IMG/VR virus record: IMGVR_UViG_3300027721_000001 | Span: 1-45,490 of that record | Direction: 5' to 3' (one strand) | DNA from: a virus | DNA: 45,490 nucleotides | In this document: positions 1 to 45,490 of the stretch, one piece after another | Layout: every line of letters begins with the position of its first letter | Numbering within the stretch: position 1 is the first letter of the stretch | Made by a program: the position numbers and the translations under genes | Notes under the pieces: generated by a model | Told to the model about the DNA's origin: nothing | Database searches by the model: none | The model's input: only the letters and a program-made list of their open reading frames with translations

Positions 1-110
1 CTGTTCAAGCTGTGCAGGAGCAGACGATGCAGTATCTGGGTGACGCTGTCGCGACGATACGCATGGTGGGCGTCGGATTGAATGGCGGAGGGTTTTCGCA
101 ATGGTTCTGA
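1..110 (+). CDS. Tail adaptor-like protein, 3' end (wrap-around copy)
   Basis: This is the last part of the gene that starts at 44499, repeated here because the contig is circular. It ends with TGA at 108-110 and encodes the same C-terminus (ending GGGFSQWF). It is not a separate gene. See the entry at 44499 for function. Confidence 0.95.
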   Translation, partial: VQAVQEQTMQYLGDAVATIRMVGVGLNGGGFSQWF

Positions 111-127
111 ACCAAAAGGATAATTTA
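1..127. repeat. Terminal direct repeat marking a circular contig
   Basis: Bases 1-127 are identical to bases 45364-45490. The repeat covers the 3' end of the tail adaptor gene and the spacer up to the first base of the next start codon. A length of exactly 127, a common maximum assembler k-mer, and its place inside a gene suggest an assembly overlap of a circular or circularly permuted molecule rather than a biological terminal repeat. The unique genome is then about 45,363 bp. Confidence 0.95.
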
Positions 128-996
128 TGATCGACCCGGGAACGGCAATTTTGGGCGGAGCGGCAATCTCCGGCATTGGGAGCTTGCTCGGTGGGCTTTT
201 CGGCGGACGTAAGCCGAAGGTTCCTGAGCTGAAGCCGATTAACTTTGAGCAGGAACAGACCAACGCTATCCGGCAAAACATTGCCGCGCTTGAGCCTGCC
301 ACCAAGCTGGCCGAGAAGACGACATCCGCCGAACAGTCATTGCTTGAAACTCAGCTTCGCCGTGCGATTCCAGGCTATGACCAGATCGTTCAGCAGGCTG
401 GGCAGAATATCGGCGCAGCGTTGCGCGGTGAGCTTTCGCCCGAGGTTTCCGCTCAGGTTCAACGCTCGACCGCTGGACGCGCTTTGTCTGGAGGATTCGG
501 TGCTGGCTCTGGATTTGGCCGTTCGCTGACCGCTCGCGATTTGGGTCTGACATCGATGCAGATCCAGAATCAGGGTCTTGCTCAAGCTCAGAACTTCATC
601 CAGCAGCAGCGCACGTTTGGCATGGCTCAACCGTTCTCAGTGAGCAGCATGTTCATCACACCCGCTCAACGGATCGGCGCGATTCAAGAACAGCAGGCCA
701 GAATGTACGGGCGTGATTTGACTGCCGCTCAGGTGGCTGCCGCTCCGTCGCCGATGCAGCAGGCGGCGCAAACTGCGCTTACCAACTTTGGCGGTGTTGC
801 CGGTGGCGCGCTGTCGCAGTACGGAATGTATCAGGGGTTGATGGCTGGCCAACGTGGGCCGTCACCATCGTACAATCCTCAGAACGATCCTGAGATTTAT
901 CCGAATCTTTATGCGCCGACTCCGACGAGGTCGGATATCACACCGCTTTCTACGAGTCTATTCCCGGAGTACGGCTCTTCAAACTACGGACGCTAA
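127..996 (+). CDS. Internal virion / DNA-ejection-like protein (289 aa)
   Basis: Residues 5-27 are glycine-rich and hydrophobic, able to insert in a membrane. The rest is rich in Gln and Ala, with helical stretches and a glycine-rich turn near residues 120-135. This composition and its place right after the tail adaptor gene resemble the small internal virion proteins that podoviruses eject with DNA; that role is inferred from context. The start is supported by an AAAAGGA ribosome-binding site 7 bases upstream. It is followed 4 bases later by the next gene. A structural scaffold of the tail hub is an alternative. Confidence 0.72.
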   Translation: MIDPGTAILGGAAISGIGSLLGGLFGGRKPKVPELKPINFEQEQTNAIRQNIAALEPATKLAEKTTSAEQSLLETQLRRAIPGYDQIVQQAGQNIGAALRGELSPEVSAQVQRSTAGRALSGGFGAGSGFGRSLTARDLGLTSMQIQNQGLAQAQNFIQQQRTFGMAQPFSVSSMFITPAQRIGAIQEQQARMYGRDLTAAQVAAAPSPMQQAAQTALTNFGGVAGGALSQYGMYQGLMAGQRGPSPSYNPQNDPEIYPNLYAPTPTRSDITPLSTSLFPEYGSSNYGR

Positions 997-1000
997 TCTT

Positions 1001-2308
1001 ATGGCCGACCAATCTCTTCAAGCATTTCAGTTAGGTGCAAATCTGTTCGACCGCGCACAGACGCAGGCGCGGATGATGGAGCAGTTTCAGATGCAACTGG
1101 CTGATCAGGAGATGCGTAAGCAACAGGCGGATCTTCAGAATAAGATTCAGCTCAACGCTTACAATCAGGCACTGGATGAGCAGGCTAAGCTAACTGAAGA
1201 TTACGGCAACATGCAGACCAATCTGCAACTGCGCGACGAATTCTTCAGGAATCCAAAGGCTGAGTTTCCAAAATTTCTTCCGGTTAAGTCCAAGGCAAAT
1301 CAGAACGTCATGTTCCAGATCAGCCAACAACTTGACAATTACGCTCCTCGCGCGCGACTCCAGAAATCCCTGCAAACCATAGAAAACAAGCAGCTAAGCG
1401 ATGCGGCTGATATTCAAGAGCTGTACAATGTTAAGGTTGTAACTCCAGAAGGTTCTATTGATCAGGTTGTTTTTGATCAGTACATGCCGAGGCTTTTGGA
1501 AACCCGAAAGCTGAAAGATTATAGCCAAGACGTAAGGGCAGCGTACACACAGACAGACAGCACTCTTCCGTTTGAAAAACGAATTGGAGATGCAATCAAA
1601 CTGGCCAAGGAACGCGGAAAATCTTCAACTGAAAGAACTCAGGAGAGGAACGCTGAACTCGCCATCTCTGAGTACACATCTGCTTTTGGAAAACCGGACG
1701 AGCAAACTGATGCTTTTATCAGAAACAACGCTCTGACTGGAAGGTGGAAACCTCCAGAAGGTGATGGGTTAAAAGAACTAACAGCCAACCAAGTTATTTC
1801 TAGAAAATCTAGCGATTTGGTCAAAAAACTTGATGAGTTTGAAAATAACTATGGACCTCAGTCTATTCAAAAGTATGTAGGAATTATTGACGGAAGGGTG
1901 ACTGATATTAAAAAGCGGTTGGCTGGGGCAAAGACTAAAGAGGAGAAGGACGCTTACGCGCTATTGCAACGATTCCAAGATGAATTTAACTCGGTTGCTT
2001 TTGCGAAGTCCGGTAAAGCTGTAACAAACCAAGAAATGCAGCGTTTGCTGGCCGCTCTAGGTAACGTCAAGAGCCAAAACTTTGCTGACGATGTTCGAAA
2101 TTTTGGAGTAATGGCGACTGAAGATTTATACGGAACAATTAATTCTCTTAAAGATACATATAGAATCACGCCCACTCAGGTTAGATTTGCCAACGATCTT
2201 ATTAAGCAGTTCAAGCTGCCACTGACTCCGTTCGGCCAGCAGCAGACTCCTGCCGCCGCTCCTTCATCTGGCGGAATCAAGATCGAATCCGTCGAAGTCA
2301 TCCCGTAA
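1001..2308 (+). CDS. Putative internal virion protein (435 aa)
   Basis: The start at ATG 1001 (MADQSLQAF) lies 5 bases after the previous stop; longer upstream starts would run through the preceding gene. The protein is almost entirely predicted helix: residues 10-60 are rich in Gln, Met and Ala, and the rest is charged. The C-terminus has a Pro/Ala/Ser-rich tail. No enzyme motif is visible. Sitting between two other candidate ejection proteins, it is probably packaged in the head or tail core. No clear Shine-Dalgarno sequence precedes it. Confidence 0.7.
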   Translation: MADQSLQAFQLGANLFDRAQTQARMMEQFQMQLADQEMRKQQADLQNKIQLNAYNQALDEQAKLTEDYGNMQTNLQLRDEFFRNPKAEFPKFLPVKSKANQNVMFQISQQLDNYAPRARLQKSLQTIENKQLSDAADIQELYNVKVVTPEGSIDQVVFDQYMPRLLETRKLKDYSQDVRAAYTQTDSTLPFEKRIGDAIKLAKERGKSSTERTQERNAELAISEYTSAFGKPDEQTDAFIRNNALTGRWKPPEGDGLKELTANQVISRKSSDLVKKLDEFENNYGPQSIQKYVGIIDGRVTDIKKRLAGAKTKEEKDAYALLQRFQDEFNSVAFAKSGKAVTNQEMQRLLAALGNVKSQNFADDVRNFGVMATEDLYGTINSLKDTYRITPTQVRFANDLIKQFKLPLTPFGQQQTPAAAPSSGGIKIESVEVIP

Positions 2309-2314
2309 TAACTT

Positions 2315-5300
2315 ATGCCAAAATTTGCTGTAACGGTTAACGACAACGGCGTTCGTAAGCGTGTTGTACTAGAGTCCGATACGCAACCGACTGAAGCTGA
2401 CGTCCTTTCAGTTTTGCGTGGTTCGGCGCAGCCATCAGGTCCAGCCACCATCGCCGAGATGCGTCGTCGAGAGGAGCAGGGCCAAGTCTCCGCGCTGACT
2501 CCTGCTCAGGTTCAGGCGCAAGTTGGCTCTCCTCAGCAGCTTGAGCAGGCGGTTCAGGATGCGAAGGATGTTGGGATGGGCGAGCAGTTTCTCCGTCAAT
2601 TTGGCCAAATGGCAGAGCCAACTGGACAAATCAGTCCGTTTGTCGGCGGAACTGAAGCTCGAATCGCTCCGTCTGGACAATTCACTCCGCTTGGTGCTGC
2701 TGAAGCTCGCGGAATGCGTCGTGGATTTGCAACGGGGCTTCCGATTGCAGGCTCTTTATTGGCTGCTCCATTTGTGGCTGGGATGACACCGCTTGCTGGA
2801 GCATTAACAGAAGCTGGCGTTGGACTTACAACTGCGGCTATTGGCCAAACAGTTTCTCCTGAGCCGTATCGAGCGGGAGAGATGTTTGCTCAAGCTATTC
2901 CTGGTGTCCCTGTCGCACAGCAGGCCAGAAAGCTGACTCAAGTGGTAAAAGAAGCCGGTGGAGGAATGCTGACTTCTGGCGCTCAAGCTGGACTCGAATC
3001 TCTCGATCAGGAATCGGCTGATTTTTCTGATGCCCTTCTTCGGACTGGTCTTGGTGGGTTTCTTAGCCCTGCTTTGAGCGGGTCTACTAGAATTGCTGGA
3101 GCTACTCTTCGCGCAAAAGGATTCAGTCCAAGAGCAATCGCTGCTGAGTTTCAACGTCCTTTTACCCAGCAATTTATCCAAGATCGAGCTGATGAAATCA
3201 GCAAGGAAATGACTCGGCAGGGAGCTGTAGGCATCTCCGAGCGTTTTGCATCAGACTTGGCTAGAACGCTTTATTCGCCTAATTCAGGGCTGAATCCTCA
3301 ACAGTTTTCGGACCAGATTAAAAATGTTGTCGTTCAGTCGTTAAACACTGCTGGTTCTTCCGGCCTTACAGGACAAGAGCTTTCTTCCGCCATCAAAGGT
3401 GAACTTGAAAAGTTTGTTCGTGCTGAAGATCAAGCTGCTGTCAACGCGGCCAATCAGGCAGTCGATAATTTCGTAAATCAGTCCGAGGCGCTTAGAAACC
3501 GAGTCACTAACATTGTTGATCGTAAAAATGCGTCCCGAGATGCTCGCCTGACCGACGTTGTTCGTTCGGTTGAAGGTCGTATTGGAATTCAAGAGCAGCA
3601 GGTTCAAGATCAGCTTGATCAGCTCAAGGCTCAACGTGCAGCAATCCCCAGTGAGTCTGTTGAACGTCAAGCTCTCGATGCTCAGATTTCCGATCTGAAT
3701 CAGCAGATAGCAAGCATCAAGGCTGGCCAAGCTGCCGGATATGGTCCTGCCGCTGGAATCAGCAAAGAGGAGCTTGGACTTCAGGCTCAAGAGCTTGCCC
3801 AGAAAGAGCTGAGTGATTTCAAGGCTGAGCGAAAAAAGGGGTACGGACAGTTGGAACCTCAACTTGAAAAAATCTCCATTACTGTGATGGAGAAAAACAA
3901 AAAAGGCGTAGAAGTTCCAAAGCAAAAAACCGTCAATCAACTCAGAGAAGAAAGAACCAAAATCCTCGATGAGATTGACTTCAACAAGCAGGTTCAAAAG
4001 GCTGATTTTTCAGTTTTTGAAAGGCTTGATGATGTAAATTCACAAATCGACAAGGCTCTTGAATCTAATGCTGGCCTGAAGGCTGCGCTTCAAAACGAAA
4101 ACCGGCTCTACAAAGAGGGCATAACTCGGTTCAAGGGTGTCTTTGCTGACAAAGTTTTGCGAGAGGCTGGTGAGGCTGGCGGCATGCCTGGAATCGTATC
4201 GACGATTGCTGGGGCAAGTGGCGCACAGAATCTCAAGTTGATTCAGAATTTGCTTGGAAACAGATACGAAGGTTTTAAGCCGAATCTAAGGCAGTACGTT
4301 TACACTCAGATTCGGGGAGAAAATCCGAACCAGTTTTTGGAGAAGATTTCAGCCGGAAAATCTGGAATTGGAACCGGCATTCAGAAGGAGGTTATTGAAG
4401 AGCTGTTTCCTGATTTGAGCGAAATCAATCAGGTTGCAACCCAGTACAACGCGCTAATCAACAGGAGAGCCTCTGTCGAACAGCAAGCGAACCAGCTCAA
4501 GAAAAACATCGAAGACCTCCAGTCTCAGGTTGACGAGGGTGTTCAAGGTGCAAAGCAGAAGATGGACGCGCTGCTGGAGCAGAGGAACCAGCTTGAAAAA
4601 ACAAAGGCCAACCTGACATCTGAAAACATAACCGGGAGAGAATCTCGGATTATTGATTCTCTTGGAAAAATTAAGGCTAGGGTGCGCGATGCTGGGGCTG
4701 CAAAGCAGGATGTACTCGACCAGCTCAAGCTCGATGACGTAATCCGAAACCTTGAGGTTGAAACAGGAAAGCCGCTCTACAAGGCGCTTGAAGAAGCTGT
4801 CGAAACCACAAGCGCGGCAAAAGATAAGTTTGCTGCAATAGTCAACAAGGCTTTGCAACCTGGAGGTCAGTTGGATCAATTTGAGCCGACTAGCCTTATC
4901 GACTTTTTGACCGCTAAGGGTGAAGAGTCTTTGGGTTACAGAAGCCAACGATTCCTGAAGGCTGTTGGCCAAGCTCGTCCTGATCTGATCGGTGATGCTC
5001 AGAACATCTTGGTTGGAAGGATTATCGCCGAGTCTGTTGATGGAAACAAAATCAACACTGCAAAGATCAAGGATCTTGTTGGCTCAAAGGAATCTCCGGG
5101 GAAATATTACGGAGTCACAAAAGGACTTCTTGGTGATGACGGCGTATCCAAAATCTCCAAGATTGCCGACCAGTTGGAACAAGTTTCTGATCTAGGCAAG
5201 CCGAGTGTTTTCAGCAAGGTTGTCGCCCCGACGATAGCGGGATATCTCGGATATCAGGCTTACGGGCCGCTTGGTGCCGGTGCTGGCCTTGGTGGATACG

Positions 5301-5512
5301 CCGCATACTCTGGGCTTCGCAAGGGTCTTGAGGAAAGCGTTCAGGCAGCGATTGGCAAAATCATCAAGACTCCAGAATACCTGAACATCGTTTCAAAGCC
5401 CATCGATACGGCAACGCAGGCTCAAATGAACAAGATTGAGAGAATGTGGCCGCGCATATTGAAGATGGAACAGGATCGTTATCAGATGATTAAGGAGGAT
5501 CTTGAGAAATGA
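2315..5512 (+). CDS. Large internal virion protein (1065 aa)
   Basis: This is the largest protein of the phage. The N-terminal third has Gly/Ala-rich hydrophobic stretches (about residues 140-190). The middle (about 400-500, 540-620 and 720-790) is long Gln/Glu/Lys-rich coiled coil. A second Gly/Ala hydrophobic segment lies near residues 965-1000, before a charged end. Size, membrane-like segments and position resemble the core proteins that podoviruses eject to extend the tail through the cell envelope. I see no lytic transglycosylase motif, unlike T7 gp16. It starts 6 bases after the previous stop without a clear ribosome-binding site, and its stop overlaps the next start as ATGA. Confidence 0.75.
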   Translation: MPKFAVTVNDNGVRKRVVLESDTQPTEADVLSVLRGSAQPSGPATIAEMRRREEQGQVSALTPAQVQAQVGSPQQLEQAVQDAKDVGMGEQFLRQFGQMAEPTGQISPFVGGTEARIAPSGQFTPLGAAEARGMRRGFATGLPIAGSLLAAPFVAGMTPLAGALTEAGVGLTTAAIGQTVSPEPYRAGEMFAQAIPGVPVAQQARKLTQVVKEAGGGMLTSGAQAGLESLDQESADFSDALLRTGLGGFLSPALSGSTRIAGATLRAKGFSPRAIAAEFQRPFTQQFIQDRADEISKEMTRQGAVGISERFASDLARTLYSPNSGLNPQQFSDQIKNVVVQSLNTAGSSGLTGQELSSAIKGELEKFVRAEDQAAVNAANQAVDNFVNQSEALRNRVTNIVDRKNASRDARLTDVVRSVEGRIGIQEQQVQDQLDQLKAQRAAIPSESVERQALDAQISDLNQQIASIKAGQAAGYGPAAGISKEELGLQAQELAQKELSDFKAERKKGYGQLEPQLEKISITVMEKNKKGVEVPKQKTVNQLREERTKILDEIDFNKQVQKADFSVFERLDDVNSQIDKALESNAGLKAALQNENRLYKEGITRFKGVFADKVLREAGEAGGMPGIVSTIAGASGAQNLKLIQNLLGNRYEGFKPNLRQYVYTQIRGENPNQFLEKISAGKSGIGTGIQKEVIEELFPDLSEINQVATQYNALINRRASVEQQANQLKKNIEDLQSQVDEGVQGAKQKMDALLEQRNQLEKTKANLTSENITGRESRIIDSLGKIKARVRDAGAAKQDVLDQLKLDDVIRNLEVETGKPLYKALEEAVETTSAAKDKFAAIVNKALQPGGQLDQFEPTSLIDFLTAKGEESLGYRSQRFLKAVGQARPDLIGDAQNILVGRIIAESVDGNKINTAKIKDLVGSKESPGKYYGVTKGLLGDDGVSKISKIADQLEQVSDLGKPSVFSKVVAPTIAGYLGYQAYGPLGAGAGLGGYAAYSGLRKGLEESVQAAIGKIIKTPEYLNIVSKPIDTATQAQMNKIERMWPRILKMEQDRYQMIKEDLEK

Positions 5513-5796
5513 AAACCTCCCTCTCCAAAAAAGGTAACACTTGGCGTGGCCGTAAGGTGACGCTCAATTCACCTCGAAAGATCAATGGTGTTACTCCGTA
5601 TCCGAAGAAGAAAACGGCATTCGTCAAGAATTCCAAAGGAAACGTGGTTGTCGTGCATTTCGGTGATGTTCGGTATTCCGACTTCACCAAGCATCACAAC
5701 AAGAAACGTCGGGCAAATTTTCGCTCGCGGCAAAACTGCGAGACGGCAAAAGATAAAACAACGGCTCGTTACTGGGCTTGCAACAACCTCTGGTAA
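5509..5796 (+). CDS. Small basic phage protein, DUF5754-like (95 aa)
   Basis: The protein is very basic, with conserved-looking segments KKTAFVKNSKGNVVVVHFGD, RRANFRSRQNC and ARYWACNNLW. From memory this pattern matches a family of small proteins of unknown function in phage structural regions, labelled DUF5754. The start overlaps the previous stop (ATGA) and is preceded by AAGGAGG inside the upstream gene, a good ribosome-binding site. A virion or nucleic-acid-binding role is possible but unproven. Confidence 0.8.
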   Translation: MKTSLSKKGNTWRGRKVTLNSPRKINGVTPYPKKKTAFVKNSKGNVVVVHFGDVRYSDFTKHHNKKRRANFRSRQNCETAKDKTTARYWACNNLW

Positions 5797-5800
5797 ATTT

Positions 5801-5989
5801 ATGGATAAGATGAAACTTGGCGGTGGAGGTCGTTACGAGAAGCTGATCGGCAATCTTGAGAAGAAAGGTGTGAGAGAACCTCGCGCTCTTGCGGCTTACA
5901 TCGGACGCAAGAAGCTCGGCAAGGCAAAGTTCCAATCGCTCGCTGCGAAAGGTCGTCGCCGTGCCGAGCGTGAGAAGGCTAACGCTTAG
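5801..5989 (+). CDS. Small basic conserved phage protein (62 aa)
   Basis: A Lys/Arg-rich protein with the segment PRALAAYIGRKKLGKAKFQ, a pattern that recurs in small phage proteins of unknown function. The start is ATG 5801, four bases after the previous stop; a longer reading from 5585 would overlap that gene. It is the last gene of the rightward block, and its last 11 bases overlap the 3' end of the opposing primase-helicase gene, so the two converging transcripts have no spacer. Confidence 0.8.
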   Translation: MDKMKLGGGGRYEKLIGNLEKKGVREPRALAAYIGRKKLGKAKFQSLAAKGRRRAEREKANA

Positions 5990-7817
5990 GATATTTGCCT
6001 TTGGAATGCGGTTTCTTGGCCGACTCCTTATCAACGACAAACTTCTCAGGTTCCGCGTAGTTCCATGAGATGTCGCCGCCCGTACCACGCTGGATCATAA
6101 TCGATCCGGTGACTTTTCCTTCCTTGTCAGTCATGCCGGAACGGTCGGCCCGTTTTGCCATTCCAAGCATGAACTTGCGCGGGTTGTTGAAGCCAACCTC
6201 CTTCATCACAATCACCTCGCGCGCCCAGTTCGTTAGATCGGACGATCCGAATCCTGAGTAGGCCAAATCTGCCACGCTCTCCGGTTTGTCATCCTTGCCC
6301 TTCGGCTTCGGGAAGTGATGGACGAGTACCAGGACAACACCTGTCTCCATCATAATCGGCTGGAGCAGATGCCGCGTGAAGTTCGCGCAGACCTCGATGT
6401 CCGCAGGATTGCCGCCCATGTAGGAGAGCAGCGGATCGATGTAAACCACGTCAGCCTTGGTCTTGCGAACGAGGCGGCGGAGCATTGTCGCGAAGTCTGT
6501 TCCGGTTCGAACCGTTTCGCGGAAGAAGAGCATGTCAACACTCCGCAATCCTCGCTCCCAGTTCTCCTTTCCAAACGTCATCTGAGCCGCACCCTTGAGT
6601 GCGTCATGCTGATCGGCGATGTCGTTTTCCGCCTGGATGTAAGCCACTTTTAACGCCCGGACGGGCTTTACGCCAAACCATGCTTCGCCGGACGCCCACT
6701 TCATCCCCTGATACGCGGCCATCGAGCTTTTGCCGCAACCACTTTGGCCTACGAAGAGAAGCGATGAACCGCGACGTAGCCATCTGTCACCGATCAGATT
6801 GTCAGGATCATTCTTCGGGTCGTACTCGATGATGCTATCGAGCGAGAACTCCTGAGGCATGTCCTGCGACTCCAGATAGTCCGTGAACGCATCCCAGTTC
6901 ACGACACCCACATTGATGGCCAACAGCTTCTGCTCTTTGCCATCGCGCATCACACCGGCCAACCGGCTGAACCTGCTCGCGTTCTTGTTCTTTGGGTCGA
7001 TGCCGAGAGCTTCTAACTGGCGATAGACGACATCACGACGCTCGCTCCATTCCTCCTTGTTCGCCGCATCGACTCGTACCCAGCCGTGCAAGCTCTTTCC
7101 GCCGGAATCGATGACGACGGACATCGGCAATTTGGACTCCTTGAGGATTGTCCACTGCTCGTCCTTCGTCTTCTCGTCCATCTCGACCAGCACATGGCGG
7201 AACGCTGCCACGCCTGAATCAGAACCACTCTCATCGAAGCACGGGTTGACGCGGACGTATGCGCCACGGCTGTCAGGACCGTTCCACATGGCGCTGATGG
7301 GCGGAGTGAAATGGTTCTTAATCCATTCGTCGCGCTTGAGGAATGTACCCTTGGAGTTTGGCCGAGTCCGACCTTCGTCGTCGCTTACGATGTCATTGCA
7401 GATGCAGACAACTTCATCTGGTTCAAAGCAGGCTTTTAAGAAATCTATGGTTGAAAATCGAAAGTCCGATTGCGGAATTGCTTGGATCTTTCGCACCACG
7501 AACTTGCCGGTTGGAGACACCGGAGTTCCGCCCTGCACCATGCTGGAATTCGATTCGAGAAGCCATCCACGCGGCTTGTCGTGCGGAACCTTGGACGCCT
7601 GATCGAGCTTGTGCGCCAACTCGTTCGGCTTCCACGGTGGGAGGCATTTCGAGTTGTACTCATGCAGGAGTGTCTCCGCATCCCCCGCATTCAGCTCAAA
7701 ACCGTGTATGAGCGCGGTTGCCACGGCGAAGGTTGCGTTATGACCGCCCTGACCTGCGACGGCACCTGGCGTGTTTCTAAGCCACGCACGCGCACGGTCG
7801 ATCTTTGATTGATTCAT
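5979..7817 (-). CDS. Primase-helicase with RepA-like ATPase domain (612 aa)
   Basis: Three parts are visible. Residues 15-75 form a small helical domain (GGHNATF, HEYNSKCLPPW) like those linked to primases. Residues about 200-295 look like an archaeo-eukaryotic-type primase: VEMDE at 211, SGGKSLHGWV at 238 and SRFSRLAGVMR at 281. Residues 345-560 are a RecA-fold ATPase with Walker A GQSGCGKS at 357, a Walker B VVYIDPLL and VLVHHFPKP. It likely primes and unwinds phage DNA for the host polymerase. The start overlaps the previous stop (ATGA). Domain boundaries are judged by eye. Confidence 0.88.
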   Translation of the reverse strand: MNQSKIDRARAWLRNTPGAVAGQGGHNATFAVATALIHGFELNAGDAETLLHEYNSKCLPPWKPNELAHKLDQASKVPHDKPRGWLLESNSSMVQGGTPVSPTGKFVVRKIQAIPQSDFRFSTIDFLKACFEPDEVVCICNDIVSDDEGRTRPNSKGTFLKRDEWIKNHFTPPISAMWNGPDSRGAYVRVNPCFDESGSDSGVAAFRHVLVEMDEKTKDEQWTILKESKLPMSVVIDSGGKSLHGWVRVDAANKEEWSERRDVVYRQLEALGIDPKNKNASRFSRLAGVMRDGKEQKLLAINVGVVNWDAFTDYLESQDMPQEFSLDSIIEYDPKNDPDNLIGDRWLRRGSSLLFVGQSGCGKSSMAAYQGMKWASGEAWFGVKPVRALKVAYIQAENDIADQHDALKGAAQMTFGKENWERGLRSVDMLFFRETVRTGTDFATMLRRLVRKTKADVVYIDPLLSYMGGNPADIEVCANFTRHLLQPIMMETGVVLVLVHHFPKPKGKDDKPESVADLAYSGFGSSDLTNWAREVIVMKEVGFNNPRKFMLGMAKRADRSGMTDKEGKVTGSIMIQRGTGGDISWNYAEPEKFVVDKESAKKPHSKGKYPKR

Positions 7818-8038
7818 TCGATTCCAAGTTGTTTTCTCGCTAATTCCCCGCTTTGGCCAAGATCAGTCTTGGCTATCTCGCGAAGAACAGAATTTGATTT
7901 CTCTAGTTTCTGAAAAAGGAGAGCAAGCTCTTTGGGAGTCATCAGGTACTTGCTCCAATGCTGGATGGCGATGGAGCGTGACTGAAACTTCGCAAAGAGC
8001 TGCTCTTGTGCGGCGATGTATAGGTTAGGGCTTCGCAT
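7814..8038 (-). CDS. Hypothetical protein (74 aa)
   Basis: A mostly helical small protein with no motif that I recognise. It begins inside the 3' end of the gene before it and ends with a stop overlapping the start of the primase-helicase, so the three are translationally linked. A helper of the primase-helicase is possible from position only. Confidence 0.68.
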   Translation of the reverse strand: MRSPNLYIAAQEQLFAKFQSRSIAIQHWSKYLMTPKELALLFQKLEKSNSVLREIAKTDLGQSGELARKQLGIE

Positions 8039-8210
8039 CGACCAGAACGAACTTGGCCTTGAATTCGGCTTTGGTTCGAACGTAGACCTTGCTCTTGCCT
8101 TCTCGCATGTAGGCCACGCCTGCCCACTTGGTTTCTCCGATCCGTATCTCTACGTCGTCGGAGAGGAGTTCAACCTCCACCGAGCTTTTTGCGGAGTTCC
8201 TGTATTTCAT
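8025..8210 (-). CDS. Hypothetical protein (61 aa)
   Basis: The protein is predicted mainly as beta-strands (VEVELLSDDVEIRIGETKWAG, then VYVRTKAEFKAKFVLVD). I chose ATG 8210 (MKYRNSAKS); ATG 8261 is also in frame but would overlap the upstream gene far more. Function unknown. It overlaps both neighbours by a few to about 40 bases. Confidence 0.62.
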   Translation of the reverse strand: MKYRNSAKSSVEVELLSDDVEIRIGETKWAGVAYMREGKSKVYVRTKAEFKAKFVLVDAKP

Positions 8211-8364
8211 CGTCTGAAGCGTCGTCGAGATGTCCTGATCCACTGCAATGCCAAGCATCATCAGATTTTGGTTTGGGCTTACTCATCCAGCCGCGAAGAA
8301 TGGCATACTCGATCAGCCGAGGCGCTTCCTTCAACAGTTGTTCTCGCGTAATTTCAGATTTCAT
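8170..8364 (-). CDS. Hypothetical protein (64 aa)
   Basis: Start ATG 8364 (MKSEITREQL) overlaps the end of the previous gene by 11 bases. The N-terminal half is a likely helix (LLKEAPRLIEYAILRGWM); the C-terminal half is acidic and ends in a glycine run. No family recognised. It belongs to the chain of overlapping small genes upstream of the primase-helicase. Confidence 0.65.
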   Translation of the reverse strand: MKSEITREQLLKEAPRLIEYAILRGWMSKPKPKSDDAWHCSGSGHLDDASDDEIQELRKKLGGG

Positions 8365-8551
8365 CAGGGTCAATTCGTTTGCCACGTCGTCCGTTTGGCC
8401 GTCGCATTCCAAGTTCGTTTCCAAGTTCATTGGAAAATCCACGGCGAACCAGCCATTCCTTGTACTTCTTGTCGATGTAGGCGAAGTCTATTCTTGGCGT
8501 GGATTCATCCGCGTCTGCCACTCGGATTGTCTGTTGTTTAATTGCGCTCAT
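8354..8551 (-). CDS. Hypothetical protein (65 aa)
   Basis: A charged protein with a tyrosine-rich middle (YIDKKYKEWLVRRGF) and a basic C-terminal part (MRRPNGRRGKR). The start shares a base with the previous stop (TAATG). No known domain seen; nucleic-acid binding would fit the basic tail but is a guess. Confidence 0.65.
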   Translation of the reverse strand: MSAIKQQTIRVADADESTPRIDFAYIDKKYKEWLVRRGFSNELGNELGMRRPNGRRGKRIDPDEI

Positions 8552-8748
8552 TATTTGTATGTCTCGGTTGTGTGTTTGTAGTGTCTCTCAGCTTGGGTGC
8601 AGTTGTAGCAAAGGTCATGTCCTCCGTAGCATCCGCACCCCAAAGATTTGAATAAGGTCTTGGCCAACCATTGGTACTCTGCGATGGCCGCTCGAAGTGT
8701 CTCAACGTCCGTCTCCTCTGCGAGAGGTTTGAGGTTATTCTCGCTCAT
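8551..8748 (-). CDS. Small cysteine-containing protein (65 aa)
   Basis: A helical N-terminal half is followed by CGCYGGHDLCYNC and AERHYKH, a Cys/His cluster that could bind one zinc ion. The start overlaps the previous stop (ATGA). No family recognised. Confidence 0.65.
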   Translation of the reverse strand: MSENNLKPLAEETDVETLRAAIAEYQWLAKTLFKSLGCGCYGGHDLCYNCTQAERHYKHTTETYK

Positions 8749-8864
8749 TTGAGGATGAACAAGATGAAGTACGCGGACGTGATGATCATGCCCATGCAGA
8801 AAGCGGCGATGAGCATTTGCTTTATCTCACTCTCCGTTGGAGGGCGACTGGATCTACGGATCAT
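8745..8864 (-). CDS. Small membrane protein (39 aa)
   Basis: A short basic N-terminus (MIRRSSRPPTESEIKQ) is followed by one hydrophobic segment from about residue 17 to the end (AFCMGMIITSAYFILFILK). The start at 8864 overlaps the stop of the RuvC-like gene as ATGA, which favours this short form over longer readings that lie inside that gene. Function unknown; small membrane peptides in early phage regions often alter the host envelope. Confidence 0.65.
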   Translation of the reverse strand: MIRRSSRPPTESEIKQMLIAAFCMGMIITSAYFILFILK

Positions 8865-9313
8865 CTGCCGCCTCCAATGGCATAGTGCAGAATCAGCAGG
8901 GCGTCGCAGTTGCGAAGCGTCACGTCTAGGTGCGGATACAATTCCTGGGCCTTGCTTCGAAGTTTGCGTTTCCATTCTGGTCCTGTTCCACATGATTTAC
9001 GTCCTCCAAGTCCAAGCGGATCTTGCCAGATTTTCGGTTCTACGCGGTGAAGCGCATAACCTTGAGCGTAGGCCAACCCTTGGATAATTCCGTAGTTCTC
9101 ATGTAGCGTGGCAACGCTTGCAGCAGGAGTCAGCTTGCTCACGAACTTGGGAACTTTCTCAATCCACAATTGGGACTCAGTAACTTTGAATCCGAGTAAA
9201 AGCTGGTGCATGTCAGGCACCGAATCTGGCATCGGGAACAGGAGAATTCCGTCCCTTGTGTGAACCGCAAAGCCGCCTCCAACCCCTGGGTCTACCGCAA
9301 TTATTGTTTTCAT
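8861..9313 (-). CDS. RuvC-like Holliday junction resolvase (150 aa)
   Basis: A RuvC/RNase H-like fold is suggested by IAVDPGVGGGFAV (catalytic Asp near residue 8), IEKVP (Glu 52) and NCDALLIL (Asp 137), with the order and spacing usual for RuvC. The length fits phage RuvC proteins. It would cut branched DNA made by the RecE/RecT-type recombination genes in the same block. It follows the HNH gene with a short overlap. Confidence 0.85.
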   Translation of the reverse strand: MKTIIAVDPGVGGGFAVHTRDGILLFPMPDSVPDMHQLLLGFKVTESQLWIEKVPKFVSKLTPAASVATLHENYGIIQGLAYAQGYALHRVEPKIWQDPLGLGGRKSCGTGPEWKRKLRSKAQELYPHLDVTLRNCDALLILHYAIGGGR

Positions 9314-9873
9314 GCTGTTGTCAGTTTGTTCTCAGTTTTTGTTTCTGGATATTTCCGATGGTGAATGTTGTGGCATTTTCTGCACAAAAATCTAACCGAG
9401 AGCCACTGTCCCTGCTCGTAACTGTCGTGATGCGCCTCTGGTTTACAATGAACCCCACACGCCGAGCAGTATTCCGGCCTTACAATTTCTCCAGCCTTAA
9501 TAGCCTTCTTAACAGCAATCCTGGCAAGCTCTCGGTCTGCATGCTTAAGTTTTGAAAGTTTGCATCCCATTCTTGTCTGATCCTTAAATCTTTGGAATTT
9601 AATAGGATCGAGTTTTATTTTTGAGCGTCTGTCTCGTGAATGCTCTCTAATTTTTGATGCGTGAACCGCGTTGTAAACAGACTGATACTGCCGAAGTTTT
9701 TCCCTGTTTTTTTGTCGGTAATCAGCAGATTTCTGCAAAATCAAATCTCGGTTTTCAAAAAATCTATTTGAAACGCACACCTTGCACCAATCTTGCCTTC
9801 CGTCTTTTCTCCTCTTGTTGAGAGAGAAGGCTTCAATTTGCTTTTCTGCATTGCACTTTGAGCAGGTCTTCAT
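9310..9873 (-). CDS. HNH-type homing endonuclease with zinc motifs (187 aa)
   Basis: The N-terminus carries CSKC (residues 4-7) and CKVC (30-33), a zinc knuckle. The middle is a basic helical stretch. The C-terminus has YCSACGVHCKPEAHHDSY and FLCRKCHNIHH, the layout of a zinc-bound HNH nuclease with paired histidines. It sits between SSB and RuvC-like genes and looks more A/T-rich than they do, so it is probably a mobile insertion. Its start lies 3 bases after the SSB stop. Confidence 0.85.
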   Translation of the reverse strand: MKTCSKCNAEKQIEAFSLNKRRKDGRQDWCKVCVSNRFFENRDLILQKSADYRQKNREKLRQYQSVYNAVHASKIREHSRDRRSKIKLDPIKFQRFKDQTRMGCKLSKLKHADRELARIAVKKAIKAGEIVRPEYCSACGVHCKPEAHHDSYEQGQWLSVRFLCRKCHNIHHRKYPETKTENKLTTA

Positions 9874-9876
9874 AAA

Positions 9877-10239
9877 TCAGTAACATAGCACGGTTATTTG
9901 TTCGGCAGCGATTCGAACGGCTGATTTCGTGTCACCACCGTCCGACCACTTCTCAACCTTCACACGGCCTTTGACACGCACCAGCGCGCCATTGGCGACT
10001 TCCATAATCTTCTCAGCCACCTGCCCCCATGAGGACAGTTCGAACTCATCGAAGTCTTCGTGGAATCGGCCATCCGCATCCGTCCAATGGCGAGCGACGG
10101 ATATAACGCGGCGCACCATAAGCGCACCTGTTTTGGTTTCTGTTTGACGGCTGATACCTCGAAGTTCGCCGATCAGATAAACCACGTTCTCTGTGGGCGT
10201 GGCTGTTTCGTTTGTTGTCGTTGTAATTGATGCACTCAT
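9877..10239 (-). CDS. ssb: Single-stranded DNA-binding protein, OB fold (120 aa)
   Basis: The segments VVYLIGELRGIS, RVISVARHWTDADGRFHEDFDEFELSSWGQVAE and LVRVKGRVKVEKWSDGG follow the strand order of bacterial SSB proteins. The acidic C-terminal tail (DDxIPF) that recruits partners is missing; the protein ends QITVLCY. I chose ATG 10239, overlapping the helicase stop as ATGA. It would coat ssDNA in replication and recombination. Confidence 0.88.
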   Translation of the reverse strand: MSASITTTTNETATPTENVVYLIGELRGISRQTETKTGALMVRRVISVARHWTDADGRFHEDFDEFELSSWGQVAEKIMEVANGALVRVKGRVKVEKWSDGGDTKSAVRIAAEQITVLCY

Positions 10240-11315
10240 TGGAGGAAGACGCAACCTAGTTCTCGGTAGCATTTCATTCGCTTTTTCGAGTGAAACGCTC
10301 CGATGGGGTGGAACTTGTCAGAGAAGTCTACGATTGTCGCACAGTTTTTGGTTTCTGTTTTTCGCAATGCGCGACTCGCCCTCTGAATCGTCTTCTGCGA
10401 CGACCGACCGCCGCTCACCATGATGAGCAATTCGACATTCGGCAGATCGAGTCCTTCGTCGGCCAGACTTGTGGCAATCATGGTTCGCAGATTACCGGCC
10501 TTGAACTCCTCCATCGCGGCCTTGCGCTGCTTCTTCGCAATCTTGGAATGGACGAGCAGAGAATTCGGAATGCGCTTTTCGTAGTCCTCGCCCAGCGTGA
10601 TGCGAGGGATGAGGATAAGCGTCTGCATGTCGAGGTGGTCCAGCGCGTAGTTTATGGCGTAATCGTTGCGCTCACGGTTCTCGCAGATGCCGATTTCAAC
10701 GAGCGATTCCCAGGCGCACATGCGTTTTAATTCGTCATCACTTATCCGCATATACCGCCGTCTTGTTACAAACAGCCGGTCGATGTTGTCATCGATCTTC
10801 TGCTTCAGATTCAGATCAGTTGCGTCGGAGAGTTCGAGATAAGCGTCGGCCAATGAATCGCCGATGTCGCTGCGTTTGATTTCGTAGACTCGCTGGTTGA
10901 ACAGCTCCTTGATGACAATATTACGATCCTCGTTGTCACTCCACGGCGTGGCGTCAAAACCATAACGCTCTCCGTCACAGGATTCGATGATGCGTCGCCA
11001 TCCAGCAGCGGGGCTGTGCTTCGCTTCGTCAACGATCAGTATGTCCTTCTTGCTAAAGTCCACTGACTCATGCGGACAACGCACCTCAACTACCTCGTCA
11101 GGTACACCGGCAACGCGGAGCGATGTGCGCGCTTGCTGACATGTCTCGCGTGTTGGGGCGAGCCAGCCAAACCTCCATCCCGGTCGTCCTTTCTCAAAGT
11201 GCTTGATGATGCTCGCGGCAATCCAGGTCTTGCCACTCCCTGCCGGAGCGATGATCAGACCATCGCTAGTTTTGGCCCACTCTACTGCTTTCTGTTGGTA
11301 TTCTCTTAGATTCAT
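10236..11315 (-). CDS. Superfamily II DNA helicase (359 aa)
   Basis: Clear helicase motifs: Walker A APAGSGKT (23-30), Ia-like WLAPTRETCQQ (51-61), motif II DEAK (96-99), motif III DATPW (121-125), and the second lobe with SLADEGLDLPNVELLI and motif VI QRASRALR. It is compact, like the UvsW/RAD25-type helicases of phages. It likely remodels branched or displaced DNA, and its tight linkage to SSB fits that. An 82-base leader with a hairpin precedes it. Confidence 0.92.
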   Translation of the reverse strand: MNLREYQQKAVEWAKTSDGLIIAPAGSGKTWIAASIIKHFEKGRPGWRFGWLAPTRETCQQARTSLRVAGVPDEVVEVRCPHESVDFSKKDILIVDEAKHSPAAGWRRIIESCDGERYGFDATPWSDNEDRNIVIKELFNQRVYEIKRSDIGDSLADAYLELSDATDLNLKQKIDDNIDRLFVTRRRYMRISDDELKRMCAWESLVEIGICENRERNDYAINYALDHLDMQTLILIPRITLGEDYEKRIPNSLLVHSKIAKKQRKAAMEEFKAGNLRTMIATSLADEGLDLPNVELLIMVSGGRSSQKTIQRASRALRKTETKNCATIVDFSDKFHPIGAFHSKKRMKCYRELGCVFLQ

Positions 11316-11372
11316 AGTTTTAGGAAATTTGTCCCTCCGACCGCCGCTTCATGACGGCCAGAGGGTGTTGTC

Positions 11373-11388
11373 CGTACCACACGGTACG
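11373..11388 (-). other. Hairpin in helicase leader
   Basis: A perfect 6-bp stem (CGTACC/GGTACG) with loop GTGT on the minus strand lies in the gap between the ribbon-helix-helix gene and the helicase, about 58 bases before the helicase start. There is no U-run, so it is not an intrinsic terminator. A similar hairpin with a GTGT loop precedes the capsid gene. Confidence 0.5.
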
Positions 11389-11397
11389 AATCGCTTA

Positions 11398-11583
11398 CTA
11401 ATGGGTGACTGCCGTCAAGGATGCGCTTACTTGCGTCGTATTGCTCATCTTTGCCAGCAGTTCTCTCACCGCTTTTTCAGCGAGAAATCCGATCTTGATT
11501 CCATGCTTTTCGCTAACAGCGCGCAGCTCGGAATGAAGTTCTGAGTCGATTGTGATGACTGTGCTTTTCTTTTTAACCTTCAT
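11398..11583 (-). CDS. Ribbon-helix-helix-like DNA-binding protein (61 aa)
   Basis: A basic start is followed by STVITIDSELHSELRAVSEKHGIKIGFLAEKAVRELL: one strand and two helices, as in ribbon-helix-helix repressors that bind DNA as dimers. It lies directly before the helicase gene and could control this block. The start overlaps the previous stop (ATGA). A second such protein is at 14290. Confidence 0.72.
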   Translation of the reverse strand: MKVKKKSTVITIDSELHSELRAVSEKHGIKIGFLAEKAVRELLAKMSNTTQVSASLTAVTH

Positions 11584-11798
11584 GGTTTCTCCGTAAGTGA
11601 CTTGATGTATCGGTTCCTCTCAGCCGGTTTGGCGTCGATGATGTACTGTAAAGCTCCGCAAGCATTCACGCTCGCAGTGTGTTCCCAGTCCTCTTTGTTA
11701 TCGTAGTACTCATGCCACCGCTCGCTGGGTGCGACGACGATTTGCTTGGTTCGCTTGTGACGGAACACGAATGCGGCAGGGCCGATGGGTACAATCAT
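11580..11798 (-). CDS. Hypothetical protein (72 aa)
   Basis: Start ATG 11798 (MIVPIGPAAF) is preceded by GGAGGG and overlaps the previous stop as ATGA. The protein has a beta-like N-terminus and a segment RWHEYYDNKEDWEH. No family recognised. Confidence 0.68.
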   Translation of the reverse strand: MIVPIGPAAFVFRHKRTKQIVVAPSERWHEYYDNKEDWEHTASVNACGALQYIIDAKPAERNRYIKSLTEKP

Positions 11799-11998
11799 CT
11801 TCCCTCCAACCATTTCTCCAAGTCGTGGAGTTCATCCACTTTGGCTTCGAGTTCTTTGATCCGGTCGTTTAGACGATTGAGTTCTTGCACGATGCCCCGT
11901 GGGCGGACGTCGCTAAGGAACTTACCGTCTGGAGTTTTGATGCTGAATCCGTTCAAAGGAGGCATTCGTCGCAATACGATGTGGGTGTAGCGTTTCAC
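11795..11998 (-). CDS. Coiled-coil small protein, GTG start (67 aa)
   Basis: GTG 11998 overlaps the previous stop as GTGA, with GGAGGG upstream. The N-terminal half is basic and strand-like (IVLRRMPPLNGFSIKTPDG). Residues 35-67 form a heptad-like helix (ELNRLNDRIKELEAKVDEL). Function unknown; probably oligomeric. Confidence 0.65.
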   Translation of the reverse strand: MKRYTHIVLRRMPPLNGFSIKTPDGKFLSDVRPRGIVQELNRLNDRIKELEAKVDELHDLEKWLEGR

Positions 11999-12201
11999 GG
12001 CAACGGCCCTCCGTTCTCCCACAGCAGCAGATCGGCGCGGAGAGCGTCGTTCTCTCGCTCTAGTTGGGTGATGCGCATGTGCTGCTCCGCTAGTCGCTCC
12101 GCTGCTTCAGCGACTGCTGCGTTGGCCACGCCGTCCTCGGATTGAATATCCTGAGACAATATCCGCATGGCTGCGATTAGTGTTTCGGTTGAGGTTCTCA
12201 C
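11995..12201 (-). CDS. Coiled-coil protein, paralogue of the gene at 12392 (68 aa)
   Basis: GTG 12201 overlaps the previous stop as GTGA and follows a GGAGGCC ribosome-binding site. The first 50 residues match those of the protein at 12392 (TSTETLI-AMRILS-DIQS-DGVANAA-AEAA-RL-EQ), and the DNA is also nearly identical for about 80 bases. It is a recent tandem duplicate. The rest is a coiled coil. Function unknown. Confidence 0.7.
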   Translation of the reverse strand: MRTSTETLIAAMRILSQDIQSEDGVANAAVAEAAERLAEQHMRITQLERENDALRADLLLWENGGPLP

Positions 12202-12395
12202 GGCTTGGCCTCCTTGATGATTAGAAGTACACCCATGTAAACCATCCAAACGGCTCCGATCGGTATCAGCCAAAACAGCCGGAAGATCTGTCCAAAGTCA
12301 TACTGCCCGCTGGAACGGTATGGCCTGAACATGACGCACAACATAATTACTGTAATAAGTATTGGTATGATCCACGATTTGATTGTGATAGTCAC
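12198..12395 (-). CDS. Two-helix membrane protein (65 aa)
   Basis: GTG 12395 overlaps the previous stop as GTGA after a GGAGGCC site. Two hydrophobic segments are clear: residues 7-24 (SWIIPILITVIMLCVMF) and 39-60 (LFWLIPIGAVWMVYMGVLLII), with a short basic loop. It is inserted between two duplicated genes. The role is unknown; holin-like topology is possible but its early position argues against it. Confidence 0.65.
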   Translation of the reverse strand: MTITIKSWIIPILITVIMLCVMFRPYRSSGQYDFGQIFRLFWLIPIGAVWMVYMGVLLIIKEAKP

Positions 12396-12661
12396 GGCTT
12401 GGCCTCCTTGGCTTTTTCAATCAACGCAACTACCGGACATGGTTCGCCGTATTTGTGTTGATGTTTTTTTGAATGATGAACCCATGAGCAGTGAAGTACT
12501 ACTAAGTCCAAAGCCTCCTCCAGCCGCTTGATGCGGTCTTGTTGTTCTTCCAGTCGCTGCGCTGCTTCAGCAATCGCTGCGTTTGCCACGCCATCGTCGG
12601 ATTGAATATCGGATGACAATATCCGCATGGCTTTGATCAGTGTTTCGGTTGAGGTTCTCAT
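12392..12661 (-). CDS. Coiled-coil protein, duplicated N-terminus (89 aa)
   Basis: The first 50 residues are shared with the protein at 11995. A helical middle (QRLEEQQDRIKRLEEAL) is followed by a Cys/His-containing end (HCSWVHHSKKHQHKYGEPCP) that could bind metal and is absent from the paralogue. It ends KEAKP, as do two other proteins nearby, because the last codons contain the ribosome-binding site for the next gene. Confidence 0.7.
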   Translation of the reverse strand: MRTSTETLIKAMRILSSDIQSDDGVANAAIAEAAQRLEEQQDRIKRLEEALDLVVLHCSWVHHSKKHQHKYGEPCPVVALIEKAKEAKP

Positions 12662-12849
12662 TGCTTTGACTTCATGGTTGGTAATTCGATCAACGAATCA
12701 TCTCCGAAGCAGTCCGAGTAATCATCGGCATGATCGTAACAGAACGTCGCGCATGTTTCAGGGCAACGATGCGTGGCCGGTGCGCCACATTCGGCAACGA
12801 TGTCGCCGTGAGTCAGAATCCAACAACATCTCGGAATGCTCGCGCTCAC
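12658..12849 (-). CDS. Cys/His-rich small protein, GTG start (63 aa)
   Basis: GTG 12849 overlaps the previous stop as GTGA; ATG 12915 is possible but lies deep inside the previous gene. Eight Cys and three His residues (RCCWILTHG, CGAPATHRCPETCATFCYDH, DC) look like a one- or two-zinc finger. No family named. Unknown function. Confidence 0.62.
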   Translation of the reverse strand: MSASIPRCCWILTHGDIVAECGAPATHRCPETCATFCYDHADDYSDCFGDDSLIELPTMKSKQ

Positions 12850-13106
12850 TGCTTGTCCTCCATGGCATCGCTCCAGTTGAGTAAGATCGTGATTGGGGTT
12901 TCTCTTTCGATCCATGAATACAGGCCGTCGCCCGCCTCCTCCAACCGCTTGATGCGCTCTTGAAGCCGCAGGTTTGCTTCATCCAACAATTGCTGCTGAC
13001 GGATGATTGTATTGGCTGCGGTGAGGTCGCGTTCGAGACTCCTGCACAGCATGCCGAGTTCGGCCACGTTGTGCGGAGTGCTGTCTGATATTGGGGTGTC
13101 GCTCAT
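12846..13106 (-). CDS. Coiled-coil small protein (86 aa)
   Basis: Start ATG 13106 (MSDTPISDST) overlaps the previous stop and follows a GGGGGCGAA junction. Residues 20-65 form a long helix (LCRSLERDLTAANTIIRQQQ and on to RIKRLEEAG). No known domain. It resembles other short helical proteins in this part of the early block. Confidence 0.68.
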   Translation of the reverse strand: MSDTPISDSTPHNVAELGMLCRSLERDLTAANTIIRQQQLLDEANLRLQERIKRLEEAGDGLYSWIERETPITILLNWSDAMEDKQ

Positions 13107-13474
13107 TTCGCCCCCTTCCATTTTCCAATCGTGCGAAGGAAAGCCTCTGCTCGTTGGGCTGCGGTGGCGTGAGATAGACACATCAAATGATCATCTGGAG
13201 TGCCTTTGTCCCATCGGAATCCTCGCGCTGAACAGACGATGCCAACGAGTTGGTTTGTAAACTCCATCGCTTTTCCGGTGTCCCAAAACACCTTCTCCGC
13301 ATCGTGCATGGCGTTGAGGTCGAACGGGTAGTTCGGGACATCGACACACACATCAAATTCGCTTGGTGTGCCTTTATGTCGTGTCGTAACTCCCCACACC
13401 CTTCCGGAACCTGCATCCACATTCTTCCACCCACACGCTTCCGCGATAGCAATACGCTGTGCTTCTGGTGTCAC
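13103..13474 (-). CDS. Conserved phage hypothetical protein (123 aa)
   Basis: GTG 13474 overlaps the previous stop as GTGA with GGAGGCC upstream. The segments IAIAEACGWKN, PFDLNAMHDAEK and ATAAQRAEAFLRTIGKW recur, as far as I recall, in hypothetical proteins of many unrelated phages. No catalytic motif is evident. Confidence 0.75.
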   Translation of the reverse strand: MTPEAQRIAIAEACGWKNVDAGSGRVWGVTTRHKGTPSEFDVCVDVPNYPFDLNAMHDAEKVFWDTGKAMEFTNQLVGIVCSARGFRWDKGTPDDHLMCLSHATAAQRAEAFLRTIGKWKGAK

Positions 13475-13752
13475 GGCTTGGCCTCCCTCGCTTTGAGCAT
13501 CGCGTCGGCCACTGCGTATGCATCTTTGGCCGCTTTATTCCATGCATCTTTGCCTTCGTAATAGCCAACATCGACTGATTGTCCTGCTAGATTCCCCTGC
13601 AACGCAGCCGCCGCGAAGTAGTCTCTGACAGTGATGCCAGATCTCGAACCGTAATGGGTCATGCAAGGTTGACCGTCTTGGTAGAATCCATGCGTTGTCG
13701 CGGTTGCAGCAGTTGGAAACGCCGGTCCTCCGTCGTTGATTGGTGCGCTCAT
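13471..13752 (-). CDS. Conserved phage hypothetical protein (93 aa)
   Basis: Start ATG 13752 (MSAPINDGGPAFP) overlaps the previous stop and follows GGAGGCGAA. The pattern INDGGPAFP, GITVRDYFAAAALQG and AYAVADAMLKAR is common in small phage proteins of unknown function. Its last codons hold the ribosome-binding site for the next gene. Confidence 0.78.
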   Translation of the reverse strand: MSAPINDGGPAFPTAATATTHGFYQDGQPCMTHYGSRSGITVRDYFAAAALQGNLAGQSVDVGYYEGKDAWNKAAKDAYAVADAMLKAREAKP

Positions 13753-14099
13753 TTCGCCTCCTCCATCACCCCGCACGGGTGCCATGTTTTGCCGCCGTCG
13801 GTGGAGTGTTCGATGGTTTCAAGCAATTTCATCCGATCATTATCAGTTCCTGTGTTACCCGCCAGCCATCGGTGGCTTGGATCCAGCTTGCTACGCATTT
13901 GCGCCCCCAGCGGCACCTCATCCGCAGTCCACGGGCGGAGGACAGGGGTGGGTTTGATGTGGTACATTTTTGTGTCGTTACCCCAGTTCCAATACGGATC
14001 ATCTGCTGTTACACCAGGTGTACGCATTGATATCACTTCCTTCCCATCCACAAATGCCTGCATGACGCGGATGGCTTCTTTGGTTTGTTCGATGTTCAT
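13749..14099 (-). CDS. Hypothetical protein (116 aa)
   Basis: A helical start (TKEAIRVMQAFVDGKEV) is followed by a Trp-rich region (DDPYWNWG, LRPWTADEVPLGAQMR) and the end STDGGKTWHPCGVMEEAK. The WTADEVPLGA motif appears in other phage hypotheticals with unknown role. The start overlaps the previous stop (ATGA) after GGAGGAAACGAA. Confidence 0.7.
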   Translation of the reverse strand: MNIEQTKEAIRVMQAFVDGKEVISMRTPGVTADDPYWNWGNDTKMYHIKPTPVLRPWTADEVPLGAQMRSKLDPSHRWLAGNTGTDNDRMKLLETIEHSTDGGKTWHPCGVMEEAK

Positions 14100-14293
14100 T
14101 TCGTTTCCTCCACCTTCACCATCGGAACGAAGTCAAGCCGGTTGCTCTCGTCGATTGCGATTCCCCAATTGTTCCTGCGGCAGGACAGTTCGGTGGCGTT
14201 GTAAACTTCCACCGCCTTCTCGTCCGGCAGGTAAATGGACAGTAGTCCTTTGAATGTTAGTCGTACCGTCTCTGATTTGTTTTGCTCGCTCAT
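14096..14293 (-). CDS. Hypothetical protein (65 aa)
   Basis: A strand-rich small protein (TVRLTFKGLLSIYLPDE, WGIAIDESNRLDFVPMV) with no motif recognised. Its start overlaps the stop of the small DNA-binding-like gene and follows the junction CAGGAGGCGAA. Confidence 0.66.
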   Translation of the reverse strand: MSEQNKSETVRLTFKGLLSIYLPDEKAVEVYNATELSCRRNNWGIAIDESNRLDFVPMVKVEETK

Positions 14294-14451
14294 TTCGCCT
14301 CCTGTCTCTTTAGATATTCACTGACCGCTTCGTCTGCTACGTATTGTAGTTTGTAGCCTTTCTTAACTGCATACTCTTTCAGTCTCTTGTGCGTGTCGTC
14401 TGACACGACAAACATCTTGGCAACGGGACGTTTGGGTTTGGGTTTGTTCAT
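14290..14451 (-). CDS. Ribbon-helix-helix-like DNA-binding protein (53 aa)
   Basis: ATG 14451 (MNKPKPKRPVAKMF) lies just after the ThyX stop. A basic arm is followed by KMFVVSDDTHKRLKEYAVKKGYKLQYVADEAVSEYL, a strand plus two helices as in ribbon-helix-helix proteins. It may regulate this operon. It is a cousin of the protein at 11398, with similar length and layout. Confidence 0.7.
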   Translation of the reverse strand: MNKPKPKRPVAKMFVVSDDTHKRLKEYAVKKGYKLQYVADEAVSEYLKRQEAK

Positions 14452-14452
14452 T

Positions 14453-15097
14453 TTATTCGCTCGTAATCGCTTCGTGAATGACCTGGAAATGCTCGGCAAA
14501 AATGCCGTCTCGAATGGCTAGCGCGATCTGGCGATGCTCCTTCTGCGTACCCTTCGCACACCGCTGCTCGAAGTAATGAATCCATGAGCGGATGTTGCCA
14601 GTCATGTACAGAGTCGTCTGCGTACAGAGCGGCAGGACCATTCGCGCTGTCTCGCGGCTCACACCCTCCTGGAGGAGCTGGCGATAGGTCTTGAATGCAA
14701 GATCGACAGACTTGGCCACCGCGTCGTACGCCCAGTCTTGATCGAACGAATCGCCACTTCCCTGGCGGTTGACTCGATCCTGAGTGCGAAGTTCGACCGG
14801 CTCCGGTGAATCACTCGGCGCATACCGTTGTGAAAATTCTTGGAAGCAGAACGAGCGATGGCGAATGATCTGAGCGGAGATGGCGCGGCTGGTCTGAATC
14901 TCGACCGTCATACTGGCCTGCTCGAAAATGCTCCAGTGGCCGTTCTTGATGCAGTAGGCCAGTAGTTTTGGAGCGGTGAGCAGACTCATCTGGTTCGACG
15001 GATTGCTGACTCGCGCTGCGAACGTGATGAAGTCGGATGCGGTCATATTACCGTCGCCGACAAGTGGTTTTGTGATTGCTGCGATTTTGACTTTCAT
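14453..15097 (-). CDS. thyX: Flavin-dependent thymidylate synthase ThyX (214 aa)
   Basis: The ThyX signature RHRSFCFQEFSQRY is at residues 79-92 and fits the family pattern RHRxxSxxxxSxR except for Cys in place of the first Ser. Further family segments are NGHWSIFEQASMTVEI and RQIALAIRDGIF. The enzyme makes dTMP from dUMP with FAD, NADPH and methylenetetrahydrofolate, supporting phage DNA synthesis. The length is normal. A 70-base gap separates it from the upstream ssDNA-binding candidate. Confidence 0.95.
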   Translation of the reverse strand: MKVKIAAITKPLVGDGNMTASDFITFAARVSNPSNQMSLLTAPKLLAYCIKNGHWSIFEQASMTVEIQTSRAISAQIIRHRSFCFQEFSQRYAPSDSPEPVELRTQDRVNRQGSGDSFDQDWAYDAVAKSVDLAFKTYRQLLQEGVSRETARMVLPLCTQTTLYMTGNIRSWIHYFEQRCAKGTQKEHRQIALAIRDGIFAEHFQVIHEAITSE

Positions 15098-15167
15098 GGA
15101 TGCGAATTGAATTCTTAGGTTTGAGCGTTAACTAGGAATGCGCTCCCCTCCCCCCGTCTTCCTTAGT

Positions 15168-15590
15168 TTAGAACGGTTTCTCCTCGGATTCTGAAGCGGC
15201 AACAGGCTTCATGCTCTTAACATCAAAGGTCGTCTTGTTCTCGCCATTCTGTTCGTACTTCCTGCTTTTAACAGTGATGGCCAACTCTAGGCCGATCATT
15301 GAGCGCAGGAAGTTGGCGTAGCTGCCCTTGACGCCGAGGAAGTCCACCTCGGTTCCATCCGGCACGTTGTGATTCGTCGCAGCAACCAACTGGTTGACGC
15401 GGAACCAGACGTTCTCCTGGTTGATGAAACGGTCGGCGATGCTCGATCCGTCCTCGGTTGCGAATGTCACCTTGCAGACCTCACGGCCCTTTGCATCGAG
15501 CGTTTCTTCGACCTTCATCACGGTGACGGTGTACTCGCCTTCAGCGTTGATGTAGCTGCCTCCGGCGTCCTTACGATTGACTTTGAACAT
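15168..15590 (-). CDS. ssDNA-binding-like protein, DUF669-type (140 aa)
   Basis: The segments GEYTVTVMKVEETLDAKGREVCKVTFATEDG and SIADRFINQENVWFRVNQLV match the style of DUF669 phage proteins that are thought to bind ssDNA beside RecT/RecE systems. The C-terminus ESEEKPF resembles the acidic, Phe-ending tail of SSB, which the other SSB candidate at 9877 lacks. It lies next to the exonuclease gene. Assignment is by pattern only. Confidence 0.68.
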   Translation of the reverse strand: MFKVNRKDAGGSYINAEGEYTVTVMKVEETLDAKGREVCKVTFATEDGSSIADRFINQENVWFRVNQLVAATNHNVPDGTEVDFLGVKGSYANFLRSMIGLELAITVKSRKYEQNGENKTTFDVKSMKPVAASESEEKPF

Positions 15591-15616
15591 ATTGTTTTAG
15601 GGATTTGGATTGTGGT

Positions 15617-16411
15617 CTAACTCTCGGATTTATTCAGCACCCATTTCGGGCATGAAAGTGTTTGCGTTGCTGTCGGATAGGCTGGCCAACTGTCCAGTGC
15701 GCGGCACTCGTGGAGCATTGAGATGGCTTTACGCCGCAGGTTCTCACCGGCCTGAAGCCACTCGATGTCCAGCTTGTAGATACCGACGGCATACGGCGCT
15801 TTGCGTTCGACGGCGACGAAGATGAAGTTCTCCGCTCCGGTCATCGCCAGATAGTGAGCGGCTTGGATGTGGTAGCCGAACGAGGTGATTGTGCGGCTGA
15901 ACGCTTCAGGCGATGCGTCGTCCGTTGTTTTCACATCGACTAGGGTGTGGTCCTCGACCCACAAATCGGGACGGGCTTTCAGAGGTAGGCCAGTCTCCTC
16001 ATCTTGAGCGAATACGCTCGCCTCGATCTTGTGTGGCAGGTTGATGATGTCCCAGAACGGATGGCGGCGGACACTGTTCGCGACGCCCTGGACATCAATG
16101 TCCTCGGCATGAGTCAGGTGGATGCGGCTCTTATGCTGCTCTTTCCACGCTTTACCCTCCTTGGTACGACCGTCGATGTCCGGTGGGACAACGGCGACAA
16201 CCTGAGAATAGAGTTGCGGCTCCAGAACAGCGGTATGAATCGCCGTGCCAAGCTGCATGGCTTTCGTCGGCTCCTGATGCTCCTCCAGCGCGGCTTTGTA
16301 GTGCGCCGGTGACTTGAGGATCTTGGTCATCATCGACTTTGAGAGAGCGTCAACGGCGTGATACTGGGCCGCTGGCATGTCGAAGTTAATGTGGCGGTTT
16401 TGGATGCTCAT
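15617..16411 (-). CDS. RecE-like exonuclease, PD-(D/E)XK fold (264 aa)
   Basis: Core motifs of phage RecE/YqaJ-type nucleases are present: GTAIHTAVLEP (56-66), KARPDLWVEDHTLVDVKTTDD (146-165) with the metal ligands Asp 149, Asp 159 and Lys 161, and FGYHIQAAHYL (178-188). It should resect double-stranded DNA 5' to 3' so that the RecT-like protein two genes upstream can anneal the exposed strands. Its start overlaps the previous stop (ATGA). Confidence 0.9.
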   Translation of the reverse strand: MSIQNRHINFDMPAAQYHAVDALSKSMMTKILKSPAHYKAALEEHQEPTKAMQLGTAIHTAVLEPQLYSQVVAVVPPDIDGRTKEGKAWKEQHKSRIHLTHAEDIDVQGVANSVRRHPFWDIINLPHKIEASVFAQDEETGLPLKARPDLWVEDHTLVDVKTTDDASPEAFSRTITSFGYHIQAAHYLAMTGAENFIFVAVERKAPYAVGIYKLDIEWLQAGENLRRKAISMLHECRALDSWPAYPTATQTLSCPKWVLNKSES

Positions 16412-16626
16412 TTGTCTGCCTCACATTGGCCTTCGTAATTTCTCATTCCATCTACCGCTACTGCCACGGCAACGATCCGTTCAATGACTTCCATGTCATC
16501 TTCCGACACCTTCTCATTCCATCTAAGGTTTAAGTTGCCACGTTCGACAGCACCTTGAAGCAAGGCAGCGATGTAAATGTCGATTCGGGTTGGAGACTCT
16601 TCGTATGCAAGTAGTTTAGGGTTCAT
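16408..16626 (-). CDS. Hypothetical protein between RecT- and RecE-like genes (72 aa)
   Basis: A small helical protein (IDIYIAALLQGAVERGNLNL, MEVIERIVAVAVAVDGMRNY). It is linked by ATGA overlaps to the RecT-like gene upstream and the exonuclease downstream. No family recognised; an accessory role in recombination is inferred from position. Confidence 0.68.
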   Translation of the reverse strand: MNPKLLAYEESPTRIDIYIAALLQGAVERGNLNLRWNEKVSEDDMEVIERIVAVAVAVDGMRNYEGQCEADK

Positions 16627-17459
16627 TCGAGTGTGGGAGCTGAAAATGCCTTAGCCTTGGAGATGAAACCATCAGGATCGGATACGATCATGTTGGCCAC
16701 CTTGGTCGAGACATCGCGGAAGTTCTGACCTTCCTTGATCAGGTTCTTGCTGAGCAGGAACGCATTGGCGATGTCCGCATGCGGTTCGAGAATCTGCTCC
16801 AGCTTGTCTGTCAGCGAGAAGGTCGATTCCGGCGTCACATTGACCGTCTGGCGCGTTGGAGTGGGTTGGGCGGGTGGTGACGGCGGAACAAGTGGTGACG
16901 GCGGAACAGAGAAGTCGGCCACTTCCTCGGGCGTGAATCGGCCTTGCGTGATTCGCGGATCGAGCATGCGAGTCGCTTTGCTGATGACCCGCGCACGGAG
17001 CATCTCAGCGGGGAACTTCGCCCATCCACTGCCAGGCTTTGCGGGGATTAGACCGGCAATCTTCGCATCCTCTGCGGTGAATGAGACGCGAACCTTCTTC
17101 ACACCCTTGCTGAAGTCGGCAATCGCCGCCACCGCATCGAACTGAATCCAGTCGATGTCCCATCCGGCATTCATCAGACCGGAGAGCATCGACTCGCTCT
17201 TCATGGTGATGTTGCCATTGATCAAATGGTTCTCGCGCTTCCAGGAAAGCGGCGTCATCCGGCTGGCGATGCATTCCAAAGCGAGGACATAGCCCTGCTC
17301 AGGTTTTGTCGCCCCAAACATTCCCGAGTGTGCGATCCAATCGCCCATAGTCTTCACCGCATCCATCGGACTGTCGATGCGGTCGTAGAAGTCAGGACTG
17401 GTCGGACTCAGAGGTTGCGGTGCTGTCAATGGAACTAGGTTGTTGCTGCTGCTGCTCAT
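16623..17459 (-). CDS. RecT-like single-strand annealing protein (278 aa)
   Basis: The RecT pattern is clear at residues 143-180: GSGWAKFPAEMLRARVISK, then RMLDPRITQGRFTPEEV; ECIASRMTPLSW (62-73) and SMLSGLMNAGWDI are further family-like segments. After a Pro-rich linker (186-204), partly made by an 18-base tandem duplication at 16874-16909, comes a helical tail. ATG 17459 overlaps the upstream gene by 68 bases; ATG 17366 would avoid this. It pairs homologous ssDNA and works with the RecE-like exonuclease. Confidence 0.85.
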   Translation of the reverse strand: MSSSSNNLVPLTAPQPLSPTSPDFYDRIDSPMDAVKTMGDWIAHSGMFGATKPEQGYVLALECIASRMTPLSWKRENHLINGNITMKSESMLSGLMNAGWDIDWIQFDAVAAIADFSKGVKKVRVSFTAEDAKIAGLIPAKPGSGWAKFPAEMLRARVISKATRMLDPRITQGRFTPEEVADFSVPPSPLVPPSPPAQPTPTRQTVNVTPESTFSLTDKLEQILEPHADIANAFLLSKNLIKEGQNFRDVSTKVANMIVSDPDGFISKAKAFSAPTLE

Positions 17460-17682
17460 TTGTATTCTCGTTGTTCTGCTGTTTTGGTTTCTTGGCTGCG
17501 TACGGATTCACAGCTCCGGTCATTGCGCGACTCTCAAGAATCGCCGCGATGTCGGACTCGGTGAAAAGGATTCGTCGGCCAATTCTCCTGTGCTGGATGC
17601 CGTCATTGCGAACGATTCGCCTTAGCGTCTCGCAGCAGATTTGGAGCATCGCCGCCGTTTGTTTGGCCGTATAAACTTTCAT
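17392..17682 (-). CDS. Helix-turn-helix DNA-binding protein, excisionase-like (96 aa)
   Basis: Residues 2-50 (YTAKQTAAMLQICCETLRRI, IQHRRIGRRILFTESDIAAIL) form the winged helix of the HTH_17/excisionase family. The C-terminal 45 residues are Gln/Asn/Ser-rich and disordered, and their coding region overlaps the RecT-like start. No integrase is present, so it is more likely a transcription regulator. A strong inverted repeat sits 11 bases before its start. A TTG at 17685 is a possible but less likely start. Confidence 0.85.
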   Translation of the reverse strand: MKVYTAKQTAAMLQICCETLRRIVRNDGIQHRRIGRRILFTESDIAAILESRAMTGAVNPYAAKKPKQQNNENTNEQQQQQPSSIDSTATSESDQS

Positions 17683-17693
17683 CAAAGGGGAAT

Positions 17694-17774
17694 GGCAACT
17701 GGGTGATCAATCACGGGCAGAAAATCCAATAAAGCCCTGTCGCGCCACCTCGACGCGCTCTACGCCCAGTTGCC
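17694..17774 (-). promoter_or_regulatory. Structured leader with perfect 10-bp inverted repeat
   Basis: GGCAACTGGG and CCCAGTTGCC close an 81-base region that ends 11 bases before the helix-turn-helix gene. Inside, on the minus strand, short hairpins can form (GTGA/TCAC, GGGC/GCCC and GTCG/CGAC), giving a branched shape. It could be a regulatory RNA leader, or a DNA operator for the adjacent helix-turn-helix protein. It is not a tRNA. Confidence 0.55.
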
Positions 17775-17814
17775 AAAAAATTGTCATCGTCGCGGACGTA
17801 GTGTTGCAGTCGTC

Positions 17815-18264
17815 TCAAGTCGTTGCAAGAGGATTTTCAAAAATTTTTCGGCCTAGTCGCGCCTCGATTCTTTGGATGTAGGCCACCTGCTCCGGTGTTC
17901 CGTTTTGGCCGCTGCCATTGAGGAACGTCACGCGCTGGTCCATTAGATGATCTTTGCGCCGTTGCCATTCCTTGTCGGATTCGCCGTCGTCGCGTCGGAT
18001 CGTGTACGGGCCGTTGCGGAGTTCCAGGGTGTACGTTTCGGCGTTTGGATTGAACGGCTGACACTCTGGCTTTGGCCCGAAGCCTTCCCAGGTGTCATCG
18101 TCGTCAACGTCCTGATAAGATGAACGCTTCAACGCTTCATCGATCTTGCGTTCATGCTCCTTCAAGGTTTTTTCGATCCTGCCTAAACTCTTGGTTGCTC
18201 GCTCGACGAAACCGGCAAGCGTTGCAAAATTTTGTTCAAGTTGTGTGAGTTTATCGGTTTCCAT
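17815..18264 (-). CDS. Coiled-coil hypothetical protein (149 aa)
   Basis: Residues 1-50 are a heptad-type coiled coil (KLTQLEQNFATLAGFVERAT). An acidic stretch (DVDDDDTWEGFG) leads to a C-terminal part with short strands and RRKDHLMDQRV. No known domain. It shares an operon with the gene at 18283 and may partner it, since both carry coiled coils. Confidence 0.7.
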   Translation of the reverse strand: METDKLTQLEQNFATLAGFVERATKSLGRIEKTLKEHERKIDEALKRSSYQDVDDDDTWEGFGPKPECQPFNPNAETYTLELRNGPYTIRRDDGESDKEWQRRKDHLMDQRVTFLNGSGQNGTPEQVAYIQRIEARLGRKIFENPLATT

Positions 18265-18282
18265 AGTTCGTTGGTTTCTAGG

Positions 18283-18810
18283 TTATTTCTGGGAATACTG
18301 CGGAAAGAGTCGTGCAAACTCGTCGGCCAAAGAAGGTTCGGTTGATTCCACGGGTTGCTCTTCAGCGGGTTCGTCGGCTGGCTCACCCGCTTTCCTGTCA
18401 TCGCCCCTTTTGCCCTTGGTTCGCTTTGCAGTCTTCCGCTTGAGGCCTTCAACATCATCTTGCAACCGGCGCACGGTTGACTTCAGAACGGCTAGCTGCC
18501 GCTCAAAAGCGCGATGCTCACGGATGATCGATAGCTCGCTTGTCTCCGCATCGCTCGGTCGGAATTCGCAGCCCTTCCACTGCCGCTCAATCTTGTCGAA
18601 CACCAGCACCCGACATTTCGGATGCCGCATCGAATTGAACGCTCGAATGGCCGCTGGCAAGTCGCAACCCATCTCCTGTCCGATGTAGGCCAGAACTTCC
18701 GACTTACTCGGGTCCAGATCATGCCGCTTCGGGGGCATCTGACTGAACATCGTTCTTGGTGTTTTTCCTGATGGCAAATAGCTCATAACGAACTCTAGTC
18801 TGCGGTTCAT
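18283..18810 (-). CDS. Coiled-coil hypothetical protein (175 aa)
   Basis: The start is uncertain: ATG 18810 (MNRRLEF) or ATG 18786 (MSYLPSG); a TTG at 18825 also exists. Residues about 30-85 form a compact domain (EVLAYIGQEMGCDLPAAIRA, CRVLVFDKIERQWKGCEF). Then a coiled coil (EHRAFERQLAVLKSTVRRLQ) runs into a very charged Lys then Glu/Pro tail. It is the first gene after a terminator-like hairpin, so it likely begins its own transcript. Confidence 0.68.
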   Translation of the reverse strand: MNRRLEFVMSYLPSGKTPRTMFSQMPPKRHDLDPSKSEVLAYIGQEMGCDLPAAIRAFNSMRHPKCRVLVFDKIERQWKGCEFRPSDAETSELSIIREHRAFERQLAVLKSTVRRLQDDVEGLKRKTAKRTKGKRGDDRKAGEPADEPAEEQPVESTEPSLADEFARLFPQYSQK

Positions 18811-18834
18811 ACCGACCCTTGTCAAGGTCCAGTA

Positions 18835-18880
18835 GTTAGATTTCCATTTTCTCGGTTAGATTCAACTCTTCCACGGTTAG
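18835..18880. repeat. Three GTTAG boxes at 20-21 bp spacing
   Basis: GTTAGA at 18835-18840, GTTAGA at 18855-18860 and GTTAG at 18876-18880 are spaced 20 and 21 bp, two helical turns, just upstream of the gene at 18283. The phasing suggests a protein-binding array such as an operator or a small iteron set. Three copies are too few for certainty. Confidence 0.4.
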
Positions 18881-18912
18881 CTACACTCACCATCTATTTC
18901 ACTAAAATGAAA

Positions 18913-18942
18913 CCCCCCTTGGGATTAAAAACCCAAGGAGGG
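18913..18942 (-). terminator. Intrinsic terminator-like hairpin
   Basis: An 11-position stem (CCCCCCTTGGG against CCCAAGGAGGG, one mismatch) with an 8-base loop. On the minus strand it is followed by TTTCATTTT, a broken U-run. It lies downstream of the minus genes ending at 19222 and before the gene at 18283, so it probably ends the upstream transcript. Confidence 0.6.
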
Positions 18943-18946
18943 GTGG

Positions 18947-19014
18947 TTTCATCCCGAAAACGGTATGCTTGCTCCCCGCCTTTGAGGGCGGTGTCGCAAC
19001 CGTTCGGGATGAAA
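18947..19014 (-). other. Long compound stem-loop
   Basis: A 12-bp outer stem (TTTCATCCCGAA with TTCGGGATGAAA) encloses inner pairings ACGGT/ACCGT, TTGC/GCAA and CCGCC/GGCGG around a 5-base loop. The outer arm shares GTTTCA with an extension of the neighbouring terminator hairpin, so the two structures compete. It could be a small structured RNA or an attenuator-type partner of the terminator. Which strand is used is not proven; the flanking genes are on the minus strand. Confidence 0.5.
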
Positions 19015-19221
19015 AAGATGAAGATGCGTCGCTCAATCGCTCGACTTGAATGCCGCGCAAACGCTCTAAACGACGCGCTGATGCGTTTTGATTGCTGGAT
19101 GGTGTGATGACAGCGGACATGGGTTTGGGTGCGCTAGAATCGAATCGGTCGGACGACCTAGTTTTGACTGCGGATTGGTGGCCGACGGGACATCTAACTT
19201 TCTACGCGGTGAAAAGTTCGA

Positions 19222-19479
19222 CTAACCTTTTGATTTCTCGCTGACCCGCTCCACCACCGGATAAACATCGTAGTCCTCCGCCATCTCGAACGGCACGACC
19301 CGAATCCGACCTTGAGTGTACTCACCGGGGTTCAACTCCTTGGCCGCTCGATCCGCCTCCTTGCGCGTGGCGAATTCGACCGTCTGGTAGCTGACGACCT
19401 TCTCCTTCAAATCGGACCAGCCAATCGCGCCGCTGATCTGGATCTTGAATTTGGGCGGTCCGAATTGATTGCGGATCAT
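19222..19479 (-). CDS. Hypothetical protein (85 aa)
   Basis: Start ATG 19479 (MIRNQFGPPKF) overlaps the previous stop as ATGA. The protein is mixed strand and helix (FKIQISGAIGWSDLKEKVVS, RKEADRAAKELNPGEYTQG, RIRVVPFEM). No family recognised. It is the last gene before the 400-base non-coding region. Confidence 0.66.
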   Translation of the reverse strand: MIRNQFGPPKFKIQISGAIGWSDLKEKVVSYQTVEFATRKEADRAAKELNPGEYTQGRIRVVPFEMAEDYDVYPVVERVSEKSKG

Positions 19480-19781
19480 TGGCACCCTCCCTTTCGGATT
19501 ATCGAGCAAACCGTCTCCGCATCGTCGATCAACATTCTCCGCCGATTATCGCCCTCGATGGTCGTGTCGCGGTACATCCGCGCGTAGAAAAGCGAGTCCT
19601 CCAGTATTGTCGCCGCGCAATCAGCGTTGCGAAGCCGGTTCGCCGCCTCGCGGAGCATTGGTGAATGCATCATGTGCGCGAGTGATTCGAGATTCTCGAT
19701 CAACTCCTTAATCGGCATCGTACTAGCCTGCACAAGGACCTTTTCGGAAAGGTTTTGGTAAAATGTTTTTTTGTCGATCAT
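19476..19781 (-). CDS. Hypothetical helical protein (101 aa)
   Basis: Start ATG 19781 (MIDKKTFYQNL) overlaps the previous stop; longer readings lie inside the neighbouring gene. The protein is nearly all helix (VQASTMPIKELIENLESLAH, MLREAANRLRNAD). No motif recognised. Confidence 0.68.
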   Translation of the reverse strand: MIDKKTFYQNLSEKVLVQASTMPIKELIENLESLAHMMHSPMLREAANRLRNADCAATILEDSLFYARMYRDTTIEGDNRRRMLIDDAETVCSIIRKGGCQ

Positions 19782-20011
19782 TGCAGCGTCTCCGGTTCGC
19801 CAATCTGCATGAGCTTGTCGCCTTCCTCGCGCTCGATGATCAGCTCCAGAATCTGATGGCCGTCCGCGTCCGTGAGGGAGCAAATGTGCCGGTCGTCGTC
19901 GTAGATCGAGAGCGGGGTGACGCCTGGCGTCTCGCATTCGCCAGTGATGATCGCGTTGAAGAGGTCAACGATGGTTTGAGCGTTGGTTTTGGACTGAATG
20001 GTTAGTTTCAT
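19778..20011 (-). CDS. Hypothetical protein (77 aa)
   Basis: Mixed fold: KLTIQSKTNAQTIVDLFNAI at the start, then strands around SIYDDDRHICSLTDADG and a helix ILELIIEREEGDKL. It lies just after the transglycosylase gene. No known family; no Shine-Dalgarno sequence before its start. Confidence 0.67.
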   Translation of the reverse strand: MKLTIQSKTNAQTIVDLFNAIITGECETPGVTPLSIYDDDRHICSLTDADGHQILELIIEREEGDKLMQIGEPETLQ

Positions 20012-20025
20012 TGGTTTCTGTTGTT

Positions 20026-20427
20026 TTACCGTCCGGTGAAAGCAGGGTTTTTACTGTCGAGTTTGTTTCGAGTCGCAACTTGCAAGGATTCTTTGGCGGT
20101 TTGTTTCTCCAGCTCGCGCATGACCCTCCGGCCATAGGCGCGCGTGAACGATCTTTTAAGGGCTTTTGGCCCACCTTGCCAGAGTCTTGCGAGACTTTCG
20201 TCGCTGAGATTGCGTCCGTAATGCGAGAAATAGCTTTCCGCGATGAAGATCGAGACGGCGCGATTCGTGACTTGGTTGTGCGCGTAATGTGTTCCCATGA
20301 TCCGATTCACGTCGCGGACCATGATCGATTTAATCTGCAACGCGCCAAGTTCGCCGTGTTTGCCGCGTGCATGATCGTTTCCGTTGGATTCGACTTGAAT
20401 GAGAGCGGATAAGAGCAATGGATGCAT
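20026..20427 (-). CDS. Lytic transglycosylase-like endolysin (133 aa)
   Basis: The N-terminus LLLSALIQVESNGNDHARGK with GELGALQIKSIMVRDVNRIMG matches the catalytic part of SLT/GH23 lytic transglycosylases; Glu 13 is the likely catalytic acid. SDESLARLWQGGPKAL fits the later family motif. It would cleave peptidoglycan between MurNAc and GlcNAc. There is no signal peptide, so release would need the holin candidates at 30071-30441. It is unusual in lying in the early block, far from and opposite to the other lysis genes. Confidence 0.82.
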   Translation of the reverse strand: MHPLLLSALIQVESNGNDHARGKHGELGALQIKSIMVRDVNRIMGTHYAHNQVTNRAVSIFIAESYFSHYGRNLSDESLARLWQGGPKALKRSFTRAYGRRVMRELEKQTAKESLQVATRNKLDSKNPAFTGR

Positions 20428-20448
20428 GATTTGATTCGGTTTTGCGGT

Positions 20449-20727
20449 TTATTCGTGGGATTTGACGGACAATCCCTTCGCCTTCCTGATTACCTCGCGC
20501 GCGTAGTCCAGGTCGTCGTCGTCGGCCATTGGATGCGCCAGGCGTTCGAGGGCGGAGAGAAGATCGGGGGCGGATTCAATCAGAATGGCGTTTGGCTTGC
20601 CGTGGGTGTTGTCGATTACTCGCACGATGATATGGCCATTGGAATCCATGATTTCCCATCCGGTGTATAAGCCCAGGGTGCGCTTCCATGGTCCGTCGCT
20701 TGGATCTTTAAGGTAATGTCTTGGCAT
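20449..20727 (-). CDS. Small phage protein with APDLLSALE motif (92 aa)
   Basis: I chose ATG 20727 (MPRHYLKDPSDG); ATG 20754 is in frame but overlaps the previous gene. The segment AILIESAPDLLSALERLAHP, followed by a C-terminal YAREVIRKAKG helix, is shared with the HTPGPW-type protein at 20920 and with many phage Ea22-like hypotheticals. Function unknown. Confidence 0.7.
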   Translation of the reverse strand: MPRHYLKDPSDGPWKRTLGLYTGWEIMDSNGHIIVRVIDNTHGKPNAILIESAPDLLSALERLAHPMADDDDLDYAREVIRKAKGLSVKSHE

Positions 20728-20731
20728 AATT

Positions 20732-20923
20732 TTATTCTTTGTTTTGAGATTCAATCTGTCGTTCCCAGTCTTTCCAGTCTTTCAATACTTTGTGGCCTAC
20801 AGGAATCGCTTTCGCAATCTTGCGCGTGATGAAAAGCAGTCGCTGATATTTGCCCTCTTCTTGCGCGAATGCAGCATAGTAACGCAGGTAAAGTTCGCGA
20901 TAGGTTGGCTGTTTGGTTTTCAT
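20732..20923 (-). CDS. Hypothetical basic helical protein (63 aa)
   Basis: Tyr- and Lys-rich helix pair (TYRELYLRYYAAFAQEEGKY, FITRKIAKAIPVGHKVL, DWKDWERQIE). Its start overlaps the stop of the previous gene (ATGA). No family recognised. Confidence 0.66.
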   Translation of the reverse strand: MKTKQPTYRELYLRYYAAFAQEEGKYQRLLFITRKIAKAIPVGHKVLKDWKDWERQIESQNKE

Positions 20924-21303
20924 GCGTTTCCTTTTGCTTTCGCGATGGCTGCTCGTGCTGCAATGACTTCACTGTCTTTCTCAGCACTCCACGAAGGCGG
21001 ATAATCAGACTGAACCAGTTCGACATAGGCTTTCGTCACGGCTTCCAGCGCGGCCAGAAGCTCAGGCGCGGAGGCGATTAAATGGGCGTTTGCTTCGATT
21101 TCAATGGTGTCGGTCATGTGGCAGATGGTTTTGCCAACGTTATCATGGAACACCTGCCAGCCGTCATCTTCGCCATCGGTCGGAGGATAAACCTCCGCGA
21201 ACGCGGGAACATTGCAGATAAAACGGTGCGAGTGATTCGGATGCTTTCCTTCCCATTGCGGATCGGAAACAACATGCCAAGGACCAGGGGTATGGGTTTT
21301 CAT
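20920..21303 (-). CDS. HTPGPW-type phage protein (127 aa)
   Basis: The start KTHTPGPWHVVSDPQWEG and the later NAHLIASAPELLAALEAVTK form the signature of a very widespread phage protein group of unknown function, often called Ea22-like. A strand-rich N-terminal domain is followed by a helical C-terminus (VIAARAAIAKAKG). It usually lies in early accessory regions, as here. Confidence 0.82.
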   Translation of the reverse strand: MKTHTPGPWHVVSDPQWEGKHPNHSHRFICNVPAFAEVYPPTDGEDDGWQVFHDNVGKTICHMTDTIEIEANAHLIASAPELLAALEAVTKAYVELVQSDYPPSWSAEKDSEVIAARAAIAKAKGNA

Positions 21304-21310
21304 TGGATTC

Positions 21311-21544
21311 TTAGGCTTTCATCTTTCCGGTTTCGATTGCCCATTGGATGCCTTGCGCGGCTTCCTGCTGGTTTTCATCCAGTCGCTTGCCGTCGCAACG
21401 GATTTCAGTCGTGATGAATGAATTCTTTCCGTTAGCCCGTTTGACCGCGCGGTGGAATCGCATGGATGCGCGCACGGCGGTTTCGATTGATCGATGGCGC
21501 GAGACTTCGCGGTCGTTAAATGTATCGTGAAGGGTGAATTTCAT
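21311..21544 (-). CDS. Hypothetical protein (77 aa)
   Basis: Strand-helix-strand layout (FTLHDTFNDREVSRHRSIET, AVRASMRFHRAVKRANGKNS, FITTEIRCDGKRL) and a C-terminal helix. No family recognised. It sits in the chain of small genes between 20.4 and 23.7 kb. Confidence 0.68.
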   Translation of the reverse strand: MKFTLHDTFNDREVSRHRSIETAVRASMRFHRAVKRANGKNSFITTEIRCDGKRLDENQQEAAQGIQWAIETGKMKA

Positions 21545-21550
21545 GGCATT

Positions 21551-21766
21551 TCAGAGGATCATTTTTGCAGCTTCGCCGGAGGCTATCCCTTCCAACCATT
21601 TTTCTTCCGCATGGTAGTCGCCGGGATGCGGCGAAAGGCGAACGATCGTTTTTCCTTCATCGTCTCGATACCTTTCAAGAAGGCACAAGTCACCAGTGTT
21701 GTTGGTCAATATGTTGCAGTTCATGGCACTAGCGTAGTTTGCCAGTTTAATTGATACGGTTTTCAT
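21551..21766 (-). CDS. Hypothetical protein (71 aa)
   Basis: Start ATG 21766 (MKTVSIKLANY) is preferred because a longer reading runs into the hairpin region upstream. Strands (NILTNNTGDLCLLERYRDDE, KTIVRLSPHPGDY) precede a helical end (EEKWLEGIASGEAA). Function unknown. Its leader contains the strong hairpin at 21806-21845. Confidence 0.68.
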   Translation of the reverse strand: MKTVSIKLANYASAMNCNILTNNTGDLCLLERYRDDEGKTIVRLSPHPGDYHAEEKWLEGIASGEAAKMIL

Positions 21767-21805
21767 TGGATGCTTTCGTTGGGTTTGAGGAAGGACTTGT
21801 GGCCT

Positions 21806-21845
21806 ACCCTTTCGCACCACGCTTGCGGCATGATGCGCGGAGGGT
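21806..21845 (-). ncRNA. Intergenic hairpin C, 5+10 bp stem
   Basis: On the minus strand an outer 5-bp stem ACCCT/AGGGT, an internal loop (3 and 2 bases) and a 10-bp stem CGCATCATGC/GCGTGGTGCG enclose loop CGCAA. The two wobble pairs are G-U on the minus strand and mismatches on the plus strand, so the RNA is read from the minus strand. It has the same size plan as elements A and B but no shared 14-base start. No U-run follows, so it is not a simple terminator. Confidence 0.55.
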
Positions 21846-21856
21846 GGGTCAACGGT

Positions 21857-22129
21857 TTACCGCCGGATGATGCCGAAACCTGTTTCGGGATGATCCTGTC
21901 GAACAATGCAGAAAAGCGCATAATACGGGCCGTCCTTGTCTTTTCTACGCTCCGCCCATACTAGGCGATAGCGTTCCTTTAGGTGCGCGGGAACGTCCTT
22001 TCCGACAATCGTTTCCTTGTATTTGCCACGGTCTAACCGCTCTTTCGGGAGGCAAGCCAGCGTTCCGCCAGCTTGAAAGAGTGAATTGAGAATGGCCGAT
22101 TCGGCCTGTCGTTTGGTTAAAATGGTCAT
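21857..22129 (-). CDS. Hypothetical protein (90 aa)
   Basis: A helical start (KRQAESAILNSLFQAGGTLA) is followed by strands (YRLVWAERRKDKDGPYYALFC). No motif recognised. It ends before hairpin C and starts 18 bases after the previous stop. Confidence 0.67.
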   Translation of the reverse strand: MTILTKRQAESAILNSLFQAGGTLACLPKERLDRGKYKETIVGKDVPAHLKERYRLVWAERRKDKDGPYYALFCIVRQDHPETGFGIIRR

Positions 22130-22147
22130 AAGTGCGCGGGGTATGGG

Positions 22148-22474
22148 TTAAAACAACTGAATGACCAGTCCGCCGTCGAATTCGACGACTTGCGTTTGAT
22201 TGCGGAGCCAGTCTAGAGCCTCTGGTTCGCAGTCCGCGTCATCCCCGCAAACCTCATCGAAACCGTACTCTTTCGCAGCGGCCAGTGCGGACGAATGCTC
22301 CGCCCATTCGCAGCAGATGGCGATAGGGTCAAGGGTGAGTTCAGTGTCTGAATCCTCTTCGACTTGTTCAAAATGTTCAAATAAGGCACGGCGCGCGTTG
22401 ACGCTGAATTGAGATTCACGGCCGCATAGGCGAAACGCTTCGATGAATTGGAATTCGGTTACAATGGTTTTCAT
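22148..22474 (-). CDS. Acidic hypothetical protein (108 aa)
   Basis: Helical start (FQFIEAFRLCGRESQFSVNA, RRALFEHFEQVEEDSDTEL) and an acidic middle (YGFDEVCGDDADCEPEALDW). High acidity and small size recall DNA-mimic anti-defence proteins, but no family match is claimed. Its 5' leader holds candidate RNA element A and the spacer AATCAACAAATCCAATCC before ATG. Confidence 0.7.
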   Translation of the reverse strand: MKTIVTEFQFIEAFRLCGRESQFSVNARRALFEHFEQVEEDSDTELTLDPIAICCEWAEHSSALAAAKEYGFDEVCGDDADCEPEALDWLRNQTQVVEFDGGLVIQLF

Positions 22475-22492
22475 GGATTGGATTTGTTGATT

Positions 22493-22548
22493 CGGGATTG
22501 ATTGCCCGTTGCAACCTACGCTTTCGCATAGGCTGGCACGGGGAATCA
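22493..22548 (-). ncRNA. Candidate regulatory RNA element A
   Basis: Read on the minus strand it starts TGATTCCCCGTGCC, with TGA being the stop of the upstream gene. Outer stem CCCGT/ACGGG, a 2x2 internal loop, a 10-bp stem CAGCCTATGC/GCGTAGGTTG and a GAAA tetraloop follow. The CGGG of the outer stem can instead pair with CCCG 8 bases downstream, making a hairpin that ends 18 bases before the start at 22474. Both G-U pairs would be A-C on the plus strand. Element B has the same plan with different bases. Confidence 0.62.
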
Positions 22549-22785
22549 GACTCCCGAATAGTTTTGACGGGCTAGGATTGCGCTTTCGTAATCGTGTTCG
22601 ATTAACGGTTTAACTGGATAGACCACAGCCCGCTCACCCTTCCAAGCAGGACCGTAGACGGTAGATCCTGAGACTACATATCCAGCCTCTTGGAGTTCTA
22701 GCTTCTGGCTATCGGTGACAATTATGCCTTTTACTCTGCCAGCATTCGACAGATTAACGCTGTGTTTGATTTGATTTGTGGTCAT
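22546..22785 (-). CDS. Hypothetical protein (79 aa)
   Basis: Start ATG 22785 (MTTNQIKHSVNLS), just after the repeated leader AATCAAATCCC. Longer readings overlap the upstream gene. It has strands (GRVKGIIVTDSQKLELQEAG, YVVSGSTVYG) and a short helical end. No family recognised. Its stop is part of RNA element A. Confidence 0.68.
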   Translation of the reverse strand: MTTNQIKHSVNLSNAGRVKGIIVTDSQKLELQEAGYVVSGSTVYGPAWKGERAVVYPVKPLIEHDYESAILARQNYSGV

Positions 22786-22801
22786 GGGATTTGATTTGGA
22801 T

Positions 22802-23173
22802 TTATTCGGTGACAAGGGATTCTTCGGATTCAATGGCGCAGTGGAGTTCAAACCATACGCTTTCAAGTTCAGACGATACTTGCGCGATTGCTTCGGTGAC
22901 TTCGGCGGGGAATAAATCAGCGTTTTCCCCGCCCATTCCCCGATATCGGAAGGATTCGGCGGCCGCTGTCATGAATGAGAGCAAAGTCTCAAAAGCGGAT
23001 TCGATGGAAGGATTTCCGCGAAGCGTCAAATCGGTGACTCGGTGTTCACCGAACGGGCCGTCAAGGATGAAGCCGGACGGGGATAGACTTACGGTGATTT
23101 GCTCTTCTCCTTTGCTGATGCAAATGGCGGGGAGAAGGCGCGCTGAGATTAGGAATGGAGCGGATAGCTTCAT
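22802..23173 (-). CDS. Hypothetical protein (123 aa)
   Basis: A hydrophobic beginning (LSAPFLISARLLPAICI) leads to strands (EQITVSLSPSGFILDGPFGE) and a C-terminal helical pair (AFETLLSFMTAAAESF, VTEAIAQVSSELESVWFELH). No family recognised. Its leader holds candidate RNA element B and the repeated AATCAAATCCC before ATG. Confidence 0.7.
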   Translation of the reverse strand: MKLSAPFLISARLLPAICISKGEEQITVSLSPSGFILDGPFGEHRVTDLTLRGNPSIESAFETLLSFMTAAAESFRYRGMGGENADLFPAEVTEAIAQVSSELESVWFELHCAIESEESLVTE

Positions 23174-23193
23174 GGGATTTGATTTGATTTGAT

Positions 23194-23249
23194 CGGCTTT
23201 AATTCGCCGTCACGCCTCATGGTTGCCCATGAAGCGGCACGGGGAATCA
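23194..23249 (-). ncRNA. Candidate regulatory RNA element B
   Basis: On the minus strand it begins TGATTCCCCGTGCC, identical to element A and again including the upstream stop codon. Outer stem CCGT/ACGG, a 2x2 internal loop, 10-bp stem CGCTTCATGG/CCATGAGGCG and a GCAA tetraloop follow. CGGC can alternatively pair with GCCG 8 bases downstream, ending 20 bases before the start at 23173. Compared with A, stem bases differ but pairing is kept. Confidence 0.62.
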
Positions 23250-23579
23250 AATACCTTTGGAAATCAGAGCGTCGAATTCCGGTTCGAATGATGATGGCCA
23301 AGCGGGGAGCGGCGCATTCTGATCCGTATGGTGGCGGAAAACCCAGACTTCATTCTCCCATTTCGAATCGCGTTCGACGGAAGCGTATCCAGAGATGCGC
23401 TTGCCATTGATCCGGATGGATGCGGGGACACTAAAGTAGGTGTCAGCAGTCTCAGCAAGCTCCGCAGAGCGGACGATTCCATCGGCGCAAAGCAAACGGT
23501 GGCCGTTACGGGGATGCAACCCCCACGGATAGGAACGGGAAACGTGGGTTTTGCCTTTGGTTGTTTTGGTGATGTTCAT
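23247..23579 (-). CDS. Hypothetical protein (110 aa)
   Basis: Start ATG 23579 (MNITKTTKGKTH) follows the leader AATCAATCAAATCCC; a longer reading overlaps the first small gene. Strand-rich: YPWGLHPRNGHRLLCADGIV, YFSVPASIRINGKRISGYAS, KWENEVWVFRHH. No motif recognised. The stop is part of RNA element B. Confidence 0.7.
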   Translation of the reverse strand: MNITKTTKGKTHVSRSYPWGLHPRNGHRLLCADGIVRSAELAETADTYFSVPASIRINGKRISGYASVERDSKWENEVWVFRHHTDQNAPLPAWPSSFEPEFDALISKGI

Positions 23580-23599
23580 GGGATTTGATTGATTGAGTG

Positions 23600-23704
23600 T
23601 TAGAATTGAGAGGCGAAGAAAAGGAAGTAAAAGGCGTAACCTAGGACAGCGTAGGTGATGCAAAAGGCTAGGAATGAAGAGAGCTTTTTGAACGCGGATT
23701 TCAT
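23600..23704 (-). CDS. Small membrane peptide, first early gene (34 aa)
   Basis: ATG 23704 reads MKSAFKKLSSFLAFCITYAV and continues to one long hydrophobic helix (residues 10-31) ending ASQF. The basic N-terminus would stay in the cytoplasm. It is the first gene after the divergent promoter region, so it should be made early and strongly. The role is unknown; altering the host membrane early in infection would fit. Confidence 0.62.
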   Translation of the reverse strand: MKSAFKKLSSFLAFCITYAVLGYAFYFLFFASQF

Positions 23705-23714
23705 TGCTGCGGAC

Positions 23715-23743
23715 AGACTAGGGTGGACGTGGTGGGGAGTCAA
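23715..23743 (-). promoter_or_regulatory. Putative early promoter (minus strand)
   Basis: On the minus strand TTGACT (complement of 23738-23743) and TAGTCT (complement of 23715-23720) are 17 bases apart, 11 bases before the first early gene. The -10 box is weak. Just upstream lies a 10-bp tandem repeat of GAAAAAGTTT (as read on the plus strand), with phased A-tracts that would bend DNA and resemble an UP element. Confidence 0.42.
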
Positions 23744-23744
23744 A

Positions 23745-23764
23745 GAAAAAGTTTGAAAAAGTTT
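23745..23764. repeat. 10-bp tandem repeat with phased A-tracts
   Basis: GAAAAAGTTT occurs twice in a row in the divergent region between blocks 2 and 3. A5 tracts one helical turn apart bend DNA. Its place next to a candidate -35 box suggests promoter activation. Confidence 0.6.
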
Positions 23765-23810
23765 AGAAAGGGGGGGAAAGGGTGGGTTTTGCTGGGGAAA
23801 ACGAGGGGTT

Positions 23811-24329
23811 TTGACGGTGTCAAGATCTAGGAAATCCGATTCCTTGCGGGATTCCTTGCCAGTCCCTACGGTGTCGGAAATGAGAATGCCAAAGGAAGTC
23901 TGGCAGAAAGCATGCAGCCTCTACCTTGCCGGAATGGAATGGGACGCAATTGCTGACAAACTGAAAGTGAACAAAACAACGCTTTGCAAACGGGCAAGCT
24001 TAGAAGGTGTTACGAAGGTCAAAAAGGAAATGCAAACCGTTTGCATTGAAAAGAAAACCGAAAGCTTAGAATCGCTTTCGATCCTTGTCAGGAATCGCCT
24101 TGCCGCAGATGCAGCCAGCACGCTTGAAAGAGTCGACGGCTATGACCTAGACGGCCTGAAGGACGAGGCAACTCGCGAGACGATACTAAACAGCGTAGCT
24201 AAGCGTTCCGCGCTTGTGTTTGGCTGGAGCGAAGCAGGAGAACAAGCGAGCGTTTCGATCAATCTTCTGGGGTCGATGCCTGACCGCAGCTCGGTTGAAG
24301 TCGTCGTGAGTGAACCGTCCGACAAGTGA
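23811..24329 (+). CDS. Candidate small terminase / HTH protein (172 aa)
   Basis: Residues 24-60 (MRMPKEVWQKACSLYLAGME, WDAIADKLKVNKTTLCKRAS) form a helix-turn-helix like those that open small terminase subunits. The rest is helical (VRNRLAADAASTLERVDGYD) with a short strand-like end. It leads the capsid block, as terminase small genes often do, though the large subunit lies in another block. The start may be TTG 23811 (after GAGGGG), GTG 23817 or ATG 23880. A transcription regulator is the alternative. Confidence 0.6.
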   Translation: MTVSRSRKSDSLRDSLPVPTVSEMRMPKEVWQKACSLYLAGMEWDAIADKLKVNKTTLCKRASLEGVTKVKKEMQTVCIEKKTESLESLSILVRNRLAADAASTLERVDGYDLDGLKDEATRETILNSVAKRSALVFGWSEAGEQASVSINLLGSMPDRSSVEVVVSEPSDK

Positions 24330-24435
24330 ATATAACACACATTGTGCGTCGCAAGCGGACTAATGGACTGGATTAGTTTTGCTTATGAAAGAAAAGGATT
24401 GTTTTCTCTGGGACTAGGCAACAGCTTGGACGCCT

Positions 24436-24452
24436 AGGGGCAGGCCCCTTTT
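24436..24452 (+). terminator. Possible intrinsic terminator
   Basis: AGGGG-CAGG-CCCCT followed by TTT lies about 110 bases after the stop at 24329 and 54 bases before the next start. The stem is short (5 bp) but G/C-rich. The surrounding 24330-24505 stretch has no gene; a weak ACTAAT/ATTAGT hairpin also lies near 24360. Confidence 0.4.
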
Positions 24453-24505
24453 AGGGACGGCTTCGTTTACGATACCCCCCTCAAAAATTTTCCACCTTTT
24501 TGACC

Positions 24506-25033
24506 ATGCTAAACAAAATCAAAATCGGTCAAACTGTATCTTTAACAACCGCTGAGAGGAAGTTGGCCCACTTCATCGCCAAGAATCGCAACGGCAATAA
24601 TCGTCATTTCAACAAGGCGAACTTGAAGATCAGCTCAGAGGATGCTGCGACTGTGGATCTGGAGGGAATGTGCGGCGAGATAGCGTTCTGTAAGCTATTC
24701 AATGTGTATCCCGATTTGGATACGAATCGCGAACCTCCGCATCCGCTCTACGACGCGGTCATCCCACCACCGCCGGGATATCGCATCGATGTCAAAACGA
24801 CCAAGTACGAGACTGGAAAACTACTAGTCGATGCGCGCAAAGGGCCGAAAACCGATGGCGTTGATTTCTATGTACTGATGACCGGCTCATTCCCAGGTCC
24901 GTACACTTACCGTGGCATGATAGCGCGGGAGACGATCATTGCGCCTCATCGGATCGAGATAATTAAGGGTTATCGCTCGTACGTCGCCATCCAATCGGAG
25001 TTAGTGGCCAACCCCATGGACGACACATTTTAA
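24506..25033 (+). CDS. PD-(D/E)XK nuclease-like protein (175 aa)
   Basis: MCGEIAFCKLFN, LYDAVIPPPPGYRIDVKTTKY and YVLMTGSFPGPYTYRGMIAR form the core of a PD-(D/E)XK fold: Glu in GEIAF, Asp in YDAV, then DVK. Such proteins in phages can be resolvases or restriction-like nucleases. It lies directly before the capsid gene, so a role in head filling or DNA cutting is possible. I chose ATG 24506; TTG 24500 is in frame. Confidence 0.68.
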   Translation: MLNKIKIGQTVSLTTAERKLAHFIAKNRNGNNRHFNKANLKISSEDAATVDLEGMCGEIAFCKLFNVYPDLDTNREPPHPLYDAVIPPPPGYRIDVKTTKYETGKLLVDARKGPKTDGVDFYVLMTGSFPGPYTYRGMIARETIIAPHRIEIIKGYRSYVAIQSELVANPMDDTF

Positions 25034-25150
25034 TTGACGCAATAAGCATTTCTATCGCTCTATCCCGCGTAACGACCTTAAGAGTTGTGTTCAACTGGTC
25101 ATTGAATGCGCCTGTCTAAGCGGCAATGACACTCCGCATCGGAAGCGGTT

Positions 25151-25190
25151 GGATAATCAGCCACCGTGTGGTGGATGGATAACCAGCCAT
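25151..25190 (+). promoter_or_regulatory. Repeats and hairpin in capsid leader
   Basis: GGATAATCAGCCA (25151-25163) and GGATAACCAGCCA (25177-25189) flank the hairpin CCACC-GTGT-GGTGG (25161-25174). The 25034-25224 gap before the capsid gene has no reading frame of note, so this structured leader may control or stabilise the most abundant mRNA. No Shine-Dalgarno sequence precedes the capsid start. Confidence 0.45.
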
Positions 25191-25224
25191 AACGCAGATA
25201 ACGTCGGTTTAATTTCATAATCTC

Positions 25225-26463
25225 ATGTCTTGTCCTAATGTCTTCAACGCCTTTGCGGTGGCTACCGAGTCACTCGCTCAGGACGTTTATAAACGCGCCT
25301 CGTACCGCTCGATGTGGCTCAACATGATTGAGCGCGGCGAGTATCCTCAGGGTACTGGTCTGACCCAGACCTCGTTCACCACCACCTCCATCGAGCCGAC
25401 TGCGGCTGAGGAGTGGTCGGCCATCACGCTCGCCAGCGGCGAGAACGGTGGCGCTTGCGATGTCACCTACAATGACGTTCCGGTCGGCTACAATGCTGTT
25501 ACCTGGAGTCCTGAGCGTTTCGCCCTCAAAGGTCCGCTCCTGTGTAAGGACGATCTGACCTTTGATCATCGCGTCGAGGCGTTCTTGCGCGTGTACTTGG
25601 AGAAGCTCTCGATCCGCGCTCAGCGCACTTGGGAGACTCGTTACCAGAACACCTTCGCCAAGTTCGCCATCAAGGCTGTGGCCGACTCGTCCTTCACTCA
25701 GGTTGAGACGATTCCGTCTGGCGTGAATGAGTTGCCCTGGGTTCAGACCGGATCGGTTGGTCAGTCGCTCAATCAGTCCACTTCTGAGCTGACTCAAGAG
25801 ATGCTTGATGTGGCCGCCGCCACGTTGATCCGTAACGGCGCGACGAATCCTGACAGCTCCGGCTTCATCAGCTACTCCAGCGATGGCCCGATCTTCCCGT
25901 TGTACATCGGCTTGGAGGCTTCGCAGCGCATCGCTCAGAACAACCCGGCGTTCCGCGAGGATCTGCGTCAGGCTGATATGGGCAGTGGCAGCGGCGCTGA
26001 GTTGCTCAAGCGCATCGGCGCGAATCGGGTCATCAAGAACTTCCGGCATGTGCCGAATCTGTTCCCGCCCCGGTTTACCTATGCCGGTGGCAAGTACACG
26101 CTGGTTCAGCCGTTCACCAGCTCCAGCGGCACCAAGGGTACGGTGTTCAGCGTCAACCCGAGCTGGACGACCGCTCCGTACGAGGGTGCGTTCATCGTTA
26201 CCCCGTACGTCTTCAAGTCGCATATCGTGCGTCCTGTGAACCGCGTTGGTGATTTGAGCTGGATGCCGACCAACTACATGGGCGAGTGGCAGTGGGTGAC
26301 GGGTGCCTACAAGTTCAATACGGACTGCGAAGATCCGCTGGAGAAGAAGGGGCAGCATTACGCTGAGTTCATTCACGCGAGTGAGCCTGTTTTCACTAAC
26401 CAGGGTATGACCATCATCTTCCGACGTTGCACCGGCGCGCTCACCCAAATAATTTGCTCCTGA
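25225..26463 (+). CDS. Major capsid protein, candidate (412 aa)
   Basis: The length, strong and even codon bias, own leader and own strong terminator point to the main capsid protein. No fold motif is decisive by eye. The N-terminal part is helical (SLAQDVYKRASYRSMWLNMI), followed by strand-rich regions (GGACDVTYNDVPVGYNAVTW), a helix (LEKLSIRAQRTWETRYQNTF) and a strand-rich C-terminal half. The codon bias also makes a long open frame on the opposite strand, which is only a shadow. The scaffold-like and portal genes lie on the opposite strand, which is unusual. Confidence 0.78.
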   Translation: MSCPNVFNAFAVATESLAQDVYKRASYRSMWLNMIERGEYPQGTGLTQTSFTTTSIEPTAAEEWSAITLASGENGGACDVTYNDVPVGYNAVTWSPERFALKGPLLCKDDLTFDHRVEAFLRVYLEKLSIRAQRTWETRYQNTFAKFAIKAVADSSFTQVETIPSGVNELPWVQTGSVGQSLNQSTSELTQEMLDVAAATLIRNGATNPDSSGFISYSSDGPIFPLYIGLEASQRIAQNNPAFREDLRQADMGSGSGAELLKRIGANRVIKNFRHVPNLFPPRFTYAGGKYTLVQPFTSSSGTKGTVFSVNPSWTTAPYEGAFIVTPYVFKSHIVRPVNRVGDLSWMPTNYMGEWQWVTGAYKFNTDCEDPLEKKGQHYAEFIHASEPVFTNQGMTIIFRRCTGALTQIICS

Positions 26464-26483
26464 TTTCCTGAGCAAAACGCAAG

Positions 26484-26518
26484 AATCCGCAGATCCAAAA
26501 GGGTTTGCGGATTTTTTG
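26484..26518 (+). terminator. Intrinsic terminator after capsid gene
   Basis: AATCCGCA pairs with TGCGGATT over 8 bp around a 14-base loop, followed by a run of six T (26512-26517). It lies 20 bases after the capsid stop and should limit read-through into the HNH gene and fibre genes. Confidence 0.85.
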
Positions 26519-26527
26519 TGTCCACGC

Positions 26528-26555
26528 TTGACGGACTGATAGTGTGGTGTATTTT
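26528..26555 (+). promoter_or_regulatory. Putative sigma70-like promoter for HNH gene
   Basis: TTGACG (26528-26533) and TATTTT (26550-26555) are 16 bases apart. The HNH start is only 8 bases after the -10 box, so the transcript would be nearly leaderless. The pair lies just after the capsid terminator and could also serve the genes downstream. Confidence 0.5.
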
Positions 26556-26563
26556 TACATCGC

Positions 26564-27319
26564 ATGGACAATGAGCCAAAACGTGGCGACGTACGCGAGG
26601 ATGGGCTTGTCTGCTGGGGTTACACCTGGAAGGACAAGGATGGAAACAAGCGATATCAGTGGCTAACGCCCGAACGATTCGCGGAGAAGATGGCCAACGA
26701 TAAGGAGCGTCTGGTCAGGTACACGACGGAGAACGCGGAGGTTATCCGCATCAAGCAGGCTGAGAAGTACGAGAAGAACAAGGAGTACTACAAAACGAAG
26801 GCGAAGGAGAACCACGCCAAAAACCGCGAGCAAAACAACAAGCGAAACTCGGAGTACCAGAAGAAAAACGCTGAGTATCTTAAACAGAAACACAACGAAT
26901 ACCGCGCCGCCAACCGTGAACGAGCGCGCCGTTGGGGAAAGCGATACAGTGATGCAAACAGGGCGAAGATAAACGACAAGCTTCGAGAACGCCGCCGCAA
27001 CGACCCGCTTATGCGCCTCAAAGACGCAATTCGAAACTCAGTCCGCGCGTATCTCGGAAGCAAGAAAACGCGACGGTCGGCCACGTTCGAGATTGTCGGA
27101 TGTACGCCTGATTTCTTGCGCTCTCATCTGGAGAAGCAATTCAAGCCGGGGATGACCTGGGAGAATTACGGAAGTCATTGGCATGTCGATCATCGCATTC
27201 CATTGGCCAGTGGAACAACGCCCGAGGAGGTTATGGGCTTGAGTCATTGGACGAATCTGCAACCGCTTGAGGCGCTAGAAAATATGATGAAGAGCGATAA
27301 GCTCCCAACATCGCATTAG
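26564..27319 (+). CDS. HNH homing-type endonuclease (251 aa)
   Basis: The C-terminus carries HWHVDHRIPLASG and WTNLQPLEALENMMKSDK, the HNH motif typical of phage homing enzymes (paired His with Asn further on). Residues 60-150 are a highly charged helix (KNREQNNKRNSEYQKKNAEY and similar) for DNA contact. It is set apart by a terminator before it and its own promoter-like site, consistent with a free-standing mobile gene inserted after the capsid gene. Confidence 0.88.
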   Translation: MDNEPKRGDVREDGLVCWGYTWKDKDGNKRYQWLTPERFAEKMANDKERLVRYTTENAEVIRIKQAEKYEKNKEYYKTKAKENHAKNREQNNKRNSEYQKKNAEYLKQKHNEYRAANRERARRWGKRYSDANRAKINDKLRERRRNDPLMRLKDAIRNSVRAYLGSKKTRRSATFEIVGCTPDFLRSHLEKQFKPGMTWENYGSHWHVDHRIPLASGTTPEEVMGLSHWTNLQPLEALENMMKSDKLPTSH

Positions 27320-27357
27320 CCTCTTGACACTAATGCCCACAAAGTGATGCTCCCCGT

Positions 27358-27648
27358 ATGCCGGTATTTACCATCCCCGAAGGCGTTGAAATCCCCGAGA
27401 ATCTGAAGGAAGGCGAGGCTTTCCAGACGATGGCGACTATCGTTCTTGGCAAGGGCGGCAAGGCTGAGGTCATCGAGATTGATGGCATGGTCATCCCTGG
27501 CTACGAGAAAAAATCCAAAGGCAAGAAGATGGCCGAGCGCGGGGAGGATGAGGAGGAGTACGAGGGGGAGGAGGAGGTTGCGGAGGGCGGCGGCGGGGAG
27601 GGTTTCATCGCTGAGGTGATGCGCCGTGGTTCTGGTCCGATGGCCTAA
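27358..27648 (+). CDS. Acidic virion-associated protein, candidate (96 aa)
   Basis: The first half (EGVEIPENLKEGEAFQTMAT, AEVIEIDGMVIPGYEKK) forms a compact domain. Residues 60-85 are nearly all Glu and Gly (GEDEEEYEGEEE). Such acidic small proteins beside capsid genes are often capsid-associated, but this is inference. A TTGACA box lies 34 bases before the start without a clear -10 box. Confidence 0.7.
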   Translation: MPVFTIPEGVEIPENLKEGEAFQTMATIVLGKGGKAEVIEIDGMVIPGYEKKSKGKKMAERGEDEEEYEGEEEVAEGGGGEGFIAEVMRRGSGPMA

Positions 27649-27661
27649 ATTGTAAATCGAT

Positions 27662-28090
27662 ATGCCAAACATCACATGCGACGAGGCGGAGACGCTGATC
27701 AATGAGGCGGCGTCGCTGGGATGTCGTTCTCCATGGGAGGTTGAGCTGGCCAAGCTCGCCCTTGAGAATCGCATTGCGACGTATCTTCAGGGCGGTGGCG
27801 CGACGCGTGGCGCGTATCGGAGCGTGAGCGCGACGGGGAATGTCACGAGTGGTGATTATCTTCTGCTCTGCGATTCAACCGCTGGCGCGGTGACGGTTAC
27901 GCTGCCTCCGGCTGCGCTTGTTCCGGGTCGGATCTATGTGTTCAAGCGGATCAATTCCGGTGCGAACAACGTGGTTGTTGACGGCTATGCGTCGGAGACG
28001 ATTGACGGCGCGACGACGTACACGCTGAGTTCTCAGTGGGCTGGCGTGACGGTTATGAGCAACGGAACCGCTTGGTTCATCATCATCTGA
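27662..28090 (+). CDS. Virion protein with shared N-terminal domain (142 aa)
   Basis: The first 40 residues (NITCDEAETLINEAASLGCR, SPWEVELAKLALENRI) match those of the next gene, so one N-terminal module is joined to different C-termini. The C-terminal part (LLLCDSTAGAVTVTLPPAAL, YVFKRINSGANNVVVDGYAS) is a beta-rich fibre-type fold seen in phage fibre and decoration proteins. It may attach to the virion by the shared module. Confidence 0.75.
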   Translation: MPNITCDEAETLINEAASLGCRSPWEVELAKLALENRIATYLQGGGATRGAYRSVSATGNVTSGDYLLLCDSTAGAVTVTLPPAALVPGRIYVFKRINSGANNVVVDGYASETIDGATTYTLSSQWAGVTVMSNGTAWFIII

Positions 28091-28091
28091 T

Positions 28092-28301
28092 ATGGCTAAC
28101 ATCTCCTGCGCGGAAGCTGCTAATCTGATCGCCGAGGCTTACGGCGCTTCGTGCAAGAGTCCGCGCGAGCGTAATCTGCTGGAGATTGGCCTACTCTGGG
28201 AAGCTGCGACGCTTGGTGGAACGGCTGATATCACGGCGGACAACACGGTGATAACGGCTGACAGCACGATCATCACGGCGGACATGACCGAATTTCTGTA
28301 A
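28092..28301 (+). CDS. Small protein with shared N-terminus and ITAD repeats (69 aa)
   Basis: The N-terminus (NISCAEAANLIAEAYGASCK, SPRERNLLEIGLLWEA) is a paralogue of that in the preceding gene. The C-terminus has three 7-residue repeats (ITADNTV, ITADSTI, ITADMTE). The same repeat occurs in the tail nozzle candidate at 41937. It is probably a structural adaptor. It starts one base after the previous stop without a Shine-Dalgarno site. Confidence 0.75.
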   Translation: MANISCAEAANLIAEAYGASCKSPRERNLLEIGLLWEAATLGGTADITADNTVITADSTIITADMTEFL

Positions 28302-28328
28302 CTCGAAAAACAAATCATTTAATCAGAT

Positions 28329-29495
28329 ATGGCACAGCAAACGATCAATATCGGAACAGCTCCGAACGACGGAACGGGAACGCCGCTGCGGACCTCGTTC
28401 GATTACTGCAATCTGAACTTTACCGAGCTGTACACGGCAGTTGGGCCGAGCGGCAATAACATCGTCGTACCCGGAACCGCCACCATCACCGGCGATCTGA
28501 CGGTGCGGAGTGGTAACAAGTTAATCCTGAATCGCGCTGACAATGCGATTTCAACCCAGTTGAACGACGCTGGTAGTGGTGCTGGGTTCACTGTCAACAA
28601 TCTGAACGGAGATGGTATTCTGCTAAAAGTAGCGAGCAACGACGTTTATCGGATTAATTCTTCATACGTTCAGACTTGGCTCGACGGCGCAGGCGGCACC
28701 CGAATGACCCTGAACTCCACGGGGCTGGGCGTGGGGGCTGTGCCGACCGTTGCTAAGGTTCAAACGAACGGAGCTTTTGCAACCAATGGAGCGGTTGGAA
28801 ACATTTCAGGAACTCCTCTCGCAAACGCACTTATTGGTGACTTTAGCACAACTTGCCGACTGATTGCGACTGGGGCAAACACGACGACCGCTGGAGTTCT
28901 CAAGTTCATCAACGCTTCTTCTGATGCCAGTGTTTATCTGGAGTCGATGACGCTCGACGCGAGCGGGAATCTGTTGGTGGGGACGACGGGTGCTATTGCG
29001 TCTGGAAGCACATTCCAGAATCTTGGAGCAGCGCGTCAGGTTCTGACTCTAAAGAACGATGACGCAACGTCCTACACGCTTGGGCTTTGGAGTGCTACGA
29101 CTACTGGTGATAATTTCTTTGCGTATTTTGGAACTGAAGCATCAACGACTGTCCGAGGATCAGTAACTTACAATCGAGCCGGTGGTCTTGTTGCGTACAA
29201 CACGACCTCCGACTATCGCGCAAAGGACATCATTGGACCTGTTTCCAACAGCGGTTCTCTCATTGATTCGTTGAAGGTATATGTCGGCAAGATGCACGGC
29301 GCGACGATTGAGCGTCCGATGTTGATTGCTCACGAAGCGCAAGAGGTTGCTCCTTACGCTGTCACCGGAACAAAGGATGAAGTCGATGCTGATGGTAATC
29401 CGAAGTATCAGCAGATGGATGTCTCAGCTTTGGTTCCTGTACTCATTGCCGAAATCCAATCGCTCCGCACCCGTGTTGCCGCTCTGGAAGCCTAA
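28329..29495 (+). CDS. Tail fibre with S74-type chaperone domain (388 aa)
   Basis: The N-terminus (TINIGTAPNDGTGTPLRTSF, DYCNLNFTELYTAVG) is common in phage fibre anchors. Beta-rich fibre repeats follow. From about residue 294 the intramolecular chaperone of endosialidase appears: SDYRAKDIIGPV with the cleavage-site Ser, then MLIAHEAQEVAPYAVTG (near 334) and a trimeric coiled end (EIQSLRTRVAALEA). The chaperone folds the trimer and cuts itself off. It likely binds the host surface. Confidence 0.92.
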   Translation: MAQQTINIGTAPNDGTGTPLRTSFDYCNLNFTELYTAVGPSGNNIVVPGTATITGDLTVRSGNKLILNRADNAISTQLNDAGSGAGFTVNNLNGDGILLKVASNDVYRINSSYVQTWLDGAGGTRMTLNSTGLGVGAVPTVAKVQTNGAFATNGAVGNISGTPLANALIGDFSTTCRLIATGANTTTAGVLKFINASSDASVYLESMTLDASGNLLVGTTGAIASGSTFQNLGAARQVLTLKNDDATSYTLGLWSATTTGDNFFAYFGTEASTTVRGSVTYNRAGGLVAYNTTSDYRAKDIIGPVSNSGSLIDSLKVYVGKMHGATIERPMLIAHEAQEVAPYAVTGTKDEVDADGNPKYQQMDVSALVPVLIAEIQSLRTRVAALEA

Positions 29496-29501
29496 TCTAC
29501 C

Positions 29502-29897
29502 ATGACCACCATCTCCATCAACTGGATCATCGAACGCCTTCTCGTTAAGCCGACCGAAGGCTCGCTCACAGATGTCGTCATCACCGCCGACTGGAGGTGC
29601 AACGGCTCGCAGGATCAGTACAGCGGCACCTGCTACGGCAGCGCGTCGTTCCAGCCGCCGAGCGGATCGTTCACGCCTTACGAGGATCTGACCGAAGCGC
29701 AGGTCTTGAACTGGTGCTACGCCAATGGCGTCGATAAGACCGCCATCGAAGCGAACGTCACCGCGCAGATCGAGAACCAGATCAACCCTCCGGTCATCGC
29801 TCCGCCGCTGCCGTGGGTGCCGGTGGTTCCGCCTGCTCCTGAGGTGGAGAAGGTTGTTGCGCCTGTTCAGGATGTCACCGATGCTCCGACGGCATGA
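29502..29897 (+). CDS. Phage protein of unknown function (131 aa)
   Basis: The first part (INWIIERLLVKPTEGSLTDV, VITADWRCNG) and the middle (SFTPYEDLTEAQVLNWCYAN) match a group of phage hypotheticals found beside fibre genes, from memory. The C-terminus is a Pro/Val-rich disordered tail. It contains a single ITAD motif like its neighbours. Fibre assembly or decoration is possible. Confidence 0.75.
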   Translation: MTTISINWIIERLLVKPTEGSLTDVVITADWRCNGSQDQYSGTCYGSASFQPPSGSFTPYEDLTEAQVLNWCYANGVDKTAIEANVTAQIENQINPPVIAPPLPWVPVVPPAPEVEKVVAPVQDVTDAPTA

Positions 29898-30058
29898 TTA
29901 AAATTGAACTGACCATCGAACAAACCAACGCTCTGCTGCAACTCGTTGAAATCGGAATGAAGGCTGGGAATATCAACAATATCCGAGCCGGACTTCCTCT
30001 CTTCGAACTCATCCTAGAAGCTACCAAACAGCCGTTTCAGGAAGTTGCCGCTAACTAA
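29894..30058 (+). CDS. Small helical protein (54 aa)
   Basis: ATG 29894 overlaps the previous stop as ATGA. Two helices are likely (TIEQTNALLQLVEIGMKAGN and LPLFELILEATKQ). No family recognised. It lies between fibre and lysis genes and its coding frame is well defined on both sides. Confidence 0.65.
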   Translation: MIKIELTIEQTNALLQLVEIGMKAGNINNIRAGLPLFELILEATKQPFQEVAAN

Positions 30059-30070
30059 CAGCCACGCACG

Positions 30071-30265
30071 ATGACGGACCACCACGCTTTTATCAGAGAC
30101 ATCTCAATCGGCGTCGGTGGTCCGGCCATCGGCATTCTGGGGAACGCGGTATTTACCGATCCGAATCTCAAGACTACCTCATTGGCTCTTGGCGCGCTCG
30201 CCGCGCTTCTTACATGCGCCGTGAAAGCAGTAGAACTCTATCGCAAACTCAAAAACGACAAATGA
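30071..30265 (+). CDS. Two-helix membrane protein, holin-like (64 aa)
   Basis: Two hydrophobic segments are visible: residues 10-28 (ISIGVGGPAIGILGNAVF) and 37-54 (SLALGALAALLTCAVKAV), with a basic end (ELYRKLKNDK). This is holin topology, and the gene directly precedes another holin candidate. One may be the holin and the other an antiholin. Confidence 0.68.
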   Translation: MTDHHAFIRDISIGVGGPAIGILGNAVFTDPNLKTTSLALGALAALLTCAVKAVELYRKLKNDK

Positions 30266-30441
30266 ACGCTAACATCGCCTCTCTTATCCGCCACATTCTG
30301 ACCGCTGCCGGTGGTTTTCTCGTCGCCAAAGGGTTGGCCAGTGCCGATCAGGTTGCTGAACTTGCCGGTGCTGCCGTGAGCATCAGCGGTGTCGCCTGGT
30401 CGATCTTCAATAATAAGAAGAACGCTTCGAAAACTGAATAA
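30262..30441 (+). CDS. Holin-like protein, Pam3-gp28 type (59 aa)
   Basis: RHILTAAGGFLVAKGLASADQVAELAGAAVSISGVAWSIF followed by a basic end has the pattern of the Pam3-gp28-type putative holins, which have two helices and a conserved tail. It would form membrane holes that release the transglycosylase. ATG overlaps the previous stop as ATGA. Confidence 0.78.
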   Translation: MNANIASLIRHILTAAGGFLVAKGLASADQVAELAGAAVSISGVAWSIFNNKKNASKTE

Positions 30442-30444
30442 ATT

Positions 30445-30624
30445 ATGTTTGGAATGCTTTCATCTCTGGCGAAAGCCACTGTCGGCGTTGTCATTGAGAC
30501 TCCGATTTCCATCGTTCACGACGCCGCAAACAAAGGTGTTATGTTGAGTGAAGACGATTGGCGTACCGAGCAGGCAATCAGACGCATTCTCGAGAACCTC
30601 GAGGACGCAACAGATCCTGAATGA
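30445..30624 (+). CDS. Small hypothetical protein in lysis cluster (59 aa)
   Basis: The protein starts MFGMLSSLAKATVGVVIETP and ends with an acidic helix (DDWRTEQAIRRILENLEDAT). Residues 5-20 are moderately hydrophobic. Similar small proteins occur near holins in other phages, with unknown role. Confidence 0.66.
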   Translation: MFGMLSSLAKATVGVVIETPISIVHDAANKGVMLSEDDWRTEQAIRRILENLEDATDPE

Positions 30625-30800
30625 ACTTCTTGGCCGACTTCTTGATGAAGCTGGTCATCTGGATTCATTCGCTGACGACCAGGGACACAACGAGTGAAGA
30701 CGCCAAGAAACAACCTGATCTTAAGCGCGGTCTTCTTGATCGTGTGCGCGAGCATGAGCGTGAGCTGCGCGAGCCGGGTGATTTACGTCCCCCACGGTGA
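30621..30800 (+). CDS. Inner-membrane spanin-like protein (59 aa)
   Basis: ATG 30621 overlaps the previous stop as ATGA. Residues 3-18 (FLADFLMKLVIWIHSL) form an N-terminal membrane helix; the rest is a charged, likely helical tail (LLDRVREHERELREPG). The lipoprotein gene starts inside it in another frame, the layout of lambda Rz/Rz1. At 59 residues it is short for an inner spanin, so the role is tentative. Confidence 0.55.
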   Translation: MNFLADFLMKLVIWIHSLTTRDTTSEDAKKQPDLKRGLLDRVREHERELREPGDLRPPR

Positions 30801-30924
30801 GCCTGTGCGCCTCGCTGAGAGCGTTGAAGCAAAGGTTTGGGCTGTTGACGCCAGCGGCAAAACGGTGCGTAGTAACAACCGTATTACCATCCATGAGGGC
30901 TGGTATGCACTCCCAAAGGAATGA
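30694..30924 (+). CDS. Outer-membrane lipoprotein, o-spanin-like (76 aa)
   Basis: GTG 30694 reads MKTPRNNLILSAVFLIVCAS followed by MSVSCAS: a lipoprotein signal peptide with Cys near residue 25. The mature part (RVIYVPHGEPVRLAESVEAK) is short. It begins inside the preceding membrane-protein gene in another frame, as o-spanins do. Together they would join inner and outer membranes in the last lysis step, suggesting a Gram-negative host. Confidence 0.7.
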   Translation: MKTPRNNLILSAVFLIVCASMSVSCASRVIYVPHGEPVRLAESVEAKVWAVDASGKTVRSNNRITIHEGWYALPKE

Positions 30925-31088
30925 GCAATAACGCACCATATAAAGGTTCTCCCGCTGTCCGATCATCCGGCAGCGGACCTTACAGGCAGTCTCCTCCGCC
31001 CAAGCCGCCGGTCAGGCCGTCTCCAAAGCCGGTTCCGAGCGGCAATGGCCCGTATCGAGGTGGTAGCGGTCCGTATCGCGGTAAGTAA
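30921..31088 (+). CDS. Pro/Gly-rich small protein (55 aa)
   Basis: ATG 30921 overlaps the lipoprotein stop as ATGA. The sequence is low-complexity: repeats of GPYR (SGSGPYRQSPPPKPPVRPSP and SGNGPYRGGSGPYRGK). It is basic and likely disordered. Last gene of block 3. Function unknown. Confidence 0.6.
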   Translation: MSNNAPYKGSPAVRSSGSGPYRQSPPPKPPVRPSPKPVPSGNGPYRGGSGPYRGK

Positions 31089-31101
31089 TTTAAACGAAAA
31101 T

Positions 31102-31130
31102 CCCCCGGTGGTAATGAAAACCATCGGGGG
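31102..31130. terminator. Two-way intrinsic terminator
   Basis: CCCCCGGTGGT and ACCATCGGGGG pair over 11 positions (one G-U wobble) around a 7-base loop. T-rich sequence follows on both strands (ATAATTGTTTT on plus, TTTTCGTTTAAATT on minus). It sits between the convergent ends of blocks 3 and 4 and should stop both. Confidence 0.9.
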
Positions 31131-31152
31131 ATAATTGTTTTGGAGAGTAGGA

Positions 31153-32310
31153 TCAGCGTCCGAGCGACTTCATCACGCTGGCGACGAAGTCCTCGCTCTT
31201 CGCGGCGTTCGCATTTGCCGGTCGATAACCTCCAGATGTCGCCTTCGAGGTGACGCTAGGTTCACTGCCACGATACTTCGTTAGCTCGGCCTGCAAGCGC
31301 TTGTTCACCTCAACCTGAGCATAGAGCAGTTCGCGGTACTTTGGCGCGGCAGCAGCCCAAAGAGCAGCCTTAGCAAGATCCTCCTCGCTGTTCTCACCAT
31401 TGAAGATTTGCTGGGCAAGGCTAAGTCGGCCATTCAGCTCGGTGTTCCATTCCTCATCGTTCTCACGCGGCTCGAAGATTTCGAGCGAGCGAGCATCGGT
31501 GGAAACCTTCTGCCAGGTCTTATTGGCCGACTCTAGTGCAGCCTTCGTCCCCTCCTCGTTGTCCTGCTTGTACTTGGAGATGACTGCATCGTAATCAGCC
31601 TTCGCCTCAGTCAACTCGGAAGACCGTTCGCCATTGATTTCGTCGTACTTAACAATTAACGCACCGAGCTTGGCTTTCTTGGACGGCGAAAGACCCTCAA
31701 CGATGTCGTCGATCTGCGAGTTGCGGTAGTCGCTATCGGGTGATTTCAGGAGCGAAACAAGCCGTTCACCATCGGTTCCGACAAGGTTCTTCACCGAATC
31801 GAACACACCAGTAATCTTGCCCTCGTACTTCTTGATGAAGTCAGGGTGACGCTCGATGTCCAGCAATCGGACACGCTCGGAAAGTGCATCACGCTCCTCC
31901 TGCAAGGTCTTAAGCTGCGATTCGAATTGAGGGTTGGTAGACTTACCAGCCTTCAGTTCATCCAATTGCTTGGCCAACTGCGCCTTCTCCTCTTTGATCT
32001 TGCGGAAAGCATCAGCCGCTTTCGTGGACTTGATTGTCTCAGGAATGTCCGCGTCGTCCGGCGCTGCTGGGGCGGCGGCGGCGGCGGGTTCAGCAGCGGT
32101 CTTTTTGGAGAACATCCGCTCAATATCCATCTCGGATTTACTGAGCTTGGGCGGTGTATTGTCAGTCTTCTGCGGAGCGGCGGTAACTGCTGGCTTCTCA
32201 GCGGGAGTCGCGTTATCAGCGCCGATTGCCTTGAAAGCATCGATAAACGAGCTTCCAAAGTCTGGAGTCTGGCCATTACTGACGACGGGTGAGTTCAGTG
32301 GTTCTTCCAT
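31153..32310 (-). CDS. Scaffold-like protein (385 aa)
   Basis: The first 110 residues are Pro/Ala-rich and disordered (with KSEMDIERMFSKK). A coiled coil follows (EEKAQLAKQLDELKAGK, TLQEERDALSERVRLLDIER), then helical segments and a basic Ser-rich end. This is the usual composition of podovirus scaffolding proteins, and the gene lies downstream of the portal. It would guide capsid assembly and then leave. The capsid gene lies on the other strand, 5 kb away. Confidence 0.75.
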   Translation of the reverse strand: MEEPLNSPVVSNGQTPDFGSSFIDAFKAIGADNATPAEKPAVTAAPQKTDNTPPKLSKSEMDIERMFSKKTAAEPAAAAAPAAPDDADIPETIKSTKAADAFRKIKEEKAQLAKQLDELKAGKSTNPQFESQLKTLQEERDALSERVRLLDIERHPDFIKKYEGKITGVFDSVKNLVGTDGERLVSLLKSPDSDYRNSQIDDIVEGLSPSKKAKLGALIVKYDEINGERSSELTEAKADYDAVISKYKQDNEEGTKAALESANKTWQKVSTDARSLEIFEPRENDEEWNTELNGRLSLAQQIFNGENSEEDLAKAALWAAAAPKYRELLYAQVEVNKRLQAELTKYRGSEPSVTSKATSGGYRPANANAAKSEDFVASVMKSLGR

Positions 32311-32320
32311 ATTTTAAGAT

Positions 32321-32653
32321 TTAATACTGTTTTTCAAAAGTTGCTTCAGGTTCTTTCGCTGTTTCAATTACGCCCAATTTGCGGAGGTTTTCAAGACAAT
32401 GCGCGTAGCCAGCGGTTACACCGGCAGCGAAAATAATGTCCGATTCCTTGCTGCCATGAGACGGCATCGGCACCGGGATTGATTCCGACACGATGCGAAT
32501 GGCCATGCGAAGGATCGGATTTCGCATAATCGCAGCAAGTTCTGCCTGTTGGCCCTCGTTCTGCCAATCGCTCAGGTTTACCTCAGGCAGATTCAGTAGG
32601 TCCTGCTTCGCCTGTTTGCTCGGGTTCTTCGTCAAGCCTCTTAGCCAGTTCAT
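32321..32653 (-). CDS. Head-region protein of unknown function (110 aa)
   Basis: After a basic start (MNWLRGLTKNPSKQAKQD) come helices (ELAAIMRNPILRMAIRIVSE, FAAGVTAGYAHCLENLRKLG). Its first 71 bases overlap the 3' end of the GH130-like gene in another frame. The position between portal and scaffold suggests a head-assembly role. It may be that the glycan cassette was inserted just before it. Confidence 0.7.
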   Translation of the reverse strand: MNWLRGLTKNPSKQAKQDLLNLPEVNLSDWQNEGQQAELAAIMRNPILRMAIRIVSESIPVPMPSHGSKESDIIFAAGVTAGYAHCLENLRKLGVIETAKEPEATFEKQY

Positions 32654-33938
32654 TGTACTTTGATTTCTTGTTTCGTTTCAGTTTATGCCGCTCGGGAATC
32701 GGATCGAGAACGTCAGTCAGCTTTGGAGGGTTCTCCTTGTTGACGACATCGCGCTTCGGTCGAATCACCTTCGTCACCTCAAGCAAGTCGGCCAGTGGCA
32801 GCTTCATGTAGCCGCAATCCACATCGTTGATGCCGTATGAGATGACGAAGTGATTCTTCGCGCTGTCAAAGAAAGCGCCGCACGGGAACACGACCGCAGG
32901 CAGTCCTGGCCACCAGTCCTGCTGATTGGTGCCGGTAAGAAGCGGTAGTGTCGTCATGCGAGCAATGCGGAATGGAGGCTTAGCTTCGAAGGCGTACGCA
33001 CCCATGTAGTAGCGGCGTTTATTGTTGATCCATGGCAGCGAGCTGTGAAAGAAGGTCCAGTACAAGCCGTCCGCGTAAATGGGGTTCGTTCCACCGCGAA
33101 CCTCGCCGAATTTCCAGAGCGGATTGAACTCCTCGGTGACGTACTCGGCATCCTTCTCTAAACGCCCATTAAGGCGGACAACGACATGGGGGTTGGCTGA
33201 ATACACCATGTGTGGCGCATTATCGTGGACGAAGTAGAGCCAGTTCTTCTCATGGCCATCGTTGATCATGGCCTGCGCGTAGTTGTTGCCGTAGATCGGA
33301 TCGAACCGACCCACGTTCAGGAACTGCTTATCGAGCAGGAACATCGCCTGATGCGCGTAGCTCTTGAACGGAACGAACGTGCAGCAGCTCACGCCGTACT
33401 TGTCGCCGAACTTCACGACACGCGGATCTTCGAACTGCTCGTTCGGGTAGTTCGAGGTGAGCTGGAGGATGGACTTTTTTGTGGCTCGTAAATCTTTACT
33501 CAGCTCGAAGGCAACGATGTCGTTCTTCTCGGTGTAAACGTCCTCGTCCTTCTCGCGCTTGTTGCGGCAGCGACGTGCGAAAAGCATGATTCGTCCATCT
33601 GCCTCCTGCATGATGGCCGGATTGAAGTAGTACGTCCCTGTTTCAGCCGGAAGAACGATTTTGCCAACCTCCCAATCGGTCTGTTCGGCCAGCTTGGGGA
33701 CATCATTTTTGGCGTAGCTCATTAGAAACTCGGCTGCGAATTTGATTTCGTCGTACAGTGAAAGCCAATGATCGCGCTCCTCGCGGACCTCGGTCAGATG
33801 TTCTTCATGCTCTTTGGTTCGAATCTCCAGCGTCTTGCGGAGGTCTTCGATCTGCATGAGAAGATCGGCATGACCATCGCCGCCATTGGCGAAGCGCTTG
33901 AGTGCTTTGAGGCTGATGCTTCGGATGATGTCTTTCAT
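32583..33938 (-). CDS. GH130-like five-bladed propeller enzyme (451 aa)
   Basis: Residues 25-65 are a coiled coil. Residues 95-390 show the repeated strand motifs of the GH130/GH43-type propeller: YFNPAIMQEADGRIMLFARR (104-123), FEDPRVVKFGDKYGV (169-183), EVRGGTNPIYADGLYWTFFH (279-298), YYMGAYAFEAKPPFRIARMT (310-329) and VVFPCGAFFDSAKNHFVISY (349-368), with EDPR and YGINDVD at likely active sites. GH130 enzymes are mannoside phosphorylases or hydrolases. The C-terminal 60 residues are charged and disordered. The fold is by eye; substrate unknown. Confidence 0.72.
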   Translation of the reverse strand: MKDIIRSISLKALKRFANGGDGHADLLMQIEDLRKTLEIRTKEHEEHLTEVREERDHWLSLYDEIKFAAEFLMSYAKNDVPKLAEQTDWEVGKIVLPAETGTYYFNPAIMQEADGRIMLFARRCRNKREKDEDVYTEKNDIVAFELSKDLRATKKSILQLTSNYPNEQFEDPRVVKFGDKYGVSCCTFVPFKSYAHQAMFLLDKQFLNVGRFDPIYGNNYAQAMINDGHEKNWLYFVHDNAPHMVYSANPHVVVRLNGRLEKDAEYVTEEFNPLWKFGEVRGGTNPIYADGLYWTFFHSSLPWINNKRRYYMGAYAFEAKPPFRIARMTTLPLLTGTNQQDWWPGLPAVVFPCGAFFDSAKNHFVISYGINDVDCGYMKLPLADLLEVTKVIRPKRDVVNKENPPKLTDVLDPIPERHKLKRNKKSKYNELAKRLDEEPEQTGEAGPTESA

Positions 33939-34574
33939 TCACGGATGCAAGTTTGCTCCATCTTGATACGCCAATCTTGGGAGAATTCCGTAAAACTTCA
34001 TGTGCGGAATCGAATCAACCAGCATCTGGATGTCGATTGGACACCAAACTTTCTGGTTTGTTTTCATTAGATCGCAAGCCCCACTGTAGTTGACGTAGTA
34101 ACAGTGCGTACACATGCCGCGTGTCAGCCGGTAAACGCTTCCGCCAATGTGCGTGTTCTCTTCGTACGGCGCAGCGCAACAGCTTCCGACGTAGATGACC
34201 TGCCAGTCTTCCGGTACATGCTCCAGCTCTTGAGTAAGCTGTTCCTTCCAGTTTTCAGACTCAAATTTGCAGTCATCTTCAACGATAAGAAACGGCTGAT
34301 CCTTGGAGTAAAGACCAGTTTCAACCGCCCACTTGATTGTGGCCCACACGGAGAAATGGCTAAGTCCAGCGACGATAGACTTCACCTGCATCCTCCCCTT
34401 GTCCTTTGAGTTGTAATACTCGGTGGAGATTCCGCAGTTGGATGCTCTAAAGCCGTAGATTGGGACAGCGTTTATCCCAAACTTTGCCATGTACTCAATG
34501 CACTCTTTTTCGCGCTTACCCTCTGGAAGCGAAACAATGAACGTAGGAGACTTTTCGATGTCTATTTTAATCAT
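33939..34574 (-). CDS. Glycosyltransferase family 25-like (211 aa)
   Basis: SPTFIVSLPEGKREKECIEY (N-terminus), AGLSHFSVWATIKWAVE (69-85), PFLIVEDDCKFE (94-105, with the acidic metal site near 99-101) and WQVIYVGSC are hallmarks of GT25 (LPS-type) transferases. It would add a sugar from a nucleotide donor. Its stop is directly followed by the start of the GH130-like gene, and its start overlaps the methyltransferase-like stop. Confidence 0.85.
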   Translation of the reverse strand: MIKIDIEKSPTFIVSLPEGKREKECIEYMAKFGINAVPIYGFRASNCGISTEYYNSKDKGRMQVKSIVAGLSHFSVWATIKWAVETGLYSKDQPFLIVEDDCKFESENWKEQLTQELEHVPEDWQVIYVGSCCAAPYEENTHIGGSVYRLTRGMCTHCYYVNYSGACDLMKTNQKVWCPIDIQMLVDSIPHMKFYGILPRLAYQDGANLHP

Positions 34575-35146
34575 GCCGGAACGATGTAGATTACGCCACG
34601 CATAGCTCCGCAGGCTTTTTCAGGCGTGTTGTAGTAGTGTTTGTATCCGCGATTTTTGAAGCTGTAGATCTTGTCCAACTTAGGTTTGATCCACTCAAAT
34701 GTGTAGTCTTGTCCGTTGTAAGAATCCCATCCAAGGCCACCACCTGGAACCATGAAGTCGTGGATGGCGATGACCGGAAGAAGCTCGTACTTAGCGATTG
34801 CTTCAAGCTCATCAAGCAACGGGCAGTATGAGTTCCAATGAGCGTCGAGGAAGAAGATCGTGTCGTGTCCGATTCCGCGATGTGGAATGACGTAATCTAA
34901 AACCGCCTCGCTAGAGCCATGGAAAAGTTCAACATGGACGTTCTCTTGCTTGAACTTAACAGCGCACTCTTGAACCAAGTTGTGGTCAATCTCGCACGAG
35001 ACGGTCTTCAGGAAGTTCTTGGCCAACCAGACAGTTGTGTCTCCGTGATTTGTTCCAGTCTCGACGGCAGTTGTAAGGCTGAAACGATCTTTAAGCGAAA
35101 GAAACTCCTGCTCGATGAACGTGTCTCCGTTGAATGGTGAACCCAT
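34571..35146 (-). CDS. SAM-dependent methyltransferase-like protein (191 aa)
   Basis: AVETGTNHGDTTVWLAKNF (27-45) is a class I methyltransferase motif I; CEIDHNLVQ gives the acidic end of strand 2 and DTIFFLDAHWNSY the later metal- or substrate-side motif. This resembles the CmcI/FkbM-type sugar methyltransferases found with glycosyltransferases. It may methylate the glycan made by its neighbours. No Shine-Dalgarno sequence before the start. Confidence 0.82.
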   Translation of the reverse strand: MGSPFNGDTFIEQEFLSLKDRFSLTTAVETGTNHGDTTVWLAKNFLKTVSCEIDHNLVQECAVKFKQENVHVELFHGSSEAVLDYVIPHRGIGHDTIFFLDAHWNSYCPLLDELEAIAKYELLPVIAIHDFMVPGGGLGWDSYNGQDYTFEWIKPKLDKIYSFKNRGYKHYYNTPEKACGAMRGVIYIVPA

Positions 35147-35151
35147 AATTA

Positions 35152-36132
35152 TCAGATTTCAGAAAGGTTTTCTCCGTCAAAATCGAAGTATTCACAATCG
35201 CCAACAGGCTTGAATTGCTTGGATTCTCTCCATAATTCACGTTCTTTTTGCAGGTCAAAAGAGGTGTCTATGGTCTTAAAGTTTCTTTCAACGTAGAGGT
35301 TTCTCTTCTCTATGTTGATCATTGTTGCGTTCATAAAATCACTAACTTTTGTGTGCTTTTCGTAGTCTGTTTTCCAGACTCTTTTCGGATAAAATTCGTC
35401 TACGCAGTTAATCTCATTCCAGTGCATTGCCTCATCCTCGATGATCAGGCAGTTTTTGTTGTAGAAAATCAGGTCTTTGTACCCAGCCAACTCCATCCTA
35501 ATTCCGATGTTGCAGTCTTCGCATCCGCGCCTTGCAAGGAACTCGTCGTAGCCGTTTACACGTTCAAGGAATTCAACCGGAAAGCTGACGTTTTGCCCAA
35601 ACACCCAGCCGCCACTTACTTTCACGTTTTCGCTTGCAACCTGACTCAATGCGCGATGATCGCGATTGTTTGCCTTGTAGCTTAAGATCTTGTTATTGGC
35701 GATTACGATGTCTGAAACCTTGTCGTAAGCTCCGCACAAAATGATTTTGTCCTCAGCAGCTCGCCTGTGGAACTCGATCCACCCATCAGCCAGCGCGCTT
35801 AAGTCGTCCACGAAAACGATGTGTTCGTTTTCCGCGAGAATGATTCCAGTGTTTCTAGTTCCAGAAGCATCGAAAAAGTTGGACTTTGTTTTCCGATGTT
35901 TACCCCTCCAAATGGACGGTTTTGGAGGAGTGTGAGTGTAATCGAATCGACCGTTAACGATTCTGCTGAGCTTTTCAGATCGGCCTTCTTCGTGGTGAAG
36001 GAACGAATCGATAAAGATTATCTGATCCGTGACGACGCCATCGGCATACTGGGAAATCAGGGTTTCGGAAAACCACTGAAACATGGGTTCGCGCCTACAT
36101 GTGATGTAAACGATTGTTAGTTTTTTGCTCAC
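35152..36132 (-). CDS. GT-A-fold glycosyltransferase, family 2-like (326 aa)
   Basis: Start GTG 36132 (SKKLTIVYITC), 4 bases after the portal stop. The N-terminal fold (LTIVYITCRREPMFQWFSET), the acidic motif VFVDDLSA (106-113), GGWVFGQNVSFPVEFLERVN and GYDEFLARRGCEDCNIGIRM (194-213) match GT2/GT27-like transferases with the second acidic motif near residue 205. A C-terminal 80-residue helical, charged tail follows. Base composition is more A/T-rich than portal and terminase, suggesting later gain. Confidence 0.85.
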   Translation of the reverse strand: MSKKLTIVYITCRREPMFQWFSETLISQYADGVVTDQIIFIDSFLHHEEGRSEKLSRIVNGRFDYTHTPPKPSIWRGKHRKTKSNFFDASGTRNTGIILAENEHIVFVDDLSALADGWIEFHRRAAEDKIILCGAYDKVSDIVIANNKILSYKANNRDHRALSQVASENVKVSGGWVFGQNVSFPVEFLERVNGYDEFLARRGCEDCNIGIRMELAGYKDLIFYNKNCLIIEDEAMHWNEINCVDEFYPKRVWKTDYEKHTKVSDFMNATMINIEKRNLYVERNFKTIDTSFDLQKERELWRESKQFKPVGDCEYFDFDGENLSEI

Positions 36133-36136
36133 GATT

Positions 36137-38386
36137 TCATCCCTGACGCGCCAAGTTAGACTCAGCAGTTGCGTTCGCTCGTTGAATATCCGCCGTCGTC
36201 TTCGCATTCCGGCGAGCCAAGTCGGCCATCGCCTTCGTGTTCTGACGCTGAATGTTGGCCATAGTCTCGGCGTTCTGGCGAGCGATTTTCGCTTGAACTT
36301 CCGCATTCATCACGGCGGTACGAGGATCGGAGCCTTGCTGGATGGCCATTGCCTGCTGCTGCTGCGCCATCGCTTGAGCCTGCTCCTGAATCAACTGACC
36401 AAGTTGTTCGATGGTCTGACTAAGCATCTGCAACTGTTGTGTGTAAGCCTCGACTTGCGGCCTGCGCGTAGGATCGGTGGATAGGCGCTGGAGATGATCC
36501 TGAACGTGCTGGCCGATGCCTTGGAGGAAGAGAACAATCTCCTGCGGATTACCACCCTGCTGAAGAGAGGCAGCAGCTTCGTTTGCAGCCGCAAGATGCG
36601 TGTCAATGTGGACGATGTGATTCTGCGTATCCGTGACGACCGCCATGTTGCCCTGGCGCAGCGATGAGTGTTCGAGGACAGCAAGAGCGGTCTGATCTTG
36701 AATCTTCGAAGTCTGCAACTGACTCGGGAGATACCGATCAACCATCTGCTGACCAACCTGAGCGGCGATGTAGTCCTGCAAGAGGTTGACCTTGCCACCC
36801 TCGGGGAGAGAACCAAGCAGGCCGAGGAGCGAACCGAGAAGCTGTTGTTTCGCGAACTGAGAACCTTGGCCAACCGTACGAGTCGCCTCGACGTAATCGA
36901 TGTCGAGCATGGCCTGCTGCGGAACGCCACGCTCACGGCAACGACGCTGGAATTCAATCGCGTCCTTATCCGAGCGGGTAATCGGATTCAGGTTCGGATT
37001 GGAGGCGCGGCGATACCGTTCCTCGAAGAAAGAATCGAGCTGAGCGTAATACCGGCTCAACTGCGTCTTACCGATTGCCGATTGCTGCGAGACGATTGCC
37101 TGAACTTCGGTGGCAGTTCGGGGATTGCCGGACGGCTTGTTGAGCGATTGACGGTACTGAGAGAGATTGCCTTGAAGAACATTCTCAAGGTCCGCATTGA
37201 CCGCCATAGGAGCGTCCAGAACGCCAGCAATGTTCTGCTGGATGACTTCGTAGTCGGGCGGGAGAATGGCATACGGTCCTTGCTGAACGACGCTCGTCTT
37301 GCTGAGCGCATTGGGGTTTAGCGGACGGAACAGGATCTGGGTGCGAGCGAACGCGCTATCGACCATTGAGCAGCGCAGGCGATTCTTCAGCTCCATCGCC
37401 TGGAGCATCTTGATGCCCAAGCCTTTGACGCCGTGATGCTCGCCATCGCCACGGTCGTAGTACATCGGGTGAATCACTTGCTCCCACTTCTTGAAGCGGC
37501 GGAGCTTGCGATACATGAAGTTCTCGCTGTCACGCTCATCGATGATGCAGTGGCTGATCTGACCATCGAATTCTTTGTAGAAGACGTGGCACATTAGCAC
37601 CACCTCGGAGCGAGCTGAGAAGGTGATGTCGTTCGAGCGAAGCTGGCGCTGGAAGAACTCCCAGTCGTACTGAACACCAGAACGATACGGCTCGGGCATT
37701 GCGGCGCGAATCCGCTGACGGACATAATCAACGTTCCATCCAGCGGCTACTGCTGCTTTCTCGTCCTGAATCTTCTCGAACAGGTCATCAACACCCATGC
37801 GAGTGCGGACGCAGGCCACCTTCCAATCACTGACATTCGACTTGGTTCCATCGGGAACAAGAAGATCCGTCGCCATGATGGCTTTGCAGCGCCAGTTGGT
37901 GCTATCTTCGAAGATCAGCGGACCATCACCAATCAAAACCATTTCGCGCTGTGAGAGCTGGACGATGTAATCGAAATCCTTGTCGAGCTTCTGAAGCCGG
38001 TCGAACTCCTCGGTGATAACTTTCGACCAATCCTCCCGCTTATCCATGTCATTGCCGTAAGCGGTACGAATGTTTGCGTAGGTCGGAACCTCGGCGAACA
38101 CGTCGTAGAAGGCAGACATGGCCAACGTCAAAAACGCCTCCGACTCGCGGAAGTTTACATTGGTTCGGAACGCTTGGTTGTTACGGCGCAACTCGGCGGG
38201 ATTGTACGGCGGATTGCCATCAACCAGACCGCGCAGCTTAGCCCGAGTGCTATTGCGAAGCTCGTCGGCCATGATGAGCTTCTGGAAGATTTCGCGCGCT
38301 GACGCCGCGTCGGCTATGCGCGTCTCTGGCGCTTTACCGTCTTCGTTGAGGGTTTCAAGCGGCAGTTGGGCTAGGTTTCCGTACAT
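36137..38386 (-). CDS. Portal protein (749 aa)
   Basis: Length, place after the terminase and the segments NPPYNPAELRRNNQAFRTNV, FLTLAMSAFYDVFAEVPTYA, VLIGDGPLIFED and MLQAMELKNRLRCSMVDSAF fit podovirus portals of the P22-like size class. Residues about 620-749 are a Gln-rich helical extension; the last 50 are four and a half exact 11-residue repeats (such as AKIARQNAETM), likely a long barrel. It forms the twelve-fold vertex ring for DNA entry. The start overlaps the previous stop region by 16 bases. Confidence 0.88.
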   Translation of the reverse strand: MYGNLAQLPLETLNEDGKAPETRIADAASAREIFQKLIMADELRNSTRAKLRGLVDGNPPYNPAELRRNNQAFRTNVNFRESEAFLTLAMSAFYDVFAEVPTYANIRTAYGNDMDKREDWSKVITEEFDRLQKLDKDFDYIVQLSQREMVLIGDGPLIFEDSTNWRCKAIMATDLLVPDGTKSNVSDWKVACVRTRMGVDDLFEKIQDEKAAVAAGWNVDYVRQRIRAAMPEPYRSGVQYDWEFFQRQLRSNDITFSARSEVVLMCHVFYKEFDGQISHCIIDERDSENFMYRKLRRFKKWEQVIHPMYYDRGDGEHHGVKGLGIKMLQAMELKNRLRCSMVDSAFARTQILFRPLNPNALSKTSVVQQGPYAILPPDYEVIQQNIAGVLDAPMAVNADLENVLQGNLSQYRQSLNKPSGNPRTATEVQAIVSQQSAIGKTQLSRYYAQLDSFFEERYRRASNPNLNPITRSDKDAIEFQRRCRERGVPQQAMLDIDYVEATRTVGQGSQFAKQQLLGSLLGLLGSLPEGGKVNLLQDYIAAQVGQQMVDRYLPSQLQTSKIQDQTALAVLEHSSLRQGNMAVVTDTQNHIVHIDTHLAAANEAAASLQQGGNPQEIVLFLQGIGQHVQDHLQRLSTDPTRRPQVEAYTQQLQMLSQTIEQLGQLIQEQAQAMAQQQQAMAIQQGSDPRTAVMNAEVQAKIARQNAETMANIQRQNTKAMADLARRNAKTTADIQRANATAESNLARQG

Positions 38387-39003
38387 GGTCGTTTTTTCCA
38401 GCAGTGGGCCGGAAGGTTTTTGTTCTCTGTAGCGTCCGTAAATTTATGGAGTGTTTCAATGGGAAACCACACCATGCTTCTGATAAAGCAACCGCAAAAT
38501 TCGCAGCTTTGTAGGTTTTCGTCTAGCGGTGTACTGCCGTGTTGAGAAAAAGTTTTTACCGCCTCCTTCAGCACCCGAGCGTTACACCCCGTGCATCCAA
38601 GCGGCTTGCGATTGTAGGTGCAGGTTGAGCAGATTGACGCCCTGCGCGTGGCTTCTGCCTGATCAACCTTGCCGCCGCCCACGGTCAGACCATGAAGCAG
38701 GCTCATGCTAAAGCGGATTACATCGCCAATTTGTAGGGATTTACGGCCTTCTGGCTTACGGATTTCAACTTCGTTGTACATGCAGTCGGCTCCGTTACGA
38801 CACGAATACTCGGTGATTAATGTGTCGAGATTTTCGGGAATTTTAATCGCATTGGCGGTGTAATGGTTACGAACGAACTCATGGAGCTGCGGCCATGATC
38901 CGCCCATGATTTCAATGCCAGTCTCAGGCACGCGGTAATGCCACCCGCCAGGGATGACCATGTGTTCGTTCAGTACTTTGTATCCGGTGACGTTACTGCT
39001 CAT
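38371..39003 (-). CDS. Zinc-binding protein between terminase and portal (210 aa)
   Basis: Two Cys clusters are visible: CSTC and CTGC (125, 128, 137, 140) and CEFCGC (167-172), probably zinc ribbons, in a protein that also has an N-terminal globular part (VIPGGWHYRVPETGIEIMGG). The start overlaps the terminase stop (ATGA). Its role is unknown; a packaging or DNA-binding helper would fit the position. Confidence 0.75.
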   Translation of the reverse strand: MSSNVTGYKVLNEHMVIPGGWHYRVPETGIEIMGGSWPQLHEFVRNHYTANAIKIPENLDTLITEYSCRNGADCMYNEVEIRKPEGRKSLQIGDVIRFSMSLLHGLTVGGGKVDQAEATRRASICSTCTYNRKPLGCTGCNARVLKEAVKTFSQHGSTPLDENLQSCEFCGCFIRSMVWFPIETLHKFTDATENKNLPAHCWKKRPCTET

Positions 39004-40676
39004 AAGTCGTCGTAATAAATTGAATCAGCATCTCGAACGAGCTTTTCCCAGACTTTATCCATTCTGCTTGCTCGCGGTTCGAAGGAGGCGGTTTTGCGGA
39101 CTAGATCAAGCAAGACTACAGCAGCGTCGGCCAAGTCAGGTGATTTTCCGGTTCGTTGCTTCATCACGGTCTTCGATTCGACCGATATCTTCCGCTTGGA
39201 ATCGTCGAACATGCGTGAGCAGAACTCCTGCAATGTCTCGATATCCATACCGCCAACACGCTCTTCGACGACCCATTTTCGCATCGAGAACCAGAGTTCA
39301 GTCACCTTGCGGTCGTATGCCTCATTGCATGGCCTACTGTCCTCGTCGCTGACCGGGATGGTTGACGGAGAACCGCCAAACTCAACGCGATGAACAACAC
39401 CCCATTCGCGGGTCAGAATGTCGGCCAAACCACCACCTTCACCGCTTGAATCCAGAGCGAATTTGTCCGGTGCAACGCCGCGCTTGGCACATTCCTCTTT
39501 AACTCGATTGGCTATCTGGTAATGCACCGGCTCGGTCAGTGCGGCGTTCGGTGAGATTTGAACCACATCGCCGAAAAGTACGCTCGCCTTGTCGTTTGCG
39601 GTGCCAATCTTGGCAAAGCGTAGAACGCATCTATCGCCACCAAATCCCGGATCGAGTCCGGCGACGACTTGGACATTGGTTGTAAACACCAAGTTTCTTG
39701 TAGGTGTGTGCGTCTCAATCAGCGATTCTGACAACACCGTCTTGACCATGCCGTCAGGACTCCAGAATCCGCGTGTGTACTTCCAGAATGTGGGGCTTTG
39801 CTCACCCTCATGCCGCATTGCCGACAAGACCTGATCGTGCGTGATGAGGTATGGGTACTTCGTTCGCCCTTCGCTAATATTGGGCGATTTCATGCCGTCA
39901 AACCGTCGGCACATGCCGCGTTCGGTCAGCCAATGCTGATCCTCAATCGTAACGCTGCGCCAACCCTTTGCCGGTGTGCAGAAGCGTCCGTGCGGATCGT
40001 ACTTCGAAGCAGGGTTTCCGATGACCAGCATCTTGAACTCGCGGCAACCCTTCGAAAGATTGGTGCAAGCCTCGAAAGCTGCTTCGGGCGTGTCCGTCGC
40101 TTCGTCGATGATGACCATCACCCGCTCGGCGTGAATACCCTGGATGTTGGCCACAGCCTTCGAAGTGTTTCCCTCGGCGACGGCAATGGCTGAAATCGAA
40201 TGACGGTCGTCGCCTTTGATGGCCTGAAGCGCCATCTTCGAATCGACCATGTTGCCTGGGAACCCTCGCGACTTACGAACCAGATCCTGAAGATTGGCCC
40301 ACATACGCTTGCGGATCATCTTCGCGGTCGTCGATGTTAGGACAACGGTTGTCTTGGAAGGGTTGGCCAACCACCAGACTGTCGCGAAAAGTGTTGCTCC
40401 AAAGGTCTTACCGGACGCGCCGCATCCCGCCCACCCAACGTAATCGTGTTCGCAGAGACTTTCGACTTGAGCTTCAAGCCACGGATTCCAGCTCATCTTT
40501 GGCCAGAGCATTTTGGTGGCGTTAACAAAATGGTCGAAGGTGCCTAGCCCACCCTCATTGGGTTGGAGCCGGTTTCGGAATGCGTAAAGTTCCAGTTCTA
40601 GGTCTGGAATCTTGACGGGTGAACGAATCCCGTACTTATGCTGAATCAATGGATGCTCGGACGCTTGCTCTGCCAT
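39000..40676 (-). CDS. terL: Terminase large subunit (558 aa)
   Basis: The ATPase part has Walker A GCGASGKT (84-91), VVLTSTTAKMIRKRMW and Walker B VMVIIDEATD (187-195). The nuclease part has VAGLDPGFGGDRCVLRF, FALDSSGEGGG and SPDLADAAVVLLDLV with the catalytic Asp residues. It pumps and cuts DNA at the portal. I chose ATG 40676; ATG 40691 and 40742 are in frame, the last one overlapping the divergent fibre gene. Confidence 0.93.
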   Translation of the reverse strand: MAEQASEHPLIQHKYGIRSPVKIPDLELELYAFRNRLQPNEGGLGTFDHFVNATKMLWPKMSWNPWLEAQVESLCEHDYVGWAGCGASGKTFGATLFATVWWLANPSKTTVVLTSTTAKMIRKRMWANLQDLVRKSRGFPGNMVDSKMALQAIKGDDRHSISAIAVAEGNTSKAVANIQGIHAERVMVIIDEATDTPEAAFEACTNLSKGCREFKMLVIGNPASKYDPHGRFCTPAKGWRSVTIEDQHWLTERGMCRRFDGMKSPNISEGRTKYPYLITHDQVLSAMRHEGEQSPTFWKYTRGFWSPDGMVKTVLSESLIETHTPTRNLVFTTNVQVVAGLDPGFGGDRCVLRFAKIGTANDKASVLFGDVVQISPNAALTEPVHYQIANRVKEECAKRGVAPDKFALDSSGEGGGLADILTREWGVVHRVEFGGSPSTIPVSDEDSRPCNEAYDRKVTELWFSMRKWVVEERVGGMDIETLQEFCSRMFDDSKRKISVESKTVMKQRTGKSPDLADAAVVLLDLVRKTASFEPRASRMDKVWEKLVRDADSIYYDDL

Positions 40677-40730
40677 AGTTTGGCCTTGCATTAGTTGTCG
40701 TTGGACTTGAGGTTCTGCGAAAGGAAAATT
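40677..40730. promoter_or_regulatory. Short divergent promoter region
   Basis: Only 54 bases separate the terminase start from the fibre start on the other strand, so promoters for blocks 4 and 1 must overlap each other or lie partly in coding sequence. GAAAGGA ahead of the fibre start is a clear ribosome-binding site. I cannot identify -35/-10 boxes with confidence. Confidence 0.5.
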
Positions 40731-41933
40731 ATGCCGTCGCAACTTGTTTCTTCATCCGGCTGTTGCCAGCCTTGCGACTCCGAGCCGGTAGTCGTGAATA
40801 TCCCCGGCCCACAAGGTCCGGCTGGAACCAACGGCACCAATGGAACGGATGGTATCGATTCGTTCTCCTACACGACGGCTCAGTTTTTTGTCCCCGCACT
40901 AGGGGCATCGGTTGTGGTTCCGTTGAGTGGCACCAGCTTTCTCCCTGAATCAGTCGCCGGACAGTTCTTTGTTTCAATTCAGGGTGTTGGGTACATGCAG
41001 GTGACGGATGTAACAGGACTCAACGTCACACTTCAAAATCCTGTTTCTGGAGTTCTTGGAATCGCTAATGCGGTTCCCACGACTTTAATTCCATCGGGTT
41101 CTCTTGTAACGCTTGCTGGCGGAGTTGGTCCGCAAGGTACGCCCGGTGTATCCGGCGGCGCTCCGGTTGGCGCGTCGTACATTTGTCGCACCGCTGACGC
41201 CACGCTGACTAACGAGACTGCTCTTGATTCGTTGTCGGCTGGCTACCTCAAGACTCAAGGATCAAGCGGATTTGGCGCGGTTTCGACTGTTTCCACGATT
41301 CCTATTGCCGATGTTACCGGCACGGTTCCGATTGCTAAGGGTGGCACAAACCTGACGACCGCTCCCGCGAACAAGATTCCGGTCGGCGACGGAGCGGCTT
41401 ATCTTCAGAAGGAGATTGTCGGAACGGCTCCGATTGTCGTTACGAACAGCGCAGGAAACATCACGCTGTCGGCTCCGTCGATTGTCCCGTTCAGCTACGT
41501 CACGTTTACGCGGAGGGTGACTGGAACTAACACCATTGTATCTGGAACAACCAAGAATCCGTTTAGTCTAACAGACTTTCCTTCTGGATCTTGGGCAAAC
41601 CTAGATCCGTCTTCTGGCTTTGTTGCCGCAACTGGTCGATTTGTGGTTCCGTACACTGGATACTACAAAATTGAAGGTCTGTTCAATCTTCTTGGTGATG
41701 GCGGCGTTGCTCAGGTTGTAATTTACTTAAGGAAACTAGGTTCAAACATTTTTCAAACGCTTTCGTTTAATGTCAGCGCAAGCACCACCCAATCGTTACC
41801 GTCCGTCTCGTTTTCTTACATTGATCAGGCGTCTGTCGTTGGCGATTACTACGACATTCTGATTCAGACAACTTCGCACGATGTAATCGTCCAAACCGGC
41901 TCCTCATTCTCAGTCCAGCGTATTCAGGCTTAA
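40731..41933 (+). CDS. Collagen-like tail fibre with C1q-like head (400 aa)
   Basis: After a Cys-containing start (SSSGCCQPCDSE), residues 25-43 are collagen-type Gly-X-Y repeats (GPQGPAGTNGTNGTDGID); a second short set is near 145-155. IPIADVTGTVPIAKGGTN is a common fibre linker. The last 140 residues (FSYVTFTRRVTGTNTIVSGT, FVVPYTGYYKIEGLF) look like a C1q/TNF-type jelly roll that would trimerise and bind the host. The start follows GAAAGGA. Confidence 0.85.
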   Translation: MPSQLVSSSGCCQPCDSEPVVVNIPGPQGPAGTNGTNGTDGIDSFSYTTAQFFVPALGASVVVPLSGTSFLPESVAGQFFVSIQGVGYMQVTDVTGLNVTLQNPVSGVLGIANAVPTTLIPSGSLVTLAGGVGPQGTPGVSGGAPVGASYICRTADATLTNETALDSLSAGYLKTQGSSGFGAVSTVSTIPIADVTGTVPIAKGGTNLTTAPANKIPVGDGAAYLQKEIVGTAPIVVTNSAGNITLSAPSIVPFSYVTFTRRVTGTNTIVSGTTKNPFSLTDFPSGSWANLDPSSGFVAATGRFVVPYTGYYKIEGLFNLLGDGGVAQVVIYLRKLGSNIFQTLSFNVSASTTQSLPSVSFSYIDQASVVGDYYDILIQTTSHDVIVQTGSSFSVQRIQA

Positions 41934-41936
41934 ACC

Positions 41937-43799
41937 ATGAGCGAACGCGCACCACGGAGGTACACGGACGGATCTGTCACCTTTGAGGGTGGCATTGACG
42001 CTGGCGTGATGCCGTCTGAGGTGGACAAGAATCAGGTGGCGTTCGCGGTCAACGCCAACTTCCGACAGGGGTTTGTCTCATGCCGCCCCGGCTTCGTTCA
42101 AAAGGATTACGACCTGTGCGTCACCATCACGGCTGACAACGATCAGATTACCGCTGACCAGACAAACGTTACGGCGGATGGCTGGTCGGAGGACTGCTAC
42201 GGACCTCAGTCGCTAACCGGCACGTTCCAATGTGCGCTGCCCTACATTGCCGACGATGGACGCACGTTCATACTGATGCTGATCAGTGGTAAAGTGTGGC
42301 TTTACAACTGCCTTCAGAACAATGCTCAGAGCCTCACAACTTCTGCTGACCTAGAGAATCCTTCCAACCTGCTAGATGGCTGGATGGTTCAGGCTGAGAA
42401 CTTCGTTGTCATTCAGGATGGATTTAGCAGGCCACTAATCTTCAACGGGACAAGTCTACGTCGAGCGAGCGACGATGAGATTAAGACCGGCAAGGTTATG
42501 GCCTACGTCAATGGCCGTATCTGGTACGCTCTTCCAGATGGGTTTTCATTCCGCGCTACCGACATCGTTTATGGGGATGGAACGCGAGCGAGTGTTCTCA
42601 AGGAAACCGAGAACACCTTCCTCAATGAAGGCGGAGACTTTGCGGTTCCGTCGGATTCAGGTGGCATCACAGCGATGGCTGTCCCAGGCGATCCTGACAC
42701 CTCGCTCGGTCAAGGTCCGCTTCTAGTCTTCACGCCTCGATACGTCTTCTCGGTTCAAGCGCCTGTTGATCGTGATGTTTGGAAGAACCTGAACTATCCG
42801 ATTCAGGCCATTAGCTTGCTTACGAGCGGTGCGCTTGGTTCTCGGTCGGCCATTACTATCAATGGCGATGTCTTTTACCGCGCTGTCGATGGCGTCCGCT
42901 CGTTCATCATTGCTCGACGCTCGTTCACCGACTGGGGCAACACCCCGATCAGCAGCGAGATGCTGAATGTCATTGAGAACGATCAGACGAATCTTTTGTG
43001 GGCCAGTTCTGCGGTCGTGTTCGACAATCGGTTGCTGATGACCTGTCAGCCTCGGTACAATGCCGAGGGTGTCATTCACAAGGCGTTGGCTGTCTTGGAC
43101 TTCGACCTGATTACGTCGATGCGGAAAAAGTTTCCGCCTGCGTGGTCAGGAATCTGGACCGGACTTGATGTGCTTCAGATCGTCAAGACTGAGAACGCTT
43201 ACGGCGATCAGTGTTTCTGCATCGCTCGCGGATCAGATGACTCGATTCAAATCTGGGAAGTCACCAAGGCGGACAAGTTCGATAACAATATCCCGGATGG
43301 TAAGAAGGAGATTGAGTGGCAGGTGCAGACTCGCGCCTACAACTTCGAAGTTCCGTTTGGATTGAAGCGACTAGATTCAGGCGACTTGTTCATCGACTCA
43401 CTTGAGGGTGATGTCTCCTTCAACGTCACCTATCGGCCTGATCAGTATCCTGGCTGGATTGAGTGGACTGACTTTTCTGAGTGCGCGACGACGACGCAGT
43501 GTTTCGATCTTTGCCCGATTCAAAACTTCAAGCCGCAGTATCGTCCGAAGATGCGTTTCCCGACGCCTTCAGATGCTCCGTGCAACGAGACGATCAGCAC
43601 TCCGGCTCGGAATCTTTACGAGGTTCAGGTTGCGATGAACATCATTGGATACTGCCGCATCAAGAGTCTTCGAGTTCACGCTTACGATATTCAGGAGCCG
43701 AGTGTTGGTGATTGCCGGACGGTGTTCCCTGCATGCACACCGATTAGTGCGTGCGATATCAACCCGCTGACTTACACGTCGGAATCTGTCAACCCATAG
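41937..43799 (+). CDS. Tail nozzle-like protein with ITAD insert (620 aa)
   Basis: The N-terminus (VTFEGGIDAGVMPSEVDKNQ, VAFAVNANFRQGFVSCRPGF) and repeated beta-rich blades (GQGPLLVFTPRYVFSVQAPV, SRSAITINGDVFYRAVDGVR, SFIIARRSF) resemble the nozzle (T7 gp12-like) propeller protein. Near residues 62-82 is an insert of three 7-residue repeats (ITADNDQ, ITADQTN, VTADGWS) shared with the protein at 28092. Cys-rich near the C-terminus. It would form the tail tip. Confidence 0.78.
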   Translation: MSERAPRRYTDGSVTFEGGIDAGVMPSEVDKNQVAFAVNANFRQGFVSCRPGFVQKDYDLCVTITADNDQITADQTNVTADGWSEDCYGPQSLTGTFQCALPYIADDGRTFILMLISGKVWLYNCLQNNAQSLTTSADLENPSNLLDGWMVQAENFVVIQDGFSRPLIFNGTSLRRASDDEIKTGKVMAYVNGRIWYALPDGFSFRATDIVYGDGTRASVLKETENTFLNEGGDFAVPSDSGGITAMAVPGDPDTSLGQGPLLVFTPRYVFSVQAPVDRDVWKNLNYPIQAISLLTSGALGSRSAITINGDVFYRAVDGVRSFIIARRSFTDWGNTPISSEMLNVIENDQTNLLWASSAVVFDNRLLMTCQPRYNAEGVIHKALAVLDFDLITSMRKKFPPAWSGIWTGLDVLQIVKTENAYGDQCFCIARGSDDSIQIWEVTKADKFDNNIPDGKKEIEWQVQTRAYNFEVPFGLKRLDSGDLFIDSLEGDVSFNVTYRPDQYPGWIEWTDFSECATTTQCFDLCPIQNFKPQYRPKMRFPTPSDAPCNETISTPARNLYEVQVAMNIIGYCRIKSLRVHAYDIQEPSVGDCRTVFPACTPISACDINPLTYTSESVNP

Positions 43800-43806
43800 A
43801 AACAGA

Positions 43807-44502
43807 ATGCCAAACCTTACGCTCATCACGCTGACGCCCCCGAGTTTGCCGGTCGGGTATTGTCCGACCAACTACCAACAGTTGGCCAACGATGTCATCA
43901 GTGGCACCCAGGCGACGTTCAATAGTTCGATTGGTAACTCGTTCTTCAACTTCGGTGCATCTGTTCCGGCGCTGAACAATCAGGTTTACCCTTGGTTGGA
44001 TGAAGATGGCAATTGGTGGATTTACAAGGATGGCTATTGGTTGCGAAAAAATCCTGTCGCCATCGGATCTTCCGAGCGTCGTGTTTACGTTGGTACAACC
44101 ACCGATCTTCAAACTTACGACGGCGGAAACACCAACACCCTAAGCAACTGGTCAGGGCCAATGTGGGAGGTTGACACCGAGTTTGAGGCGCGATTCCCGG
44201 TTGGCGCTGGCACGTTCGCGGCAAGCGGAGTGGTAGTTGTCCAAGGAAAGGTTACTTCGACCGCTGTTGCTGGTGAGGATAAGCATACTCTGACTGTACC
44301 AGAGATACCTGCCCACAGTCACAACTTCTTCCCGCTTGTGACTGCGGATGCAAATAATGGTGGAGCCAATGGTGTTCAGTACGGCACTACAGCCAATGTT
44401 GCCACTTCATCCACTGGTGGCGATGCGGCGCACAACAATCTTCCGCCGTTCTATGGTGTTTACTTCATCAAGCGAACCAGCCGAGTCTACTACACCAAAT
44501 GA
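43807..44502 (+). CDS. Tail protein with collar-like receptor end (231 aa)
   Basis: The C-terminal part has TLTVPEIPAHSHNFFP, then GGDAAHNNLPPFYGVYFIKR, the pattern of phage tail-collar/fibre foot domains where His residues bind metal in a trimer. The N-terminal half carries a Trp-rich segment (DEDGNWWIYKDGYWLRKN). It lies between nozzle and adaptor genes and probably takes part in host contact. Confidence 0.8.
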   Translation: MPNLTLITLTPPSLPVGYCPTNYQQLANDVISGTQATFNSSIGNSFFNFGASVPALNNQVYPWLDEDGNWWIYKDGYWLRKNPVAIGSSERRVYVGTTTDLQTYDGGNTNTLSNWSGPMWEVDTEFEARFPVGAGTFAASGVVVVQGKVTSTAVAGEDKHTLTVPEIPAHSHNFFPLVTADANNGGANGVQYGTTANVATSSTGGDAAHNNLPPFYGVYFIKRTSRVYYTK

Positions 44503-45473
44503 AGCTGATCGTCCAAGATATCAGGTCAACGATTGCTCGGGCTATCGGCGTTTGCGTCGATGACGCTCGCGTTTACGAGTACATCAATCAGGCGTGCCGA
44601 CGACTGCTTCACAAAGGTTTGTGGGCTGGCGCGTACGGACGCTTCACGATTCACACGGTCGGAGGCTGCATCACTTGGCCGCGTCAGATCGAGACGATTG
44701 AAGCCATCGCCGATTGCTGCGGAGTTGGAACGGTTCGCAATCAATGGTTTGAGTTTCAGGAAACCGGATACGGACTTCTCAATGGAAACCAAGTGTGCGC
44801 TGGTAAGCAGCTTGTTGACCGTGGCACTGTGGTTTCTTACCGCGACATGTCTGGCGGTACTAACAGCTATCTTCGAGTCTACCGTGGCGACGATTCAGAC
44901 ATTGGCAAAAAAATTACGCTCCAAGGAATTGATGCGAACGGAAACTGGATTCGGACACAGGATGGCAGCGGAAAATGGATTGATGGAGAAGAGTTGATTA
45001 TCGCTGCTCCGTACACTCAATCGACCAAGAAGTTCACCACTCTGACCGGCGTCATCCGCGAAGCCACGAACACGGCAAGCCGTTTGTACGAGTACGATGC
45101 GACGACGCTGCTAGAGTTGGATCTGGCAGTTTACGACCCTGATGAAACTCTGCCGCAGTATCGTCGCAGTTACCTCGCTGATCGTTGCAACAACGAGGAG
45201 GACAAGCCGGTAACGGTGATGGCGAAGATGCGCCACATCAACGCGACAAGCGTTAATGACTACCTCATTCCCCCGTGTCCCGACGCCATCAAGCTGATGG
45301 TCATGGCGATTCGTAAGGAGGAGAACGATTTGATTCAGGAAGCAGTGGCCTACGAAGCCAAAGCTGTTCAAGCTGTGCAGGAGCAGACGATGCAGTATCT
45401 GGGTGACGCTGTCGCGACGATACGCATGGTGGGCGTCGGATTGAATGGCGGAGGGTTTTCGCAATGGTTCTGA
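44499..45473 (+). CDS. Tail adaptor-like protein, T7 gp11 type (324 aa)
   Basis: The N-terminus (IVQDIRSTIARAIGVCVDDA, RVYEYINQACRRLLHKGLWA) and beta-rich middle (RVYRGDDSDIGKKITLQGID, GNWIRTQDGSG) fit podovirus adaptor (tail tube A) proteins. A helical C-terminus (EENDLIQEAVAYEAKAVQAV) follows. It would join the portal to the nozzle. ATG overlaps the previous stop; the 3' 110 bases recur at the start of the window. Confidence 0.8.
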   Translation: MKLIVQDIRSTIARAIGVCVDDARVYEYINQACRRLLHKGLWAGAYGRFTIHTVGGCITWPRQIETIEAIADCCGVGTVRNQWFEFQETGYGLLNGNQVCAGKQLVDRGTVVSYRDMSGGTNSYLRVYRGDDSDIGKKITLQGIDANGNWIRTQDGSGKWIDGEELIIAAPYTQSTKKFTTLTGVIREATNTASRLYEYDATTLLELDLAVYDPDETLPQYRRSYLADRCNNEEDKPVTVMAKMRHINATSVNDYLIPPCPDAIKLMVMAIRKEENDLIQEAVAYEAKAVQAVQEQTMQYLGDAVATIRMVGVGLNGGGFSQWF

Positions 45474-45490
45474 ACCAAAAGGATAATTTA

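Follow-up and report, generated by a model that had tools for sequence, protein, structure and literature searches.

Elements A and B, two hairpins in the leftward operon of the viral DNA studied here, are, on comparative sequence and folding evidence, two members of a large, previously unnamed family of RNA hairpins. Members of this family start at the stop codon of the upstream gene and behave as connectors joining two independently exchanged genes.

Results

Two hairpins of common fold begin at stop codons

The window, i.e., the whole stretch of DNA that was analysed, is an IMG/VR virus record of 45,490 bases, in which the elements and the nearby genes all lie on the minus strand. The 14-mer TGATTCCCCGTGCC, which the preliminary description had reported as shared by A and B and as including the upstream stop codon, is present in the window in exactly two copies, both on the minus strand (22535-22548 and 23236-23249), and each opens with a TGA that is the in-frame stop of the preceding gene. 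A pattern combining the shared word, a GNRA loop and AC matched the window twice, compared to no match in 100 shuffles. The features of the region are the following:

23247-23579, minus strand: gene preceding B, coding for 110 aa without a Pfam match and with relatives in 13 viral loci
23199-23249, minus strand: element B, the fold of A with compensating changes, GCAA loop, TGA stop at nt 1-3, 63.8 bits
22802-23173, minus strand: gene downstream of B (123 aa)
22546-22785, minus strand: gene upstream of A (79 aa)
22498-22548, minus strand: element A, a 51-nt hairpin, nt 1-3 being the TGA stop of the upstream gene, 79.2 bits
22544-22548/22499-22503, minus strand: stem P1a of element A
22538-22542/22505-22509, minus strand: stem P1b of element A, followed by the 2x2 loop
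22526-22535/22512-22521, minus strand: stem P2 of element A, closed by the GAAA loop 22522-22525
22475-22497, minus strand: AC-rich leader from element A to the ATG at 22474, without a Shine-Dalgarno sequence
22148-22474, minus strand: gene following A, coding for 108 aa and with relatives in 31 viral loci
21799-21851, minus strand: element C, a divergent third copy (TGACCCACCCTCC...GGGTAGGCCAC), the stop of the upstream gene lying 8 nt before the element

Both A and B fold as had been claimed, with an outer stem of 4-5 bp, a 2x2 internal loop and a 10-bp stem capped by GAAA or GCAA, but the outer stem proved longer by 5-6 bp (TGATT/AATCA) past a one-base mismatch, giving a total of about 23 stacked positions. 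The full layout of A and B is TGATT.CCCGT..(10 bp).GNRA.(10 bp)..ACGGG.AATCA. Folding z-scores were −7.0 for A and −5.5 for B, and no shuffled sequence was equally stable. Element C scored 20.3 bits against the covariance model described below (E = 0.084; E = 0.0066 in the larger-record search), and its subtype also occurs in the viral loci L068, L075, L107 and L111.

Other observations were made in the window. A 47-aa hydrophobic ORF (23600-23743, minus strand) appears first in the leftward operon, and a stretch much like it precedes the elements of loci L038 and L111. Elsewhere, positions 12058-12216 and 12518-12676 hold the two copies of a 159-nt direct repeat, with 79% identity and a distance of 460 bases, and 33939-34574 (minus strand) codes for a glucosyltransferase-like protein (phrog_2835, E = 2.8e-8).

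The hairpin family is widespread among viral loci

Scanning viral contigs for the TGATTCCCCGTGCC 14-mer yielded 70 stretches, which were then judged by their fold; outside the window the element was present only in L038 and L068, the other occurrences being due to chance. A pattern restricted to the lower stem brought further copies, nine of which were aligned to build a covariance model (R1). Separately, the proteins of the flanking genes served to retrieve 31 and 13 loci; as this was done independently of the RNA, these loci were not selected for the RNA. The covariance model detected the element in nearly all of the protein-fetched loci, and it did so once more in loci that a broader pattern scan had supplied. 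After mirror hits on the opposite strand had been dropped, there were 254 non-overlapping matches (150 distinct sequences) in 117 viral loci, some of which are fragments of one contig, so that the number of independent phages is smaller than 117. The frequency of GNRA and of GATTCCCCG is partly built in because both sat in some of the fetch patterns; covariation, stop-codon register and neighbour exchange are unaffected by this pattern-based selection of loci. In 17 larger viral records the copies were all on one strand and, in most records, inside a single stretch of 1-2 kb.

The preliminary description had recognised no known riboswitch, and the Rfam 15 covariance models gave no match at gathering score; a relaxed search returned only a chance hit to mir-204 on the other strand (17.5 bits against 48.4). 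Pattern searches of cellular genome contigs gave 16 hits, all at or below 18.9 bits, which look like chance. In isolated phages, we found no DNA match for the region or for the gene upstream of B, and a search with just the element returned nothing beyond a 28-base hit to an ssRNA phage (E = 0.4). Distant relatives of gene 22148-22474 (35-38% identity) are encoded by the Microcystis phages Ma-LMM01, MaMV-DC and Mic1; the covariance model had no match in the regions of these phages that hold the relatives. Our literature searches found no description of the hairpin motif. It had been proposed that a covariance model should return more copies before unrelated genes, with significant covariation, and that the elements would be called into question if no others turned up or if a known family matched; further copies were found before unrelated genes, with significant covariation and no Rfam family at gathering score.

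Covariation and strand preference point to selection on the RNA

The family fold comprises a lower stem with one mismatch (P1, 5 bp + mismatch + 5 bp), a 2x2 loop, an upper stem of usually exactly 10 bp (P2) and a GNRA cap. That the stem bases of A and B differ and yet stay paired extends to the family. In the nine-copy alignment 99.4% of cells were paired, a value that fell to 21-48% when partners were slid by 1-3 columns. For covariation, we wrote an R-scape-like test, which scores 95 distinct gap-free sequences by mutual information (average-product correction) and has a phylogeny-aware null, in which the substitutions of each branch are replayed at random variable columns. Six pairs covaried at E < 0.05 (11-40, 14-37, 15-36, 19-32, 22-29 and 23-28), all of them in the fold.

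The restriction of G-U pairs to the minus strand, seen first in A and B, likewise held for the whole family: the coding strand has 265 G-U pairs and few A-C mismatches at paired positions, and it gives the more stable fold in 134 of 146 distinct copies. Together, the G-U pairs and the better folding of the coding strand argue that selection acts on the gene-strand RNA. The same one-strand preference and the anchoring to stop codons disfavour an integron attC or REP-like DNA element.

Conserved unpaired positions are confined to the GNRA loop and the small internal loops, without a ligand-binding core, and the sequence of the upper stem (in some copies AAUCCAUUC-GAAA-GAGUGGAUU) varies by compensation while its length, pairing and GNRA cap are retained. 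The riboswitch-type regulation implied earlier is at odds with this lack of a core and with an upper stem free to vary in sequence, and ligand sensing thus finds no support. A hairpin of fixed length and cap with a variable stem, together with the conserved TGATTCCCC arm and the clustering of copies in one 1-2 kb stretch, is what an RNA-binding protein such as a phage or host repressor, an antitermination factor or a stability factor could read. We nevertheless regard such a protein site as very unlikely: there is no candidate protein, and a site of this kind by itself demands neither the second hairpin described below nor the position of the stop codon.

The element starts at the stop codon of the upstream gene

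An upstream frame of 40 codons or more could be detected for 241 copies, and in 219 of these its stop is helix position 1; over all frames, the stop at this position is TGA in 215 cases and TAA in 6. The start codon of the next gene, which is nearly always on the same strand, usually lies 15-33 nt beyond the element, behind an AC-rich leader with 8% G. Subtypes beginning with TGACCCATCC, TTATTTCTCGCG or TGAATTCTG retain the architecture with the stop 4 to ~15 nt upstream. Such hairpins occupy five of seven consecutive gaps in L162. The TTATTTCTCGCG subtype sits inside a longer stem (CCAGGA...TCCTGG) with a 9-bp second hairpin of unrelated sequence (L162 3887-3983, L111 4565-4661, L099 3430-3480, L101 3873-3923 and L138 6580-6630). 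Shine-Dalgarno-like sequences precede only 2 of the 36 larger ORFs of the window, which suggests a host that starts translation without them. The term leader RNA, under which A and B had been introduced, is incomplete, since they begin at the upstream stop and behave as connectors of two independently exchanged genes.

Strong hairpins following stop codons could also be ordinary intergenic transcription terminators or attenuators. We give this reading almost no credence, as a same-strand gene nearly always follows within 15-33 nt and a run of four Ts was present in 0 of 161 copies within 14 nt of the helix end (T fraction 0.21); without a U tract, an intrinsic terminator was rejected.

Genes on both sides of the hairpin are shuffled

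Neighbouring genes were grouped into families by the last 60 residues of the upstream and the first 60 residues of the downstream proteins. The 160 elements analysed fell between 25 upstream and 24 downstream families in 71 combinations. At the DNA level, 167 pairs of elements are 85% identical or more in the 180 nt upstream and are followed by unrelated genes, and 101 pairs present the converse case, with alike downstream and unrelated upstream genes. Gene 22148-22474 alone was found behind at least eight upstream gene families, with the element in between. Duplication of the hairpin along with paralogous upstream genes was rejected: the upstream genes are dissimilar, and the element is tied to neither neighbour. 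These comparisons show that, given such a connector at each junction, genes can move as self-contained cassettes.

A plausible engine of this shuffling is a pair of adjoining genes on the same strand:

16623-17459, minus strand: RecT-like annealing protein (phrog_561, E = 6.5e-6)
15617-16411, minus strand: RecE-like exonuclease (phrog_412, E = 1e-77), adjoining the RecT-like gene

The repeats might then be mainly short homologies for a RecE/RecT-type exchange of small genes, in the manner of the PeSL discussed below. The 71 family combinations, the 167 and 101 pairs alike on one side and unrelated on the other, and the RecE-like and RecT-like genes of the phage all fit such recombination junctions. 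Recombination, however, needs identical sequence, whereas the copies diverge widely, keep their pairing and have G-U pairs on one strand only. Divergence of the hairpin with preserved pairing indicates selection at the RNA level, so that shuffling is more likely a consequence than the function of the repeats, and we find their role as junction homologies quite unlikely.

A second hairpin excludes the first

The 3' side of the outer stem can alternatively pair with the leader to form a hairpin, P3, at the sites claimed for it in the preliminary description:

22493-22508, minus strand: P3 of A, CGGG 22505-22508 with CCCG 22493-22496, excluding P1b; z-score −1.80 (A alone)
23194-23209, minus strand: P3 of B, CGGC 23206-23209 with GCCG 23194-23197; z-score −3.09

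These hairpins end 18 nt (A) and 20 nt (B) before the start codons at 22474 and 23173, respectively. The P3 of element C was not convincingly formed (z-score 0.27). For tests of P3 across the family, the 3' fragment was defined by opening the strand on the 3' side of the internal loop, at column 39/40. The mean folding energy of these fragments was −7.6 kcal/mol with their own leader, compared to −5.7 kcal/mol (sd 0.17) with swapped and −3.1 kcal/mol with shuffled leaders. Relatedness was controlled for with pairs of elements at least 90% identical over the first 40 nt and differing in their 3' arms. Among these near-identical pairs, the own leader gave the better energy in 151 cases and the exchanged one in 5, with 83 ties (mean difference 3.2 kcal/mol). 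An earlier contrast based on contiguous stems (73 for, 66 against, 94 equal) had missed the longer bulged P3, because one leader class forms the bulged stem CGG.GAATC/GATTCCCG. A block permutation by arm type likewise favoured matching of arm and leader (10.14 against 8.74, sd 0.34, maximum 9.64 of 300). P3 is also kept at the same place in subtypes of unrelated sequence, where it reaches up to 9 bp.

From these pairing comparisons, the second hairpin is real, conserved and mutually exclusive with P1. To this extent the switch design proposed for A and B stands, but self-switching does not: P1 was present in the minimum-energy fold of 128 of 130 intact copies. As P1 wins in the intact RNA, P3 would need a trigger that removes or covers the 5' arm.

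The elements resemble T7 processing signals

The family would work most like the early-mRNA processing signals of phage T7, to which it may be related; size, position and loop agree, with an internal loop midway along about two helical turns. The T7 hairpins R0.3, R0.5, R1, R1.1 and R1.3 have an upper stem of 9-13 bp, an internal loop and a lower stem; R0.3 and R1.1 carry a GCAA loop, like B. R0.5 overlaps the upstream stop and R1 and R1.3 begin 3-6 nt after it, these three lying 10-24 nt before the next start. The best match of our covariance model in T7 500-7000 was the upper hairpin of R1.1 (5860-5886), a weak match of 12.3 bits (E = 0.15). The T7 hairpins were folded at their presumed cut positions; that of R1.1 (5887/5888) adjoins the end of the match at 5886, and R1.1 folded as AAGGUCAUUC-GCAA-GAGUGGCCUU above the internal loop, to be set beside the AAUCCAUUC-GAAA-GAGUGGAUU of some copies of the family. 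R1.1, a standard RNase III substrate, is a 60-nt RNA from between T7 genes 1 and 1.1; its internal loop measures 4/5 nt, and cleavage yields pieces of 47 and 13 nt (PMC6121014). Unlike the T7 sites, the family has a common sequence frame (TGATTCCCC...), a symmetric 2x2 loop, a stop codon at helix position 1, a conserved P3 and copies shuffled among many genes.

By this analogy, we propose, giving the idea about an even chance, that A and B serve as RNase III-type signals for mRNA processing between genes, in a new, elaborated form. The comparisons above show that, in the mRNA of the leftward operon, the region after the upstream stop folds into a hairpin of about 23 stacked positions, or about two helical turns. 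Since no RNase III-domain protein is encoded by the phage, the enzyme is taken to come from the host: a dsRNA-specific endonuclease that would cut on the 3' side of the internal loop, in the way RNase III processes T7 early mRNA. The predicted cuts are at about 22509/22510 in A (from T7 R1.1) and 23210/23211 in B. Such a cut would split the neighbouring messages and leave the upstream message with a stable 3' hairpin. Deprived of its 5' partner, the released 3' arm would pair with the leader instead and form P3 at a distance of 1-3 nt from the new 5' end. In 93% of the 3' fragments the hairpin begins 0-3 nt from the predicted end, a distance that partly reflects the placement of the cut site by analogy with T7. 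So placed, P3 should shield the downstream message against 5'-dependent decay, and translation would begin about 20 nt further on, without a Shine-Dalgarno sequence. A strict position of the stop codon is not an RNase III requirement, and no P3 is known from the T7 processing sites. Stem-loops at the 5' terminus, e.g., those of ompA and papA, are a known means of slowing message decay (references in PMC3997798). Like these protective stem-loops, P3 would be placed at the 5' end of a message, with the difference that it would form only once the upstream arm is gone.

The main rival explanation does without a cut. A ribosome terminating at the TGA would cover the 5' arm (nt 1 to ~14), break P1 and let P3 form, and whichever of P1 and P3 is present would govern how accessible the next start is, so that the two genes are either coupled or insulated from each other. 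The footprint of a terminating ribosome is established, and the 5' arm is exactly what it would cover; the predominance of stops at helix position 1 (219 of 241 copies) and the conserved P3 also agree with such a switch, and without Shine-Dalgarno sequences, structure near the start may matter. The start codon is, however, free either way, being separated from the end of P3 by 18-20 nt and from that of P1 by about 25 nt. Moreover, the subtypes with the stop 4 to ~15 nt upstream, where a ribosome would barely reach P1, keep the design, several of them with P3, and the fixed 10-bp upper stem is left unexplained. We therefore judge a ribosome switch unlikely. A broader formulation, which we advance tentatively, is an event-triggered two-state RNA connector, anchored at the stop codon, in which either a cut or a terminating ribosome would flip the 3' arm out of the intergenic hairpin into a cap hairpin for the downstream message, so that each small phage gene would become an interchangeable mRNA cassette. 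If this is true, the use of a two-state RNA as the standard part of every shuffled junction would be without a described precedent.

Discussion

Two other kinds of repeated phage elements invite comparison. The ESAS of cluster K mycobacteriophages are 17-bp imperfect inverted repeats tied to a 13-bp start-associated sequence (SAS); they precede a subset of non-structural phage genes, their function is unknown, and they remain with the same gene families across genomes (PMC3203893). Like ESAS, the elements are repeated imperfect inverted repeats placed just before phage genes; unlike them, their start is tied to the upstream stop and their neighbour genes are exchanged. The 13-bp SAS, GGGATAGGAGCCC, was not found next to the start codon, where the leaders are AC-rich. 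PeSL of T4-type phages, as summarised in a later article, consist of an early promoter and a terminator-type stem-loop (Arbiol 2010 and Comeau 2014, via PMC4503421). By that description, the elements are like PeSL in being stem-loops at junctions of shuffled small genes and differ from the terminator-type stem-loop by the absence of a U tract. The family fits the full definition of none of the three, i.e., T7 signals, ESAS or PeSL.

The early regions of phages are mosaics of small genes, in which it is rarely visible how a new gene acquires a bounded message. In the present case the flanking genes change, but one covarying RNA part stays in place and marks each junction. Should cutting and refolding of this RNA prove true, it would explain plug-and-play genes in a phage without Shine-Dalgarno signals, provide a searchable signature for the hypervariable early regions of uncultured phages, and give synthetic operons a compact element with which to keep genes apart.
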